Below are positions 1-41,551 of a stretch of DNA of 41,551 nucleotides, in pieces. Position numbers and translations under genes: made by a program. The DNA comes from Chloroflexota bacterium (GTDB lineage: Bacteria; Chloroflexota; Anaerolineae; Anaerolineales; Anaerolineaceae), in contig JAAZKE010000005.1 of assembly GCA_012799995.1 (NCBI GenBank), positions 1-41,551 of the forward strand. Direction: 5' to 3'. The notes under the pieces are model-generated. The model was not told the origin of the DNA, did not search any database, and worked only from the letters and a program-made list of their open reading frames with translations. How positions within the stretch are numbered: position 1 is the stretch's first letter; every line of letters begins with the position of its first letter.

Positions 1-495
1 CGCAGCCGTCTACTGATCAACCATGGCATGGAAGTGCGCTATCATCATGACATCGTTGGGCATAACTACCGCATGACCAACATGAATGCAGCCATCGGGC
101 TGGTTCAGTTGAAAAAGCTGGACCGGTCAAATGCACTCCGTCGGACAAACGCAGCTTATTATGATGTATATCTCAATCACCCTGACGTGATTTTGCCTTC
201 TTATCTGGATCCGGCGCTTCCGGTTTACCATCAATACACGCTTCGGGTGCTGCATGGGCAGCGCAACGAACTGGTTGAAACATTGCAGGCAAATGAGATT
301 GGGTTTGGCATTTTCTATCCGCTTACCATCCCGGAACAACGCTGCTATCAGAGTATGTCACTCAGCGGGAGTTGGTCAATCGCTGACAAGATCAAAAATG
401 AAGTCGTTTCCATCCCTGTCCACCCCGGACTGAGTCACACCGATCTGGAAACCGTTGTGAACGTCATCAACCACTTTAAAGAAAACAGCAGGTAA
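1..495 (+). CDS. DegT/DnrJ/EryC1/StrS aminotransferase, C-terminal part (5' end outside window)
   Basis: The reading frame is open from base 1, so this is the 3' portion (164 codons) of a gene that begins upstream. The stretch GHNYRMTNMNAAIG followed by QLKKLD is the conserved block of PLP-dependent sugar aminotransferases of the DegT/DnrJ/EryC1/StrS family that follows the PLP-binding lysine. The lysine itself lies outside the window. The C-terminal HPGLSHTDLETVVNVI is the usual end of the family. These enzymes transaminate nucleotide-linked keto-sugars in the cytoplasm. The next gene starts 2 bases after the stop and encodes a sugar N-acetyltransferase of the WbpD/WlbB type. The likely role is therefore the WbpE/WlbC step that makes a 3-amino uronic-acid UDP-sugar for surface polysaccharide. 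Family is secure; substrate is inferred from the neighbour. Confidence 0.93.
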   Translation, partial: RSRLLINHGMEVRYHHDIVGHNYRMTNMNAAIGLVQLKKLDRSNALRRTNAAYYDVYLNHPDVILPSYLDPALPVYHQYTLRVLHGQRNELVETLQANEIGFGIFYPLTIPEQRCYQSMSLSGSWSIADKIKNEVVSIPVHPGLSHTDLETVVNVINHFKENSR

Positions 496-497
496 TC

Positions 498-1070
498 ATG
501 ACAGATACCACTTATATTGACCCCTCCGCACATGTATCCGAAAAAGCAAAAATCGGGAAGAACACCAAAGTCTGGATCAACGCCCAAATTCGCGAAAATG
601 CCGAAATCGGTGACAATTGCGTCATCAGCAAAGATGTCTATATCGATCACGCTGTCAAAATAGGCAATGGCGTTAAGATTCAGAATGGCGTTTCGGTTTT
701 CCATGGCGTGACGATCGAAGAAGATGTCTTCATCGGACCGAACGTTGCCTTCACCAATGACTATTTTCCGCGCGCTTTCAATCCGAGCTGGGATATTTCC
801 GAGACGCTGGTGAAAAAGGGCGCATCCATTGGCGCCAATGCAACCATCGTATGCCGTCATACCCTCGGAGAATACTGTATGGTTGGAGCCGGCTCCGTGG
901 TAACCAACGATGTTAAACCCTATTCACTGGTAGTTGGAAATCCGGCGCGTGAAATCGGCAAAGTGTGCCGTTGCGGCCAAAGGCTGTTCAATGAAATGGT
1001 TTGTCCAAGCTGTGGATTTGATTTAAATAAAGCGCTTGCTGCGTACGACCAGGGATCAGGGAAGAACTAA
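498..1070 (+). CDS. WbpD/WlbB-like hexapeptide-repeat sugar N-acetyltransferase
   Basis: A 190-aa left-handed beta-helix acyltransferase. Repeated [IV]G-x(4) units (KIGKNTKVW, EIGDNCVIS, KIGNGVKIQ, SIGANATIV) run from about residue 15 to 155. The segment with FIGPNVAFTNDYFPRA, LVKKGASIGANATIVC and LVVGNPAREIG matches the family that uses acetyl-CoA to N-acetylate UDP-2-acetamido-3-amino-2,3-dideoxy-glucuronate. After the helix comes a small Cys4 module (CRCG...CPSCG), probably a zinc ribbon, which many members carry. It is translationally linked to the upstream DegT aminotransferase (2-base gap). The two steps would complete an acetamido-uronate sugar for O-antigen-like or cell-wall glycan. 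The 3' end overlaps the tail of the convergent glycosyltransferase gene by 15 bases. Confidence 0.93.
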   Translation: MTDTTYIDPSAHVSEKAKIGKNTKVWINAQIRENAEIGDNCVISKDVYIDHAVKIGNGVKIQNGVSVFHGVTIEEDVFIGPNVAFTNDYFPRAFNPSWDISETLVKKGASIGANATIVCRHTLGEYCMVGAGSVVTNDVKPYSLVVGNPAREIGKVCRCGQRLFNEMVCPSCGFDLNKALAAYDQGSGKN

Positions 1071-2666
1071 ATCCTCTCGTACAAAAGCCGCTCCAAAGTG
1101 ATCTGAAAACACCTGCTTAAATCCAGGCAGTTCATCTGCTGACGCTGCTTTATAGAACTTGTGAATTGCGCTCATTTTATGGGGATCAACCGCGTCAGTT
1201 ACGACGCCCGGATCGCTGAAAGCGCGCATATTTTCCTGTTCCAGCAAAATCAGATCCGGATATTCCCGCTCTATCGTTTCCGCTGTAATCATGTCCCAGT
1301 CAATCGCAACGGCGATACCTGCCTGTTGCGGGAAGTACACTTTCCAGTCTTTCAGAATCCGCACGGTTCGATCCTTGACATTTAATACAGGAAGCACCTC
1401 ACTCTCCACAGCCTGATAAAACTGCAGCGAGCCGGAAGTTTGTTCTCTTGTGATTTGCGCCAGGTAATAGTCCCAGTCAGTTCTAAGGTTAAGCACCAGC
1501 GGAATCAGAGCTATCAGCGCAAACAACAAATTGAACCACCGTTGCTTTTCTTTTGATAAATATTCACGTGAAAGCTGGAAATAGTTGCCGTATCCGGCAA
1601 AAAGTGGCAGCGCAAAGGGAAGCAGATAATACGTGCGGACGGTGGGTGAGTTGAAAAGCACCATCCCTGCCACTAATAAATATGTGATTAATAGCAGAGA
1701 GCGCAGCCTATCAGATGGGCTCCCTCGTAATCCTGTCAGGCAGCCACCGGCAGCCAGAACGAAAAACCAACTCCCAGCATAGTTTTTTTCGATTGGTTCT
1801 GAGAATGACCAGCCTTCTAACATTTGATTTTGATTGAGGGTGAACGTACCAAGCGAGGTTTGTTCAATCTGGCGTTTTTGAACAGAGAGAATATCGCTTC
1901 TCTCTTGCGGCAATAACAACAATGGATTGGATATAATAAGGGCCCCAATCATAACAACAATAAACAAAATCCCTTTTTTAAGCGCATTTCCAATGCTGAT
2001 TTTCTGCTTTGATATGCCCAAAATCAACAATACAGGGATCACACCTGCGAAAAATAAACCCTGCAGCTTTGTTCCGACCGCAAATCCACAGGCCACAGCA
2101 GCCAGCCAAAAATATTTTCCAAACCTGAGTTCATCTTTGTTGAGAAAATAGAAAACCAGCGCGATGAAGAAAAAAGACAGGCTGTCTGGATGCCACCAGA
2201 AATTGTTTTGCACGATCACCGGCATTGACAACAAAAAGACCATTGCTCCCAGAGCCACCCGGCATCGTTTGAGCCCAATAAAGGTGATGACTAACAACAT
2301 CACCGCGGCAATCATGGGTAACACGCTGATCATCTGTCGTAACCAGGTTACGATCAGCGTCGTATTGGCAGTCCAGTCCGGCATGATGAAACGAATTGGC
2401 AATAATGAGAGTGCCGAGAAAAAGTAAAAGGGAAATCCATAAAAATAGTGCTGGTAGATAAAGAAATTGCGCAGTGACTGGTACAGCGTTTCTCCCGGAG
2501 TGAGCATACGGATCACATGGCTGTACTGCGCATACTCATCCACTTCAAAGACCGAAAGCATCTCGGCAGTTTTCGCTCCAGTCATGTTAGGAGGGATCAT
2601 CAGCAAAAAGATAATCGCTCCGATCAAAAACATCCACCTCAAAGTTGTCGTTTCAGCCTTGCTCAT
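1056..2666 (-). CDS. GT-C (ArnT/PMT-like, GT39-type) membrane glycosyltransferase
   Basis: A polytopic membrane protein of 536 aa. It has a first transmembrane helix at about residues 11-27, an extracytoplasmic loop with the acidic pair in EVDEYAQY (D43, E44) typical of GT-C enzymes, and about ten further hydrophobic segments up to residue ~410, followed by a soluble C-terminal domain. GT-C enzymes transfer sugar from a polyprenyl-phosphate donor on the outer face of the membrane; acceptor unknown. The frame stays open to 2828, but that extension would run into the tRNA-Gln gene and encodes a poor N-terminus. The ATG at 2666, directly before the first membrane helix and seven bases after a TATAAT, is the better start. 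It is convergent with the acetyltransferase gene, tails overlapping. Family confident, donor and acceptor unknown. Confidence 0.85.
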   Translation of the reverse strand: MSKAETTTLRWMFLIGAIIFLLMIPPNMTGAKTAEMLSVFEVDEYAQYSHVIRMLTPGETLYQSLRNFFIYQHYFYGFPFYFFSALSLLPIRFIMPDWTANTTLIVTWLRQMISVLPMIAAVMLLVITFIGLKRCRVALGAMVFLLSMPVIVQNNFWWHPDSLSFFFIALVFYFLNKDELRFGKYFWLAAVACGFAVGTKLQGLFFAGVIPVLLILGISKQKISIGNALKKGILFIVVMIGALIISNPLLLLPQERSDILSVQKRQIEQTSLGTFTLNQNQMLEGWSFSEPIEKNYAGSWFFVLAAGGCLTGLRGSPSDRLRSLLLITYLLVAGMVLFNSPTVRTYYLLPFALPLFAGYGNYFQLSREYLSKEKQRWFNLLFALIALIPLVLNLRTDWDYYLAQITREQTSGSLQFYQAVESEVLPVLNVKDRTVRILKDWKVYFPQQAGIAVAIDWDMITAETIEREYPDLILLEQENMRAFSDPGVVTDAVDPHKMSAIHKFYKAASADELPGFKQVFSDHFGAAFVREDLVLP

Positions 2667-2673
2667 GGGATTT

Positions 2674-2679
2674 ATTATA
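2674..2679 (-). promoter_or_regulatory. -10 element (TATAAT) placed for a leaderless start of the GT-C gene
   Basis: On the minus strand a perfect TATAAT lies exactly 7 bases upstream of the ATG at 2666. Transcription from it would begin at or next to the A of the start codon. No Shine-Dalgarno sequence is seen between the two. The -35 region (GCGGAC at 17 bp) is weak. The leaderless reading is inferred from spacing only. Confidence 0.5.
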
Positions 2680-2804
2680 GATGAGATTCCCGCTCTGTCC
2701 GCTTGAAAAAACGGGATATTCCCCTTTATTCTTCTGGTAACGCCCGTCATCCCCTCAAAGAATCTCTTTTCATGATAAAATGGGAACGCTATAAAACATA
2801 GCAT

Positions 2805-2875
2805 TGGGATATGGTGCAATGGCAGCACACCAGACTTTGAATCTGTGGATCTTGGTTCGAATCCAGGTATCCCAG
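2805..2875 (+). tRNA. tRNA-Gln (anticodon UUG)
   Basis: A 71-base cloverleaf. Acceptor arm TGGGATA (2805-2811) pairs with TATCCCA (2868-2874) with discriminator G at 2875. The D arm is GTGC/GCAC. The anticodon loop CTTTGAA gives anticodon TTG (reads CAA and CAG). The T arm contains TTCGAAT. One pair at the base of the anticodon stem is mismatched (C-T). The CCA end is not encoded. It stands alone, upstream of the radical SAM operon. Confidence 0.95.
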
Positions 2876-3006
2876 CTCTATATGAAGCTGAAAATCTTAT
2901 TAACCTGATCAGCCTGCCTCTGGTTTCCGCCGGAGATTTACTGTTTCTCTTGATCTGACCGTTAGCCGCATCTTCTGGTCATGCTTGAGCCGAGGATATC
3001 CTTATT

Positions 3007-4698
3007 ATGCTGCTCCCAACTACCCGTGATGAAATGAACGCCCTGAACTGGCAGGACCTGGATGTGATCCTGATCAGCGGTGATACTTACATCGACAGCC
3101 CTTACAATGGCTGCGCATTGATCGGTCGGGTGCTGCTGAATGCCGGTTACCGCGTTGGTATCATCGCACAGCCCGACCCCGCCAACCCTGCTGACATTGC
3201 GCGATTGGGCGAACCACTGCTATTCTGGGGTGTCAGCGCCGGCGCAGTTGATTCGATGGTTGCCAATACCACCGCACTCAAAAAACCACGTAAACGCGAT
3301 GACTTCACCCCCGGTGGCATCAACAACCGCCGGCCAGATCGAGCTACCATCGCATACACAAACCTGATTCGGCGTAATTTTAAAAACACCAGACCGATTG
3401 TTCTCGGAGGTATTGAGGCCAGTCTGCGACGTATCAGCCATTACGACTATTGGACCAATAAAATCCGTGGTTCGGTCCTGCTGGATGCCAAAGCTGATTA
3501 TTTATTGTATGGCATGGCTGATCGCAGCATTCTCGAATTCGCAGCAGCGCTGAAGAATCAGGAACCTGTCACCGGAATTCGCGGACTCTGTTACATTATG
3601 TCTGAGCCGCCATCAAATGTCCTGGTGCTTCCTTCGCTCGAAGAAGTTCGCGCCAAATCCAGCGCATTCATTGAAGCATTTCGTATCTTTTATGAGAACT
3701 CCGATTCCATTCAGGGGAAACGGCTGGCACAGAAACAGGAAGCACGCTGGTTGATCCAAAACCCACCTGCTCAGACGCTGACGCGTGAGGAGATGGACGC
3801 TGTGTATGCGCTGCCTTTCACCCGGCAGCATCATCCTTTTTACGAAGCGCAGGGAAAAGCACCCGCCATGGAAACAATCCGCTTTTCGGTCGTAACCCAT
3901 CGCAGCTGTTATGGTGAATGCAATTTCTGTGCGATAACCGTTCATGAAGGGCGAACTGTGCAATGGCGTTCCGAAAAATCCATTCTCGCTGAGATTGAAG
4001 CGCTGACGAAATTTCCTGATTTTAAGGGAATCATCCACGATTTAAGCGGCCCAACCGCCAACATGTACGGTTTCGAATGCCGTAAAAAACTGCAGAGCGG
4101 CGCCTGCAAAAACAAACGCTGCCTGTTTCCGCAACCCTGTTCCCAATTGACAATCGACCATTCCCCGCACTTCTCGCTGCTTTCCAAAGCACGCAAAATT
4201 CCAGGCGTGAAAAAAATTTTCATCGGCTCGGGCATTCGCTACGATATGATCCTGCACGATCCTGGTGCAGGGCAAGGTTACCTCAGAGAAGTGGTAGACC
4301 ATCACGTTTCCGGACAACTCAAAGTTGCACCGGAACACGACAGCCCCAAGGTACTTAATCTGATGGGGAAACCGTCCAAAGACAGCCTACTGCGCTTCAA
4401 AAAGGACTTTGACCGCATGAGCGCAGCCGCTGGAAAAAAACAATTTCTCAGCTATTATTTCATTGCAGCCCATCCTGGATGTACAATTAAAGATATGATA
4501 GGGCTCAGGCGGTTCGTCGGGAAAGAACTGCACCTGCTCCCCGAACAAACTCAAATCTTCACCCCAACGCCTTCCACCTGGTCTTCGGTCATGTATGCGA
4601 CCGAAACCGATCCGTTCAGTGGAGAACATATCTTCGTTGAAAAAGATCCAGTCAGGAAGCAAAAACAAAAAGATACCTTAACAGAGAAAAATGTTTAA
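3007..4698 (+). CDS. ygiQ: YgiQ-family radical SAM protein
   Basis: The 563-aa product starts with MLLPTTRDEMNALNW, the typical N-terminus of the YgiQ (UPF0313) family. A domain of about 290 residues with ILISGDTYIDSP and GGIEASLRRISHYDYW precedes the radical SAM core. The [4Fe-4S] motif is CYGECNFC (C301, C305, C308; CX3CX2C). Downstream KVAPEHDSPKVLNLMGKPS and FLSYYFIAAHPGC are family signatures. It is shorter than the E. coli protein (about 740 aa), lacking the long C-terminal tail. The reaction of this family is not established; it should generate a 5'-deoxyadenosyl radical in the cytoplasm. The start is supported by GAGGA ten bases upstream. It leads an operon with a lipid kinase (2-base gap) and an oxidoreductase. 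Confidence 0.94.
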   Translation: MLLPTTRDEMNALNWQDLDVILISGDTYIDSPYNGCALIGRVLLNAGYRVGIIAQPDPANPADIARLGEPLLFWGVSAGAVDSMVANTTALKKPRKRDDFTPGGINNRRPDRATIAYTNLIRRNFKNTRPIVLGGIEASLRRISHYDYWTNKIRGSVLLDAKADYLLYGMADRSILEFAAALKNQEPVTGIRGLCYIMSEPPSNVLVLPSLEEVRAKSSAFIEAFRIFYENSDSIQGKRLAQKQEARWLIQNPPAQTLTREEMDAVYALPFTRQHHPFYEAQGKAPAMETIRFSVVTHRSCYGECNFCAITVHEGRTVQWRSEKSILAEIEALTKFPDFKGIIHDLSGPTANMYGFECRKKLQSGACKNKRCLFPQPCSQLTIDHSPHFSLLSKARKIPGVKKIFIGSGIRYDMILHDPGAGQGYLREVVDHHVSGQLKVAPEHDSPKVLNLMGKPSKDSLLRFKKDFDRMSAAAGKKQFLSYYFIAAHPGCTIKDMIGLRRFVGKELHLLPEQTQIFTPTPSTWSSVMYATETDPFSGEHIFVEKDPVRKQKQKDTLTEKNV

Positions 4699-4700
4699 AC

Positions 4701-5636
4701 ATGGAAAAATCACTGCTGATTTTTAACCGCTACGCCGATAAAGGGAAGCACAAAAATTCATATGGCAAGATCATGGATGCGATCAAACTGGCTGACATTC
4801 CGGTTGAAGCCACGATCTCTCAATATTCAGGCCATTCGATAGAGCTGGCGGAACGCGGCGTTAAAGACGGCTTTGAGAAAATCATCGCAGTTGGCGGTGA
4901 CGGCAGCGTCAATGAAGTGGCAAACGGAATCATCCGCGCACAACAAAAAGGTTATGGCAATGCAGCGCTCGGAATCATCCCTAACGGACGCGGAAATGAT
5001 TTTGGATACGCGGTTAAAATTCCGCAGGATTTGAATGGTTCGATTCAAATCCTCAAAAATGACCGTCGCCTCACCATTGATGTTGGAAAGGTGCAGTGGG
5101 ATGAAAATGAGCGCTATTTTCTGAATGGTGGCGGAATGGGTTTTGACTCTGCTATCAACTTTTACGCCAGTAAGAGTCGGTTTTCAGGTTTTTCTTCCTA
5201 TGGTATCGGGTTGATCAAGGCGGTTTTTCGTGATTTCCGGCAGGAGCAGGCACTGATAACCGCTCCCGGTTTCGCTTTTAATGAACCCGTTTTGTTTGTT
5301 GCATTCCTCAATGGCAAGCGTGAAGGCGGTGGATTTATCCTCGCACCTGATTTTGATATTCAGGATGGCTTGTTGAATGTCTGCATCGTTGGCAGAGGTT
5401 CCAGCCTGCCAAAGCTGCTGCCGCTGATCCCGCGTTTTCTTTCAGGAGAACTGGATCACCCTGAAATTGTTACAGTCAAAACGCCACGTCTGGAAGTCAA
5501 CGTCAAAGGACAAGGATTTATTGGTCAGGTCGATGGAGAATGTATATTCACCGAAGAGACAAATTTGGTTGCGGAGATTGCCGCCGAAAAAATAGAGTTA
5601 ATTACGGATTTTAAGATGAGGGAAAGTCATGGATAA
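4701..5636 (+). CDS. Diacylglycerol kinase-like (DagK/YegS) lipid kinase
   Basis: A 311-aa protein with the diacylglycerol-kinase catalytic fold. The nucleotide-binding motif GGDGSVNEVANG lies at residues 65-76, followed by IPNGRGNDFGY (about residue 100) and GGMGFDSAINFYAS, then a C-terminal beta-sandwich (about 130-300) typical of the DgkB/YegS/sphingosine-kinase group. Members phosphorylate diacylglycerol or other lipids at the cytoplasmic membrane face using ATP. The start codon follows the upstream stop by 2 bases and the 3' end overlaps the next gene by 8 bases, so the three genes are almost certainly co-transcribed. The exact lipid substrate cannot be read from sequence. Confidence 0.92.
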   Translation: MEKSLLIFNRYADKGKHKNSYGKIMDAIKLADIPVEATISQYSGHSIELAERGVKDGFEKIIAVGGDGSVNEVANGIIRAQQKGYGNAALGIIPNGRGNDFGYAVKIPQDLNGSIQILKNDRRLTIDVGKVQWDENERYFLNGGGMGFDSAINFYASKSRFSGFSSYGIGLIKAVFRDFRQEQALITAPGFAFNEPVLFVAFLNGKREGGGFILAPDFDIQDGLLNVCIVGRGSSLPKLLPLIPRFLSGELDHPEIVTVKTPRLEVNVKGQGFIGQVDGECIFTEETNLVAEIAAEKIELITDFKMRESHG

Positions 5637-6612
5637 GTTAAGAATTGGGATCATCGGTTGTGCGGGAATCAGCTGGAAACAGTTTATCCCGGCAATCGCG
5701 CTGGCAAAAAATGCTGAACCGGTTGCAATCTCCAGCCGCTCTGCAGAAAAGTGTTCCGATTTTTCTGCAAAATATAACATTCCCCTGGCGTTTGATTCTT
5801 ATGAAGCACTGCTGGATGCAGACGAGATCGACGCGGTCTACATTCCACTGCCCAATGCATTGCACAAAGAATGGAGCATTAAGGCAGCCAACGCCGGCAA
5901 ACACATCCTGTGTGAAAAACCTCTGGCTGTGACCGCTGAGGAATGCGTCGAAATGGGGAAAGCAGCAGAAGCGAATAATGTCCTGCTGATGGAAGCTTTC
6001 ATGTATCGCTTTCATCCGGTCACTGCCAGGATCATCCGCGATGTTCAGGAGGGAATCCTCGGTGGACTCGAGACCGTTCAGGCTGTCCATTCGTTCCTGC
6101 TGACTGACGAAAACAATATCCGCTTGAGCAGGGAAATGCACGGCGGTTCACTGATGGACGTTGGTTGCTATTGCGTCAATGTAGTGCGCATGCTCTTGAA
6201 TGAGGAACCAACCGCCGTATCCGCACTGGCGCATTACCATCCGCACGGTGTCGATGATCAGATGAACATCCTCGCCAAATTTGCCAGCGGACGCAGCGCC
6301 ATCCTCAGCAGTGGACTCACTTCTTCCTATCCTTCCGGCTACACAGTCAGCGGTCGCAATGGGTATTACCACGCTCACTACGGATTCCATCTGGGCGTGT
6401 CAGCCGGCACCGTTACTTCAAATATCAATGGCATCAGTAACTCCATCAACGATCAGACCAACGAATACACCTGCATGATTGAGCATTTCGCGGATTGCGT
6501 TTTGAACGGGACGCCGCTGCGATATGATTATCATGATGCCGCCAAGAATATGGCATTCATCAACGCCGCACTGAAATCAGCGAAACGCAACGGCGAGTGG
6601 GTCACGATCTGA
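5629..6612 (+). CDS. Gfo/Idh/MocA-family NAD(P)-dependent oxidoreductase
   Basis: A 327-aa protein with an N-terminal Rossmann fold (IGIIGCAGIS from residue 6) and the family's catalytic-lysine motif in ILCEKPLAVT (EKP at 96-98). The C-terminal alpha/beta domain begins near residue 130 with MEAFMYRFHP and contains GGSLMDVGCYCVNVVRMLL, where the family usually has the substrate-binding GG-x(3)-D-x-G(C/V)H/Y segment. These enzymes oxidise or reduce sugars, inositols or related polyols with NAD(P). The start has GAGGGA six bases upstream and overlaps the lipid-kinase gene by 8 bases. It is the last gene of the operon and is followed by a strong terminator. Substrate unknown. Confidence 0.93.
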   Translation: MDKLRIGIIGCAGISWKQFIPAIALAKNAEPVAISSRSAEKCSDFSAKYNIPLAFDSYEALLDADEIDAVYIPLPNALHKEWSIKAANAGKHILCEKPLAVTAEECVEMGKAAEANNVLLMEAFMYRFHPVTARIIRDVQEGILGGLETVQAVHSFLLTDENNIRLSREMHGGSLMDVGCYCVNVVRMLLNEEPTAVSALAHYHPHGVDDQMNILAKFASGRSAILSSGLTSSYPSGYTVSGRNGYYHAHYGFHLGVSAGTVTSNINGISNSINDQTNEYTCMIEHFADCVLNGTPLRYDYHDAAKNMAFINAALKSAKRNGEWVTI

Positions 6613-6627
6613 CTTAACTGGAGATGT

Positions 6628-6659
6628 AAAAAATGCACAACAATTGTTGTGCATTTTTT
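6628..6659. terminator. Bidirectional rho-independent terminator
   Basis: A perfect inverted repeat with 16-base arms (6628-6643 and 6644-6659). The core is TGCACAACAATTGTTGTGCA, flanked by A6 on the left and T6 on the right. It forms a stem with a U-run on either strand, so it can end both the radical SAM operon (plus) and the SbcD-SbcC-GT4 operon (minus), which converge here. Confidence 0.9.
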
Positions 6660-6672
6660 ATTTTGGGAGTCT

Positions 6673-7893
6673 TTACGTTTTTTGTTCCAGACAGCGATTA
6701 TAAAATAGTTCAATTTTGGTTTGCACCCGTTCAAATTCCGCCCGTTCCTGGATGATCTTGCGGTTCATCTCCGCTGCATCCCTTCTCAGCTGCGGATTCA
6801 TCAGCGCATTGATAATCGCGGATGCAAGCAGTTCTGGGTCATTCGGATCCACCAGAATGCCATTTACACCGGGAACGATCCACTCCCGAATCGATTCAAT
6901 ATCGCCCGCAATCGGGAAACAACCGATGGTCATCGCTTCCAACAGCGAGTTGGGAGTGCCATCATGTTCGCTGACGCTGACGGAAACATCCGCTACATGG
7001 AACAGCCCCCACAGCGAATCCTGCGGAACAGTCGGCAGCAAAACCGTATTGCGCCGGATCTGCAGCTCATCCAGCCAGGCTTCTGCCTCAGGTTGTCCCT
7101 GCATCGAACAGCAGACGAATAAAGTGCTGGGGAGTTGACGCACAACGATCGGAATGCTGCGGAAAAAGGTGTCATTGCGCACCGAGCCCGGGCGAAACCC
7201 CCGCGGGTTGATCACCAGGTTTTCCATCCGTGGCAAACGTTGCCAGTAATCACTGTATTTTTCAGCGGTCAGGCGCACGCGTCCGCTGTTGATGCCCCCG
7301 CTGCCCGGTGCGACCAGCGTTGGCTTGTTATCAGGAAAGCCCCACGAATGCCCCAACCGGATATCACGAGCTGTATCAGCAGCCAATCCCGATGCCATTT
7401 CCAGCGTCCGGCGCGTCAACGATTTCATCTCACGCGAACCACCGGCATGAAGCGTGATATCGTTGCCCCAGACCGACACGGCAAAAGGCACTTTCATCCG
7501 ACAAAATGAGAGCGTCATCCCTTCGAACGGGATGCGTAGCGCATGAACCAGATCCGGTTTGGTCTGTTCAATAATCTTTTGCAGCTGCAAACCATAAACC
7601 GGAAGAGAAATCGGTCCCAGCCGATAACGCATCCGCAGTAGCAAGCCGCGAAACTGCCTCAATATCCTGCCGCCAGCGCGTTCAGCGTTGCTGTGCGTAC
7701 CTGCCGGTTGACTGCCCTTACTGCGGGCAAAGCCGGAAAAAGCAATCGGCAAAATATGAAATACATCCGCCTGCAGCGGTTTTTTACAGGGATAACTGGA
7801 GACCAGAATCACCTCATGACCTAATTCTTTGACGGCTTTCAACCAGTTCAAAGTGATTGGGCTGCGCCCGTCCGCTAAGATTAACAATCTCAT
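6673..7893 (-). CDS. GT4-family glycosyltransferase
   Basis: A 406-aa GT-B-fold glycosyltransferase. The N-terminal domain starts RLLILADGRSPITLNWLKAV. The C-terminal domain contains VSVSEHDGTPNSLLEAMTIG, the E-x7-E nucleotide-sugar-binding motif of family GT4, followed by FPIAGDIESIREWI and NGILVDPNDPELLA. It is predicted to be cytoplasmic and to move a sugar from a nucleotide donor to a glycan or lipid acceptor. Its ATG overlaps the stop of the upstream GT4 gene (ATGA, 7890-7893), so the two are translationally coupled. It is the promoter-distal gene of the long minus-strand run and ends 14 bases before the palindromic terminator. Donor and acceptor are not deducible. Confidence 0.92.
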   Translation of the reverse strand: MRLLILADGRSPITLNWLKAVKELGHEVILVSSYPCKKPLQADVFHILPIAFSGFARSKGSQPAGTHSNAERAGGRILRQFRGLLLRMRYRLGPISLPVYGLQLQKIIEQTKPDLVHALRIPFEGMTLSFCRMKVPFAVSVWGNDITLHAGGSREMKSLTRRTLEMASGLAADTARDIRLGHSWGFPDNKPTLVAPGSGGINSGRVRLTAEKYSDYWQRLPRMENLVINPRGFRPGSVRNDTFFRSIPIVVRQLPSTLFVCCSMQGQPEAEAWLDELQIRRNTVLLPTVPQDSLWGLFHVADVSVSVSEHDGTPNSLLEAMTIGCFPIAGDIESIREWIVPGVNGILVDPNDPELLASAIINALMNPQLRRDAAEMNRKIIQERAEFERVQTKIELFYNRCLEQKT

Positions 7894-8972
7894 GTTGAGT
7901 TTGGTCCGCTGACGAATTCAATCGCGTTCAGGAATACCTGCGCCATCGTCTCAAGGTTGATCTCATCGCGGATGATTTTGTAAGAATGCTCCCCCATCAC
8001 TTGCAATTGTGTTGAATCTGACAGCATTTCCCGCATCGCCTGGATCAACCCGTCCTGATCACCGGCAGCGATGATCCGACCATTGCCAGACCGCACCAGA
8101 TCAGCCTGGGTACCGTCAGCTTCACCTGCGATCACAGGCAGACCCGCTGCCATTGCTTCCTGCAGCGCCAGCCCGCCTGTTCCAGGCAGGACAAAAAGAT
8201 CCGCCCCCAGAAACTTTTCGAGCAAATGTTCATCATAGAGCGGTCCAAAAAACCGGGTTTGAGGGTAAATTTGGGCAGCAAGCTTATTCAATTCGGGACG
8301 CGCCGGACCATCCCCAACGATCCATAATTTTGGTTGAAATTCATCTTTAAGCGCTGCGCAGGCACGGATCAGCAGGTCCAGCCGTTTCCGCTGCTGCAGT
8401 CTGCCAACCGAAAGAATCACCGGATGAAACGGATCTCTCAACGGGCGGTTTGGCGGCAGTTCATCCTGCGGTTTTCTCGCTGCTGCATTGTAAGCCACAA
8501 AAATCCGTTCGGCTGGAATACCGAATTTTTGAAAGGATTTTCTGCCGGCTTCGCTGTATGTGATAATGGCGTCAAAAGAGCGGTAGAAATTGCGCTTGAA
8601 TGGGAAATTGGAACTGCCGGAACCAAGTCCCCAGCCAATTACCGGTTTGTTCTGACGATGCATTGTCCGGATTGCTGAAGGGGTCGATAAATAGCGGCTG
8701 TTCGCTTCGATAATCAGCACATCGGGATTCCAGGTTTCGATCCATTTCTGAATGTCGCGTTGGATACAAAAATATCCCTTGCCAACGCCCAAATGCAGGT
8801 TTTGCGCATACCAGCGTTGTGCGATTTGTGGCGCTTTATCCGAATCGATCATCTCATCCGGACGAGGATCGCCCGCATACACTGAAAGCTGCCCATCGAC
8901 TGCTGCAGCGATTGTATCGAACAGCGGGATTCGATAGCCTGCTAAAACACGTTGAACAATGCCGAGTTTCAT
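7890..8972 (-). CDS. GT4-family glycosyltransferase
   Basis: A 360-aa GT-B glycosyltransferase. The N-terminal half has PDVLIIEANSRYLSTPSA. The linker region starts at FHPVILSVGRLQQRKRLDLL, the classic GT4 opening of the second domain. The donor-binding motif is GTGGLALQEAMAAGLPVIAG. It overlaps SbcC upstream and the second GT4 downstream by 4 bases each (ATGA), so all three are coupled. The coupling to a DNA-repair nuclease probably reflects operon growth rather than shared function, but it is very tight. A role in cell-envelope or exopolysaccharide glycan assembly is likely; the specific sugar is unknown. Confidence 0.91.
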   Translation of the reverse strand: MKLGIVQRVLAGYRIPLFDTIAAAVDGQLSVYAGDPRPDEMIDSDKAPQIAQRWYAQNLHLGVGKGYFCIQRDIQKWIETWNPDVLIIEANSRYLSTPSAIRTMHRQNKPVIGWGLGSGSSNFPFKRNFYRSFDAIITYSEAGRKSFQKFGIPAERIFVAYNAAARKPQDELPPNRPLRDPFHPVILSVGRLQQRKRLDLLIRACAALKDEFQPKLWIVGDGPARPELNKLAAQIYPQTRFFGPLYDEHLLEKFLGADLFVLPGTGGLALQEAMAAGLPVIAGEADGTQADLVRSGNGRIIAAGDQDGLIQAMREMLSDSTQLQVMGEHSYKIIRDEINLETMAQVFLNAIEFVSGPNST

Positions 8973-11533
8973 GCGAATACCGTCACCATCGAGCCATTCT
9001 CACCCTTTTCAACTTCAATCCGTTGAGGGAAGGCATCTTTCAGTTCTTCGAGGTGTGTAATTACCAGAATCATCTCATAATCGTTCTGAACCTCCGTAAT
9101 CGCCTCAATCAGCCGTTGTCGCCCTTCGGCGTCCTGGCTCCCGAAGCCTTCGTCAATCACCAGTAACTGCATGCGCGCGCCAGAGCGTTTGGCAAGCATA
9201 TTCGCCAATGCCAGCCGGATTGCGAAATTTACACGGAACATCTCTCCGCCTGAAAACATTTCGTATGGGCGTGTTCCGTTTTCATCGTTGATCAGGATTT
9301 CCAGCGTTTCTTTCAAATCTTCACGTGTTTTCAGCGGTGCCTGTGTCCGGATATTGACCGACATTCTGCCATCGGTCAACCTGCTGAGCATCAGGTTGGC
9401 GTGCTCTTCAATTTCCGGCAGCGCTGCTTCAATCAACAGAGCCGGGATTCCATTTTTGGAAAAAGCCTGCTCCAGCGTTCTCCACTGACTAATAAGCTGC
9501 TTTGAACCGCTGATTTTGTTCTGCAGCTCCTTTTTCTCTTTTCGTAATGTGTCCAACACCTCATAACGTTGCACCGCGTTGTTGTGCACGTTGCGCACCC
9601 TGTCCAGTTGTTTCGAGGTTTCGAGCAGCTCAGCCTGTAACCCATTCACGTCAGGGAGCCCCTGTGATTCTTCCTGGTAGCGTCTTTTCGCAACCTCAAC
9701 CTGTTCCCCAAGTTCGGCAACTTCCTGTTCAGCCGCTGAAATATTTGCATTGAGGTTAGCCATCGAAATTTCCAGCTGCTTCAGCGTTGCTTTTGCCTGA
9801 ATGAGCTCATTCTGTTGCATTTCTGCAGCTGAGAGTTCCTTCTCTTTACGGCTGCTGACTGCATGAAATTCGTGGTCATAATTCAAAGCTTTCAGCGTTG
9901 TTTCAAGCTCAGCAACCCGTTGCCGCTCTTCTGTGCCATAAGACTGGCCATCCAATGCGGATAGAATTTCCAGCAGCCGAGCGCGAGCCTCTGCTTCCCG
10001 TTCTTTCCTGATTTCCACCTGTTCAATGTAGCCGCGCAAAGATTCTGCCTGCCTAACTGTCTGCTGAAAGGCTTTTTCATCCGCAGCAATGCTGGCTTGT
10101 TGTTTTTCGAGTCTGCTCTGCTCCGCACGTTCGCCTGCCAGCGATGTGTCTGTTTCCTGCAGCGACCGCGTCAAACCGGTTTTATCCTGTTCCAGTTGAG
10201 CAAGATACTGCTCACTGTGAACCGCATCCAGTTCCCGTCCACAAAACGGGCAGGGCGTTCCAACGCCCGCTGCCGATAAATCCTCAATCTTATGTTGAAT
10301 ATCATCCAGCCGCATCCCGAATGCTTCTCTGTTCCCGCTAAGACGTGAGATCGCTTGAAGGGAAGCATTCATTCTGATATTGATAGCTTCTTTTTGTGCG
10401 ATGTTCTTTTCCAACGCCTGTTGTCTTTCAGTAATCAGCACAAGATCGCGTGACCGTTCCTCATACCGAACAGAAAATTGCTCAATCTCCTTTAGCTCGC
10501 GCTGAAGACTGTCCCGGTCCGCTTCCAACCTGCTGGTCATCTTCTGAATCTCGCTCTCCAACGATGTTTTTTCACGCTCCAGTTTGTTGAACTGCAGCGC
10601 TCGTTGGGCGAGCTCTTCATTGACCTTCTTCACATCCAAATAGGCCTGGTACTGCTGCATCACTTCAGTTTCCTTTGAAAGCAGCCCATTAATCTTGTCA
10701 GCTCTTGTCAGGTATTCCTGTTTCCGGGCTTGATCAGCCCGAAGATCGGCTTGCCGTTTTTCAAGCGTTTTTTGCAGAAATTGAAGCCCATCCAATTGCC
10801 CTTTCAAACGCTCCTGCAACAGCCTTGCTTCTGTTAAGCTTTTATTTTTGAGTTGGAACGACTCATTCATTGCATCGAGATCCGCTTTGGCTTTTTCCAT
10901 TTCAAGCCGCCGCGGCAGTTCCTCATTTAATTCGTTTTCAATATCATCGTCCCGCAGTTCAGCAGCACGGAGTACGATTGACTCATTTTTCGATCGTTCA
11001 GCGGCAATCTCTTTATAACGATCCCAGACTTCCAGTTCAAGGATATTGCTGAGGATTTTCTTTCGGTTTGCTGGCGATTGATTAGTAAACAAATCCGCTT
11101 TGCCCTGCAGAAAGAAAGAGACATTGATGAAAGTGTCGTAATCCAGGTGCAGTGTGCGGGCGATCTGTCTGTTGGTTCCAGTGAGCGTGTTTTCGGTTAA
11201 AATACGCCATTCCTCAGTCTCATCTGACCAGACAAAGAAATCGACGCGACCCGTCTTGCCGCGTTCAAGCACCCGGATAATTCGATAGACTTCCGATTCA
11301 TATTCAAATTCGAAAATTACCTCAGCGAGATTGTTCCCACTGCTGGAGTTAATCAGACTGTAATCGGTACTGCGCGCCTTGCCAAACAGCGCCCAGGTCA
11401 TGGCATCCAATAAGGACGATTTGCCCGAACCGTTTTCCCCTGAAATACAGGCTACGCGAATATCGCTGAAATCAATATCAGCGGGCTCACTGTATGATAA
11501 AAATCCGCGTATCTTCAGCCGACGGGGAATCAT
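8969..11533 (-). CDS. sbcC: SbcC/Rad50-type SMC-like nuclease ATPase
   Basis: An 854-aa SMC-family ATPase. Walker A is GENGSGKSS at residues 32-40. Two long coiled-coil arms (about 180-420 and 450-690) flank the zinc hook CPFC (C428, C431). The ABC signature FSGGE (760-764) and Walker B LLVIDEGFGSQD follow near residue 795. It is shorter than E. coli SbcC (1048 aa) and close to archaeal or phage Rad50 size. With SbcD it would form the SbcCD (Mre11-Rad50-like) complex that opens and trims hairpins and protein-blocked DNA ends. Unusually, a CorC/HlyC gene sits between sbcD and sbcC. It starts 5 bases after that gene's stop, and its own stop overlaps the downstream glycosyltransferase start (ATGA). 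Confidence 0.95.
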   Translation of the reverse strand: MIPRRLKIRGFLSYSEPADIDFSDIRVACISGENGSGKSSLLDAMTWALFGKARSTDYSLINSSSGNNLAEVIFEFEYESEVYRIIRVLERGKTGRVDFFVWSDETEEWRILTENTLTGTNRQIARTLHLDYDTFINVSFFLQGKADLFTNQSPANRKKILSNILELEVWDRYKEIAAERSKNESIVLRAAELRDDDIENELNEELPRRLEMEKAKADLDAMNESFQLKNKSLTEARLLQERLKGQLDGLQFLQKTLEKRQADLRADQARKQEYLTRADKINGLLSKETEVMQQYQAYLDVKKVNEELAQRALQFNKLEREKTSLESEIQKMTSRLEADRDSLQRELKEIEQFSVRYEERSRDLVLITERQQALEKNIAQKEAINIRMNASLQAISRLSGNREAFGMRLDDIQHKIEDLSAAGVGTPCPFCGRELDAVHSEQYLAQLEQDKTGLTRSLQETDTSLAGERAEQSRLEKQQASIAADEKAFQQTVRQAESLRGYIEQVEIRKEREAEARARLLEILSALDGQSYGTEERQRVAELETTLKALNYDHEFHAVSSRKEKELSAAEMQQNELIQAKATLKQLEISMANLNANISAAEQEVAELGEQVEVAKRRYQEESQGLPDVNGLQAELLETSKQLDRVRNVHNNAVQRYEVLDTLRKEKKELQNKISGSKQLISQWRTLEQAFSKNGIPALLIEAALPEIEEHANLMLSRLTDGRMSVNIRTQAPLKTREDLKETLEILINDENGTRPYEMFSGGEMFRVNFAIRLALANMLAKRSGARMQLLVIDEGFGSQDAEGRQRLIEAITEVQNDYEMILVITHLEELKDAFPQRIEVEKGENGSMVTVFA

Positions 11534-11538
11534 GCCAG

Positions 11539-12888
11539 CTAATCTCCATGATTATGTGAAGATGCACCCGGTGAGCTATCCTCATCAGAAGCTTCTTCAA
11601 CTTTACTGACCAGAACTTTATCGATGCGGAGGTTATCCATATCCACCACTTCGAACCGGTAGCCATTTTTCTCAAATGAATCACCGACATTCGGGATGAA
11701 ACCGAACTGACTGAGGATATATCCACCCAACGTTTGGAAGCCAATGCGATCTTCGTCTTCCAATTCCTTGATCTCCAGCGTAAGTTTTGTTTCATCAATG
11801 TCCAGCTGACCGTCCAGCAGATAGCTGCCATCCGCGCGTTGAACGATCGGATTTTCGACTAAGCCAATTGAATTTGGCACGTCGCCGACCAGCGTCTCCA
11901 TGATATCCATCAAGGTTACCATGCCGGAAAACCCGCCATATTCATCCAGCACAATAGCCACCTGTGTGCCGGCGTCCCGCAAAATATCCACCACCGAAAG
12001 CGCAGATTTGCTCTCAGGGATAAACAGCGGTTTGTCAGCAATGGCCATCAGATCGATGTCTTTTCCGCGGATAAATTCATCCAGCAGTTTTTTGGAAGAG
12101 ACGATCCCAATCACGTTATCGGTATGGCCTTGAACCAGCGGATAGAAAAGGTTGTCGGATACCATGATTTCCGAAAGATTCTCGTCAACCGGCTCATCAA
12201 CGTCCAGCCAGGGCACCTCAATGCGCGGCGTCATCAGCGCGTCCACGGTACGATCGCTCATGCGGAAGACGCTCTCGACGATATCCTGCTCGGTCTCCTC
12301 AAAAACACCAACCTGTTTCCCCTGCTCAATCATCACTTTTACTTCTTCTTCAGAGACGGAATGATCAGCAGTCTCTTTGACATCAATCAGTTTCAGAATT
12401 AATTCAGTAGAAAAACTCAGGAATTTAACCAGCGGCATCGTGATTATGGAAAGCACCCTCATGAGACCGCTCATGCACATCGCGATCTTCTCGGGTTCAG
12501 CAATCGCCAGACGCTTCGGCACCAACTCACCGATCACCAGGCTGAAATAGGTGATCACCAGAGAAACCAGAATCACTGCAAAATTGTCCGCAGCGGATGC
12601 TAACCAGGGTACTTTTCGCATCAGATTCGCCACCGGATCAGAAAACAGCGTCGCACCATACGCACCGGCGATGATACTGATCAGGGAAATGACAATTTGG
12701 ATGGTTGAGAAAAATGCATTGGGGTTGTCCACCAACTCCAGTGTGGATCTCGCTTTCGCATTTCCATTTTCCGCTTCACTCTGCAGCCGCGTTCTACGAA
12801 CAGACACAACCGCCATTTCTGTCATCGAAAAAATTCCATTGACAACAATCAGCAACAACAACAGCATTACGTTTTTTAATGTTTCCAT
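11539..12888 (-). CDS. HlyC/CorC-family membrane protein (CNNM/DUF21 + CBS pair + CorC_HlyC)
   Basis: A 449-aa protein. The N-terminal DUF21/CNNM membrane domain (about residues 1-200) has helices including NVMLLLLLIVVNGIFSMTEM and the signature GELVPKRLAIAEPE. Two CBS domains (about 215-335) include MTPRIEVPWLDVD and DEYGGFSGMVTLMDIMETLVGD, and the C-terminal CorC_HlyC domain runs about 355-430. The tail is acidic and serine-rich (EEASDEDSSPGAS). Members are linked to Mg2+/Co2+ export, with CBS domains binding adenine nucleotides. A good AAGGTG ribosome site precedes the ATG. The position between sbcD and sbcC is unusual; whether it has any link to Mg/Mn-dependent nuclease activity is speculation. 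Confidence 0.94.
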   Translation of the reverse strand: METLKNVMLLLLLIVVNGIFSMTEMAVVSVRRTRLQSEAENGNAKARSTLELVDNPNAFFSTIQIVISLISIIAGAYGATLFSDPVANLMRKVPWLASAADNFAVILVSLVITYFSLVIGELVPKRLAIAEPEKIAMCMSGLMRVLSIITMPLVKFLSFSTELILKLIDVKETADHSVSEEEVKVMIEQGKQVGVFEETEQDIVESVFRMSDRTVDALMTPRIEVPWLDVDEPVDENLSEIMVSDNLFYPLVQGHTDNVIGIVSSKKLLDEFIRGKDIDLMAIADKPLFIPESKSALSVVDILRDAGTQVAIVLDEYGGFSGMVTLMDIMETLVGDVPNSIGLVENPIVQRADGSYLLDGQLDIDETKLTLEIKELEDEDRIGFQTLGGYILSQFGFIPNVGDSFEKNGYRFEVVDMDNLRIDKVLVSKVEEASDEDSSPGASSHNHGD

Positions 12889-12913
12889 GACACCTTACTT
12901 ACTATGCGAAACG

Positions 12914-14170
12914 TCAACTCTCCTGCGGACTGATCCCTTCAGCCTCGCTGAAAATGGTTTGGGCTGCTGCCTGAAGCGCAGCAATTTCACTTTCCTCAGT
13001 ACTTTTAGACAACAGATAAGCTTCCAACAGATCCTGATGGGTCATACTGCTGATCCCTGAATCCAGGTTCAATCGTATCCGTGATTTCATCTGTCGGTTT
13101 TTGACCAGTTTAAAATCAAAAGCGCCTGCCACCTCACTACGCAGCTTGCGCTCGTCAAAGGCATATTCCCAGGCCTCGGGATACGACACCTGCAGCGAGA
13201 TCATCGCATCGGTAATATCTTCCGCCGGGGGCAAGGCAGCCATCACTTCATTTTGAAACTGCTCCTCAGAGGTGATGGTCACTTTGATGTTGTACATTGG
13301 TCTGGTAGCCAACGGCACAAAACGATAACTGGTTCCTTCGCGTGCGATGTCCGCCAGGATAAACCCCTTTGTTTCTTCCGATTCCCCATAATTTACTCGT
13401 TCAATCGAACCGGGATAGATTACCGGCGGCTTTTGGCCTTCATTAAGATCCTGAAATTTGTGAATATGCCCAAGCGCAGTGTACGCGATGCGCGAGTCTT
13501 TCACCAGAGACAGCGGCAGCGTCACTTCTTTACCCAGCATCACCACCTGATCTGAGGAGAAAACAGCACCCTGAACCGAATAATGAGCCATCAGAATCAA
13601 AGGCAGCGTTGGATCCGCCTGAGACAACAGCTCATCCATCTTTGAGATAATCTGCTCTTCCAGGCTGAAGATTGGGCTGGTACCGCTTTCCTCACCGGTC
13701 TGGATCGTTTGATCCCGCGCAACCATTCGCGATCGCGAAATCCACGGAAAAGTCAGCACCTGCACAGGTACACCATGCAGTTCTTCCGGTGTCCAGATTT
13801 TGGGAACGCGTGCAAGATGCAGGTAAGGAATCCGCAGCGTACCATATTCCTGTAACGCTGAAGCTTTGCCGCCGGCGATGGAGGTGTCATGATTCCCGGC
13901 AATCATCAAAGTAGGGATTCTGGCATCCGAGAGGCGCATCATCCGCTTTCCCCATTCCCGCTGGTAAGTGGGAACAGGCGTCGCGTCACGATATGCATCC
14001 CCGGCAAACAACACCAGATCAACTTTTTCCGATATGGCAGCATCCACAATTGAGTCCAACGCCTTGAGAAAGTCGAGCGTCCGGTAGGAAAACCCACTTT
14101 GTGGATCGCGCCTGCCACCCTGGATCATATCAATATGCGCATCGGAAAAATGGAGAACTCTCACACCCAT
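12914..14170 (-). CDS. sbcD: SbcD/Mre11-type DNA repair exonuclease
   Basis: A 418-aa calcineurin-like metallophosphoesterase with all five metal and active-site blocks of SbcD/Mre11 in order: FSDAHID near residue 9, FAGDAYRD, IAGNHDTS, LMAHYS and LGHIHKF. A capping domain follows at about 290-400. SbcD is the Mn-dependent nuclease subunit that works with SbcC on hairpins and double-strand ends. It starts 3 bases after the stop of the C39-TPR gene and is 25 bases from the CorC/HlyC gene, in the same minus-strand run as SbcC. Assignment as SbcD rather than another phosphoesterase is strengthened by SbcC in the same operon. Confidence 0.94.
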   Translation of the reverse strand: MGVRVLHFSDAHIDMIQGGRRDPQSGFSYRTLDFLKALDSIVDAAISEKVDLVLFAGDAYRDATPVPTYQREWGKRMMRLSDARIPTLMIAGNHDTSIAGGKASALQEYGTLRIPYLHLARVPKIWTPEELHGVPVQVLTFPWISRSRMVARDQTIQTGEESGTSPIFSLEEQIISKMDELLSQADPTLPLILMAHYSVQGAVFSSDQVVMLGKEVTLPLSLVKDSRIAYTALGHIHKFQDLNEGQKPPVIYPGSIERVNYGESEETKGFILADIAREGTSYRFVPLATRPMYNIKVTITSEEQFQNEVMAALPPAEDITDAMISLQVSYPEAWEYAFDERKLRSEVAGAFDFKLVKNRQMKSRIRLNLDSGISSMTHQDLLEAYLLSKSTEESEIAALQAAAQTIFSEAEGISPQES

Positions 14171-14173
14171 GAT

Positions 14174-15517
14174 CTAAATTCCCAGCTCCGCTTTCAGTGC
14201 CTCACAGGGGATGAAGCCCGGGTGCACATTCAAGCAGTTGTTGACGTCTTCTTCGACCAGTTTGAATGATCCCAATGCCTGATTGGCTTTCGCCCGCCAA
14301 TAATAGGACTCTTCCAAAAATGGCTCATTGGTGCTGGCGATCGCGATATCAGCCAGATTGATCAGATCCTGATAGCGCCCGCTGTAATAATAAGCATAAT
14401 AGGGTCCGGTTTGATACCAGATAATGCGGTAAGGACGGATGGCCTGCTCCAGTTCGGCATAAAACTGATATGCCATATCATAAGACTGAGCAGCGCCGTA
14501 GAAATCGTTCAAATCAACCTGAGCTGATCCGCGATTGAAATATGCATAAAAATAACTTTCCGCGTCTTTGGCTGAAGCAACCTGTTCATCCGCCATTTTG
14601 AATGCGTTTTCCTTCGTCCATTGTTCGTTGGTGTATGGGCCAAGAATTGAATACAGTTCGGCTTCTCTGTCGCCCGGATAGACAACCATAAACTCATAGT
14701 TAAATGATCGCCACTCCAAATCGATTTTCTCATATTTTATCCTGAAATTGGCTTGATAATAGCTGTCCTGCACAATCCATTCCTGCGAAGCGTCATCGTA
14801 ACCGGTCATCAGGTTGTAATGTCCCATCCAACTGAGGTTACCGTTCACTTCCTGCATGAAAGCCCCTTTTTCAATCAATACCGGAAAACCGGAGACAATC
14901 AGGCGCTTCAGCAACGTCGGAGTTCCGCCTCTGCGGACAATCGAGCGCAGTCCGGTGTTTTGAGAGACGAACTGTTCCATCTCGTAAAACATCACGTTCT
15001 TGTCCTTGTCCATCGGCTTCAGCCATTTGCCAGCTTTGATCCGATCGCCATCCCAGCCCCAATACGTGAGCGCCATCGAAAGATTGGTGGGCGCGCAATA
15101 GTTCCAGACCCCGTGCTGATCCTCGTACTTGACCCCTGTCAGGTTAAATGTGGGCGGCAGAGGTACCATCGTTTCGGTCGGCAGGGGCGTGACAGTCGCA
15201 GTTGGCATGATCGTCGCTGTACTGGCAGCCACCACCGTAGTCAGATCCATCGTTGGCACCACGGGTTCTGTCGGCTCAACCGGCATAATCACCAGCGTTT
15301 CTGCGGGTGCGGGCAGGGTAACTGTTTCCTGTGCACCTCCCACGGGAACAAAAACTTCCTTCCCCGGCGGATTCGAAAGATAATACAACCTGTTTTTCAG
15401 CTTCTCAACCTGGAATGACAGGCGCGAACGAACGGGCGTGAACAAACCGATCGAAAGGATCAATACGATCGTTACGACGGCCATCAAAATCGGGAGCTTA
15501 TCCCTGTCAAATTTCAT
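14174..15517 (-). CDS. Membrane-anchored C39-like cysteine peptidase-fold protein with TPR-like C-terminus
   Basis: A 447-aa protein. A signal-anchor helix lies at residues 9-26. A Pro/Thr/Val-rich linker (about 55-122) would cross the wall or spacer. A C39_2-like papain-fold domain (about 125-285) has the candidate catalytic triad C141 (in NYCAPTNLSMAL), H233 (in GHYNLMTGYDD) and D251 (in VQDSYY). The C-terminal 150 residues contain helix pairs with YFNRGSAQVDLNDFYGAAQSY and YYWRAKANQALGS, which look like tetratricopeptide repeats. It is probably extracytoplasmic; the substrate is unknown and peptidase activity is unproven. It lies 3 bases before sbcD. No clear ribosome site precedes the ATG. 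Confidence 0.85.
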   Translation of the reverse strand: MKFDRDKLPILMAVVTIVLILSIGLFTPVRSRLSFQVEKLKNRLYYLSNPPGKEVFVPVGGAQETVTLPAPAETLVIMPVEPTEPVVPTMDLTTVVAASTATIMPTATVTPLPTETMVPLPPTFNLTGVKYEDQHGVWNYCAPTNLSMALTYWGWDGDRIKAGKWLKPMDKDKNVMFYEMEQFVSQNTGLRSIVRRGGTPTLLKRLIVSGFPVLIEKGAFMQEVNGNLSWMGHYNLMTGYDDASQEWIVQDSYYQANFRIKYEKIDLEWRSFNYEFMVVYPGDREAELYSILGPYTNEQWTKENAFKMADEQVASAKDAESYFYAYFNRGSAQVDLNDFYGAAQSYDMAYQFYAELEQAIRPYRIIWYQTGPYYAYYYSGRYQDLINLADIAIASTNEPFLEESYYWRAKANQALGSFKLVEEDVNNCLNVHPGFIPCEALKAELGI

Positions 15518-15562
15518 AAATGTAAATCGGTGATCAGGAAAGGATTTCTGTTACTGTCAACG

Positions 15563-15907
15563 CTACTCTTCATCCTCGTCCAGCCGAATTTCAAGTTTCA
15601 CCTGTTCTGGTTTCACTCTGACCCAGAGGACGATCTTGTCCCCTTCTTCAGTTTCCAGCGCCCGGGCAGCAACAATCGGAATTTCCTGTTCCAGGCCGAT
15701 TGGATTGCGGTAGCGGAGATACATCGTGTCCTGTTGACTCCAGGTGCGGTTGCAGCGGTCGATCAGTTCCTGGCCATTCGCCGTCCGCAGATTGGTCATC
15801 ACCACTTCAAAACTGGCTGGTGCTTCAACTATCGCAGCAGCCCATTCCGAATTGATCGCTTCAAAAGTCGGCGTCGGACCTTCGATGATCGTAATTTTAT
15901 TGTCCAT
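15563..15907 (-). CDS. Small conserved-looking protein of unknown function
   Basis: A 114-aa acidic protein with no signal peptide or membrane segment. It opens with MDNKITIIEGPTPTFE and contains a predicted beta-rich stretch (FEVVMTNLRTANGQ, DTMYLRYRNPIGLEQE, DKIVLWVRVK), ending in a run of acidic residues. I do not recognise a family. GGTAAGA about 8 bases before the ATG is an acceptable ribosome site. It is the first gene of the long minus-strand run, 45 bases upstream of the C39-TPR gene, and codon and base usage match the flanking core genes. The regular composition and position support a real gene. Confidence 0.7.
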   Translation of the reverse strand: MDNKITIIEGPTPTFEAINSEWAAAIVEAPASFEVVMTNLRTANGQELIDRCNRTWSQQDTMYLRYRNPIGLEQEIPIVAARALETEEGDKIVLWVRVKPEQVKLEIRLDEDEE

Positions 15908-16022
15908 ATTGATATCTTACCATACTGTTTGTTTGCTGAAATTGATCGCTTGGGATTCATGATCTAAAGATCTTTTACCCCTGCGATGCCATGACGAAAA
16001 TGAAACCGAATTACCGGAAGAA

Positions 16023-16052
16023 AAACCCTCCGTTCGTTCAAACAGAGGGTTT
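16023..16052 (-). terminator. Rho-independent terminator of rpsU-infA
   Basis: On the minus strand an 8-bp stem (AAACCCTC / GAGGGTTT) extends through one mismatch by three more pairs around a 6-base loop. It is followed by TTTTTTCTT. It lies 25 bases past the infA stop and faces the right way to end that operon. Confidence 0.88.
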
Positions 16053-16076
16053 CTTTCAAGTAACGAATTTATCGGA

Positions 16077-16328
16077 TTATTCATCCATATCAGTTCCACT
16101 AGAACTTTGTTTTCGCTGACGGAAGATAATCCTGCCGCGTGTCAAGTCGTAGGGAGATAATTCAACCCGGACGCGGTCACCGAGCAGAATCCGGATATAA
16201 AACTTCCGCATCTTGCCGGAGAGATACGCTAACAGTTCATGCCCATTATCCAGTCGTACCCGGAATTGCGTCCCAGGCAGGGCTTCGATGATTGTGCCGT
16301 CAACAGTAATCTTTTCTTCTTTTGCCAT
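16077..16328 (-). CDS. infA: Translation initiation factor IF-1
   Basis: An 83-aa S1-fold protein that starts [19 protein letters not shown] and contains [21 protein letters not shown] and [21 protein letters not shown], the diagnostic IF-1 sequence. IF-1 binds the ribosomal A site during initiation, with IF-2 and IF-3. It is about ten residues longer than most IF-1 proteins because of a Ser/Gln-rich tail after residue 72. GAAGGA precedes the ATG at proper spacing. It lies 22 bases downstream of rpsU on the same strand and shares its promoter and terminator. The common bacterial neighbour of infA (rpmJ-rpsM operon) is not here. Confidence 0.97.
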
Positions 16329-16350
16329 TTATTCCTTCAAAGGAAACGGA

Positions 16351-16548
16351 CTAATCCGTTCTCCCCGTGCTTCGTCTCTTTAACCGACGCATTGATTTCT
16401 TGCGCTCAACCCGTTTGGTCTCGCTTTTGGATACGAACCATCGTTTGCGTCGAACCGTGCTCAGGACACCACTCTTAACTACCTTCTTGCGAAAGCGCTT
16501 CAGCAGTTGATCCTGTGTTTCATTTTGTCGTAATACAACACTTGCCAT
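16351..16548 (-). CDS. rpsU: Small ribosomal subunit protein bS21
   Basis: The 65-aa basic protein begins MASVVLRQNETQDQLLKRF and continues through KRWFVSKSETKRVERKKS, the bS21 pattern, with an Arg/Lys-rich C-terminus. bS21 sits near the anti-Shine-Dalgarno end of 16S rRNA in the 30S subunit. The frame is open eight codons further upstream, but the ATG at 16548 follows GGTGAGAG at good spacing and matches the usual N-terminus. It is the first gene of a two-gene operon with infA, driven by a consensus promoter about 110 bases upstream, which leaves a leader of roughly 105 bases. Confidence 0.95.
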   Translation of the reverse strand: MASVVLRQNETQDQLLKRFRKKVVKSGVLSTVRRKRWFVSKSETKRVERKKSMRRLKRRSTGRTD

Positions 16549-16659
16549 TTTTCTCTCACCCCCTCTCATCACCGGGGACTTCGGCTGAATTTATAACTTC
16601 ATCCGAGCTTTTTGCATCATTTAGGATTTGCGTCCAAAAACGATCGCATAACCAGAAAG

Positions 16660-16688
16660 ATTATACCGTCCAGCCCGTCCCTTGTCAA
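16660..16688 (-). promoter_or_regulatory. Consensus sigma70-type promoter of rpsU-infA
   Basis: Read on the minus strand, a perfect TTGACA (16688-16683) and a perfect TATAAT (16665-16660) are separated by exactly 17 bases. Transcription would start near 16653. It is the only fully consensus promoter I see in the window and fits strong constitutive expression of translation genes. Confidence 0.9.
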
Positions 16689-16720
16689 ATTTGGGCAGGA
16701 ATTAGGTTGAATACACATTG

Positions 16721-16746
16721 GATTCACCTCCACAGGCGTGGGGAAA
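16721..16746. repeat. Single type I-E CRISPR-repeat-like hairpin (orphan)
   Basis: The stem CTCCAC / GTGGGG (16728-16743) with loop AGGC sits in a run CCACAGGCGTGGGGA that matches the core of common type I-E CRISPR repeats. The outer parts of a normal repeat (GTGTTCC, ATGAACC) are absent and there is no second copy or cas gene nearby. It could be a lone degenerate repeat or an unrelated hairpin. Confidence 0.3.
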
Positions 16747-16754
16747 TCTTATAC

Positions 16755-16804
16755 GGGCGCGCCCTGAAAATATCAACGCTCAGTCATCCGTAAAAACGAA
16801 TGAC
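16755..16804. other. Palindrome and hairpin in the spacer between rpsU promoter and antitoxin gene
   Basis: The 300-base spacer between rpsU and the antitoxin gene holds no gene. Besides the promoter and the repeat-like hairpin it has the perfect palindrome GGGCGCGCCC (16755-16764) and an imperfect hairpin GTCATCCGT-AAAA-ACGAATGAC (16783-16804). The hairpin lies 43 bases past the antitoxin stop, but no U-run follows on the minus strand, so it is not a standard terminator. Confidence 0.45.
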
Positions 16805-16846
16805 GTTGTCCTGTACCAGCCGGAAAAGGACAAGAATAATGATTGA

Positions 16847-17131
16847 TCAGCGCTTCCTGGACGCAAGGACGTATGCAATGTACTGGTTCAGGCTTACCCC
16901 TTGTGTTTTCGCCTCTAAAGATAAATCGCGGTGCAGATTCTTGGGAATACGGACGTTGAGCTTGCCGCTGAATTCTCTTTCCTTGAGTATTTTGTCTAAT
17001 GATCGGTATTCGCTGGCTTTGCCTGCTGCCATATCTGCATCATATTCGTCTAATATTTTCTGTTCCTCTGCGGTTGGCTCTATGACTGGCACGCCTGCCA
17101 GCTTTTCTAGTAATCTCTCTGCTTCATTCAT
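16847..17131 (-). CDS. HicB-like ribbon-helix-helix antitoxin
   Basis: A 94-aa protein. The C-terminal third, FSGKLNVRIPKNLHRDLSLE followed by GVSLNQYIAYVLA, is the Arc-type ribbon-helix-helix DNA-binding module found in HicB-family antitoxins. The N-terminal 55 residues are acidic and probably form the toxin-neutralising part. It starts 13 bases after the stop of a RelE-like toxin gene, with AGGAG at good spacing. Such antitoxins bind the toxin and repress the shared promoter. The toxin-first order is the reverse of classical relBE. No other DNA-binding partner is visible, so this is the antitoxin by position and domain. Confidence 0.88.
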   Translation of the reverse strand: MNEAERLLEKLAGVPVIEPTAEEQKILDEYDADMAAGKASEYRSLDKILKEREFSGKLNVRIPKNLHRDLSLEAKTQGVSLNQYIAYVLASRKR

Positions 17132-17144
17132 GGTATTGCTCCTA

Positions 17145-17390
17145 TCATTTGTAAATGTCTGTTCTTGTGCCTATTTTGATTATTCGGATGACGTTTGCTT
17201 CTTTGTCAATCGCGAAAATTGCCCGATAATGAAATATTTTATACCTGAATTGATTTTTCTCGTTTCCATACTTCTGGATATCTCCCTCACCGTTCAAAAT
17301 ACCTTCAAACATTCTTTCGAATCTTTGTTGAACGTTTGCGGGGCATTTGGAAAAATACTTCTGGGCCTGTTTGCTAAGTTCTATTTTCAT
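17145..17390 (-). CDS. RelE/ParE-family toxin
   Basis: An 81-aa basic protein beginning MKIELSKQAQKYFSKCPANV, with the C-terminal block FRYKIFHYRAIFAIDKE and IIKIGTRTDIYK characteristic of RelE/ParE toxins (conserved Arg and Tyr at the C-terminus). RelE-type members cleave mRNA on the ribosome; ParE-type members poison gyrase. The sequence alone does not settle which. AAGGA lies 8-10 bases before the ATG. It is the first gene of the pair, followed by a HicB-like antitoxin, and sits at the edge of a foreign island next to phage and IS debris. Confidence 0.9.
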   Translation of the reverse strand: MKIELSKQAQKYFSKCPANVQQRFERMFEGILNGEGDIQKYGNEKNQFRYKIFHYRAIFAIDKEANVIRIIKIGTRTDIYK

Positions 17391-17411
17391 TATCCTATTC
17401 CTTATAAACTG

Positions 17412-17417
17412 ATTATA
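17412..17417 (-). promoter_or_regulatory. -10 element for the toxin-antitoxin pair
   Basis: A minus-strand TATAAT lies 21 bases upstream of the toxin ATG, inside the self-complementary stretch GTATATAGTATAATC and next to GGTACC. The -35 is weak. Overlapping palindromic sequence at the -10 fits autorepression by the ribbon-helix-helix antitoxin, which is an inference. Confidence 0.4.
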
Positions 17418-17449
17418 CTATATACGGTACCAATTGCAGAGGCATTTCA

Positions 17450-17566
17450 ATGACTAAAACAGAAATCTGCCCACAAAAGAAACAGGAGGACTTCCTGATA
17501 TCCAACACGGATATCTGTATCATTGGCGGGGGTGCTGGAGGAGGCAAGACGCTCGGGATTTTTTAG
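17450..17566 (+). pseudogene. Phage terminase large subunit, N-terminal fragment only
   Basis: ATG with AGAGG seven bases upstream opens a 38-codon frame that ends at TAG 17564-17566. Its last part reads ICIIGGGAGGGKTLGIF. This is the Walker A region of phage large terminases (GG-A-GGGKT preceded by a short N-terminus ending in a hydrophobic strand). A complete terminase is about 400-550 aa, so more than 90 percent is missing. At base 17560-17566 the sequence switches directly to IS30 transposase homology in another frame. The rest of the terminase is not found after the IS remnant, so this is a deletion or recombination scar, not a simple insertion. Confidence 0.75.
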
Positions 17567-18327
17567 ACCCTCTACGCTATAAAAAAGTGAAACAGGGATG
17601 GTCCCCCAAAGCTATTGGCGAAAGGTTGATAATCGATTATCCTCAGGACATGTCCATGCAGATTTCACACGAAGCGATTTACCAGTACATTTATGTCTTG
17701 CCACGTGGAGCTTTGAAACAAACCTTGATTGAAGGATTGTGACAGGAACGCAAGTATCGTAGAGTGCAAAAAATGGGGCAGCACGAGGAAACACGAGGGA
17801 AAATCAGCGGTATGCTGTCTATCGAAGAACGACCAGCGGAAGTAGAAGACAGAAGTGTCCCTGGTCATTGGGAAGGCGATCTCATACTGGGCAAGTACAA
17901 ACGCAGTGCGCTTGGCACTCTGGTGGAGAGAACAACACGATATACTATTTTAGTGCCATTGGGAGAGAAGAAGGGCGCTGAAAGCGTTCGTATTGCCTAT
18001 GCTGAAGCCTTCAAGGACGTGCCTGAAGCTTTGAAAAGGAGTCTGACCTATGATCAACGGAAAGAAATGAGCCAGCATGAGAAGTTCACCATTGACAGTG
18101 GCATCCAGGTTTAATTTGCACATCCATCTTCACCCTGGGAACGTGGCACAAATGAAAATACCAATGGATGAGTCAGACAATATTTTCCCAAGGGAACAGA
18201 TTTTAGCCAGATTACCGATGAAAGGATCAAAGAAGTACAGGATTTATTGGATGACCGCCCGAGAGCGGTATTAAACTATTACAAACCTGATGAAGTGTTT
18301 AATAACCTTGTTGCACTAAAACTTTGA
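17566..18327 (+). pseudogene. IS30-family transposase remnant, 5'-truncated with three nonsense codons
   Basis: One continuous frame from about 17566 to the TGA at 18325 encodes the C-terminal two-thirds of an IS30 transposase. It contains VKQGWSPKAIGERL, then VPGHWEGDLILGKYKRSA (first catalytic Asp), TYDQRKEM (second Asp; the family has DQGKEM) and PWERGTNENTNG (catalytic Glu). The N-terminal helix-turn-helix portion is gone. The frame carries stops at 17740 (TGA, probably from CGA), 18112 (TAA, where the family has Tyr) and 18169 (TGA, where the family has Leu), with no frameshift. It is a dead element. I could not define terminal inverted repeats; the left end is lost at the terminase junction. 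The right end is probably within 20-30 bases of the stop. Confidence 0.9.
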
Positions 18328-18381
18328 GACCACCTCATTAATACAATTAAAGAGCATGATTGACTGTTTGCTTGGAGAAAA

Positions 18382-20799
18382 ATGAACAAAGATTTCATAC
18401 AACGTTATTCAGAAATAATAGAAAGCAGAATTGGATTGAATCATTCTACTTATGAGAGTTTAAACTCTTTTTATTCAGAATTATCTGATCTAATACTCAA
18501 ATCATCAGAAGAAGATATGATCCTATCTGTGAACATCTTACTTGATTGTATGAATCGAATCAGCAGCATCTTCCCGGATATAAGTGATTCTAAACCATTA
18601 TCCTCAATATTATCCACACTACTGCAACTAAATAAACCTTCTGTTTTAGCAGTGTTAAGTAACGATATAGTTCTTAAAACGTTTAAGAAAAAAAACATGG
18701 GGTTTGCAGAGAACTATAATAATAGCAGTAACCTCTATAGAGGATTTGCAAATTTAATTATATATAACAGACGGATAAATGATTATCAGAAAATCGATTT
18801 TATTCTATCACTAATACCAAGGACAAACTTACCATTTATTCTTCTGGAATTCTTGAAAGAGAACAAGTCAAAAATACCAAAAAATAAAAATCTCTATCAA
18901 ATACTGAGAATACATATAAATACTGTATCAGACCCAGACACTCATGCCAAACTGGAATTAATGTTAGAATGGGCGACTAAAACTCCAACTGAAATAAAAA
19001 CAGATAGCAAGAGAATTATAAGTGAGCAATTAGCAGTTCTTGAAAAAGTTTCACTTTTTAAAACTCCAGAGACATTTTTCTTTCAAGCTAATAAAATAAT
19101 TGGTCGTAATTTTCAATTGATGGAAACAATATGCAAGTATATATATATAAGGTATGCTCCAGATACGTTGAATAAAGACCAATCCTTATCTGTTTTTCTG
19201 GCAATACGAAAAATAATTCTCTCTCTTCAGAAGAACAGAAAGATATATGAATTTATTACAACATTTCCCGACATCATCGTTTATGCGTTAAAAAAATATA
19301 ACCCTCTTGATTATTCGCAAGAAGATTATCTCACTAGCGAAACCCCAGTAAATTATCAATTTAAATTTCTCAGTTTAGCCATTGATAATAATAATTCACA
19401 GCTTCTTGATAGTTATTTACACTCTCTCTCACAAAATAAGTTTGTTCTGACTTTGGACAGCACTTATAAATTAATTGCCTTTGAATATTTGGCCTATGGA
19501 AAAATTATTAATGAATCGATGATGAATATTATAAAAAAATGGATAGACTATCTCGATCCCATTTATAGGAAAGAGTTTATTTTTTTTATTGAACCTAATG
19601 AGATTCAATTAGAAAAATGTCTATCTTATATATCCGCTTTTCAAATAATGGAAGGAGACTACTTGGAAAGGCGGGACGATGAGAGTATATTTATTCAAAC
19701 TGTAAATGAATATTGGCAATTAATGCGTAAGAAACCAGATCATCTACTGTTGATTTTAGATGCCTTATTTAAGAAAGTTGATGTTTACAAGAAAAAGATT
19801 ACATCAAAATATGAATCATCAATCCATTACATATCGTCTTTTGAGATGGAGATTAGAGATACAAGTATCCGTATCCTTTCGGTACTTTTTGAAAATTTTG
19901 ATTGTAGAACAATATGTAAAATGATTTTTTCGAATTTAGTGTTATCTGCAAATATTTCAGATTTATTTGCAGAAAATGAGATCACCTATCAAAACAGTAT
20001 GCCTTGGGAATTCGAAGTCATGCTAGAAAAAAAATATGTAGAAAAACAGTTTCTTGATGATGAGAGTTTTCTGGAATTTGGCAAGCTTCTGACCAATATG
20101 CAAGATAGAGATCTTACTATATATGAGGTAGTAGATAGGCTTTTATTTGTTCCCGATAATCTAAATATCAATATTTTGAGGATTCGATTGTCTTTATTAA
20201 ACATTTGGAATTCAAAGGATCATCGATGTGTTTCCAACAAAAGCAAATCATTACTAATATACAAGATACTTCAAAACCAATCTTCTGGTAAATGGCGATT
20301 TTTATCTGGCAACTTTTACAATTGCATTCTATATTCAATTTTATCAATTTTTCCCACTGATCCGCATCTTGCTTCAGAGTTAGTCAGTGATGTTTTACCA
20401 TTAATAGAGAACAAAAAGCGAGCACTCGACTCTTTTTTTACTCTCATGGATATTTCTGATTTTATAGCTTTCGTTATGTCCAACGAGCTATTGTTAAATA
20501 TATTAATTTCTACAATAAAGGGATATCAGACGTTTCAACAAACTGTTTACAAACTGATTCAGAAGGAATCGTATTTCTACATAGATAGTATTATTTCTTA
20601 TGCTATTGAGGATTCTGCTGTTTCGGAGGAAGATATCTGTACCATACTTATAAAAACAATCAACAAACTTTGGAAAGAAAACGTTTTAACCCAAGACAAT
20701 CTTAGTTATCTTCATTCGTTATCGGGAAAATTATCTAGCACTATTTTCAGAGATAAACTTAAAAATTCATTAGATATATATACCGAAAGGATAAATTAA
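18382..20799 (+). CDS. Large all-helical protein of unknown function, partner of GHKL-nuclease protein
   Basis: An 805-aa protein that I cannot assign to a family. It has no signal peptide, membrane segment, Walker motif, metal-ligand cluster or nuclease motif that I can see. The whole length is rich in Leu, Ile, Phe, Asn, Ser and Lys with regular amphipathic spacing, suggesting a long alpha-solenoid scaffold, perhaps HEAT- or TPR-like. GGAG lies 5 bases before the ATG. The next gene begins 3 bases after its stop, so the two are one operon. Base composition is much more AT-rich than the flanking core genes, and it sits directly behind terminase and IS30 debris, so recent transfer is likely. 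By analogy with other two-gene defence modules it may be a sensor or scaffold for the downstream ATPase-nuclease; that is inference. Confidence 0.85.
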   Translation: MNKDFIQRYSEIIESRIGLNHSTYESLNSFYSELSDLILKSSEEDMILSVNILLDCMNRISSIFPDISDSKPLSSILSTLLQLNKPSVLAVLSNDIVLKTFKKKNMGFAENYNNSSNLYRGFANLIIYNRRINDYQKIDFILSLIPRTNLPFILLEFLKENKSKIPKNKNLYQILRIHINTVSDPDTHAKLELMLEWATKTPTEIKTDSKRIISEQLAVLEKVSLFKTPETFFFQANKIIGRNFQLMETICKYIYIRYAPDTLNKDQSLSVFLAIRKIILSLQKNRKIYEFITTFPDIIVYALKKYNPLDYSQEDYLTSETPVNYQFKFLSLAIDNNNSQLLDSYLHSLSQNKFVLTLDSTYKLIAFEYLAYGKIINESMMNIIKKWIDYLDPIYRKEFIFFIEPNEIQLEKCLSYISAFQIMEGDYLERRDDESIFIQTVNEYWQLMRKKPDHLLLILDALFKKVDVYKKKITSKYESSIHYISSFEMEIRDTSIRILSVLFENFDCRTICKMIFSNLVLSANISDLFAENEITYQNSMPWEFEVMLEKKYVEKQFLDDESFLEFGKLLTNMQDRDLTIYEVVDRLLFVPDNLNINILRIRLSLLNIWNSKDHRCVSNKSKSLLIYKILQNQSSGKWRFLSGNFYNCILYSILSIFPTDPHLASELVSDVLPLIENKKRALDSFFTLMDISDFIAFVMSNELLLNILISTIKGYQTFQQTVYKLIQKESYFYIDSIISYAIEDSAVSEEDICTILIKTINKLWKENVLTQDNLSYLHSLSGKLSSTIFRDKLKNSLDIYTERIN

Positions 20800-20802
20800 T
20801 TC

Positions 20803-22833
20803 ATGTTATCAACTGCTATAAAAAGGATCAGCAATGAGTTTCTCGAAGAAGCAAAGCAATCTCCAAATTTATTTGCCGATATGGCCTCTATGGAAACTTA
20901 CTTGGCTGAGAGTTATGGCGAAAGGATCTTGATAGAATTGTTGCAAAATGCTGATGACGCTGCTTCAAAAAATGTATCACTGTTGATAACAGATGACACC
21001 ATCTTCTTTGCTAATGATGGACGCCCATTTTCAGAGGAAGATATAATTTCTATTTGCCGATCCGGAGCAAGTAAGAAAAAACGTGGGGAAGAAATCGGGT
21101 TCAGAGGAGTTGGATTCAAAAGCACAACAGCCCTATCAACACAAATAATTATTGCATCGAATGATGCCTTTTTTACGTTTTCAAAAAATAAATGTTCTGA
21201 AATTTTACAGACTGATTTATCAAAGGTGCCGACAGTCAGAATTCCTTTTAATTTAGATAAATCTGACCTAGAAATTGATATTGTCCGCAAAATAGATCAA
21301 TTATATTCTAGTGGATTTACGACTGTTTTTATTTTTAAAAACTCTGAGATATCTATTATCGAACAAGAACTACGTTTGTTTGACGCAAATTATTTGTTAT
21401 TTCTCCGAAATATTAAAACAGTAAATGTGGACATAGAAAACAAAAAGAAATATTATTCAATAAAGCGGGAATCGGACAATAATGGGACTATTGCAACACT
21501 ATCCTCCAACGATCAACTTGTTCAATGGTGGTTACCTTTTCTTCATGGGCGTCATTCCACTGCATTTAAAATAAATGAGAAAAACGAAGTAATCGCGTGT
21601 GGTTCCGGAGAATCTGTTTTTCATTGCTATCTACCTACACTAGAGTCCTGTCCATATCAATTAAAAATGAACGGAGATTTTTCAACCGACCCATCTCGTA
21701 AACATCTAATTATTGATGTAAACACCAGAAACACGCTTAAAACCATATCCGAAGACCTCCTTGAAATCGTTCAAATGATAATAAAAGGCGAAATTGCATA
21801 TACAGAGATATTAACATTCCTAACAACAAGAAGTTCATTCTCCACAATTTCTTCCACATTCGCTGATCAATTCGAAAATGCTTTGCGTCAATCAGTTCAA
21901 ATATTACTACACAGTCAACAGATCACAACAATAAATAAATATATGCTATTAGATTCGGAATTTTCAATAGAGGAAAAATTGTTTATTCGGAAATATTGCA
22001 TGCATTTTACCTCTTCATCTGCAGTAATTACTGATTCTAAAATAGAAGGTTTCTTCGATTATTTTGGAACGCAATTCTATTCGCTTAATGACTATTTATA
22101 TTTATTATTGGAAGAAGGGTTTGTAAAAAAATGTTCCATAAAGTTATTCGGGAAAATATTCGGGTATGTCATAAAAAGGATTAGAATGTCTACTATAGGA
22201 AGGAAAGATGGTTTTCTAATACAAGATGCATTTATAAAAACTACCGCTGAAAAAGTAATAATGGTTTCTGAGATTACACCACAAATAAAATTTTCCTCTG
22301 AAGTAATTGAGGCAATTTGTTCATATATTTCATCAGGTGATTGGGATTGGTTTTGTAAAACCAATAAAATTAAGAATGATTCTCTTTTTATAAACAACGT
22401 AGCAAAGGGTATTCCACCTGCGAAAACAAGAGAAAAGAAAGCTGCTATCGCATTTGTCTCTCGATGGCGTTCTGCTGAGCAGCAATGTATAGATGTTGAA
22501 GAGGCGCTTGGGAACACAGCAGTTTATGTTGGAAATAGAAACTTGGGATATGACATAGAAAGCAAAACAAAAGATGGAACTATGCGATATATTGAAGTAA
22601 AACTTATTCAACCTGGCTCAGGAAACTTTACGATGACAAACAATGAATATACATCAGCGCATAAATATGGCAAAAGTTATTTCATATATGCGATTACCCA
22701 ATTAGATGATGGAATACGAGTCACACTTATCAATAATCCCATAGAATCTCTTTCTCTTGAGAAAAGAGTCAAACAGTGGGAATGGTATTGCAATTCCTTT
22801 ACACGAGAAAACATGGACTTTCTCTATGAATAG
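20803..22833 (+). CDS. GHKL (sacsin/Hsp90-like) ATPase fused to DUF3883 PD-(D/E)xK-type nuclease domain
   Basis: A 676-aa protein. The N-terminal domain has the Bergerat-fold boxes: ELLQNADDA (N49 and an Asp), FFANDGRPF (71-76) and GFRGVGFKS (99-107). The arrangement is that of sacsin/NO VEIN-type and Hsp90-like ATPases. A central part of about 350 residues is unassigned. The C-terminal domain has GYDI (D584), YIEVK (E598, K600) and TNNEYTSA with SYFIYAI, the pattern of DUF3883, a PD-(D/E)xK-like fold. It is probably cytoplasmic and acts on nucleic acid under ATP control. It follows the 805-aa gene by 3 bases, in the same AT-rich island. Domain calls are strong; an anti-phage role is inferred from domains and location. 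I cannot match the pair to a named system. Confidence 0.9.
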   Translation: MLSTAIKRISNEFLEEAKQSPNLFADMASMETYLAESYGERILIELLQNADDAASKNVSLLITDDTIFFANDGRPFSEEDIISICRSGASKKKRGEEIGFRGVGFKSTTALSTQIIIASNDAFFTFSKNKCSEILQTDLSKVPTVRIPFNLDKSDLEIDIVRKIDQLYSSGFTTVFIFKNSEISIIEQELRLFDANYLLFLRNIKTVNVDIENKKKYYSIKRESDNNGTIATLSSNDQLVQWWLPFLHGRHSTAFKINEKNEVIACGSGESVFHCYLPTLESCPYQLKMNGDFSTDPSRKHLIIDVNTRNTLKTISEDLLEIVQMIIKGEIAYTEILTFLTTRSSFSTISSTFADQFENALRQSVQILLHSQQITTINKYMLLDSEFSIEEKLFIRKYCMHFTSSSAVITDSKIEGFFDYFGTQFYSLNDYLYLLLEEGFVKKCSIKLFGKIFGYVIKRIRMSTIGRKDGFLIQDAFIKTTAEKVIMVSEITPQIKFSSEVIEAICSYISSGDWDWFCKTNKIKNDSLFINNVAKGIPPAKTREKKAAIAFVSRWRSAEQQCIDVEEALGNTAVYVGNRNLGYDIESKTKDGTMRYIEVKLIQPGSGNFTMTNNEYTSAHKYGKSYFIYAITQLDDGIRVTLINNPIESLSLEKRVKQWEWYCNSFTRENMDFLYE

Positions 22834-23400
22834 TAATCTCTTCTTAACAAACTCATTGAAAAACCTGACTCAGTAAGTTTTAGTTATTTTTGCAAACTTG
22901 CTATCTTTTTAGAAAGTTGATTCTTCTATCTATTCATCCTGTCCAGAAAAACTGCCAATTGTAAAAAAGCAACCATTCAGTTTTATCAATGGGCAACTAT
23001 CCTATATATTAGATTGGTTGGATGTGAATAATTGTTGGAGCATGGTATCGGTAACTTCTCTTGTGATTCATCCATATTAGAAAACAATAAGCAAGGATGG
23101 CGCTACGTTTCTGGTAGTGTCAAGTATTATTCGCACATATAGAAATCACTTGGTATTAACTCATCCAAATGTTGCATGCCCAAACACATTTTCTGCCCTC
23201 ACACAGATTGCTCAATGTGCTCCAAGGCATATTCATCCCCAGCGTCGGTATATCTGATTCAGCTGACTTGATCTCCGGAACCATCTCCTCTACTGCACAG
23301 AAAAAATCAGATTAGCCTCCGTTATAAAATATTTGTCGTCTTCCGCTAAATTTTTACCGATTCTTCACATGAATAAAACATTTCCTTATCTTACTTTTTT
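22834..23400. other. Gene-free degenerate spacer at the island's right edge
   Basis: About 570 bases without an intact gene. All frames are broken by frequent stops. The only readable item is a 30-codon relic of a ZIP transporter on the minus strand (23219-23308). No hairpin good enough to be the defence operon's terminator is visible; the best is a weak AAAAC/GTTTT pairing about 50 bases past the stop. No RNA gene or repeat array is seen. Confidence 0.7.
23219..23308 (-). pseudogene. Relic of a second ZIP-family transporter (C-terminal fragment)
   Basis: Minus-strand codons from 23308 read DFFCAVEEMVPEIKSAESD followed by IPTL. The intact ZIP protein of this window has MMFVVSEELIPEAESDGSD followed by MPTL in the same place. 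At the DNA level the similarity continues after a gap of about ten codons into the last codons of the gene (GGATGAATATGCCTTGG versus GGAATGGATGTCGCCTTGG). Upstream the frame hits a stop two codons before the aspartate. It is a decayed paralogue or xenologue, with no start and no full domain. Confidence 0.65.
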
Positions 23401-23406
23401 TATAAT
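23401..23406 (+). promoter_or_regulatory. -10 element upstream of the Tel operon
   Basis: A perfect TATAAT preceded by a T-run lies 78 bases before the chosen ATG of the solute-binding/VWA lipoprotein. The -35 candidates (ACATTT or AACATT at 17-18 bp) are poor. It points into the four-gene operon ending at the terminator at 27995-28034. Confidence 0.5.
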
Positions 23407-23483
23407 GAATAAAAATGAAATATTTTACGTATATAGAAACGAACCTGTTTAAACGAAGTGAAACGACAGCAAAGGAAAAACAA

Positions 23484-25127
23484 ATGAAATCTATCGGAAA
23501 ACGGTCAACAATCTGGATGCTTATAATCCTTTTGATAATTACATCGCTGAGTGTAAGCTGCACACAAAAAAAATCTTCCAGCCCGCTTTCAGGCGATAAA
23601 GTGATCGAAGCGTCCAACGCAAAAGAAACGCTCAAAATCGTATCAGGGTCCGAAAACAAAATTCTGGAACCTATCCTTAATCAATTCAGCAAAGAGAAAA
23701 AAATCAACATCGTTATTGATTACAAAGGATCGTTGGATATCATGCGCCTGTTAGAGGCGGATGTGGTTGAATACGACGCAGTCTGGCCAGCTTCCAGCCT
23801 GTGGATTTCTGTAGGTGATTCTCGCCATCGGGTGAAGCACATGCAGTCAACATCGATTACCCCGATTGTTTTCGGAATCCGTCACAGCCTGGCAGAACAG
23901 CTCGGATTCATTGGGCGTGATGTCAAAGTCTCTGAGATCTTGCAGGCGATTGAGAAAAAACAATTGAAGTTCACCATGACCTCGGCAACGCAATCCAACT
24001 CCGGCGCCAGCGCTTATATCGGTTTTATTTATGCGCTGCTTGGCAACCCTGACATTATCACCTCAGAGGACCTGGACAACCCTGCACTGAAACAGGACCT
24101 GACGAATCTCCTGTCGGGTGTGGAACGATCATCCGGCAGTTCAGACTGGCTGAAAGATCTTTTCCTGGCTGGGAATTTCGACGCGATGGTCAATTATGAA
24201 GCACTGGTTATATCCGCAAACCAGACACTGGAAAAAGAAAAGCGCGAAACGCTTTATGCAATTTACCCGGTAGATGGTTTGATGATCGCTGATTCGCCGC
24301 TCGGTTTTATTTCTCAAAATGGCGTTAAAAACCGGGATGAGAAGAGCAAAGAAGAAAGTTTTCTGGAACTGCAAAAATACCTGATGAGCGACAAAGTGCA
24401 GGCAGAAATACAAAAGACTGGACGTCGGACCGGATACAGCGGTGTAGATGCTTCCAACAAGAATATATTCCGTGCGGATTGGGGAATCGATACAAACCGC
24501 ATCCTCTCTACCATCAACATGCCCAAATCTGATGTGCTGCTCAAAGCCTTAAATGCCTATCAATCCGAATTCAAAAAACCCGGTTACAACGTTTACGTGC
24601 TTGACTTTTCTGGCAGCATGAGTGGGGATGGGCATGAGCAATTGATGGCTGCTCTTGAGCAGGTTATGAAGCGAGATCTTGCAGCCAAAAACTTCTTGCA
24701 GGCTTCTGATAACGAAATCAATCGTGTGATTCTGTTCAACGACAGCATCATCTTTGACAAGACCAGCAAAGGCAGTAAGGAATTCGAAGATGTTTTCGGC
24801 AAAATAAAGAAGGTCTTCCCCCAGAACGGGACAGCTCTCTACACAACAACGATTAAAGCATTGAACGATCTGAAGTCCGTTGATTTTTCACAATATTCAC
24901 CGGCAATATTATTGCTCACGGATGGGAAAAACAATGGAATCGATAGTCTGAGAGACCTTAAAAGGTTTTATGAAGACAATGGTTTTTCCGTTCCGATTTT
25001 CTCAATTTTATTTGGAGATGCGGATGATCAGGAACTGGAACAGATCGCTGAGTTTTCAAAGGCGCGCGTTTTTGACGGACGGAAAGATTTAATCAACGCA
25101 TTCAAATCGGTCCGCGGATATAACTGA
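23484..25127 (+). CDS. Lipoprotein with solute-binding domain fused to a VWA domain
   Basis: A 547-aa exported lipoprotein. The signal peptide ends in the lipobox LSVSC (Cys26). Residues about 45-360 form a periplasmic-binding-protein-like domain (TLKIVSGSENKILEPIL, FTMTSATQSNSGASAYIGF). Residues about 369-547 form a VWA domain with an intact MIDAS: DFSGS (374-378), the threonine in NGTALY (about 450) and TDG (about 479). The frame is open 23 codons further upstream, but the ATG at 23484 follows AAAGGA and gives a normal signal peptide. First gene of an operon with an XpaC-like protein, a second binding protein and TelA. Tel-type operons act in toxic-anion and envelope-stress resistance; the ligand is unknown. 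No transporter permease accompanies it. Confidence 0.9.
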   Translation: MKSIGKRSTIWMLIILLIITSLSVSCTQKKSSSPLSGDKVIEASNAKETLKIVSGSENKILEPILNQFSKEKKINIVIDYKGSLDIMRLLEADVVEYDAVWPASSLWISVGDSRHRVKHMQSTSITPIVFGIRHSLAEQLGFIGRDVKVSEILQAIEKKQLKFTMTSATQSNSGASAYIGFIYALLGNPDIITSEDLDNPALKQDLTNLLSGVERSSGSSDWLKDLFLAGNFDAMVNYEALVISANQTLEKEKRETLYAIYPVDGLMIADSPLGFISQNGVKNRDEKSKEESFLELQKYLMSDKVQAEIQKTGRRTGYSGVDASNKNIFRADWGIDTNRILSTINMPKSDVLLKALNAYQSEFKKPGYNVYVLDFSGSMSGDGHEQLMAALEQVMKRDLAAKNFLQASDNEINRVILFNDSIIFDKTSKGSKEFEDVFGKIKKVFPQNGTALYTTTIKALNDLKSVDFSQYSPAILLLTDGKNNGIDSLRDLKRFYEDNGFSVPIFSILFGDADDQELEQIAEFSKARVFDGRKDLINAFKSVRGYN

Positions 25128-25128
25128 G

Positions 25129-25743
25129 ATGAACAATAACAGACAGACTATCTTTGCCACAATCTCCTCAGTGGCAGCTTTCATCGGGTTGAATTTCATT
25201 GTTGAGTGGCCAATTATCATAGCTGCGCTGCTCTCAATCGGTATTTTTGCCGGTGTTTATATGATCAGTAAGCCCAAACTGAAAATTGGGAATCTGGATC
25301 TGGACTCATTGAAAAATGGCACCGAGATTCGGTTTCTACTTCAAGAGGCAGAGCAGGATCTGATTTCAATTGGCGAAGTCAGCAAGAAAATTGACAATCC
25401 TGTCATAAAAACGAATGCCGAGTCGCTTTTCGATACCGGGGTGCGCATTCTGAATTACCTTTCTGAAAACCCTGATCAGATCTCAGCTGCCAGACGATTT
25501 TTTGGCTACTACCTCAATACCTCCCGTAATATTCTTGAAAAATATCTTACCGTACAAAAAGCCAAATTGAATTCGGCTGAAATCAATAATATAAAAGCAG
25601 CAACGGAAAAAACGATTCCAATGTTGAACATTGCTTTTGATCGTCAGTTCGAAAATCTGATGAAAAATGACATCCTTGATATTGAATCTGAAATCAAACT
25701 GCTTGAAACCAATTTAAAAATGGAAGGCATAGAAAAAACATGA
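25129..25743 (+). CDS. XpaC-like membrane protein of TelA operons
   Basis: A 204-aa protein. Two closely spaced membrane helices lie at about residues 7-25 and 27-45, joined by a very short turn. They are followed by a cytoplasmic helical domain (about 55-200) ending IPMLNIAFDRQFENLMKND and IESEIKLLETNLKMEGI. This layout and C-terminus resemble the XpaC family (annotated historically as 5-bromo-4-chloroindolyl phosphate hydrolysis protein), which is regularly found beside TelA. It starts 1 base after the stop of the VWA lipoprotein and overlaps the next gene by 4 bases (ATGA). True biochemical activity is unknown; it probably forms a membrane-associated complex with TelA. Confidence 0.78.
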   Translation: MNNNRQTIFATISSVAAFIGLNFIVEWPIIIAALLSIGIFAGVYMISKPKLKIGNLDLDSLKNGTEIRFLLQEAEQDLISIGEVSKKIDNPVIKTNAESLFDTGVRILNYLSENPDQISAARRFFGYYLNTSRNILEKYLTVQKAKLNSAEINNIKAATEKTIPMLNIAFDRQFENLMKNDILDIESEIKLLETNLKMEGIEKT

Positions 25744-26831
25744 ACAAACGAAAATCATCGATAAGCAGAAAAAGCTCTATTTGGATCGGTCTTGTGATAC
25801 TTCTCCTGGTGATTGGCGGAAGTTTTGCTTATCAATATTTTCAATCAGCCAACCAGCCTCCAATAGTTATTCGTGGCTATGTAGGGGGCGAAAAGATCAA
25901 CTTTCTGGAAAATCCGAAGGTCAGGAAAATTCTGAAAGACCGATACAGGATTGAGGTCGATTCCAACAAAGCCGGATCATTGGACATGGTTCGCGCTAAC
26001 CATACCGGTTATGATTTCCTCTTCCCCTCTAATCAGACTGCGCTGGAACTTTATATAAATACAATTGGACCAACCCATAAAGATGACATTATCTTCAACA
26101 CCCCGATCGTGCTGTATACCCATAAACTGATCGCTGATGCGTTGATGAATGAAGGACTGGTAACAAAATCCGGCGAAGTTTTCCAAATCGACATGCTGAA
26201 ACTGGTTAGTTATCTGAAAGAAGGAAAATCGTGGGCGGATGTAGGCATACCACAGCTATATGGTGCGATGACAGTCGATACAACTGACCCTGCAAAGTCA
26301 AATTCCGGGAACATGTTTGCCGGATTGGTAGCCAATCTGCTCAATAATGGTCAGGTTGTCACAGCTCCTCAGGTAGACAAGATCTTACCGGATTTGACAA
26401 ATATATTCGTAAAACTCGGATATATGGAAACATCTTCTTCAGATCTGTTCAGCCAGTTCCTCAAGACCGGGGTTGGGGCAAAACCGATTATCGCCGGATA
26501 CGAGAGCCAGCTGCTTGAATTTTCAAAGATGGAGCCCGCTGCCTGGGAGGAAGTCAAGGATGATTTTGTCATCCTTTACCCGGTACCAACAGTCTGGTCA
26601 ACTCATATCCTGATCGCACTCAACGCTCAGGGAGAAACACTGATGGGGGCATTGAAAGACGCTGAGATTCAAAAGATCGCCTGGGAAGACCATGGCTTCA
26701 GAACAGGTGTGTATGGCTCTGGAAGCAGTTTAAAGACCTTTTCTGTGCCAGGATTGGCAGGAAATATCACACAAATCATTCAAATGCCCAGTTACCGCGT
26801 GATGGAAACGATTATTCAATCATTTGAATAA
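25740..26831 (+). CDS. Membrane-anchored solute-binding-like protein
   Basis: A 363-aa protein with a basic N-terminus (MNKRKSSISRKSS), one membrane helix at about 14-31 without a lipobox cysteine, and an extracytoplasmic binding-protein-like domain. VIRGYVGGEKINFLENPKV at the start of the domain and PAKSNSGNMFAGLVANLL later parallel the solute-binding half of the first gene (TLKIVSGSENKILEPIL, TQSNSGASAYIGFIYALL). The two operon members are therefore distant homologues. No ABC permease or ATPase lies next to it, so import is unlikely; sensing or scaffold function within the TelA system is more plausible. It overlaps the XpaC-like gene by ATGA and is 29 bases before telA. Confidence 0.85.
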   Translation: MNKRKSSISRKSSIWIGLVILLLVIGGSFAYQYFQSANQPPIVIRGYVGGEKINFLENPKVRKILKDRYRIEVDSNKAGSLDMVRANHTGYDFLFPSNQTALELYINTIGPTHKDDIIFNTPIVLYTHKLIADALMNEGLVTKSGEVFQIDMLKLVSYLKEGKSWADVGIPQLYGAMTVDTTDPAKSNSGNMFAGLVANLLNNGQVVTAPQVDKILPDLTNIFVKLGYMETSSSDLFSQFLKTGVGAKPIIAGYESQLLEFSKMEPAAWEEVKDDFVILYPVPTVWSTHILIALNAQGETLMGALKDAEIQKIAWEDHGFRTGVYGSGSSLKTFSVPGLAGNITQIIQMPSYRVMETIIQSFE

Positions 26832-26860
26832 TCGTTATTAATACTAAATTGGAGAAAACA

Positions 26861-27985
26861 ATGGCACAGGAAATTAATTTGGCTGAATTAGCCGCCAGTA
26901 AAGCAAGATTCGAACCAGTCAAAGAAGAAAAAATGGAAATTCAACCGATTGCCCCGGATCGGGAATTTACCAATGATGAACTGGCAAAAATTGAGGAATT
27001 GAAGAACAACATCAACCTCCTCAACTCACAGGGACTGCTGATTTATGGTGTCGGTGCGCAACGAAAGATCACCGACTTCGCCGATTCAATTCTGAAAAAA
27101 GTTCAAGCGAAAGATGCCGGGAACGTCGGTGAGGTGATGACCGATCTTCTGGTTACAGTACAAAGCCTTGATATTGATTCGCTTTCAGAAAAAGAAACGA
27201 TCTTTTCCAAGTTGCCCTTTATGAACAACCTCAAGCGATTCATGGCAAAATACCAGACCATTGAAGGACAAATTGACAAGATTGAGTTGTCACTTGACCA
27301 GTCTCGAAATATGCTGCTGAAAGATATTGGCATGTTCGATATGCTTTATCAGAAAAATGTCGAATACTTTCATGAGCTGGATTACCTGATTGTCGCAGGT
27401 GAAGAGAAAATCAAGGAAGCGCGTGAGGAAGTTCTGCCGAAGCTGACTGAAGAAGCCAGGCAAAAGAATGATCCCATGTCGATTCAGCTTGTGCATGACT
27501 TTGAAGACACAATTAACCGGTTTGAGAAAAAGGTGCATGACCTGAAACTGAGTAAAACAATCGCAATGCAGACTGCTCCTCAGATTCGCCTGATCCAGAA
27601 CAATGATAAGGCGCTGGTCGATAAGATTCAAACCGCGATCCTCAATACAATTCCTCTCTGGAAGAACCAGATTGTGATTGCGCTGGGGCTTCAGAATCAG
27701 GATGATGTGCTCAAAATGCAGCGGAAAATCAATCAGACTACGAATGACCTGCTCTTGAAGAACGCTGAAATGCTGAAACAGAATACCATTGAAGTTGCAA
27801 AAGAAAGTGAAAAAGGAATCGTCGAGCTGGATACGCTCAAAAAAGTCAATACCGATTTAATTGAGACAATTGAAGAAACAATGAAAATTCATAAAGAAGG
27901 ACGTGCAGCAAGACAAAACGCAGAACTTGAATTGGCAGCAATCGAGAGCCGATTGAAAGATACACTATTACAAACCGGAAAATAA
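26861..27985 (+). CDS. telA: TelA-family toxic anion resistance protein
   Basis: A 374-aa, almost entirely helical cytoplasmic protein of the TelA/KlaA family. Recognisable blocks are MNNLKRFMAKYQTIEGQIDK, KDIGMFDMLYQKNVEYFHEL, KTIAMQTAPQIRLIQNNDK and IPLWKNQIVIALGLQNQ, which are the conserved core of the family. The start is the ATG at 26861 with GGAG seven bases upstream; a TTG four codons earlier overlaps that ribosome site and is unlikely. TelA homologues are associated with tellurite and other envelope stresses, but the molecular function is unsettled. Last gene of the operon, followed by a strong hairpin. Confidence 0.95.
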   Translation: MAQEINLAELAASKARFEPVKEEKMEIQPIAPDREFTNDELAKIEELKNNINLLNSQGLLIYGVGAQRKITDFADSILKKVQAKDAGNVGEVMTDLLVTVQSLDIDSLSEKETIFSKLPFMNNLKRFMAKYQTIEGQIDKIELSLDQSRNMLLKDIGMFDMLYQKNVEYFHELDYLIVAGEEKIKEAREEVLPKLTEEARQKNDPMSIQLVHDFEDTINRFEKKVHDLKLSKTIAMQTAPQIRLIQNNDKALVDKIQTAILNTIPLWKNQIVIALGLQNQDDVLKMQRKINQTTNDLLLKNAEMLKQNTIEVAKESEKGIVELDTLKKVNTDLIETIEETMKIHKEGRAARQNAELELAAIESRLKDTLLQTGK

Positions 27986-27994
27986 CGGATGTTG

Positions 27995-28034
27995 AAAAGG
28001 CAGGGCTGAAAAATATTTTTCAGCCCTGCCTTTT
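27995..28034. terminator. Bidirectional rho-independent terminator after telA
   Basis: A perfect inverted repeat with 20-base arms (27995-28014 and 28015-28034). The core GGCAGGGCTG / CAGCCCTGCC is flanked by A and T runs on both sides. It ends the Tel operon on the plus strand and can also serve the ZIP transporter gene arriving on the minus strand. Confidence 0.93.
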
Positions 28035-28115
28035 CGGTTAATTGTATATATCGCCCTTTGCTTATTCAATCAGGGACGTCTCCCATGCATGAGGCAAATA
28101 TTTGAGTTTCAAGGA

Positions 28116-28922
28116 TTATCCCAAGGCGACATCCATTCCCATCATCAGCGCCAGACCGAACAGCAACGCCAGCGTCGGCATATCTGATCCATCTGACTCA
28201 GCCTCTGGAATCAGCTCTTCAGATACCACAAACATCATCGCGCCAGCTGCGAACGACAGCGCATAAGGCAGGATCGGCTGAATGAAGATAACCGCCGCTG
28301 CTCCTAACAACGCCCCTATTGGCTCAACCAACCCGGAAAACTGCCCCCAGAAAAACGCTTTACCGCGAGAAAATCCTTCCGCTCGCAGTGGTGCAGACAC
28401 CGCCAGTCCTTCGGGAAAATTTTGTAATCCCATTCCAATGGCAATTGACAATGCCGTGGCTACATAATGGGGATCATTTAAGACGCCGGCAGCACCGAAT
28501 GCAACACCAACCGCCAATCCTTCAGGGATGTTATGCAGCGTGATCGCCAGCACCAGCAGGAAATTTCGGCTCAAACCGGTTTTGATCCCTTCCGGGTCTT
28601 TCTCGCCAATGTGCAAATGAGGAAGATATTTATCAATCAGCCAAAGAAAAATTCCACCCAGCAGGAACCCGCTAACGGCAGGAATCCAGGGCTCAGTGTT
28701 CCCCATCTCCGCAGTTGATTCAATCGCGGGAACCAACAGAGAGAAAAAGCTGGCAGCAATCATGATACCAGCTGAAAATCCAAGCATATTATTCAATGAC
28801 TTTTTTGGAATTTCACGGGAAAGAAATACACCGGCAGCGCCCAGCGCCGTCATCCCATAGGTAAAAAGGCCTGCAAGCAATGCCTGTACCATAGGGGGAA
28901 ATTGCATTATAAAATCGATCAT
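28116..28922 (-). CDS. ZIP-family metal transporter (GufA-like)
   Basis: A 268-aa integral membrane protein with about eight hydrophobic helices. Helix 4 carries LHNIPEGLAVGVAFG and helix 5 carries LQNFPEGLAVSAPL, the paired metal-binding motifs of bacterial ZIP proteins of the GufA group, which import zinc and other divalent cations. An acidic/His stretch between helices 3 and 4 (DKYLPHLHIGEKDPEG) could bind metal. AAAGGA precedes the ATG. It lies 12 bases downstream of the methyltransferase-like gene on the same strand. A decayed copy of its C-terminus exists at 23219-23308. Confidence 0.95.
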   Translation of the reverse strand: MIDFIMQFPPMVQALLAGLFTYGMTALGAAGVFLSREIPKKSLNNMLGFSAGIMIAASFFSLLVPAIESTAEMGNTEPWIPAVSGFLLGGIFLWLIDKYLPHLHIGEKDPEGIKTGLSRNFLLVLAITLHNIPEGLAVGVAFGAAGVLNDPHYVATALSIAIGMGLQNFPEGLAVSAPLRAEGFSRGKAFFWGQFSGLVEPIGALLGAAAVIFIQPILPYALSFAAGAMMFVVSEELIPEAESDGSDMPTLALLFGLALMMGMDVALG

Positions 28923-28934
28923 TTTGATTTCCTT

Positions 28935-30230
28935 TCAAGTAATTTTTTCAGAGAAGATACCAATCATCAGAAATTGTGCTGTCTGTGGCATTTCGTCAAC
29001 AGGAATGCAGCTTTTTAAGTCAAACCCCTCCTGTTGAAGAAGCAGACAGTCGCGCGCAAAAAGAGCTGTATCGCGGTAAATCCCAACCAGGATTTCTGGA
29101 TGAGCTGTACAGAGTGTCTGTAAAACCCCTTTTCGGATGGGTGTAATGGCTGAATCATATAAAACCAGCTTATGAGGTCTGCCAAGTGCCAGAATGGATT
29201 CAGAGAACTCCCCAAGAATCAAAGACACGCTTTCAGCCTCATCCAGGTTTAGCAGGAAGTCATCCAGGTAAGCATCTTCCCGATCAAGCACAACCACTTC
29301 TTTGCTGAAAGAACTCAACCATTTCGTCCAGAATCCAGTTCCCGCAGGAACCACCACAACGCTGTTCTCCTGTAAGGGGGACAGTTGTCCCTTGAGTGCC
29401 TCGGCAGCCAACGCTATTGCCAGGGGATTCGGAAAAAACGGACTGTCGTCAGCAGCCACAAGCTCAATCTCTTCAATCTGCTGCATCATGGAGCTGTCGC
29501 CTGCCAACACAGCAGAGCCGCCGGGTCCGCTGTATACGATTGAAACCGGCAGGTCGGTCTCAAGTTCAAGTTCAGGACGCTCGGTGGTTCCACTCAGAAC
29601 CATTTGTATACCACCGTCCCACCCCGTTCGAATCTCAAGCCCTTGTAATCCCGACTCCTCTTCGAAGCTGATCATTCCCAACAGATCATTGATTTCCTGC
29701 CTGCAAATCATACATTTTGCAATCGGCACTGCCTGGCGTTTTTTCCCTGGCAGTGCAATCGTCCCGTCAGGATGGATGCGGAACTTCATGCTGGAACGAT
29801 ATTCGTATTCTTTCGGAGAACCAATAAAGGGAAGCACAACCGCTTCCGCTGAAGTCAGTTTGCCAATTCGGCTTAACTGATCCACCAGAATAGATCGTTT
29901 GGCATCCAACTGGTCAGGGTAAGAAAGGATTTGAAAAATGCAGCCTGCGCATTCACTGAAATACGGGCATGGAGGGGCGATTCGCTGCGGAGCAGGTTCG
30001 ATGATTTCAATCGCATTCCCATGCAGATATTTCCCATCACTCTCATTGAAGCGAACCCGAACGAGTTCATCTGGCAAAACGCCGGGGACAAACACTACCT
30101 TTCCGCTGCTGAGTCTGCCAAATCCGCTGCCATTACTATCCAGTTTTTCTATTCTTACGGGCTCGGTTCTGCATTGATTTGATTGATTCTTGTGAGGTCC
30201 CTGCAAAATGCTCCAATCCTGATGCTCCAA
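28935..30230 (-). CDS. TrmA/RlmD-like RNA m5U methyltransferase homologue lacking catalytic residues
   Basis: The 431-aa protein has an N-terminal TRAM domain (about 22-80) and the full set of iron-sulfur cysteines (C88, C94, C97 and C173), followed by the central RNA-binding part (YRSSMKFRIHPDGTIALPG). The C-terminal Rossmann domain is strongly degraded. The SAM loop reads VPAGTGFWTKW where the family has D-(L/F)-x-C-G-x-G. The DPPR-G loop reads YDSAITPIRKG. The SCNP nucleophile motif reads GIYRDTALFARD, with no cysteine. The MFPxTxHxE end reads EMPQTAQFL, with no catalytic glutamate. It probably does not methylate RNA but may still bind it. The frame is intact. The only usable early start is TTG at 30230, close behind a TATAAT, so leaderless translation is possible. 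Confidence 0.88.
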   Translation of the reverse strand: MEHQDWSILQGPHKNQSNQCRTEPVRIEKLDSNGSGFGRLSSGKVVFVPGVLPDELVRVRFNESDGKYLHGNAIEIIEPAPQRIAPPCPYFSECAGCIFQILSYPDQLDAKRSILVDQLSRIGKLTSAEAVVLPFIGSPKEYEYRSSMKFRIHPDGTIALPGKKRQAVPIAKCMICRQEINDLLGMISFEEESGLQGLEIRTGWDGGIQMVLSGTTERPELELETDLPVSIVYSGPGGSAVLAGDSSMMQQIEEIELVAADDSPFFPNPLAIALAAEALKGQLSPLQENSVVVVPAGTGFWTKWLSSFSKEVVVLDREDAYLDDFLLNLDEAESVSLILGEFSESILALGRPHKLVLYDSAITPIRKGVLQTLCTAHPEILVGIYRDTALFARDCLLLQQEGFDLKSCIPVDEMPQTAQFLMIGIFSEKIT

Positions 30231-30239
30231 ATCGTGTCA

Positions 30240-30247
30240 ATTATAAT
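30240..30247. promoter_or_regulatory. Symmetric bidirectional -10 element (ATTATAAT)
   Basis: The palindrome ATTATAAT gives TATAAT on both strands (plus 30242-30247, minus 30245-30240) in the 24-base gap between divergent genes. Seven bases after the plus-strand copy is the ATG at 30255. Nine bases after the minus-strand copy is the TTG at 30230. Neither start has a Shine-Dalgarno sequence. The -35 regions are weak on both sides. Confidence 0.5.
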
Positions 30248-30254
30248 GCTTGCT

Positions 30255-31118
30255 ATGAGAGTATTCTTTGGCAGGTGGCTTGTTCAATGTATTGTGTCTG
30301 GGTTTTTGTTATTTCTTTTGCTTTCGGGATGTGCTCCCGCAACTGTCGCACCTCTTACCCCTCCCATAACTCAAACGCTGCCAACCCCTCAAGCCATAAT
30401 CCAATCCCAAACGGTGTCATCTACCCTTCTCCAGACAGCAACCCCCGAAATCACAGCACTCTTCAAAACCCGCATCATTGATGAAGAGTCCATGATCCTG
30501 AACTTCGAATTCTTTCAAACCCCAACTTTGCTGTTTGTTGATAATTCGCCGGTTATTGAATCCGTCAGTTATCAGGTGCCTTTCCGATCACAGGAAGGAT
30601 TAAAATCAAACGGCATCGCTACCACCGCTGGCTGCACAGCTGCTTCAGCTCAGATGATTCTCGATTATTGGAAGCTTCAAAACCCTGAAAATAAGACGCT
30701 GAGCGCACAACGGTTGATCGACATCAACACATCCCAGGGGACCTTCAACCGCGTCAAAGGCCTTTCAATGACCAACATGACTGATGAATTTGCATTATTA
30801 GGGTATGAGGTGGAAACCTTTCGCAACAGTTCCAAAAGAACGCTTCTGGCAGCTTTGAATGAGTTTGGACCTCAGGCAATACTGGTAAAAACCGGCTGGG
30901 TTCCTACCGGTTCCAATCACCTCGCAGTGTTGACTGGATACGATAGTGAAAATGATCTGGTAACGATCAATGATCCCTGGTACGATGCCCCGCTTGAACT
31001 GACCTGGGATGGCTTTGATGGCATCTGGAGCATGAACTATTCTGAGCGGAAAGATGGTTATCTGACGCGTACTTTTTTCAATGTTATCCCGAAGAATCTG
31101 ATAAATATTGACAATTAA
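30255..31118 (+). CDS. C39-like (papain-fold) lipoprotein
   Basis: A 287-aa exported lipoprotein. The signal peptide ends LLLSGC (Cys26), followed by a Pro/Thr-rich linker (about 30-75). A C39_2-like domain spans about residues 100-285, with candidate catalytic residues C127 (in TTAGCTAASAQMILDYW), H222 (in GSNHLAVLTGYDS) and D240 (in TINDPWYDAP). It is anchored on the outside of the membrane; the substrate, perhaps peptide or peptidoglycan crosslinks, is unknown. The frame is open upstream to 30183, but ATG 30255 (or 30246) gives a standard signal peptide and fits the TATAAT seven bases before it. It is the second of three C39-like proteins in the window. Confidence 0.87.
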   Translation: MRVFFGRWLVQCIVSGFLLFLLLSGCAPATVAPLTPPITQTLPTPQAIIQSQTVSSTLLQTATPEITALFKTRIIDEESMILNFEFFQTPTLLFVDNSPVIESVSYQVPFRSQEGLKSNGIATTAGCTAASAQMILDYWKLQNPENKTLSAQRLIDINTSQGTFNRVKGLSMTNMTDEFALLGYEVETFRNSSKRTLLAALNEFGPQAILVKTGWVPTGSNHLAVLTGYDSENDLVTINDPWYDAPLELTWDGFDGIWSMNYSERKDGYLTRTFFNVIPKNLINIDN

Positions 31119-31149
31119 AGAATTTTGACAAATTTCGTCGGCTAAAACA

Positions 31150-31178
31150 TTGATTTCCCCAAGAAAAAGATATATACT
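31150..31178 (+). promoter_or_regulatory. Sigma70-type promoter for the VWA-sortase gene
   Basis: TTGATT (31150-31155) and TATACT (31173-31178) are separated by 17 bases, about 130 bases before the ATG at 31310. The remaining 190-base spacer contains no other gene-like feature. Confidence 0.55.
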
Positions 31179-31309
31179 CTCTCAGGTTCAAATTGCTGCT
31201 TTATCTAGTACAGAAATAAACAATTAACAAATATACATAATAAGAACAGCAAATTGACCAAAAGGGGAATTTACCTCTTATTTTGGCATATGCCATCAAA
31301 GGGAGAAAT

Positions 31310-33496
31310 ATGAAAACGATCCTGAAATTTCTTTATCTTATCCTGTTGTTCCTGTTCTTTTCAAATCCAGTTCTAACGGTCTTTGCTCAAAGTGAAGAAC
31401 ATATTTCATCTACTGTTGAAGTGATATTAGAGAATACAGAAAATTGTCAACGCACGATCCAGGGTACCACTACAATCCAATGGCCACTTTTGCCCCAATA
31501 TTTCGATGTGATTTTTGTTCAGGACGCCAGTGGCTCCTTCACAAACACAATGCCGCAGGTAAAGGAAACGTTGAAAAACATGGTGAACTTGCTTGATCTG
31601 GGTGTAACTGCCAATGGTTACCCTAAAGATCGCGCTATGTTGGTTACCTATCAGGGGTCACACGGATTTGGAATAAGCCAGTTGTCTGGCGCGATGACCT
31701 ATCAATATTATAACTGGTTTGGATATAAAATCACCAGCACGGGACTGACCAACGATAAGGCGAAATTAGACGCAGCCATCAACGCTATTTCTCCATTAGG
31801 GGCAACACCAACTATTGATGGGTTAGTTCGTGCACAAACCGATTACGCCAATGCGCTTGATCCCAATAATGTGTACGACGCTCAGTTATATTTTGAGGAT
31901 GGCCAACAAGTTCGACGACGGACAGTATATTTTTTGATCACGGATGGTGTCGCCAATTCAGGTATTTATTCGAATTTTCCTGCGGGTACGAAACCGATTG
32001 CTGAGTCATTGCTCAGACCAGTAGATGTAAACAGGTCCTATACCTGGGTTTATGAAAATATCGGAAAGGCTTACTTTGAGCTCTACTGGCAACCTGAAAA
32101 TTCCGAATTGTCCACTTATACCTATAAAAATGCAGCCAATCAGGATGAGTTCTATCGCACATTTACGGATGAATTCAATAACGTTTTTTATATAAAAGAT
32201 CCAGCAACCACTTCTATAGAACCCTATTTCATGTATATCAAGGCACCAAACGGCAACATCGTTTTTGATACTTACACCTATGATCCCTGGGAACATTACA
32301 CCCTGATGATGGAATCGCTGGAAGTTAAAGCCCAGGAATTGAAGACAACCGGAGGATTACCCTATTTACAAGGGGAACCCATGGCTGATGCCTATTTCGT
32401 ATCCGCTTATTGGGAGGACTTGATTCGGTTCGTTTCTGGAAAACTGAGAGGAATAACTTATCGTCCGACCGTTCGCCCAGTCGTGACCAATGCGATGAAA
32501 CGGATGGCAACGCAGGATAATTTTTACGTCAGTCATACAGAGGGGGCTGATTTTGCCGAGTTTCAGGAAAACCTGATGGAAGCATTCAAGCTGTCACAGC
32601 ATATAAGGGGTAATCTCTATATCACACTAGATCCAAATGTCACCTTCATCGAAGATTCGATAAACTTCTACGCCGTGGAAGCAGGATCAGAGACAAAAAT
32701 TGATCTAGCTTCGGTTTTGGACGCAGAGAAACAGATGTTAACAATCACGCTTGACACGCTACCAAAGGGTGAATATCGATTTGAATACCAGTTGTTAGAG
32801 AGCAGCTATCTGAAAGAACCTTATTATCCAGTGACTGAAATAAAAATTATCTGTGATGATGGAAATTGTATTGTCAGACCTGAAACAGGAATTTTACAGC
32901 AGGTAGATGGATTTGATTATCCACCATGTGAAGTCGATCCGCCATTACCTGACACCGGTTTTCCAGTGGATAAAGAAGTTCCAATTCTGCCGAACACTGG
33001 ATTCCGAATTGGTTCTCTAACGTTTCTGCCTTCTCAACCGACAGCAAAAATGTACGCGTCAACACCAATGAAACTGGAAATCCCAAGACTTGAAAAAACG
33101 CTCGAAATCGTTGGGGTTCCAATGGAAAAAGACCTTAAATGGGATGTAACCTGGTTGAATGGCAAGGCTGGATATCTATATGGAACAGCCTATCCAACTT
33201 GGAGTGGAAACACCGTCTTGACATCTCATGTCTGGGATGCATTTGATCAGCCGGGTCCATTTGCCGGGTTAAAACAGCTTCAATTTAACGATCTTTTATT
33301 GATTCATGCCTTCGGCAAAGTTTATGAATATTCCGTGCAAAGCAACGAACAGATTCAGCGAACCGATATTGATAAAGTGATGCGAGGAGAAGATTTCGAC
33401 TGGGTCACACTGTTAACTTGTGAAAACTATGATCAGGATTCAGGTACCTATGAATCTCGACGGATGGTGCGAGCCATCCTAACCAAAGTTTACTAG
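31310..33496 (+). CDS. Secreted VWA protein with two LPxTG motifs and a C-terminal sortase domain
   Basis: A 728-aa secreted protein. A signal peptide covers residues 1-27 (ending VFAQ). The VWA domain begins about residue 65 with FDVIFVQDASGSF, a complete DxSGS MIDAS motif, and continues with LITDGVANSG. A beta-rich region follows (about 430-530). The linker carries two sortase-recognition-like motifs, LPDTG (546-550) and LPNTG (560-564). The C-terminal 150 residues are a sortase domain with the catalytic triad H640 (LTSHVWD), C704 (TLLTCENY) and R718 (SRRMVRA), of the class D/E pattern with GPFAGL. The start is ATG 31310 with AAGGGAG. The fusion suggests a surface adhesin or pilus tip that carries its own transpeptidase. 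Domain assignment is strong; mechanism is inference. Confidence 0.93.
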   Translation: MKTILKFLYLILLFLFFSNPVLTVFAQSEEHISSTVEVILENTENCQRTIQGTTTIQWPLLPQYFDVIFVQDASGSFTNTMPQVKETLKNMVNLLDLGVTANGYPKDRAMLVTYQGSHGFGISQLSGAMTYQYYNWFGYKITSTGLTNDKAKLDAAINAISPLGATPTIDGLVRAQTDYANALDPNNVYDAQLYFEDGQQVRRRTVYFLITDGVANSGIYSNFPAGTKPIAESLLRPVDVNRSYTWVYENIGKAYFELYWQPENSELSTYTYKNAANQDEFYRTFTDEFNNVFYIKDPATTSIEPYFMYIKAPNGNIVFDTYTYDPWEHYTLMMESLEVKAQELKTTGGLPYLQGEPMADAYFVSAYWEDLIRFVSGKLRGITYRPTVRPVVTNAMKRMATQDNFYVSHTEGADFAEFQENLMEAFKLSQHIRGNLYITLDPNVTFIEDSINFYAVEAGSETKIDLASVLDAEKQMLTITLDTLPKGEYRFEYQLLESSYLKEPYYPVTEIKIICDDGNCIVRPETGILQQVDGFDYPPCEVDPPLPDTGFPVDKEVPILPNTGFRIGSLTFLPSQPTAKMYASTPMKLEIPRLEKTLEIVGVPMEKDLKWDVTWLNGKAGYLYGTAYPTWSGNTVLTSHVWDAFDQPGPFAGLKQLQFNDLLLIHAFGKVYEYSVQSNEQIQRTDIDKVMRGEDFDWVTLLTCENYDQDSGTYESRRMVRAILTKVY

Positions 33497-33541
33497 AAAG
33501 TCAAAATCTATTGCCTCTTCTCTTTTTTTTATTTATGATTT

Positions 33542-35095
33542 TCAGTAAGCGGCAATGATTCCGCGGTTTTCAAGCACAGCCCAAGATGCTAGAAAGGTGT
33601 TCAGGTCGCGCTGATAACGGGTTCCGCCATCCTGCAATGTAACACTTGAGGCATCGTAGCCAATCACCACCACAGTGTGCTGGAAAGGTACGACATAGGT
33701 CGTCTTCCCGTTGGCTGGAGTATAAGGAAGCCTTGTCCCGATTTCAGTTGCGCCAACCACCCACACCATCACCGGTCTGCCATTCGCAATTTCATATCGG
33801 ATTTGATCCCAGCTCATATTTTTATAGCCAACCGCAGGGAAACCATAATTTCGCAGTTGCGCAGCGATCGGTTCCTGGTACACCCCGTAAGAATTCGGAG
33901 GAATTTGTCCTCGTTTGTCCCGATAATTACCGACAAACCCTTCATTCGGATCATCCGAGCGCGGTAAAGTTGTCAAAAACTCCTGCGCGTTAATTTTGAA
34001 TCCAAAAAAGGATGCCAGATCAACTGCGGAACGGGTTTCACAATCCAGATTATAGGTTTGCGCATATCCGGTAAATCGGTCGATCCAGACCGCCGAAGGC
34101 AGATCCATGTCTGCTGACCAGACCGAACTCAAATCTCCGAATTGCCCCATATAGGAAATGCCGGATGCACCCTGATTGATTTGTTCTTCCTCAGGATACC
34201 AAAACCAGCCTTTGTAGTCCTCTGGATTGGGGAATTGTCCGAACACAGGTTGAATTTCCGAATCTGTCTGTGATGGATCCTGTGCAGCGGTTGCCATGCC
34301 CAGAAATGCGTTCATATCCGTGTCACGCGGGAGGTTTTGCAAAGAAATTACACCACTTTCTGCAGGTCGATCCGTTGGGACAATCGAATTGTTGGCAATC
34401 TGATCAGCTTTCCACTGATCTCCGTCTGAACGATTCCACCATTGCATCGCACCTGACGTCTTCACTGCGCCTTCAATGATCAAAGCACGATATCCCAAAA
34501 CTTTCCAGGAAGAATCCAGATCTTTTTCCGTGCGTGTATAGGTTCTGCCATTATCCCAGATAGTAAAACCGCTCTGATCAAATCCGGTAACTGTGACTGT
34601 ATTCATATTTTTAGCGACAACTGTGGTATTGCCACTCTCCGGAGTGTACTCAACACCTTTTCCCGCAGCAGTATGATCAACCACCCAGCAAATTACAGGG
34701 TAACCGGACCGTAAAAAGTTCTTTAGATCTTCGGTTGATATTCCTTCGTATCCGAGCGCGGGAATGTCAAGCCTCACCAACGCTTCCGCCAGCGGATTTT
34801 GATAGACGCCATATGTATCGGGTGGCATCGATGGAGCCTTTGTGTAATCACCGACATAGCCGGTGTTTGGATCGTCGGTCAGTGGAATTTGAGCCATGAT
34901 ATCTAACGGGCTGATGTTGAAACCAAAATGAGCCGCCAGGTCGCTGGCTGCCTGCGCTTCACTGATTGACTTATACTCCATTGCGTTGCTTTGGTAATTA
35001 CTTATAAAAAATGATTCAGCCTGTGCAAAAACACTTGACCAGCTGAGGGTTAATGTCATTGTTAATAATAAGAGTGCTAAAAAGAATTTTTTCAT
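33542..35095 (-). CDS. Secreted protein with tandem C39-like domains, first one inactive
   Basis: A 517-aa protein with signal peptide (1-25, ending VFAQA). It has two homologous papain-like domains, about 30-205 and 335-515. The second has a full candidate triad: C352 (NLDCETRSAVDLA), H473 (FQHTVVVIGYD) and D489 (LQDGG). The first aligns without large gaps (DLAAHFGFNISPLD against DLASFFGFKINAQE, GVYQNPLAEALVRLDIPALGY against GVYQEPIAAQLRNYGFPAVGY), but Ser45 stands at the Cys position and Asn165 at the His position; D181 is kept. Spacing is the same (120 and 121 residues). It lies 23 bases downstream of the NBR1-Ig lipoprotein gene, same strand, probably one operon. Substrate unknown. Confidence 0.88.
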   Translation of the reverse strand: MKKFFLALLLLTMTLTLSWSSVFAQAESFFISNYQSNAMEYKSISEAQAASDLAAHFGFNISPLDIMAQIPLTDDPNTGYVGDYTKAPSMPPDTYGVYQNPLAEALVRLDIPALGYEGISTEDLKNFLRSGYPVICWVVDHTAAGKGVEYTPESGNTTVVAKNMNTVTVTGFDQSGFTIWDNGRTYTRTEKDLDSSWKVLGYRALIIEGAVKTSGAMQWWNRSDGDQWKADQIANNSIVPTDRPAESGVISLQNLPRDTDMNAFLGMATAAQDPSQTDSEIQPVFGQFPNPEDYKGWFWYPEEEQINQGASGISYMGQFGDLSSVWSADMDLPSAVWIDRFTGYAQTYNLDCETRSAVDLASFFGFKINAQEFLTTLPRSDDPNEGFVGNYRDKRGQIPPNSYGVYQEPIAAQLRNYGFPAVGYKNMSWDQIRYEIANGRPVMVWVVGATEIGTRLPYTPANGKTTYVVPFQHTVVVIGYDASSVTLQDGGTRYQRDLNTFLASWAVLENRGIIAAY

Positions 35096-35118
35096 CAGAA
35101 ATCCCTACCAGAAATCGG

Positions 35119-35655
35119 CTAATACTTTTGGCTGACAACAATGTCAACGAATATGTCATCTCCAAACGCTTTTCCGCGTGCGTCATGGGCTTGCCATTGG
35201 CTGTAATATCCGCCATAATCAGACGGCGCGGTAAAAGTGATTTCCAATACACCGATTTCTCCAGCAGCCAGTTCCGGAAGTTTCTGCTTCGCATCAGCTC
35301 CCATCGAAAAACCGGAAATGTTGCGGGCTGAGTATTGTTTGGTCCAGTCACAGGTACCGCTGTTTTGAACCTGCCACTGTTTTACAAAGCTCTGCTCAGG
35401 TTCAATAATTGACCCATCAGGAATGGTAAGATCATTCAGGAAAGTCAGGCTGTTCGTGCAGTCTGCCTGTGGATTCAAGGTTGTCATGAAGGGATCAATC
35501 GTGGGCGTTCTGAAAATAGTCGCGACCAGCGTCGGTGCAATAAACTGCTCGCTGACGACACCTTTGCTTTGAGATCGCATGCACGCAGACAGGAGCACTG
35601 AAATCCCGATCAGAAAAACCAGTAAGAGCAATGTACGCAGACCATTCCTGTTCAT
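35119..35655 (-). CDS. NBR1-Ig-like domain lipoprotein
   Basis: A 178-aa lipoprotein. The signal peptide ends VLLSAC (Cys25). The remaining mature part from about residue 65 is an NBR1-Ig-like beta-sandwich: LNDLTIPDGSIIEPEQSFVK, the conserved WQVQNSGTCDWT, and GEIGVLEITFTAPSDYGGYY with SQWQAHDARGKAFGD. In bacteria this domain is found on exported proteins and probably binds proteins or glycans. It is the upstream gene of a pair with the tandem C39-like protein (23-base gap), suggesting that the two act together outside the cell. No enzymatic residues are evident. Confidence 0.9.
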   Translation of the reverse strand: MNRNGLRTLLLLVFLIGISVLLSACMRSQSKGVVSEQFIAPTLVATIFRTPTIDPFMTTLNPQADCTNSLTFLNDLTIPDGSIIEPEQSFVKQWQVQNSGTCDWTKQYSARNISGFSMGADAKQKLPELAAGEIGVLEITFTAPSDYGGYYSQWQAHDARGKAFGDDIFVDIVVSQKY

Positions 35656-35674
35656 CGTTGTTTTCGTTGCAATA

Positions 35675-35683
35675 ATTATGCCA
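35675..35683 (-). promoter_or_regulatory. Extended -10 promoter element for the NBR1-Ig/C39 pair
   Basis: On the minus strand TGGCATAAT (TGN plus a five-of-six -10 hexamer) lies about 20 bases before the ATG at 35655. The -35 (TGAACG at 17 bp) is poor. It is downstream of the recA terminator, so an independent promoter is expected here. Confidence 0.35.
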
Positions 35684-35718
35684 GAAAAATCAAGTTCCGT
35701 TCAGATGGTCGAAGGATA

Positions 35719-35750
35719 AAAAATCCCGGGAGAATATTCCCAGGATTTTT
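35719..35750 (-). terminator. Rho-independent terminator of recA
   Basis: On the minus strand AAAAATCC pairs with GGATTTTT, with an inner GGGA/TCCC stem across one mismatch and a 6-base loop, followed by a T-run. It lies 46 bases past the recA stop. Confidence 0.85.
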
Positions 35751-35795
35751 GTAAATCATATCAAGCGGGTAACCGCACGCCTGCAGCGAAGAATT

Positions 35796-36890
35796 TTAGT
35801 CGTTTTCGTCAGCTTCAATGTCCGCATCAGGGCTAAACGACATCAATGACAGGTCATTGTTTTGAGCCAGTGCACGTACTTCTTCCTCAATCTCCGCGGC
35901 TAACTCCGGATTTTGTTTGAGGAATTCCTTGGCATTTTCCCGTCCCTGTCCCAGACGCATGTCCTTATAGGAATAAAACGCACCGCGTTTAGTGACCAGT
36001 TCAAGCTGGGTTGCCAGATCCAGGATGTCTCCTGCGGTTGAAATGCCTTCGTTGTACATCACATCAAATTCAGCCGTAGTAAAGGGCGGTGCCACCTTGT
36101 TTTTGACGACACGCACGCGTACCCGGCTGCCAATAATTTCAGCACCGCTCTTAATTGAGGTAATCCTGCGCACATCCAGACGGACCGATGCGTAGAATTT
36201 AAGCGCCAACCCACCGGTTGTCGTTTCAGGGTTGCCAAACATCACGCCAATTTTTTGACGTAACTGATTGGTGAAAATCACGGCGGTTTTGGTCTGGTTG
36301 ATCGCACCGGATAATTTCCGAAGCGCCTGTGACATCAGCCGAGCCTGCACACCCATGGAAGAATCGCCCATGTCGCCTTCGATTTCAGATCGCGGAACCA
36401 GCGCAGCAACGGAGTCAACCACAACCACATCCACTGCTCCCGAGCGAACCAGCGTTTCGCAGATTTCAAGCGCCTGTTCACCAGTATCAGGTTGGGAGAC
36501 ATACAACTCGTTAATATTCACACCCAATTTTGCAGCATACAGCGGATCCAGTGCATGCTCCATATCAATGAAAGCAGCCGTCCCGCCCATCTTCTGCGCT
36601 TCAGCAACGATGTGAAGACATAAGGTGGTTTTTCCGGAGGATTCCGGCCCATAGATTTCAGTGATTCGAGCGCGCGGAATTCCGCCTACGCCCAGTGCCA
36701 GGTCAAGGGAAAGCGCACCGGTCGGGATCGCTTCCACCTGCATATGTTTTGCTTCACCAAGTCGCATGATCGCCCCTTCGCCGTAGCGTTTGGATATGTC
36801 GGTCAACGCGCGGTCTAACAATGCTTTTTTTGCATCAGGAGAAAAATCTTCCGTTTGTGAATTGATTTGTTCAGCTGATCTCTTTGCCAT
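35796..36890 (-). CDS. recA: Recombinase RecA
   Basis: A 364-aa RecA of normal length. Walker A is GPESSGKTT (81-89). The family blocks [52 protein letters not shown] and [13 protein letters not shown] follow in order. The C-terminus ends in an acidic tail ([10 protein letters not shown]). RecA pairs homologous DNA and promotes LexA self-cleavage. The start has a strong GGAGG six bases upstream and a 30-base leader after the -10. The promoter carries a near-consensus LexA box, and a terminator follows the gene, so it is monocistronic. No recX, lexA or cinA adjoins it. Confidence 0.98.
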
Positions 36891-36920
36891 GATCCCTCCG
36901 TTTATGAATTTCCATCATGA

Positions 36921-36950
36921 ATTATAGACCATTTGTTCAATATACGTCAA
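36921..36950 (-). promoter_or_regulatory. recA promoter with LexA-box-like operator
   Basis: On the minus strand TTGACG (36950-36945) and a perfect TATAAT (36926-36921) are 18 bases apart. The spacer contains GAACAAATGGTC (36938-36927), one base off the Gram-positive-type SOS box GAAC-N4-GTTC. Its position between -35 and -10 would block RNA polymerase. The promoter call is strong; LexA control is inferred. Confidence 0.7.
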
Positions 36951-37027
36951 GCTGCTAGATTTCATTTCAGCGAAAGTATACATTATTTCAATGAGAGTGA
37001 TGCAAGACATACTGAAAGACAGATTAC

Positions 37028-39388
37028 TCAAAAGGGATCAATTGAATCCTGCTCTTTATACCCCTCCGGCCATTCGGCGTCACGCGGACCTTGCACCACC
37101 ACTTCATCCAGGTTCACACTGTCCAAAATCGACCGCGCACTTTCAAGCGAAAAATTCTCAGTCTTCCGGAAGATCCAAACCGGCGGATGATCGTACACGC
37201 TGAAGGCTTCCTCTGCCCCCCAGATGCTCAGATTCTTGACAGGCAATACGGCCGGTGCGCCCCAACTCACGGTTCCCGTCAGATCAGAGAAATACATATC
37301 ACCGATTTTGAAAGGTCTTTGGAAACCGGCTGCCAGCTCGAAACCCAGACTGCCATCAAAAAGCGCATGGTAATACGCTATGGTCATGGGATACGTCCGC
37401 GGAATGCGTACTGCGCTCCAGATGCTGCGCTGGCTTGGCAGAATCAGATAATCTGCTGTATCCAGCACATTCAACAGCATCGCCTTTTTATTTTCGTTAT
37501 CTGCCCAGCGGACTTCATTGGTCATGCCCGTGTAGAGTTGCCCAAATGGATCAAGCCCATTTAACGGGAATGGCAACCCTTCATCCCAACTCTCGTTGGC
37601 GATCACGTTACGGCGAATTCGGACGCCTCCTGCGGAAAGGTTGCTGATCCTCAGTCGATATTCGACATTGGGCAAAAGAACTGCCGGTTCGGGAAAAATC
37701 AAATCCGCTGTCTGATCGCCTGTCTCTTTCGCTTCATACACAAGCGTGGCCAATGGTTCTGCCAGATCTGATTCGATCGCAAGCCGCAGTTTAACCAGTT
37801 CCCCTGCATTGATGGCAACCACATGCGGGATGATCAGCCGCTGAAGCAACACGTTATCAGCCGTTCGGAAGGAAATTTCAAACGGTACATCAGGTCCGAT
37901 CACCAGCGGCTCCGGAGGGGTCAATCGGATTCGCGTGACCGAACCTGAAGCATCCGCGATTCCCTCCAGTTGAATGGCAGACGGAATCTCATCATAGATC
38001 CAGTTCACCGCCTCCACGCGCGAGTGCGGTTGACCATATACCGTTGAAGCGAACAGCACCGGCCAGATCGCCCCCGTGAAGAGTATGACAACAGTCAGAA
38101 TCCTGCCAATATTCCGCCTGAATTGAACGCTTGAGCTCATCAACGCTGTGAGTGCCCAGGCAAGCAAAAGACACAGCATCGGGTAAATCGGCAGCAGATA
38201 ACGGATACTTTTGACGAAACGGGTTCCCATGAACAGGAAATAAAAGAGACTCCAAAAAAGCGGTATCGCCAGAATTTTCCATTGCTGCCGGTCAGATCGC
38301 ACGCATTTCCAAAGCGCCGCCAGAGCAGCAATCCATACCGCTATCCCAAGCGGAAGCCCCATACCATACAGAACCATATTGATCAATGGAAAGAGCAGGG
38401 GTGTACGACGTGCCCACTGTTCGGATGGCGGCCCTCCGCCAATTCCGCTTGACTCCGACATTGAGACCAGCATGCTGTCAACCCAGTCTTTATTGAAGTG
38501 AATCGTGAAGATTCCGGTATCCCCCGTAGCAGCGCGAAAACTCATCGGTTGAAAAATCCGGAAGGTAACCAGCGCCACGACTGCGCTCAGAATGCACAAT
38601 CCTAGCCCCATGAAAAAAACCCGCCAGAAAGCATTGCGAGAGGCGATACGAAAATCGGCAATCGCGATGAAAAATGCCAGCGGCAGGACAATCCCCAAAA
38701 CAGCTTGATTGATCTTACATGCAACCGCCAGACCGAGAAAAACTCCGAATAAGAGAAACCACTTGACTCCATTTGGGCCTGGTTGCAACACTCCAGCATC
38801 ATCACGTTGGAACAGATCAGCCTGTGAGATTTTCACTGCTGCCAGGATCGTCAGCATGATAAAAAAGACCGCAAAATGATCGACGGTCATAAAATGCGCC
38901 TGCTGAATTGCCATTACCGCGTACCCATAGAAAGCAGTAGCAAGCAAGTCAGCAGTCACTTGCTTCAGTAACAATCGTGCGACCAGGAACAGGATCAACA
39001 TCGTTCCTACGTCCGCCAACGCTGAGAGCACCCTGCCAGTCAGGCGCATTTCCAGATATCCGGTGCGGTTCAGCGCTTCCGCTACCGATCGGATGATCAT
39101 AATTGGCAGTTGTCCCCAGCGCATGCGATTATCCGGCCCATCCGAAATCTTGCTCCCATCGATATCATATTGATCGTAGGGACTGATTGGCGAGAGACGT
39201 GTGTTGAAATACTCGGAAAAGCTCCGGGGCAGCGAAAGCCGCGTCAGCGTATTGGTCAGCCCATATTCATCGGGGTGAAGCAGGGCACCCGAATCCCATT
39301 CCAGATTATAAAAACGTAAAAAAATCCCGCCTGCGATGAGCAGAACCAGGAAAATATTTAAAATCGACTGTCGGTATCGCTTTTCCAA
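37028..39388 (-). CDS. GT-C (GT39/PMT-like) membrane glycosyltransferase
   Basis: A 786-aa polytopic membrane protein. The first helix lies at about residues 8-24. The first outer loop has LHPDEYGL (D40, E41), the acidic motif of GT39-type enzymes. About ten more helices follow to residue ~470. A large extracytoplasmic C-terminal domain (about 480-786) looks beta-rich. It transfers sugar from a lipid-phosphate donor to a protein or glycan outside the membrane. The start is TTG at 39388, supported by GGAG eight bases upstream and the lack of any in-frame ATG nearby. It overlaps the tail of the RimI-like gene by 31 bases. It is longer than the GT-C enzyme at 1056-2666 and differs in the C-terminal domain. 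Confidence 0.88.
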   Translation of the reverse strand: MEKRYRQSILNIFLVLLIAGGIFLRFYNLEWDSGALLHPDEYGLTNTLTRLSLPRSFSEYFNTRLSPISPYDQYDIDGSKISDGPDNRMRWGQLPIMIIRSVAEALNRTGYLEMRLTGRVLSALADVGTMLILFLVARLLLKQVTADLLATAFYGYAVMAIQQAHFMTVDHFAVFFIMLTILAAVKISQADLFQRDDAGVLQPGPNGVKWFLLFGVFLGLAVACKINQAVLGIVLPLAFFIAIADFRIASRNAFWRVFFMGLGLCILSAVVALVTFRIFQPMSFRAATGDTGIFTIHFNKDWVDSMLVSMSESSGIGGGPPSEQWARRTPLLFPLINMVLYGMGLPLGIAVWIAALAALWKCVRSDRQQWKILAIPLFWSLFYFLFMGTRFVKSIRYLLPIYPMLCLLLAWALTALMSSSVQFRRNIGRILTVVILFTGAIWPVLFASTVYGQPHSRVEAVNWIYDEIPSAIQLEGIADASGSVTRIRLTPPEPLVIGPDVPFEISFRTADNVLLQRLIIPHVVAINAGELVKLRLAIESDLAEPLATLVYEAKETGDQTADLIFPEPAVLLPNVEYRLRISNLSAGGVRIRRNVIANESWDEGLPFPLNGLDPFGQLYTGMTNEVRWADNENKKAMLLNVLDTADYLILPSQRSIWSAVRIPRTYPMTIAYYHALFDGSLGFELAAGFQRPFKIGDMYFSDLTGTVSWGAPAVLPVKNLSIWGAEEAFSVYDHPPVWIFRKTENFSLESARSILDSVNLDEVVVQGPRDAEWPEGYKEQDSIDPF

Positions 39389-39822
39389 AGAGTTTTCTCC
39401 ATCATCAATCCGTCACGTTTGCTGGCATAATAATTTTTCCATATTTCAACTTTTTTGTAGCCAAGTTGTTCGTAAAGCCTGATCGCTTTTTCGTTTTCCA
39501 CGCTCACCGTTAACCTCATCAGCGGTTGTGAAACACATTGCTCACAGGCAGCGATCAACGCAGTTCCGATCCCCTGCCCGCGAAAAGACTCATAAACGCC
39601 AACCGTCATGATCCAGGCTGCCTTGTCCCGGGGAATCTCCTCCGCAGCCGCAAACCCGGCAAAAGACTTGTTAACCAGCGCCTTCAAGCGGAACGAATTT
39701 CGCTGACAAAACAAACCAGTCAAGTCCAGCAGCGTCCAGGCGTCCTTTTTAAAACATGCCTTTTCAAGGTTCAAAATCTCGGAGATGTCCATGAAGCTGG
39801 CTGGTACGATTTCAATCGGCAT
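39358..39822 (-). CDS. rimI: RimI-like GNAT N-acetyltransferase
   Basis: A 154-aa single-domain GNAT protein. The acetyl-CoA-binding motif is VGVYESFRGQGIGTALI (R/Q-x-x-G-x-G), followed by LTVSVENEKAIRLYEQLGYKKVE and the C-terminal NYYASKRDGLMMEKTL. These match the ribosomal-protein bS18 N-alpha-acetyltransferase RimI, although related GNATs with other targets look similar. Its coding end overlaps the start of the GT-C gene by 31 bases, so the two are co-expressed. The ribosome site (GGGTAG) is weak. No tsaB or tsaD, common neighbours of rimI, is present, which lowers certainty of the exact substrate. Confidence 0.83.
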   Translation of the reverse strand: MPIEIVPASFMDISEILNLEKACFKKDAWTLLDLTGLFCQRNSFRLKALVNKSFAGFAAAEEIPRDKAAWIMTVGVYESFRGQGIGTALIAACEQCVSQPLMRLTVSVENEKAIRLYEQLGYKKVEIWKNYYASKRDGLMMEKTLWKSDTDSRF

Positions 39823-39904
39823 GGATTGAATTCTACCCTGTTCTTTTGTCAGCTGCCGAAGAGAATAGCATCTCTGCCCGTCTCATTCCCAGTATAATCA
39901 TCAA

Positions 39905-40675
39905 ATGCTTCATTCTGAAATTCTTTCAGCAGGTATTTTGAAAAGCAGCATGCCTCTGTTCCCCAAAGATTCTTTTCTGGTCAACAATTATGTCCTGACC
40001 GGAACGGAGGGCACGCTGGTCTGGGATACGCTTTTGGACCCGCGCGCAATCAGCGAACAAAGCACCGCATATACCCACCAGCCAGTGACCGCTGTGTATT
40101 CTCATGCTGATTGGGATCACTGCCTCGGAACAGATGGGTTTCAATTCACAGAAGTGATCGCTCATAAAGATGCATTTGAACGTTTTTCAACCGATCTTCC
40201 GCTTGAGATACGAAAAGTGGGCAGAAAACAGGCTCCAGAGTGGATCACACTCCGTCCTGTTCCTCCAACAATCACCTTTACCTGCAAGATGAAGCTCGAA
40301 TTTGGATCATTTCATATTGAATTGATTTCATTGGGTGGTCATACCAGCGATTCAATTGTGGGAATCGTACCGGATTTCAAGCTGCTGCTTGCCGGTGACG
40401 CGCTGGAAACCATCCCAGTCGTTAACGATGCAGCCAGCGTGAAAGGTTGGTTGCAAGCGCTTGAAAAGCTTTCGCAGCGAAGCGATTTTGAGCAGATTCT
40501 CCCGGGACATGGCAACCCAACTGACCGAGCTTTGCTCTATCAGAATATTGACTATCTATCAAAATTATCAAAGGGAGACTCTTTTGAAATTGAAGATAAG
40601 GGACCTTTTTACCGAAAAACACATCGCGATAATCTGCAACGAATGAGGAATTTTCATGAGCAAAACAACCAATAA
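39905..40675 (+). CDS. MBL-fold metallo-hydrolase
   Basis: A 256-aa metallo-beta-lactamase-fold protein. The metal motif HADWDH (67-72) replaces the first family HxHxDH middle His with Asp; the third ligand His is in SLGGHTSDS, the bridging Asp in LLLAGDALET, and the last His in ILPGHGNPTD. Substitution of the second histidine (H-x-D-x-D-H) is seen in some MBL subgroups and could alter metal content. Substrate unknown; it is probably cytoplasmic. Its 3' end overlaps the start of the EamA transporter gene by 20 bases, so the two are co-transcribed. Confidence 0.9.
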   Translation: MLHSEILSAGILKSSMPLFPKDSFLVNNYVLTGTEGTLVWDTLLDPRAISEQSTAYTHQPVTAVYSHADWDHCLGTDGFQFTEVIAHKDAFERFSTDLPLEIRKVGRKQAPEWITLRPVPPTITFTCKMKLEFGSFHIELISLGGHTSDSIVGIVPDFKLLLAGDALETIPVVNDAASVKGWLQALEKLSQRSDFEQILPGHGNPTDRALLYQNIDYLSKLSKGDSFEIEDKGPFYRKTHRDNLQRMRNFHEQNNQ

Positions 40676-41551
40676 CAGCACCGATTTCAAAAAAAGAGGC
40701 ATTTCAGATTTAATGCTCTTGCTGACTGCCATCCTGTGGGGCAGCGGTTTTCTCGCGCAACGGCTCGGAGCTGACAACGTCACCTCATTCACATTCAATG
40801 CGTTTCGTTATATCCTGGCAAGCCTCACGCTGCTGATCCTGGCAAAATTCCGCCTCCCAACCGACCGGGAGAGCTTGAAAATCATCTTCTGGGCTGGGTT
40901 GGTCTCTTATGCCGGCTCCACCTGTCAGCAAACCGGTATGAAATACACCAGCATTGGCAATACCGGTTTTATCACTACCATCTACGTTCCGCTGGTTCCG
41001 GTTATTTCCTACCTGTTGTTCAGGGAAAAAGTTAAAAAGCAGGCCTTTCTGGCTGCATTCATCGCCATGATTGGGCTTTATCTTCTTTCCACAGCGGGGA
41101 ACGGCTTAGAGCACATGTCGATTGGAGATTTGATCGTTTTTATCGGCTCATTCTTCTGGGCAATGCATATTATTGTGGTCTCCAAAGCAGAAAACATTCC
41201 GGCAGCCCAATTCTCCGCAGGGCAATTCCTGGTCACAGCGATGCTCCACTTAATTAGTTGGGCGGTCATTGATGGCGCCCCAACCGCAAACCTGATCAGT
41301 ATTGCGCCTGCGATCTTGTATTCCGGGATCATCGTGGTTGGCTTCGGCTTTACGCTACAGGCTATTGGTAAGAAAAACTCCGGCAGTGCAGAAGCCGCGA
41401 TCATCCTTGGGCTGGAATCGGTTTTTGCAATGATCTTCGGGACGATTTTTTATGGGGAACGGTTTAACCTGATTCAGGCGATCGGTGCGATCCTGATCTT
41501 TTTCAGCATCATTGTCTCAGTCTGGTCAAACAGACAATCAGCCGTTGAGGA
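40656..41551 (+). CDS. EamA/DMT-family transporter (3' end outside window)
   Basis: The frame opens with ATG 40656, with GAGGAA upstream, and is still open at the last base (298 codons). The protein has ten hydrophobic helices in two EamA repeats. Repeat 1 begins LMLLLTAILWGSGFLAQRLG with FNAFRYILASL. Repeat 2 begins IGDLIVFIGSFFWAMHIIVV and ends AAIILGLESVFAMIFGTIFYGE, the typical repeat-2 signature. DMT exporters move amino acids, nucleotide sugars or drugs; the substrate is not deducible. Judging by family length (about 300 aa) only a few codons are missing. It overlaps the MBL hydrolase gene by 20 bases. Confidence 0.93.
   Translation, partial: MSKTTNNSTDFKKRGISDLMLLLTAILWGSGFLAQRLGADNVTSFTFNAFRYILASLTLLILAKFRLPTDRESLKIIFWAGLVSYAGSTCQQTGMKYTSIGNTGFITTIYVPLVPVISYLLFREKVKKQAFLAAFIAMIGLYLLSTAGNGLEHMSIGDLIVFIGSFFWAMHIIVVSKAENIPAAQFSAGQFLVTAMLHLISWAVIDGAPTANLISIAPAILYSGIIVVGFGFTLQAIGKKNSGSAEAAIILGLESVFAMIFGTIFYGERFNLIQAIGAILIFFSIIVSVWSNRQSAVE

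Follow-up and report, generated by a model that had tools for sequence, protein, structure and literature searches.

Within a 41,551-nucleotide stretch of an Anaerolineaceae genome (Chloroflexota; hereafter the window), we identified two adjacent genes that look like a two-gene form, so far uncatalogued, of an established type of phage defence, given that a companion gene is always found beside the enzyme gene in relatives from other bacteria. The explanation towards which we lean, and which we judge reasonably likely, is that the pair represents a horizontally acquired two-component system directed against phages (or mobile elements), in which a partner protein would activate an ATP-gated nuclease. 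A two-gene defence system had been proposed in the original prediction, and that proposal is upheld with respect to the reality of the unit, its ATPase-nuclease homology and its genomic context, although the enzyme has a catalogued relative and the partner proves to be variable.

The upstream partner gene, P0001 (18382..20799, plus strand), encodes an 805-aa all-helical protein, a probable alpha-solenoid without a family match, while the downstream effector gene, P0002 (20803..22833, plus strand), encodes a 676-aa protein with a GHKL/Hsp90-like ATPase and a C-terminal NOV_C (DUF3883) domain. Both open reading frames lie exactly where they had been predicted, with 3 bases between the stop of P0001 and the start of P0002 by their ORF coordinates. 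The AT-richness previously remarked on relative to core genes is evident both in the GC profile of the window (0.29-0.34 across 18-23 kb versus 0.45-0.52 leftward) and in GC3, which is 0.28 in both genes compared with 0.52-0.60 in core genes of the window. The debris reported upstream is also real: at the left edge (17450..18114, plus strand) are a 38-codon N-terminal terminase remnant, IGGGAGGGKTLG (17450-17566, plus strand; identity judged by eye), and an IS30-type rve fragment (17764-18114, plus strand), and a HicB-family antitoxin gene adjoins a ParE-family toxin gene left of the pair (16847-17390, minus strand), a mixed toxin-antitoxin pairing. Immediately to the right lies an operon (23415-27985; GC 42-44%) encoding a solute-binding and VWA protein, a 204-aa protein, a 363-aa protein, by its sequence perhaps another binding protein, and TelA (match 4.5e-111). 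Among congeners, the block up to and including infA is conserved and the DNA beyond infA differs, with none of the window genes from 16.3 kb onward found in the congener stretches fetched (only two of which exceed 5 kb). Since congeners diverge to the right of infA and lack these genes in the stretches fetched, the pair occupies a variable, acquired segment; its horizontal acquisition is evident from the low GC3, the absence in congeners, and the placement of this genome's two copies of the system on different branches of the effector tree. In one congener (L101:723-5379), the region beyond infA comprises many tandem ORFs repeating FQSTLPTWGAT and NFNPRSPRGER, which resemble the translated product of a long CRISPR array.

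Homology supports the earlier assignment of P0002 as a predicted ATPase-nuclease. Pfam searches identified NOV_C (E=4.6e-15, aa 566-641), SACS (2.9e-9) and HATPase_c_3 (3.8e-5), and the NCBIfam sacsin ATP-binding domain was matched at 9e-23. The four motifs previously read in the protein (QNADDA, NDGRPF, GFRGVGFKS and GYDI..YIEVK) are all present, and are not chance occurrences given the NOV_C, SACS and sacsin-domain matches and the end-to-end alignment of P0002 with relatives from other phyla at 34-45% identity. Across the 14-15 relatives aligned, GHKL motif I, E45-L-L-Q-N49-A-D-D-A53 (20935..20961, plus strand), is invariant at E45, Q48, N49, A50, D51, D52 and A53; motif II, N71-D72-G73 (21013..21021, plus strand), at N71 and G73; and the motif III lid, G99-F-R101-G102-V-G104-F105-K106 (21097..21120, plus strand), at G99, R101, G102, G104, F105 and K106. 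By family analogy, E45 would serve as the general base and N49 as a metal ligand. D72 of the NDG motif, put forward earlier as a mutagenesis target, is a poor choice because it is not conserved, its place being taken by Asn in four sequences of a nine-row alignment.

The NOV_C nuclease core (aa 556-644; 22468..22734, plus strand) was delimited from Pfam, the AlphaFold model and Foldseek, and its predicted elements within the whole P0002 model (H556-568, E572-575, E585-588, E594-602, E609-612, H613-625 and E626-634) follow an alpha-beta-beta-beta-alpha-beta type order. Predicted PD-(D/E)xK residues are invariant across the same 14-15 aligned proteins, namely the acidic D584 (22552..22554, plus strand) and, within the ExK motif E598-V-K600 (22594..22602, plus strand; on core strand 594-602 of the model), E598 and K600. 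The model as a whole has a mean pLDDT of 84.9 and returned Foldseek matches to Hsp90/TRAP1 and sacsin SR1. A nuclease fold at the C-terminus had been anticipated; the predicted topology and a match to a viral NO VEIN C-terminal (NOV_C) protein (Foldseek TMt 0.51, rmsd 3.8) are in keeping with it, although the C-terminal sequence profile hit no solved structure. DUF3883 has been described as a novel restriction-endonuclease (REase) domain (PMC3710099). From the NOV_C match, conserved residues and predicted topology, we infer a PD-(D/E)xK-type nuclease at the C-terminus, and homology, invariant catalytic residues and fold together support the notion of an ATP-driven clamp that would carry it.

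Among PADLOC models, the best match of P0002 was TmtA of Tiamat (PDLC03964 and related models), at 6.3e-61 over aa 5-456, the best stretch covering positions 12-483 of the 1538-position model, with an additional C-terminal stretch; against a further TmtA model (PDLC03969), aa 558-648 correspond to positions 1394-1488. Two Tiamat positive controls, L083 and L084, covered positions 12-1515 (E=9e-251) and 9-1534 (E=0), respectively. Aligned directly to L083, P0002 corresponds to residues 2-345 and 1409-1454, skipping roughly 900 internal residues. Thus the two have in common a TmtA-type N-terminal GHKL ATPase, a middle region and a C-terminal NOV_C/DUF3883 domain, but TmtA models span 1302-1782 aa as a single protein, and P0002, at 676 aa, falls into a separate clade with 100/100 support. 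Each relative in the helical-partner clade of P0002 has a partner gene upstream, whereas L083 and L084 are each encoded by one long gene. Tiamat is defined as a single-gene system. Since the pair is neither full-length nor single-gene in this sense, we file it as a variant beside Tiamat, and the original statement that it matches no named system requires qualification: a close catalogued relative exists, of which just both ends of the model are covered. The notion of a split Tiamat, with P0001 representing the missing middle of TmtA, was not supported (shuffle z -0.2 to 3.6). Our PADLOC version dates from 2023, and a newer catalogue could already list the pair; open-access literature on DUF3883, GHKL, sacsin and Tiamat yielded no description of it, nor did the literature searched yield a mechanistic study of Tiamat, itself listed by defence finders.

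Further systems share parts of this architecture. The sacsin-type ATP-binding domain is shared with sacsin and plant NO VEIN, after which the C-terminal domain family is named; these are giant eukaryotic proteins with other modules. The NOV_C domain also matches the PADLOC models PD-T4-1 (2.4e-6), HmaA (1.8e-6) and PDC-S36; with the defence proteins PD-T4-1 and Hma, only this C-terminal domain is alike, HmaA being a helicase. Gabija shows a similar two-gene ATPase-nuclease logic, but GajA combines an ABC/OLD-type ATPase with TOPRIM and GajB is a UvrD helicase. GHKL ATPases of the MORC/paraMORC type are known from restriction operons (PMC2292703). In VcSduA (Shedu type I-D, paraMORC3), a GHKL ATPase precedes a PD-(D/E)xK-type nuclease in one protein; this fusion protects V. 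cholerae and is proposed to be an ATP-controlled nuclease (PMC12137116). The VcSduA nuclease is DUF4263, however, whereas P0002 carries NOV_C and gave no hit to DUF4263 up to E=1, and the passages of that report consulted describe no helical partner gene. VcSduA and GrwAB were set aside as identities, belonging to different families, and by analogy the pair may operate in the manner of VcSduA and comparable GHKL-nuclease defence proteins without being a Shedu system.

The original description of P0001 as all-helical is backed by its AlphaFold model (46 helices, no strands), which is of low confidence (mean pLDDT 63.6, from a two-sequence alignment). No Pfam, PADLOC or NCBIfam family matched above threshold; partial matches to NACHT (E=0.01) and FlgB (0.014) were rejected, being far below curated cut-offs, with a model that is helical only. 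Foldseek matches of the model to importin, SF3b and Rif1 are those of generic solenoids (TM scores <=0.30), and were taken to suggest a solenoid-like shape. By sequence, the 795-aa partner of the Chakrabartyella locus (L044) is a very diverged homologue of P0001, alignable over its full length (BLASTP 21% over 838 columns, E=2e-5; shuffle z=18), and the effectors of these two loci are 45% identical versus about 21-24% for their partners. No match to either long partner was found in plasmids by tblastn, and P0001 was detected in none of 60 related genomes except its own.

A total of 14 further full-length relatives of P0002 were found, including a second one within the same genome (39% identity), one on a Planococcus lenghuensis plasmid (37%), and others in six Bacillota genomes or MAGs, further Bacilli-sample genomes and one viral contig. 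These were recovered by alignment-based scans where single-protein pattern scans gave no relative, whether with P0002 on viral and genome contigs or with P0001 or the L044 effector on viral contigs; among 400 Chloroflexota genomes there was no other full-length effector copy. In agreement with the co-occurrence expected for a two-gene unit, a same-strand gene for a helical protein lies directly upstream of the effector at 12 of 12 loci of a clade that extends across phyla (the window, L033, L039-L045, L053, L054 and L061; hereafter the helical clade), in most cases overlapping it or no more than about 70 bases away, and with a gap of 250 at L040. A protein of about 805 aa is not a constant of this unit; the partner is size-variable and replaceable, measuring about 200 aa in nine of the 11 relatives (196-213 aa in L033, L039, L041, L042, L043, L045, L053 and L061) but reaching 684 aa in L040 and 795 aa in L044. 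An in-frame stop divides the L054/L068 partner into pieces of 110 and 93 aa, while the effector frame remains open. The small partners constitute one family (leave-one-out profile search, E 4e-10 to 2e-75), and the N-terminal start of the 684-aa partner corresponds to the small-partner domain (hhalign E=3e-6). No partner protein tested scored above cut-off against Pfam or PADLOC, and no DNA-binding domain was recognised in those examined. Homology between long and small partners gained no support from hhalign, shuffles or profiles; with no sequence link between the two kinds, we assume a shared role on the basis of position.

Phylogenetic reconstruction placed the window effector with that of Chakrabartyella (100/100). 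This genome's second copy of the system (L039:5939-8641, contig 24), which has a 212-aa partner, groups with Acetivibrio (support 84/80). This ruled out a recent duplication, and since the two copies lie on different branches they most likely represent separate arrivals, each acquired independently. A sister effector clade was also identified, comprising L055, L056, L057 and, by context, L078/L080 (locus pairs L055/L069, L056/L070, L057/L071 and L078/L080), in which the upstream proteins are 104-443 aa in length, unrelated to the helical partners, and beta-rich as judged by eye; two of them were tested and matched no Pfam or PADLOC family. One sister-clade effector, in L080/L081 (G1266), is apparently split, with its N-terminal half on C26 and its NOV_C end on C11, owing either to a break in the assembly or to a rearrangement.

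Relatives of the pair have defence genes as neighbours and are carried on mobile elements. Within about 8 kb of each locus, neighbours in the helical clade include GmrSD/HEC-06, KAP/PifA and PDC-S41 (L054/L068), PDC-S20 (L042), PDC-S32 (L033) and a DNA cytosine methylase (near L044). In the sister clade they include Gabija GajA (1e-232) and GajB (1e-179), which adjoin the effector relative inside a Tn7-like element (L069), a PDC-S37 helicase-nuclease with PDC-S26 nearby (L070), and an adenine-methylase-like gene (near L071). Resolvases were found in L041 and L042, and integrase-like or resolvase ORFs, judged by eye, in L067 and L071; one pair is borne on a plasmid with IS66, and another on a viral contig (L061), where it follows an amidase gene.

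Taken together, the effector may be viewed as a short Tiamat-like enzyme in which the GHKL/Hsp90-like ATPase at the N-terminus, together with the middle domain, would dimerise as an ATP-closed clamp that bears the predicted PD-(D/E)xK-type nuclease (NOV_C/DUF3883) at its C-terminus. The helical product of the upstream gene would contact this enzyme as its activation subunit; most likely it would recognise a sign of infection, either foreign DNA or a phage protein, and transmit it to ATP-driven closure of the clamp and thereby to cleavage of nucleic acid, in the simplest case invader DNA. That activation is set by the partner is supported by its constant pairing with the effector, the tight spacing of the genes and the fast turnover of partners. 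Further, given that the effector is retained whereas its partner varies rapidly in both sequence and size and is wholly replaced in the sister clade, the partner probably sets specificity.

Two other defence readings were weighed, and we regard each as rather unlikely. The pair might constitute a toxin-antitoxin-like module, the GHKL-NOV_C protein being a self-toxic nuclease directly inhibited by the helical protein, whose loss or displacement on infection would lead to abortive infection. The partner gene does come first, close to or overlapping the effector (-8, 0, 1 or 3 bases) in the usual antitoxin order, and partners diverge fast and are around 210 aa in most relatives; yet within their range of 196-805 aa, those of 684-805 aa are very large for an antitoxin, and the stop-split partner beside an open effector at L054/L068 is something a strict antitoxin would not tolerate, though the pieces could still work. 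Alternatively, in a modification-dependent, type IV-like restriction system, a HEAT-type solenoid would bind DNA or its modification and load the ATPase-nuclease onto the invader without self-toxicity, a scenario that we consider similarly doubtful. It is consistent with the GmrSD neighbour in L068, the DNA methylase near L044, the GHKL ATPases (MORC/paraMORC) of restriction operons (PMC2292703) and the protection conferred by the VcSduA fusion (PMC12137116), but the conserved unit includes no methylase or specificity gene, and the partners examined contain no recognised DNA-binding domain.

That the effector is simply Tiamat, a one-gene system with an incidental neighbour, appears very improbable: TmtA is its best PADLOC match and the true Tiamat genes L083 and L084 stand as single long genes, but an incidental neighbour is difficult to reconcile with a partner at all 12 helical-clade loci across phyla, or with a separately branching effector (100/100) from which about 900 TmtA residues are missing. 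Least credible is a role outside defence, in which a sacsin/Hsp90-like protein would act in protein quality control or stress and its NOV_C domain would be inactive. The resemblance to Hsp90, TRAP1 and sacsin found by Foldseek would fit such a role; the invariance of D584, E598 and K600, the patchy presence, the mobile elements, the defence-gene neighbours, and the lack of another full-length copy in 400 Chloroflexota genomes all argue against it.

Building on the preferred reading of a partner-activated, ATP-gated nuclease, we tentatively propose a modular form of immunity, an extension that is conceivable but that we hold less firmly, in which a short Tiamat-like ATPase-nuclease would be combined with exchangeable, unrelated activators (small helical, 795-805-aa solenoid or beta-rich), each responding to its own cue, such that an upstream swap would re-aim the effector; P0001 might then represent an undescribed receptor family. 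If the partner decides what is sensed, these natural partner swaps make specificity directly testable. A half-sized Tiamat relative comprising ATPase, nuclease and a separate companion also offers a tractable model for the control of nucleases by sacsin/Hsp90-type ATPases, and the present analysis brings to light at least three partner families without a name in the libraries searched. Finally, the viral proteins with the best fold match to the P0002 model were phage RIIA lysis-inhibition proteins, which are GHKL-type ATPases, suggesting a possible structural kinship between this predicted defence protein and phage RIIA.
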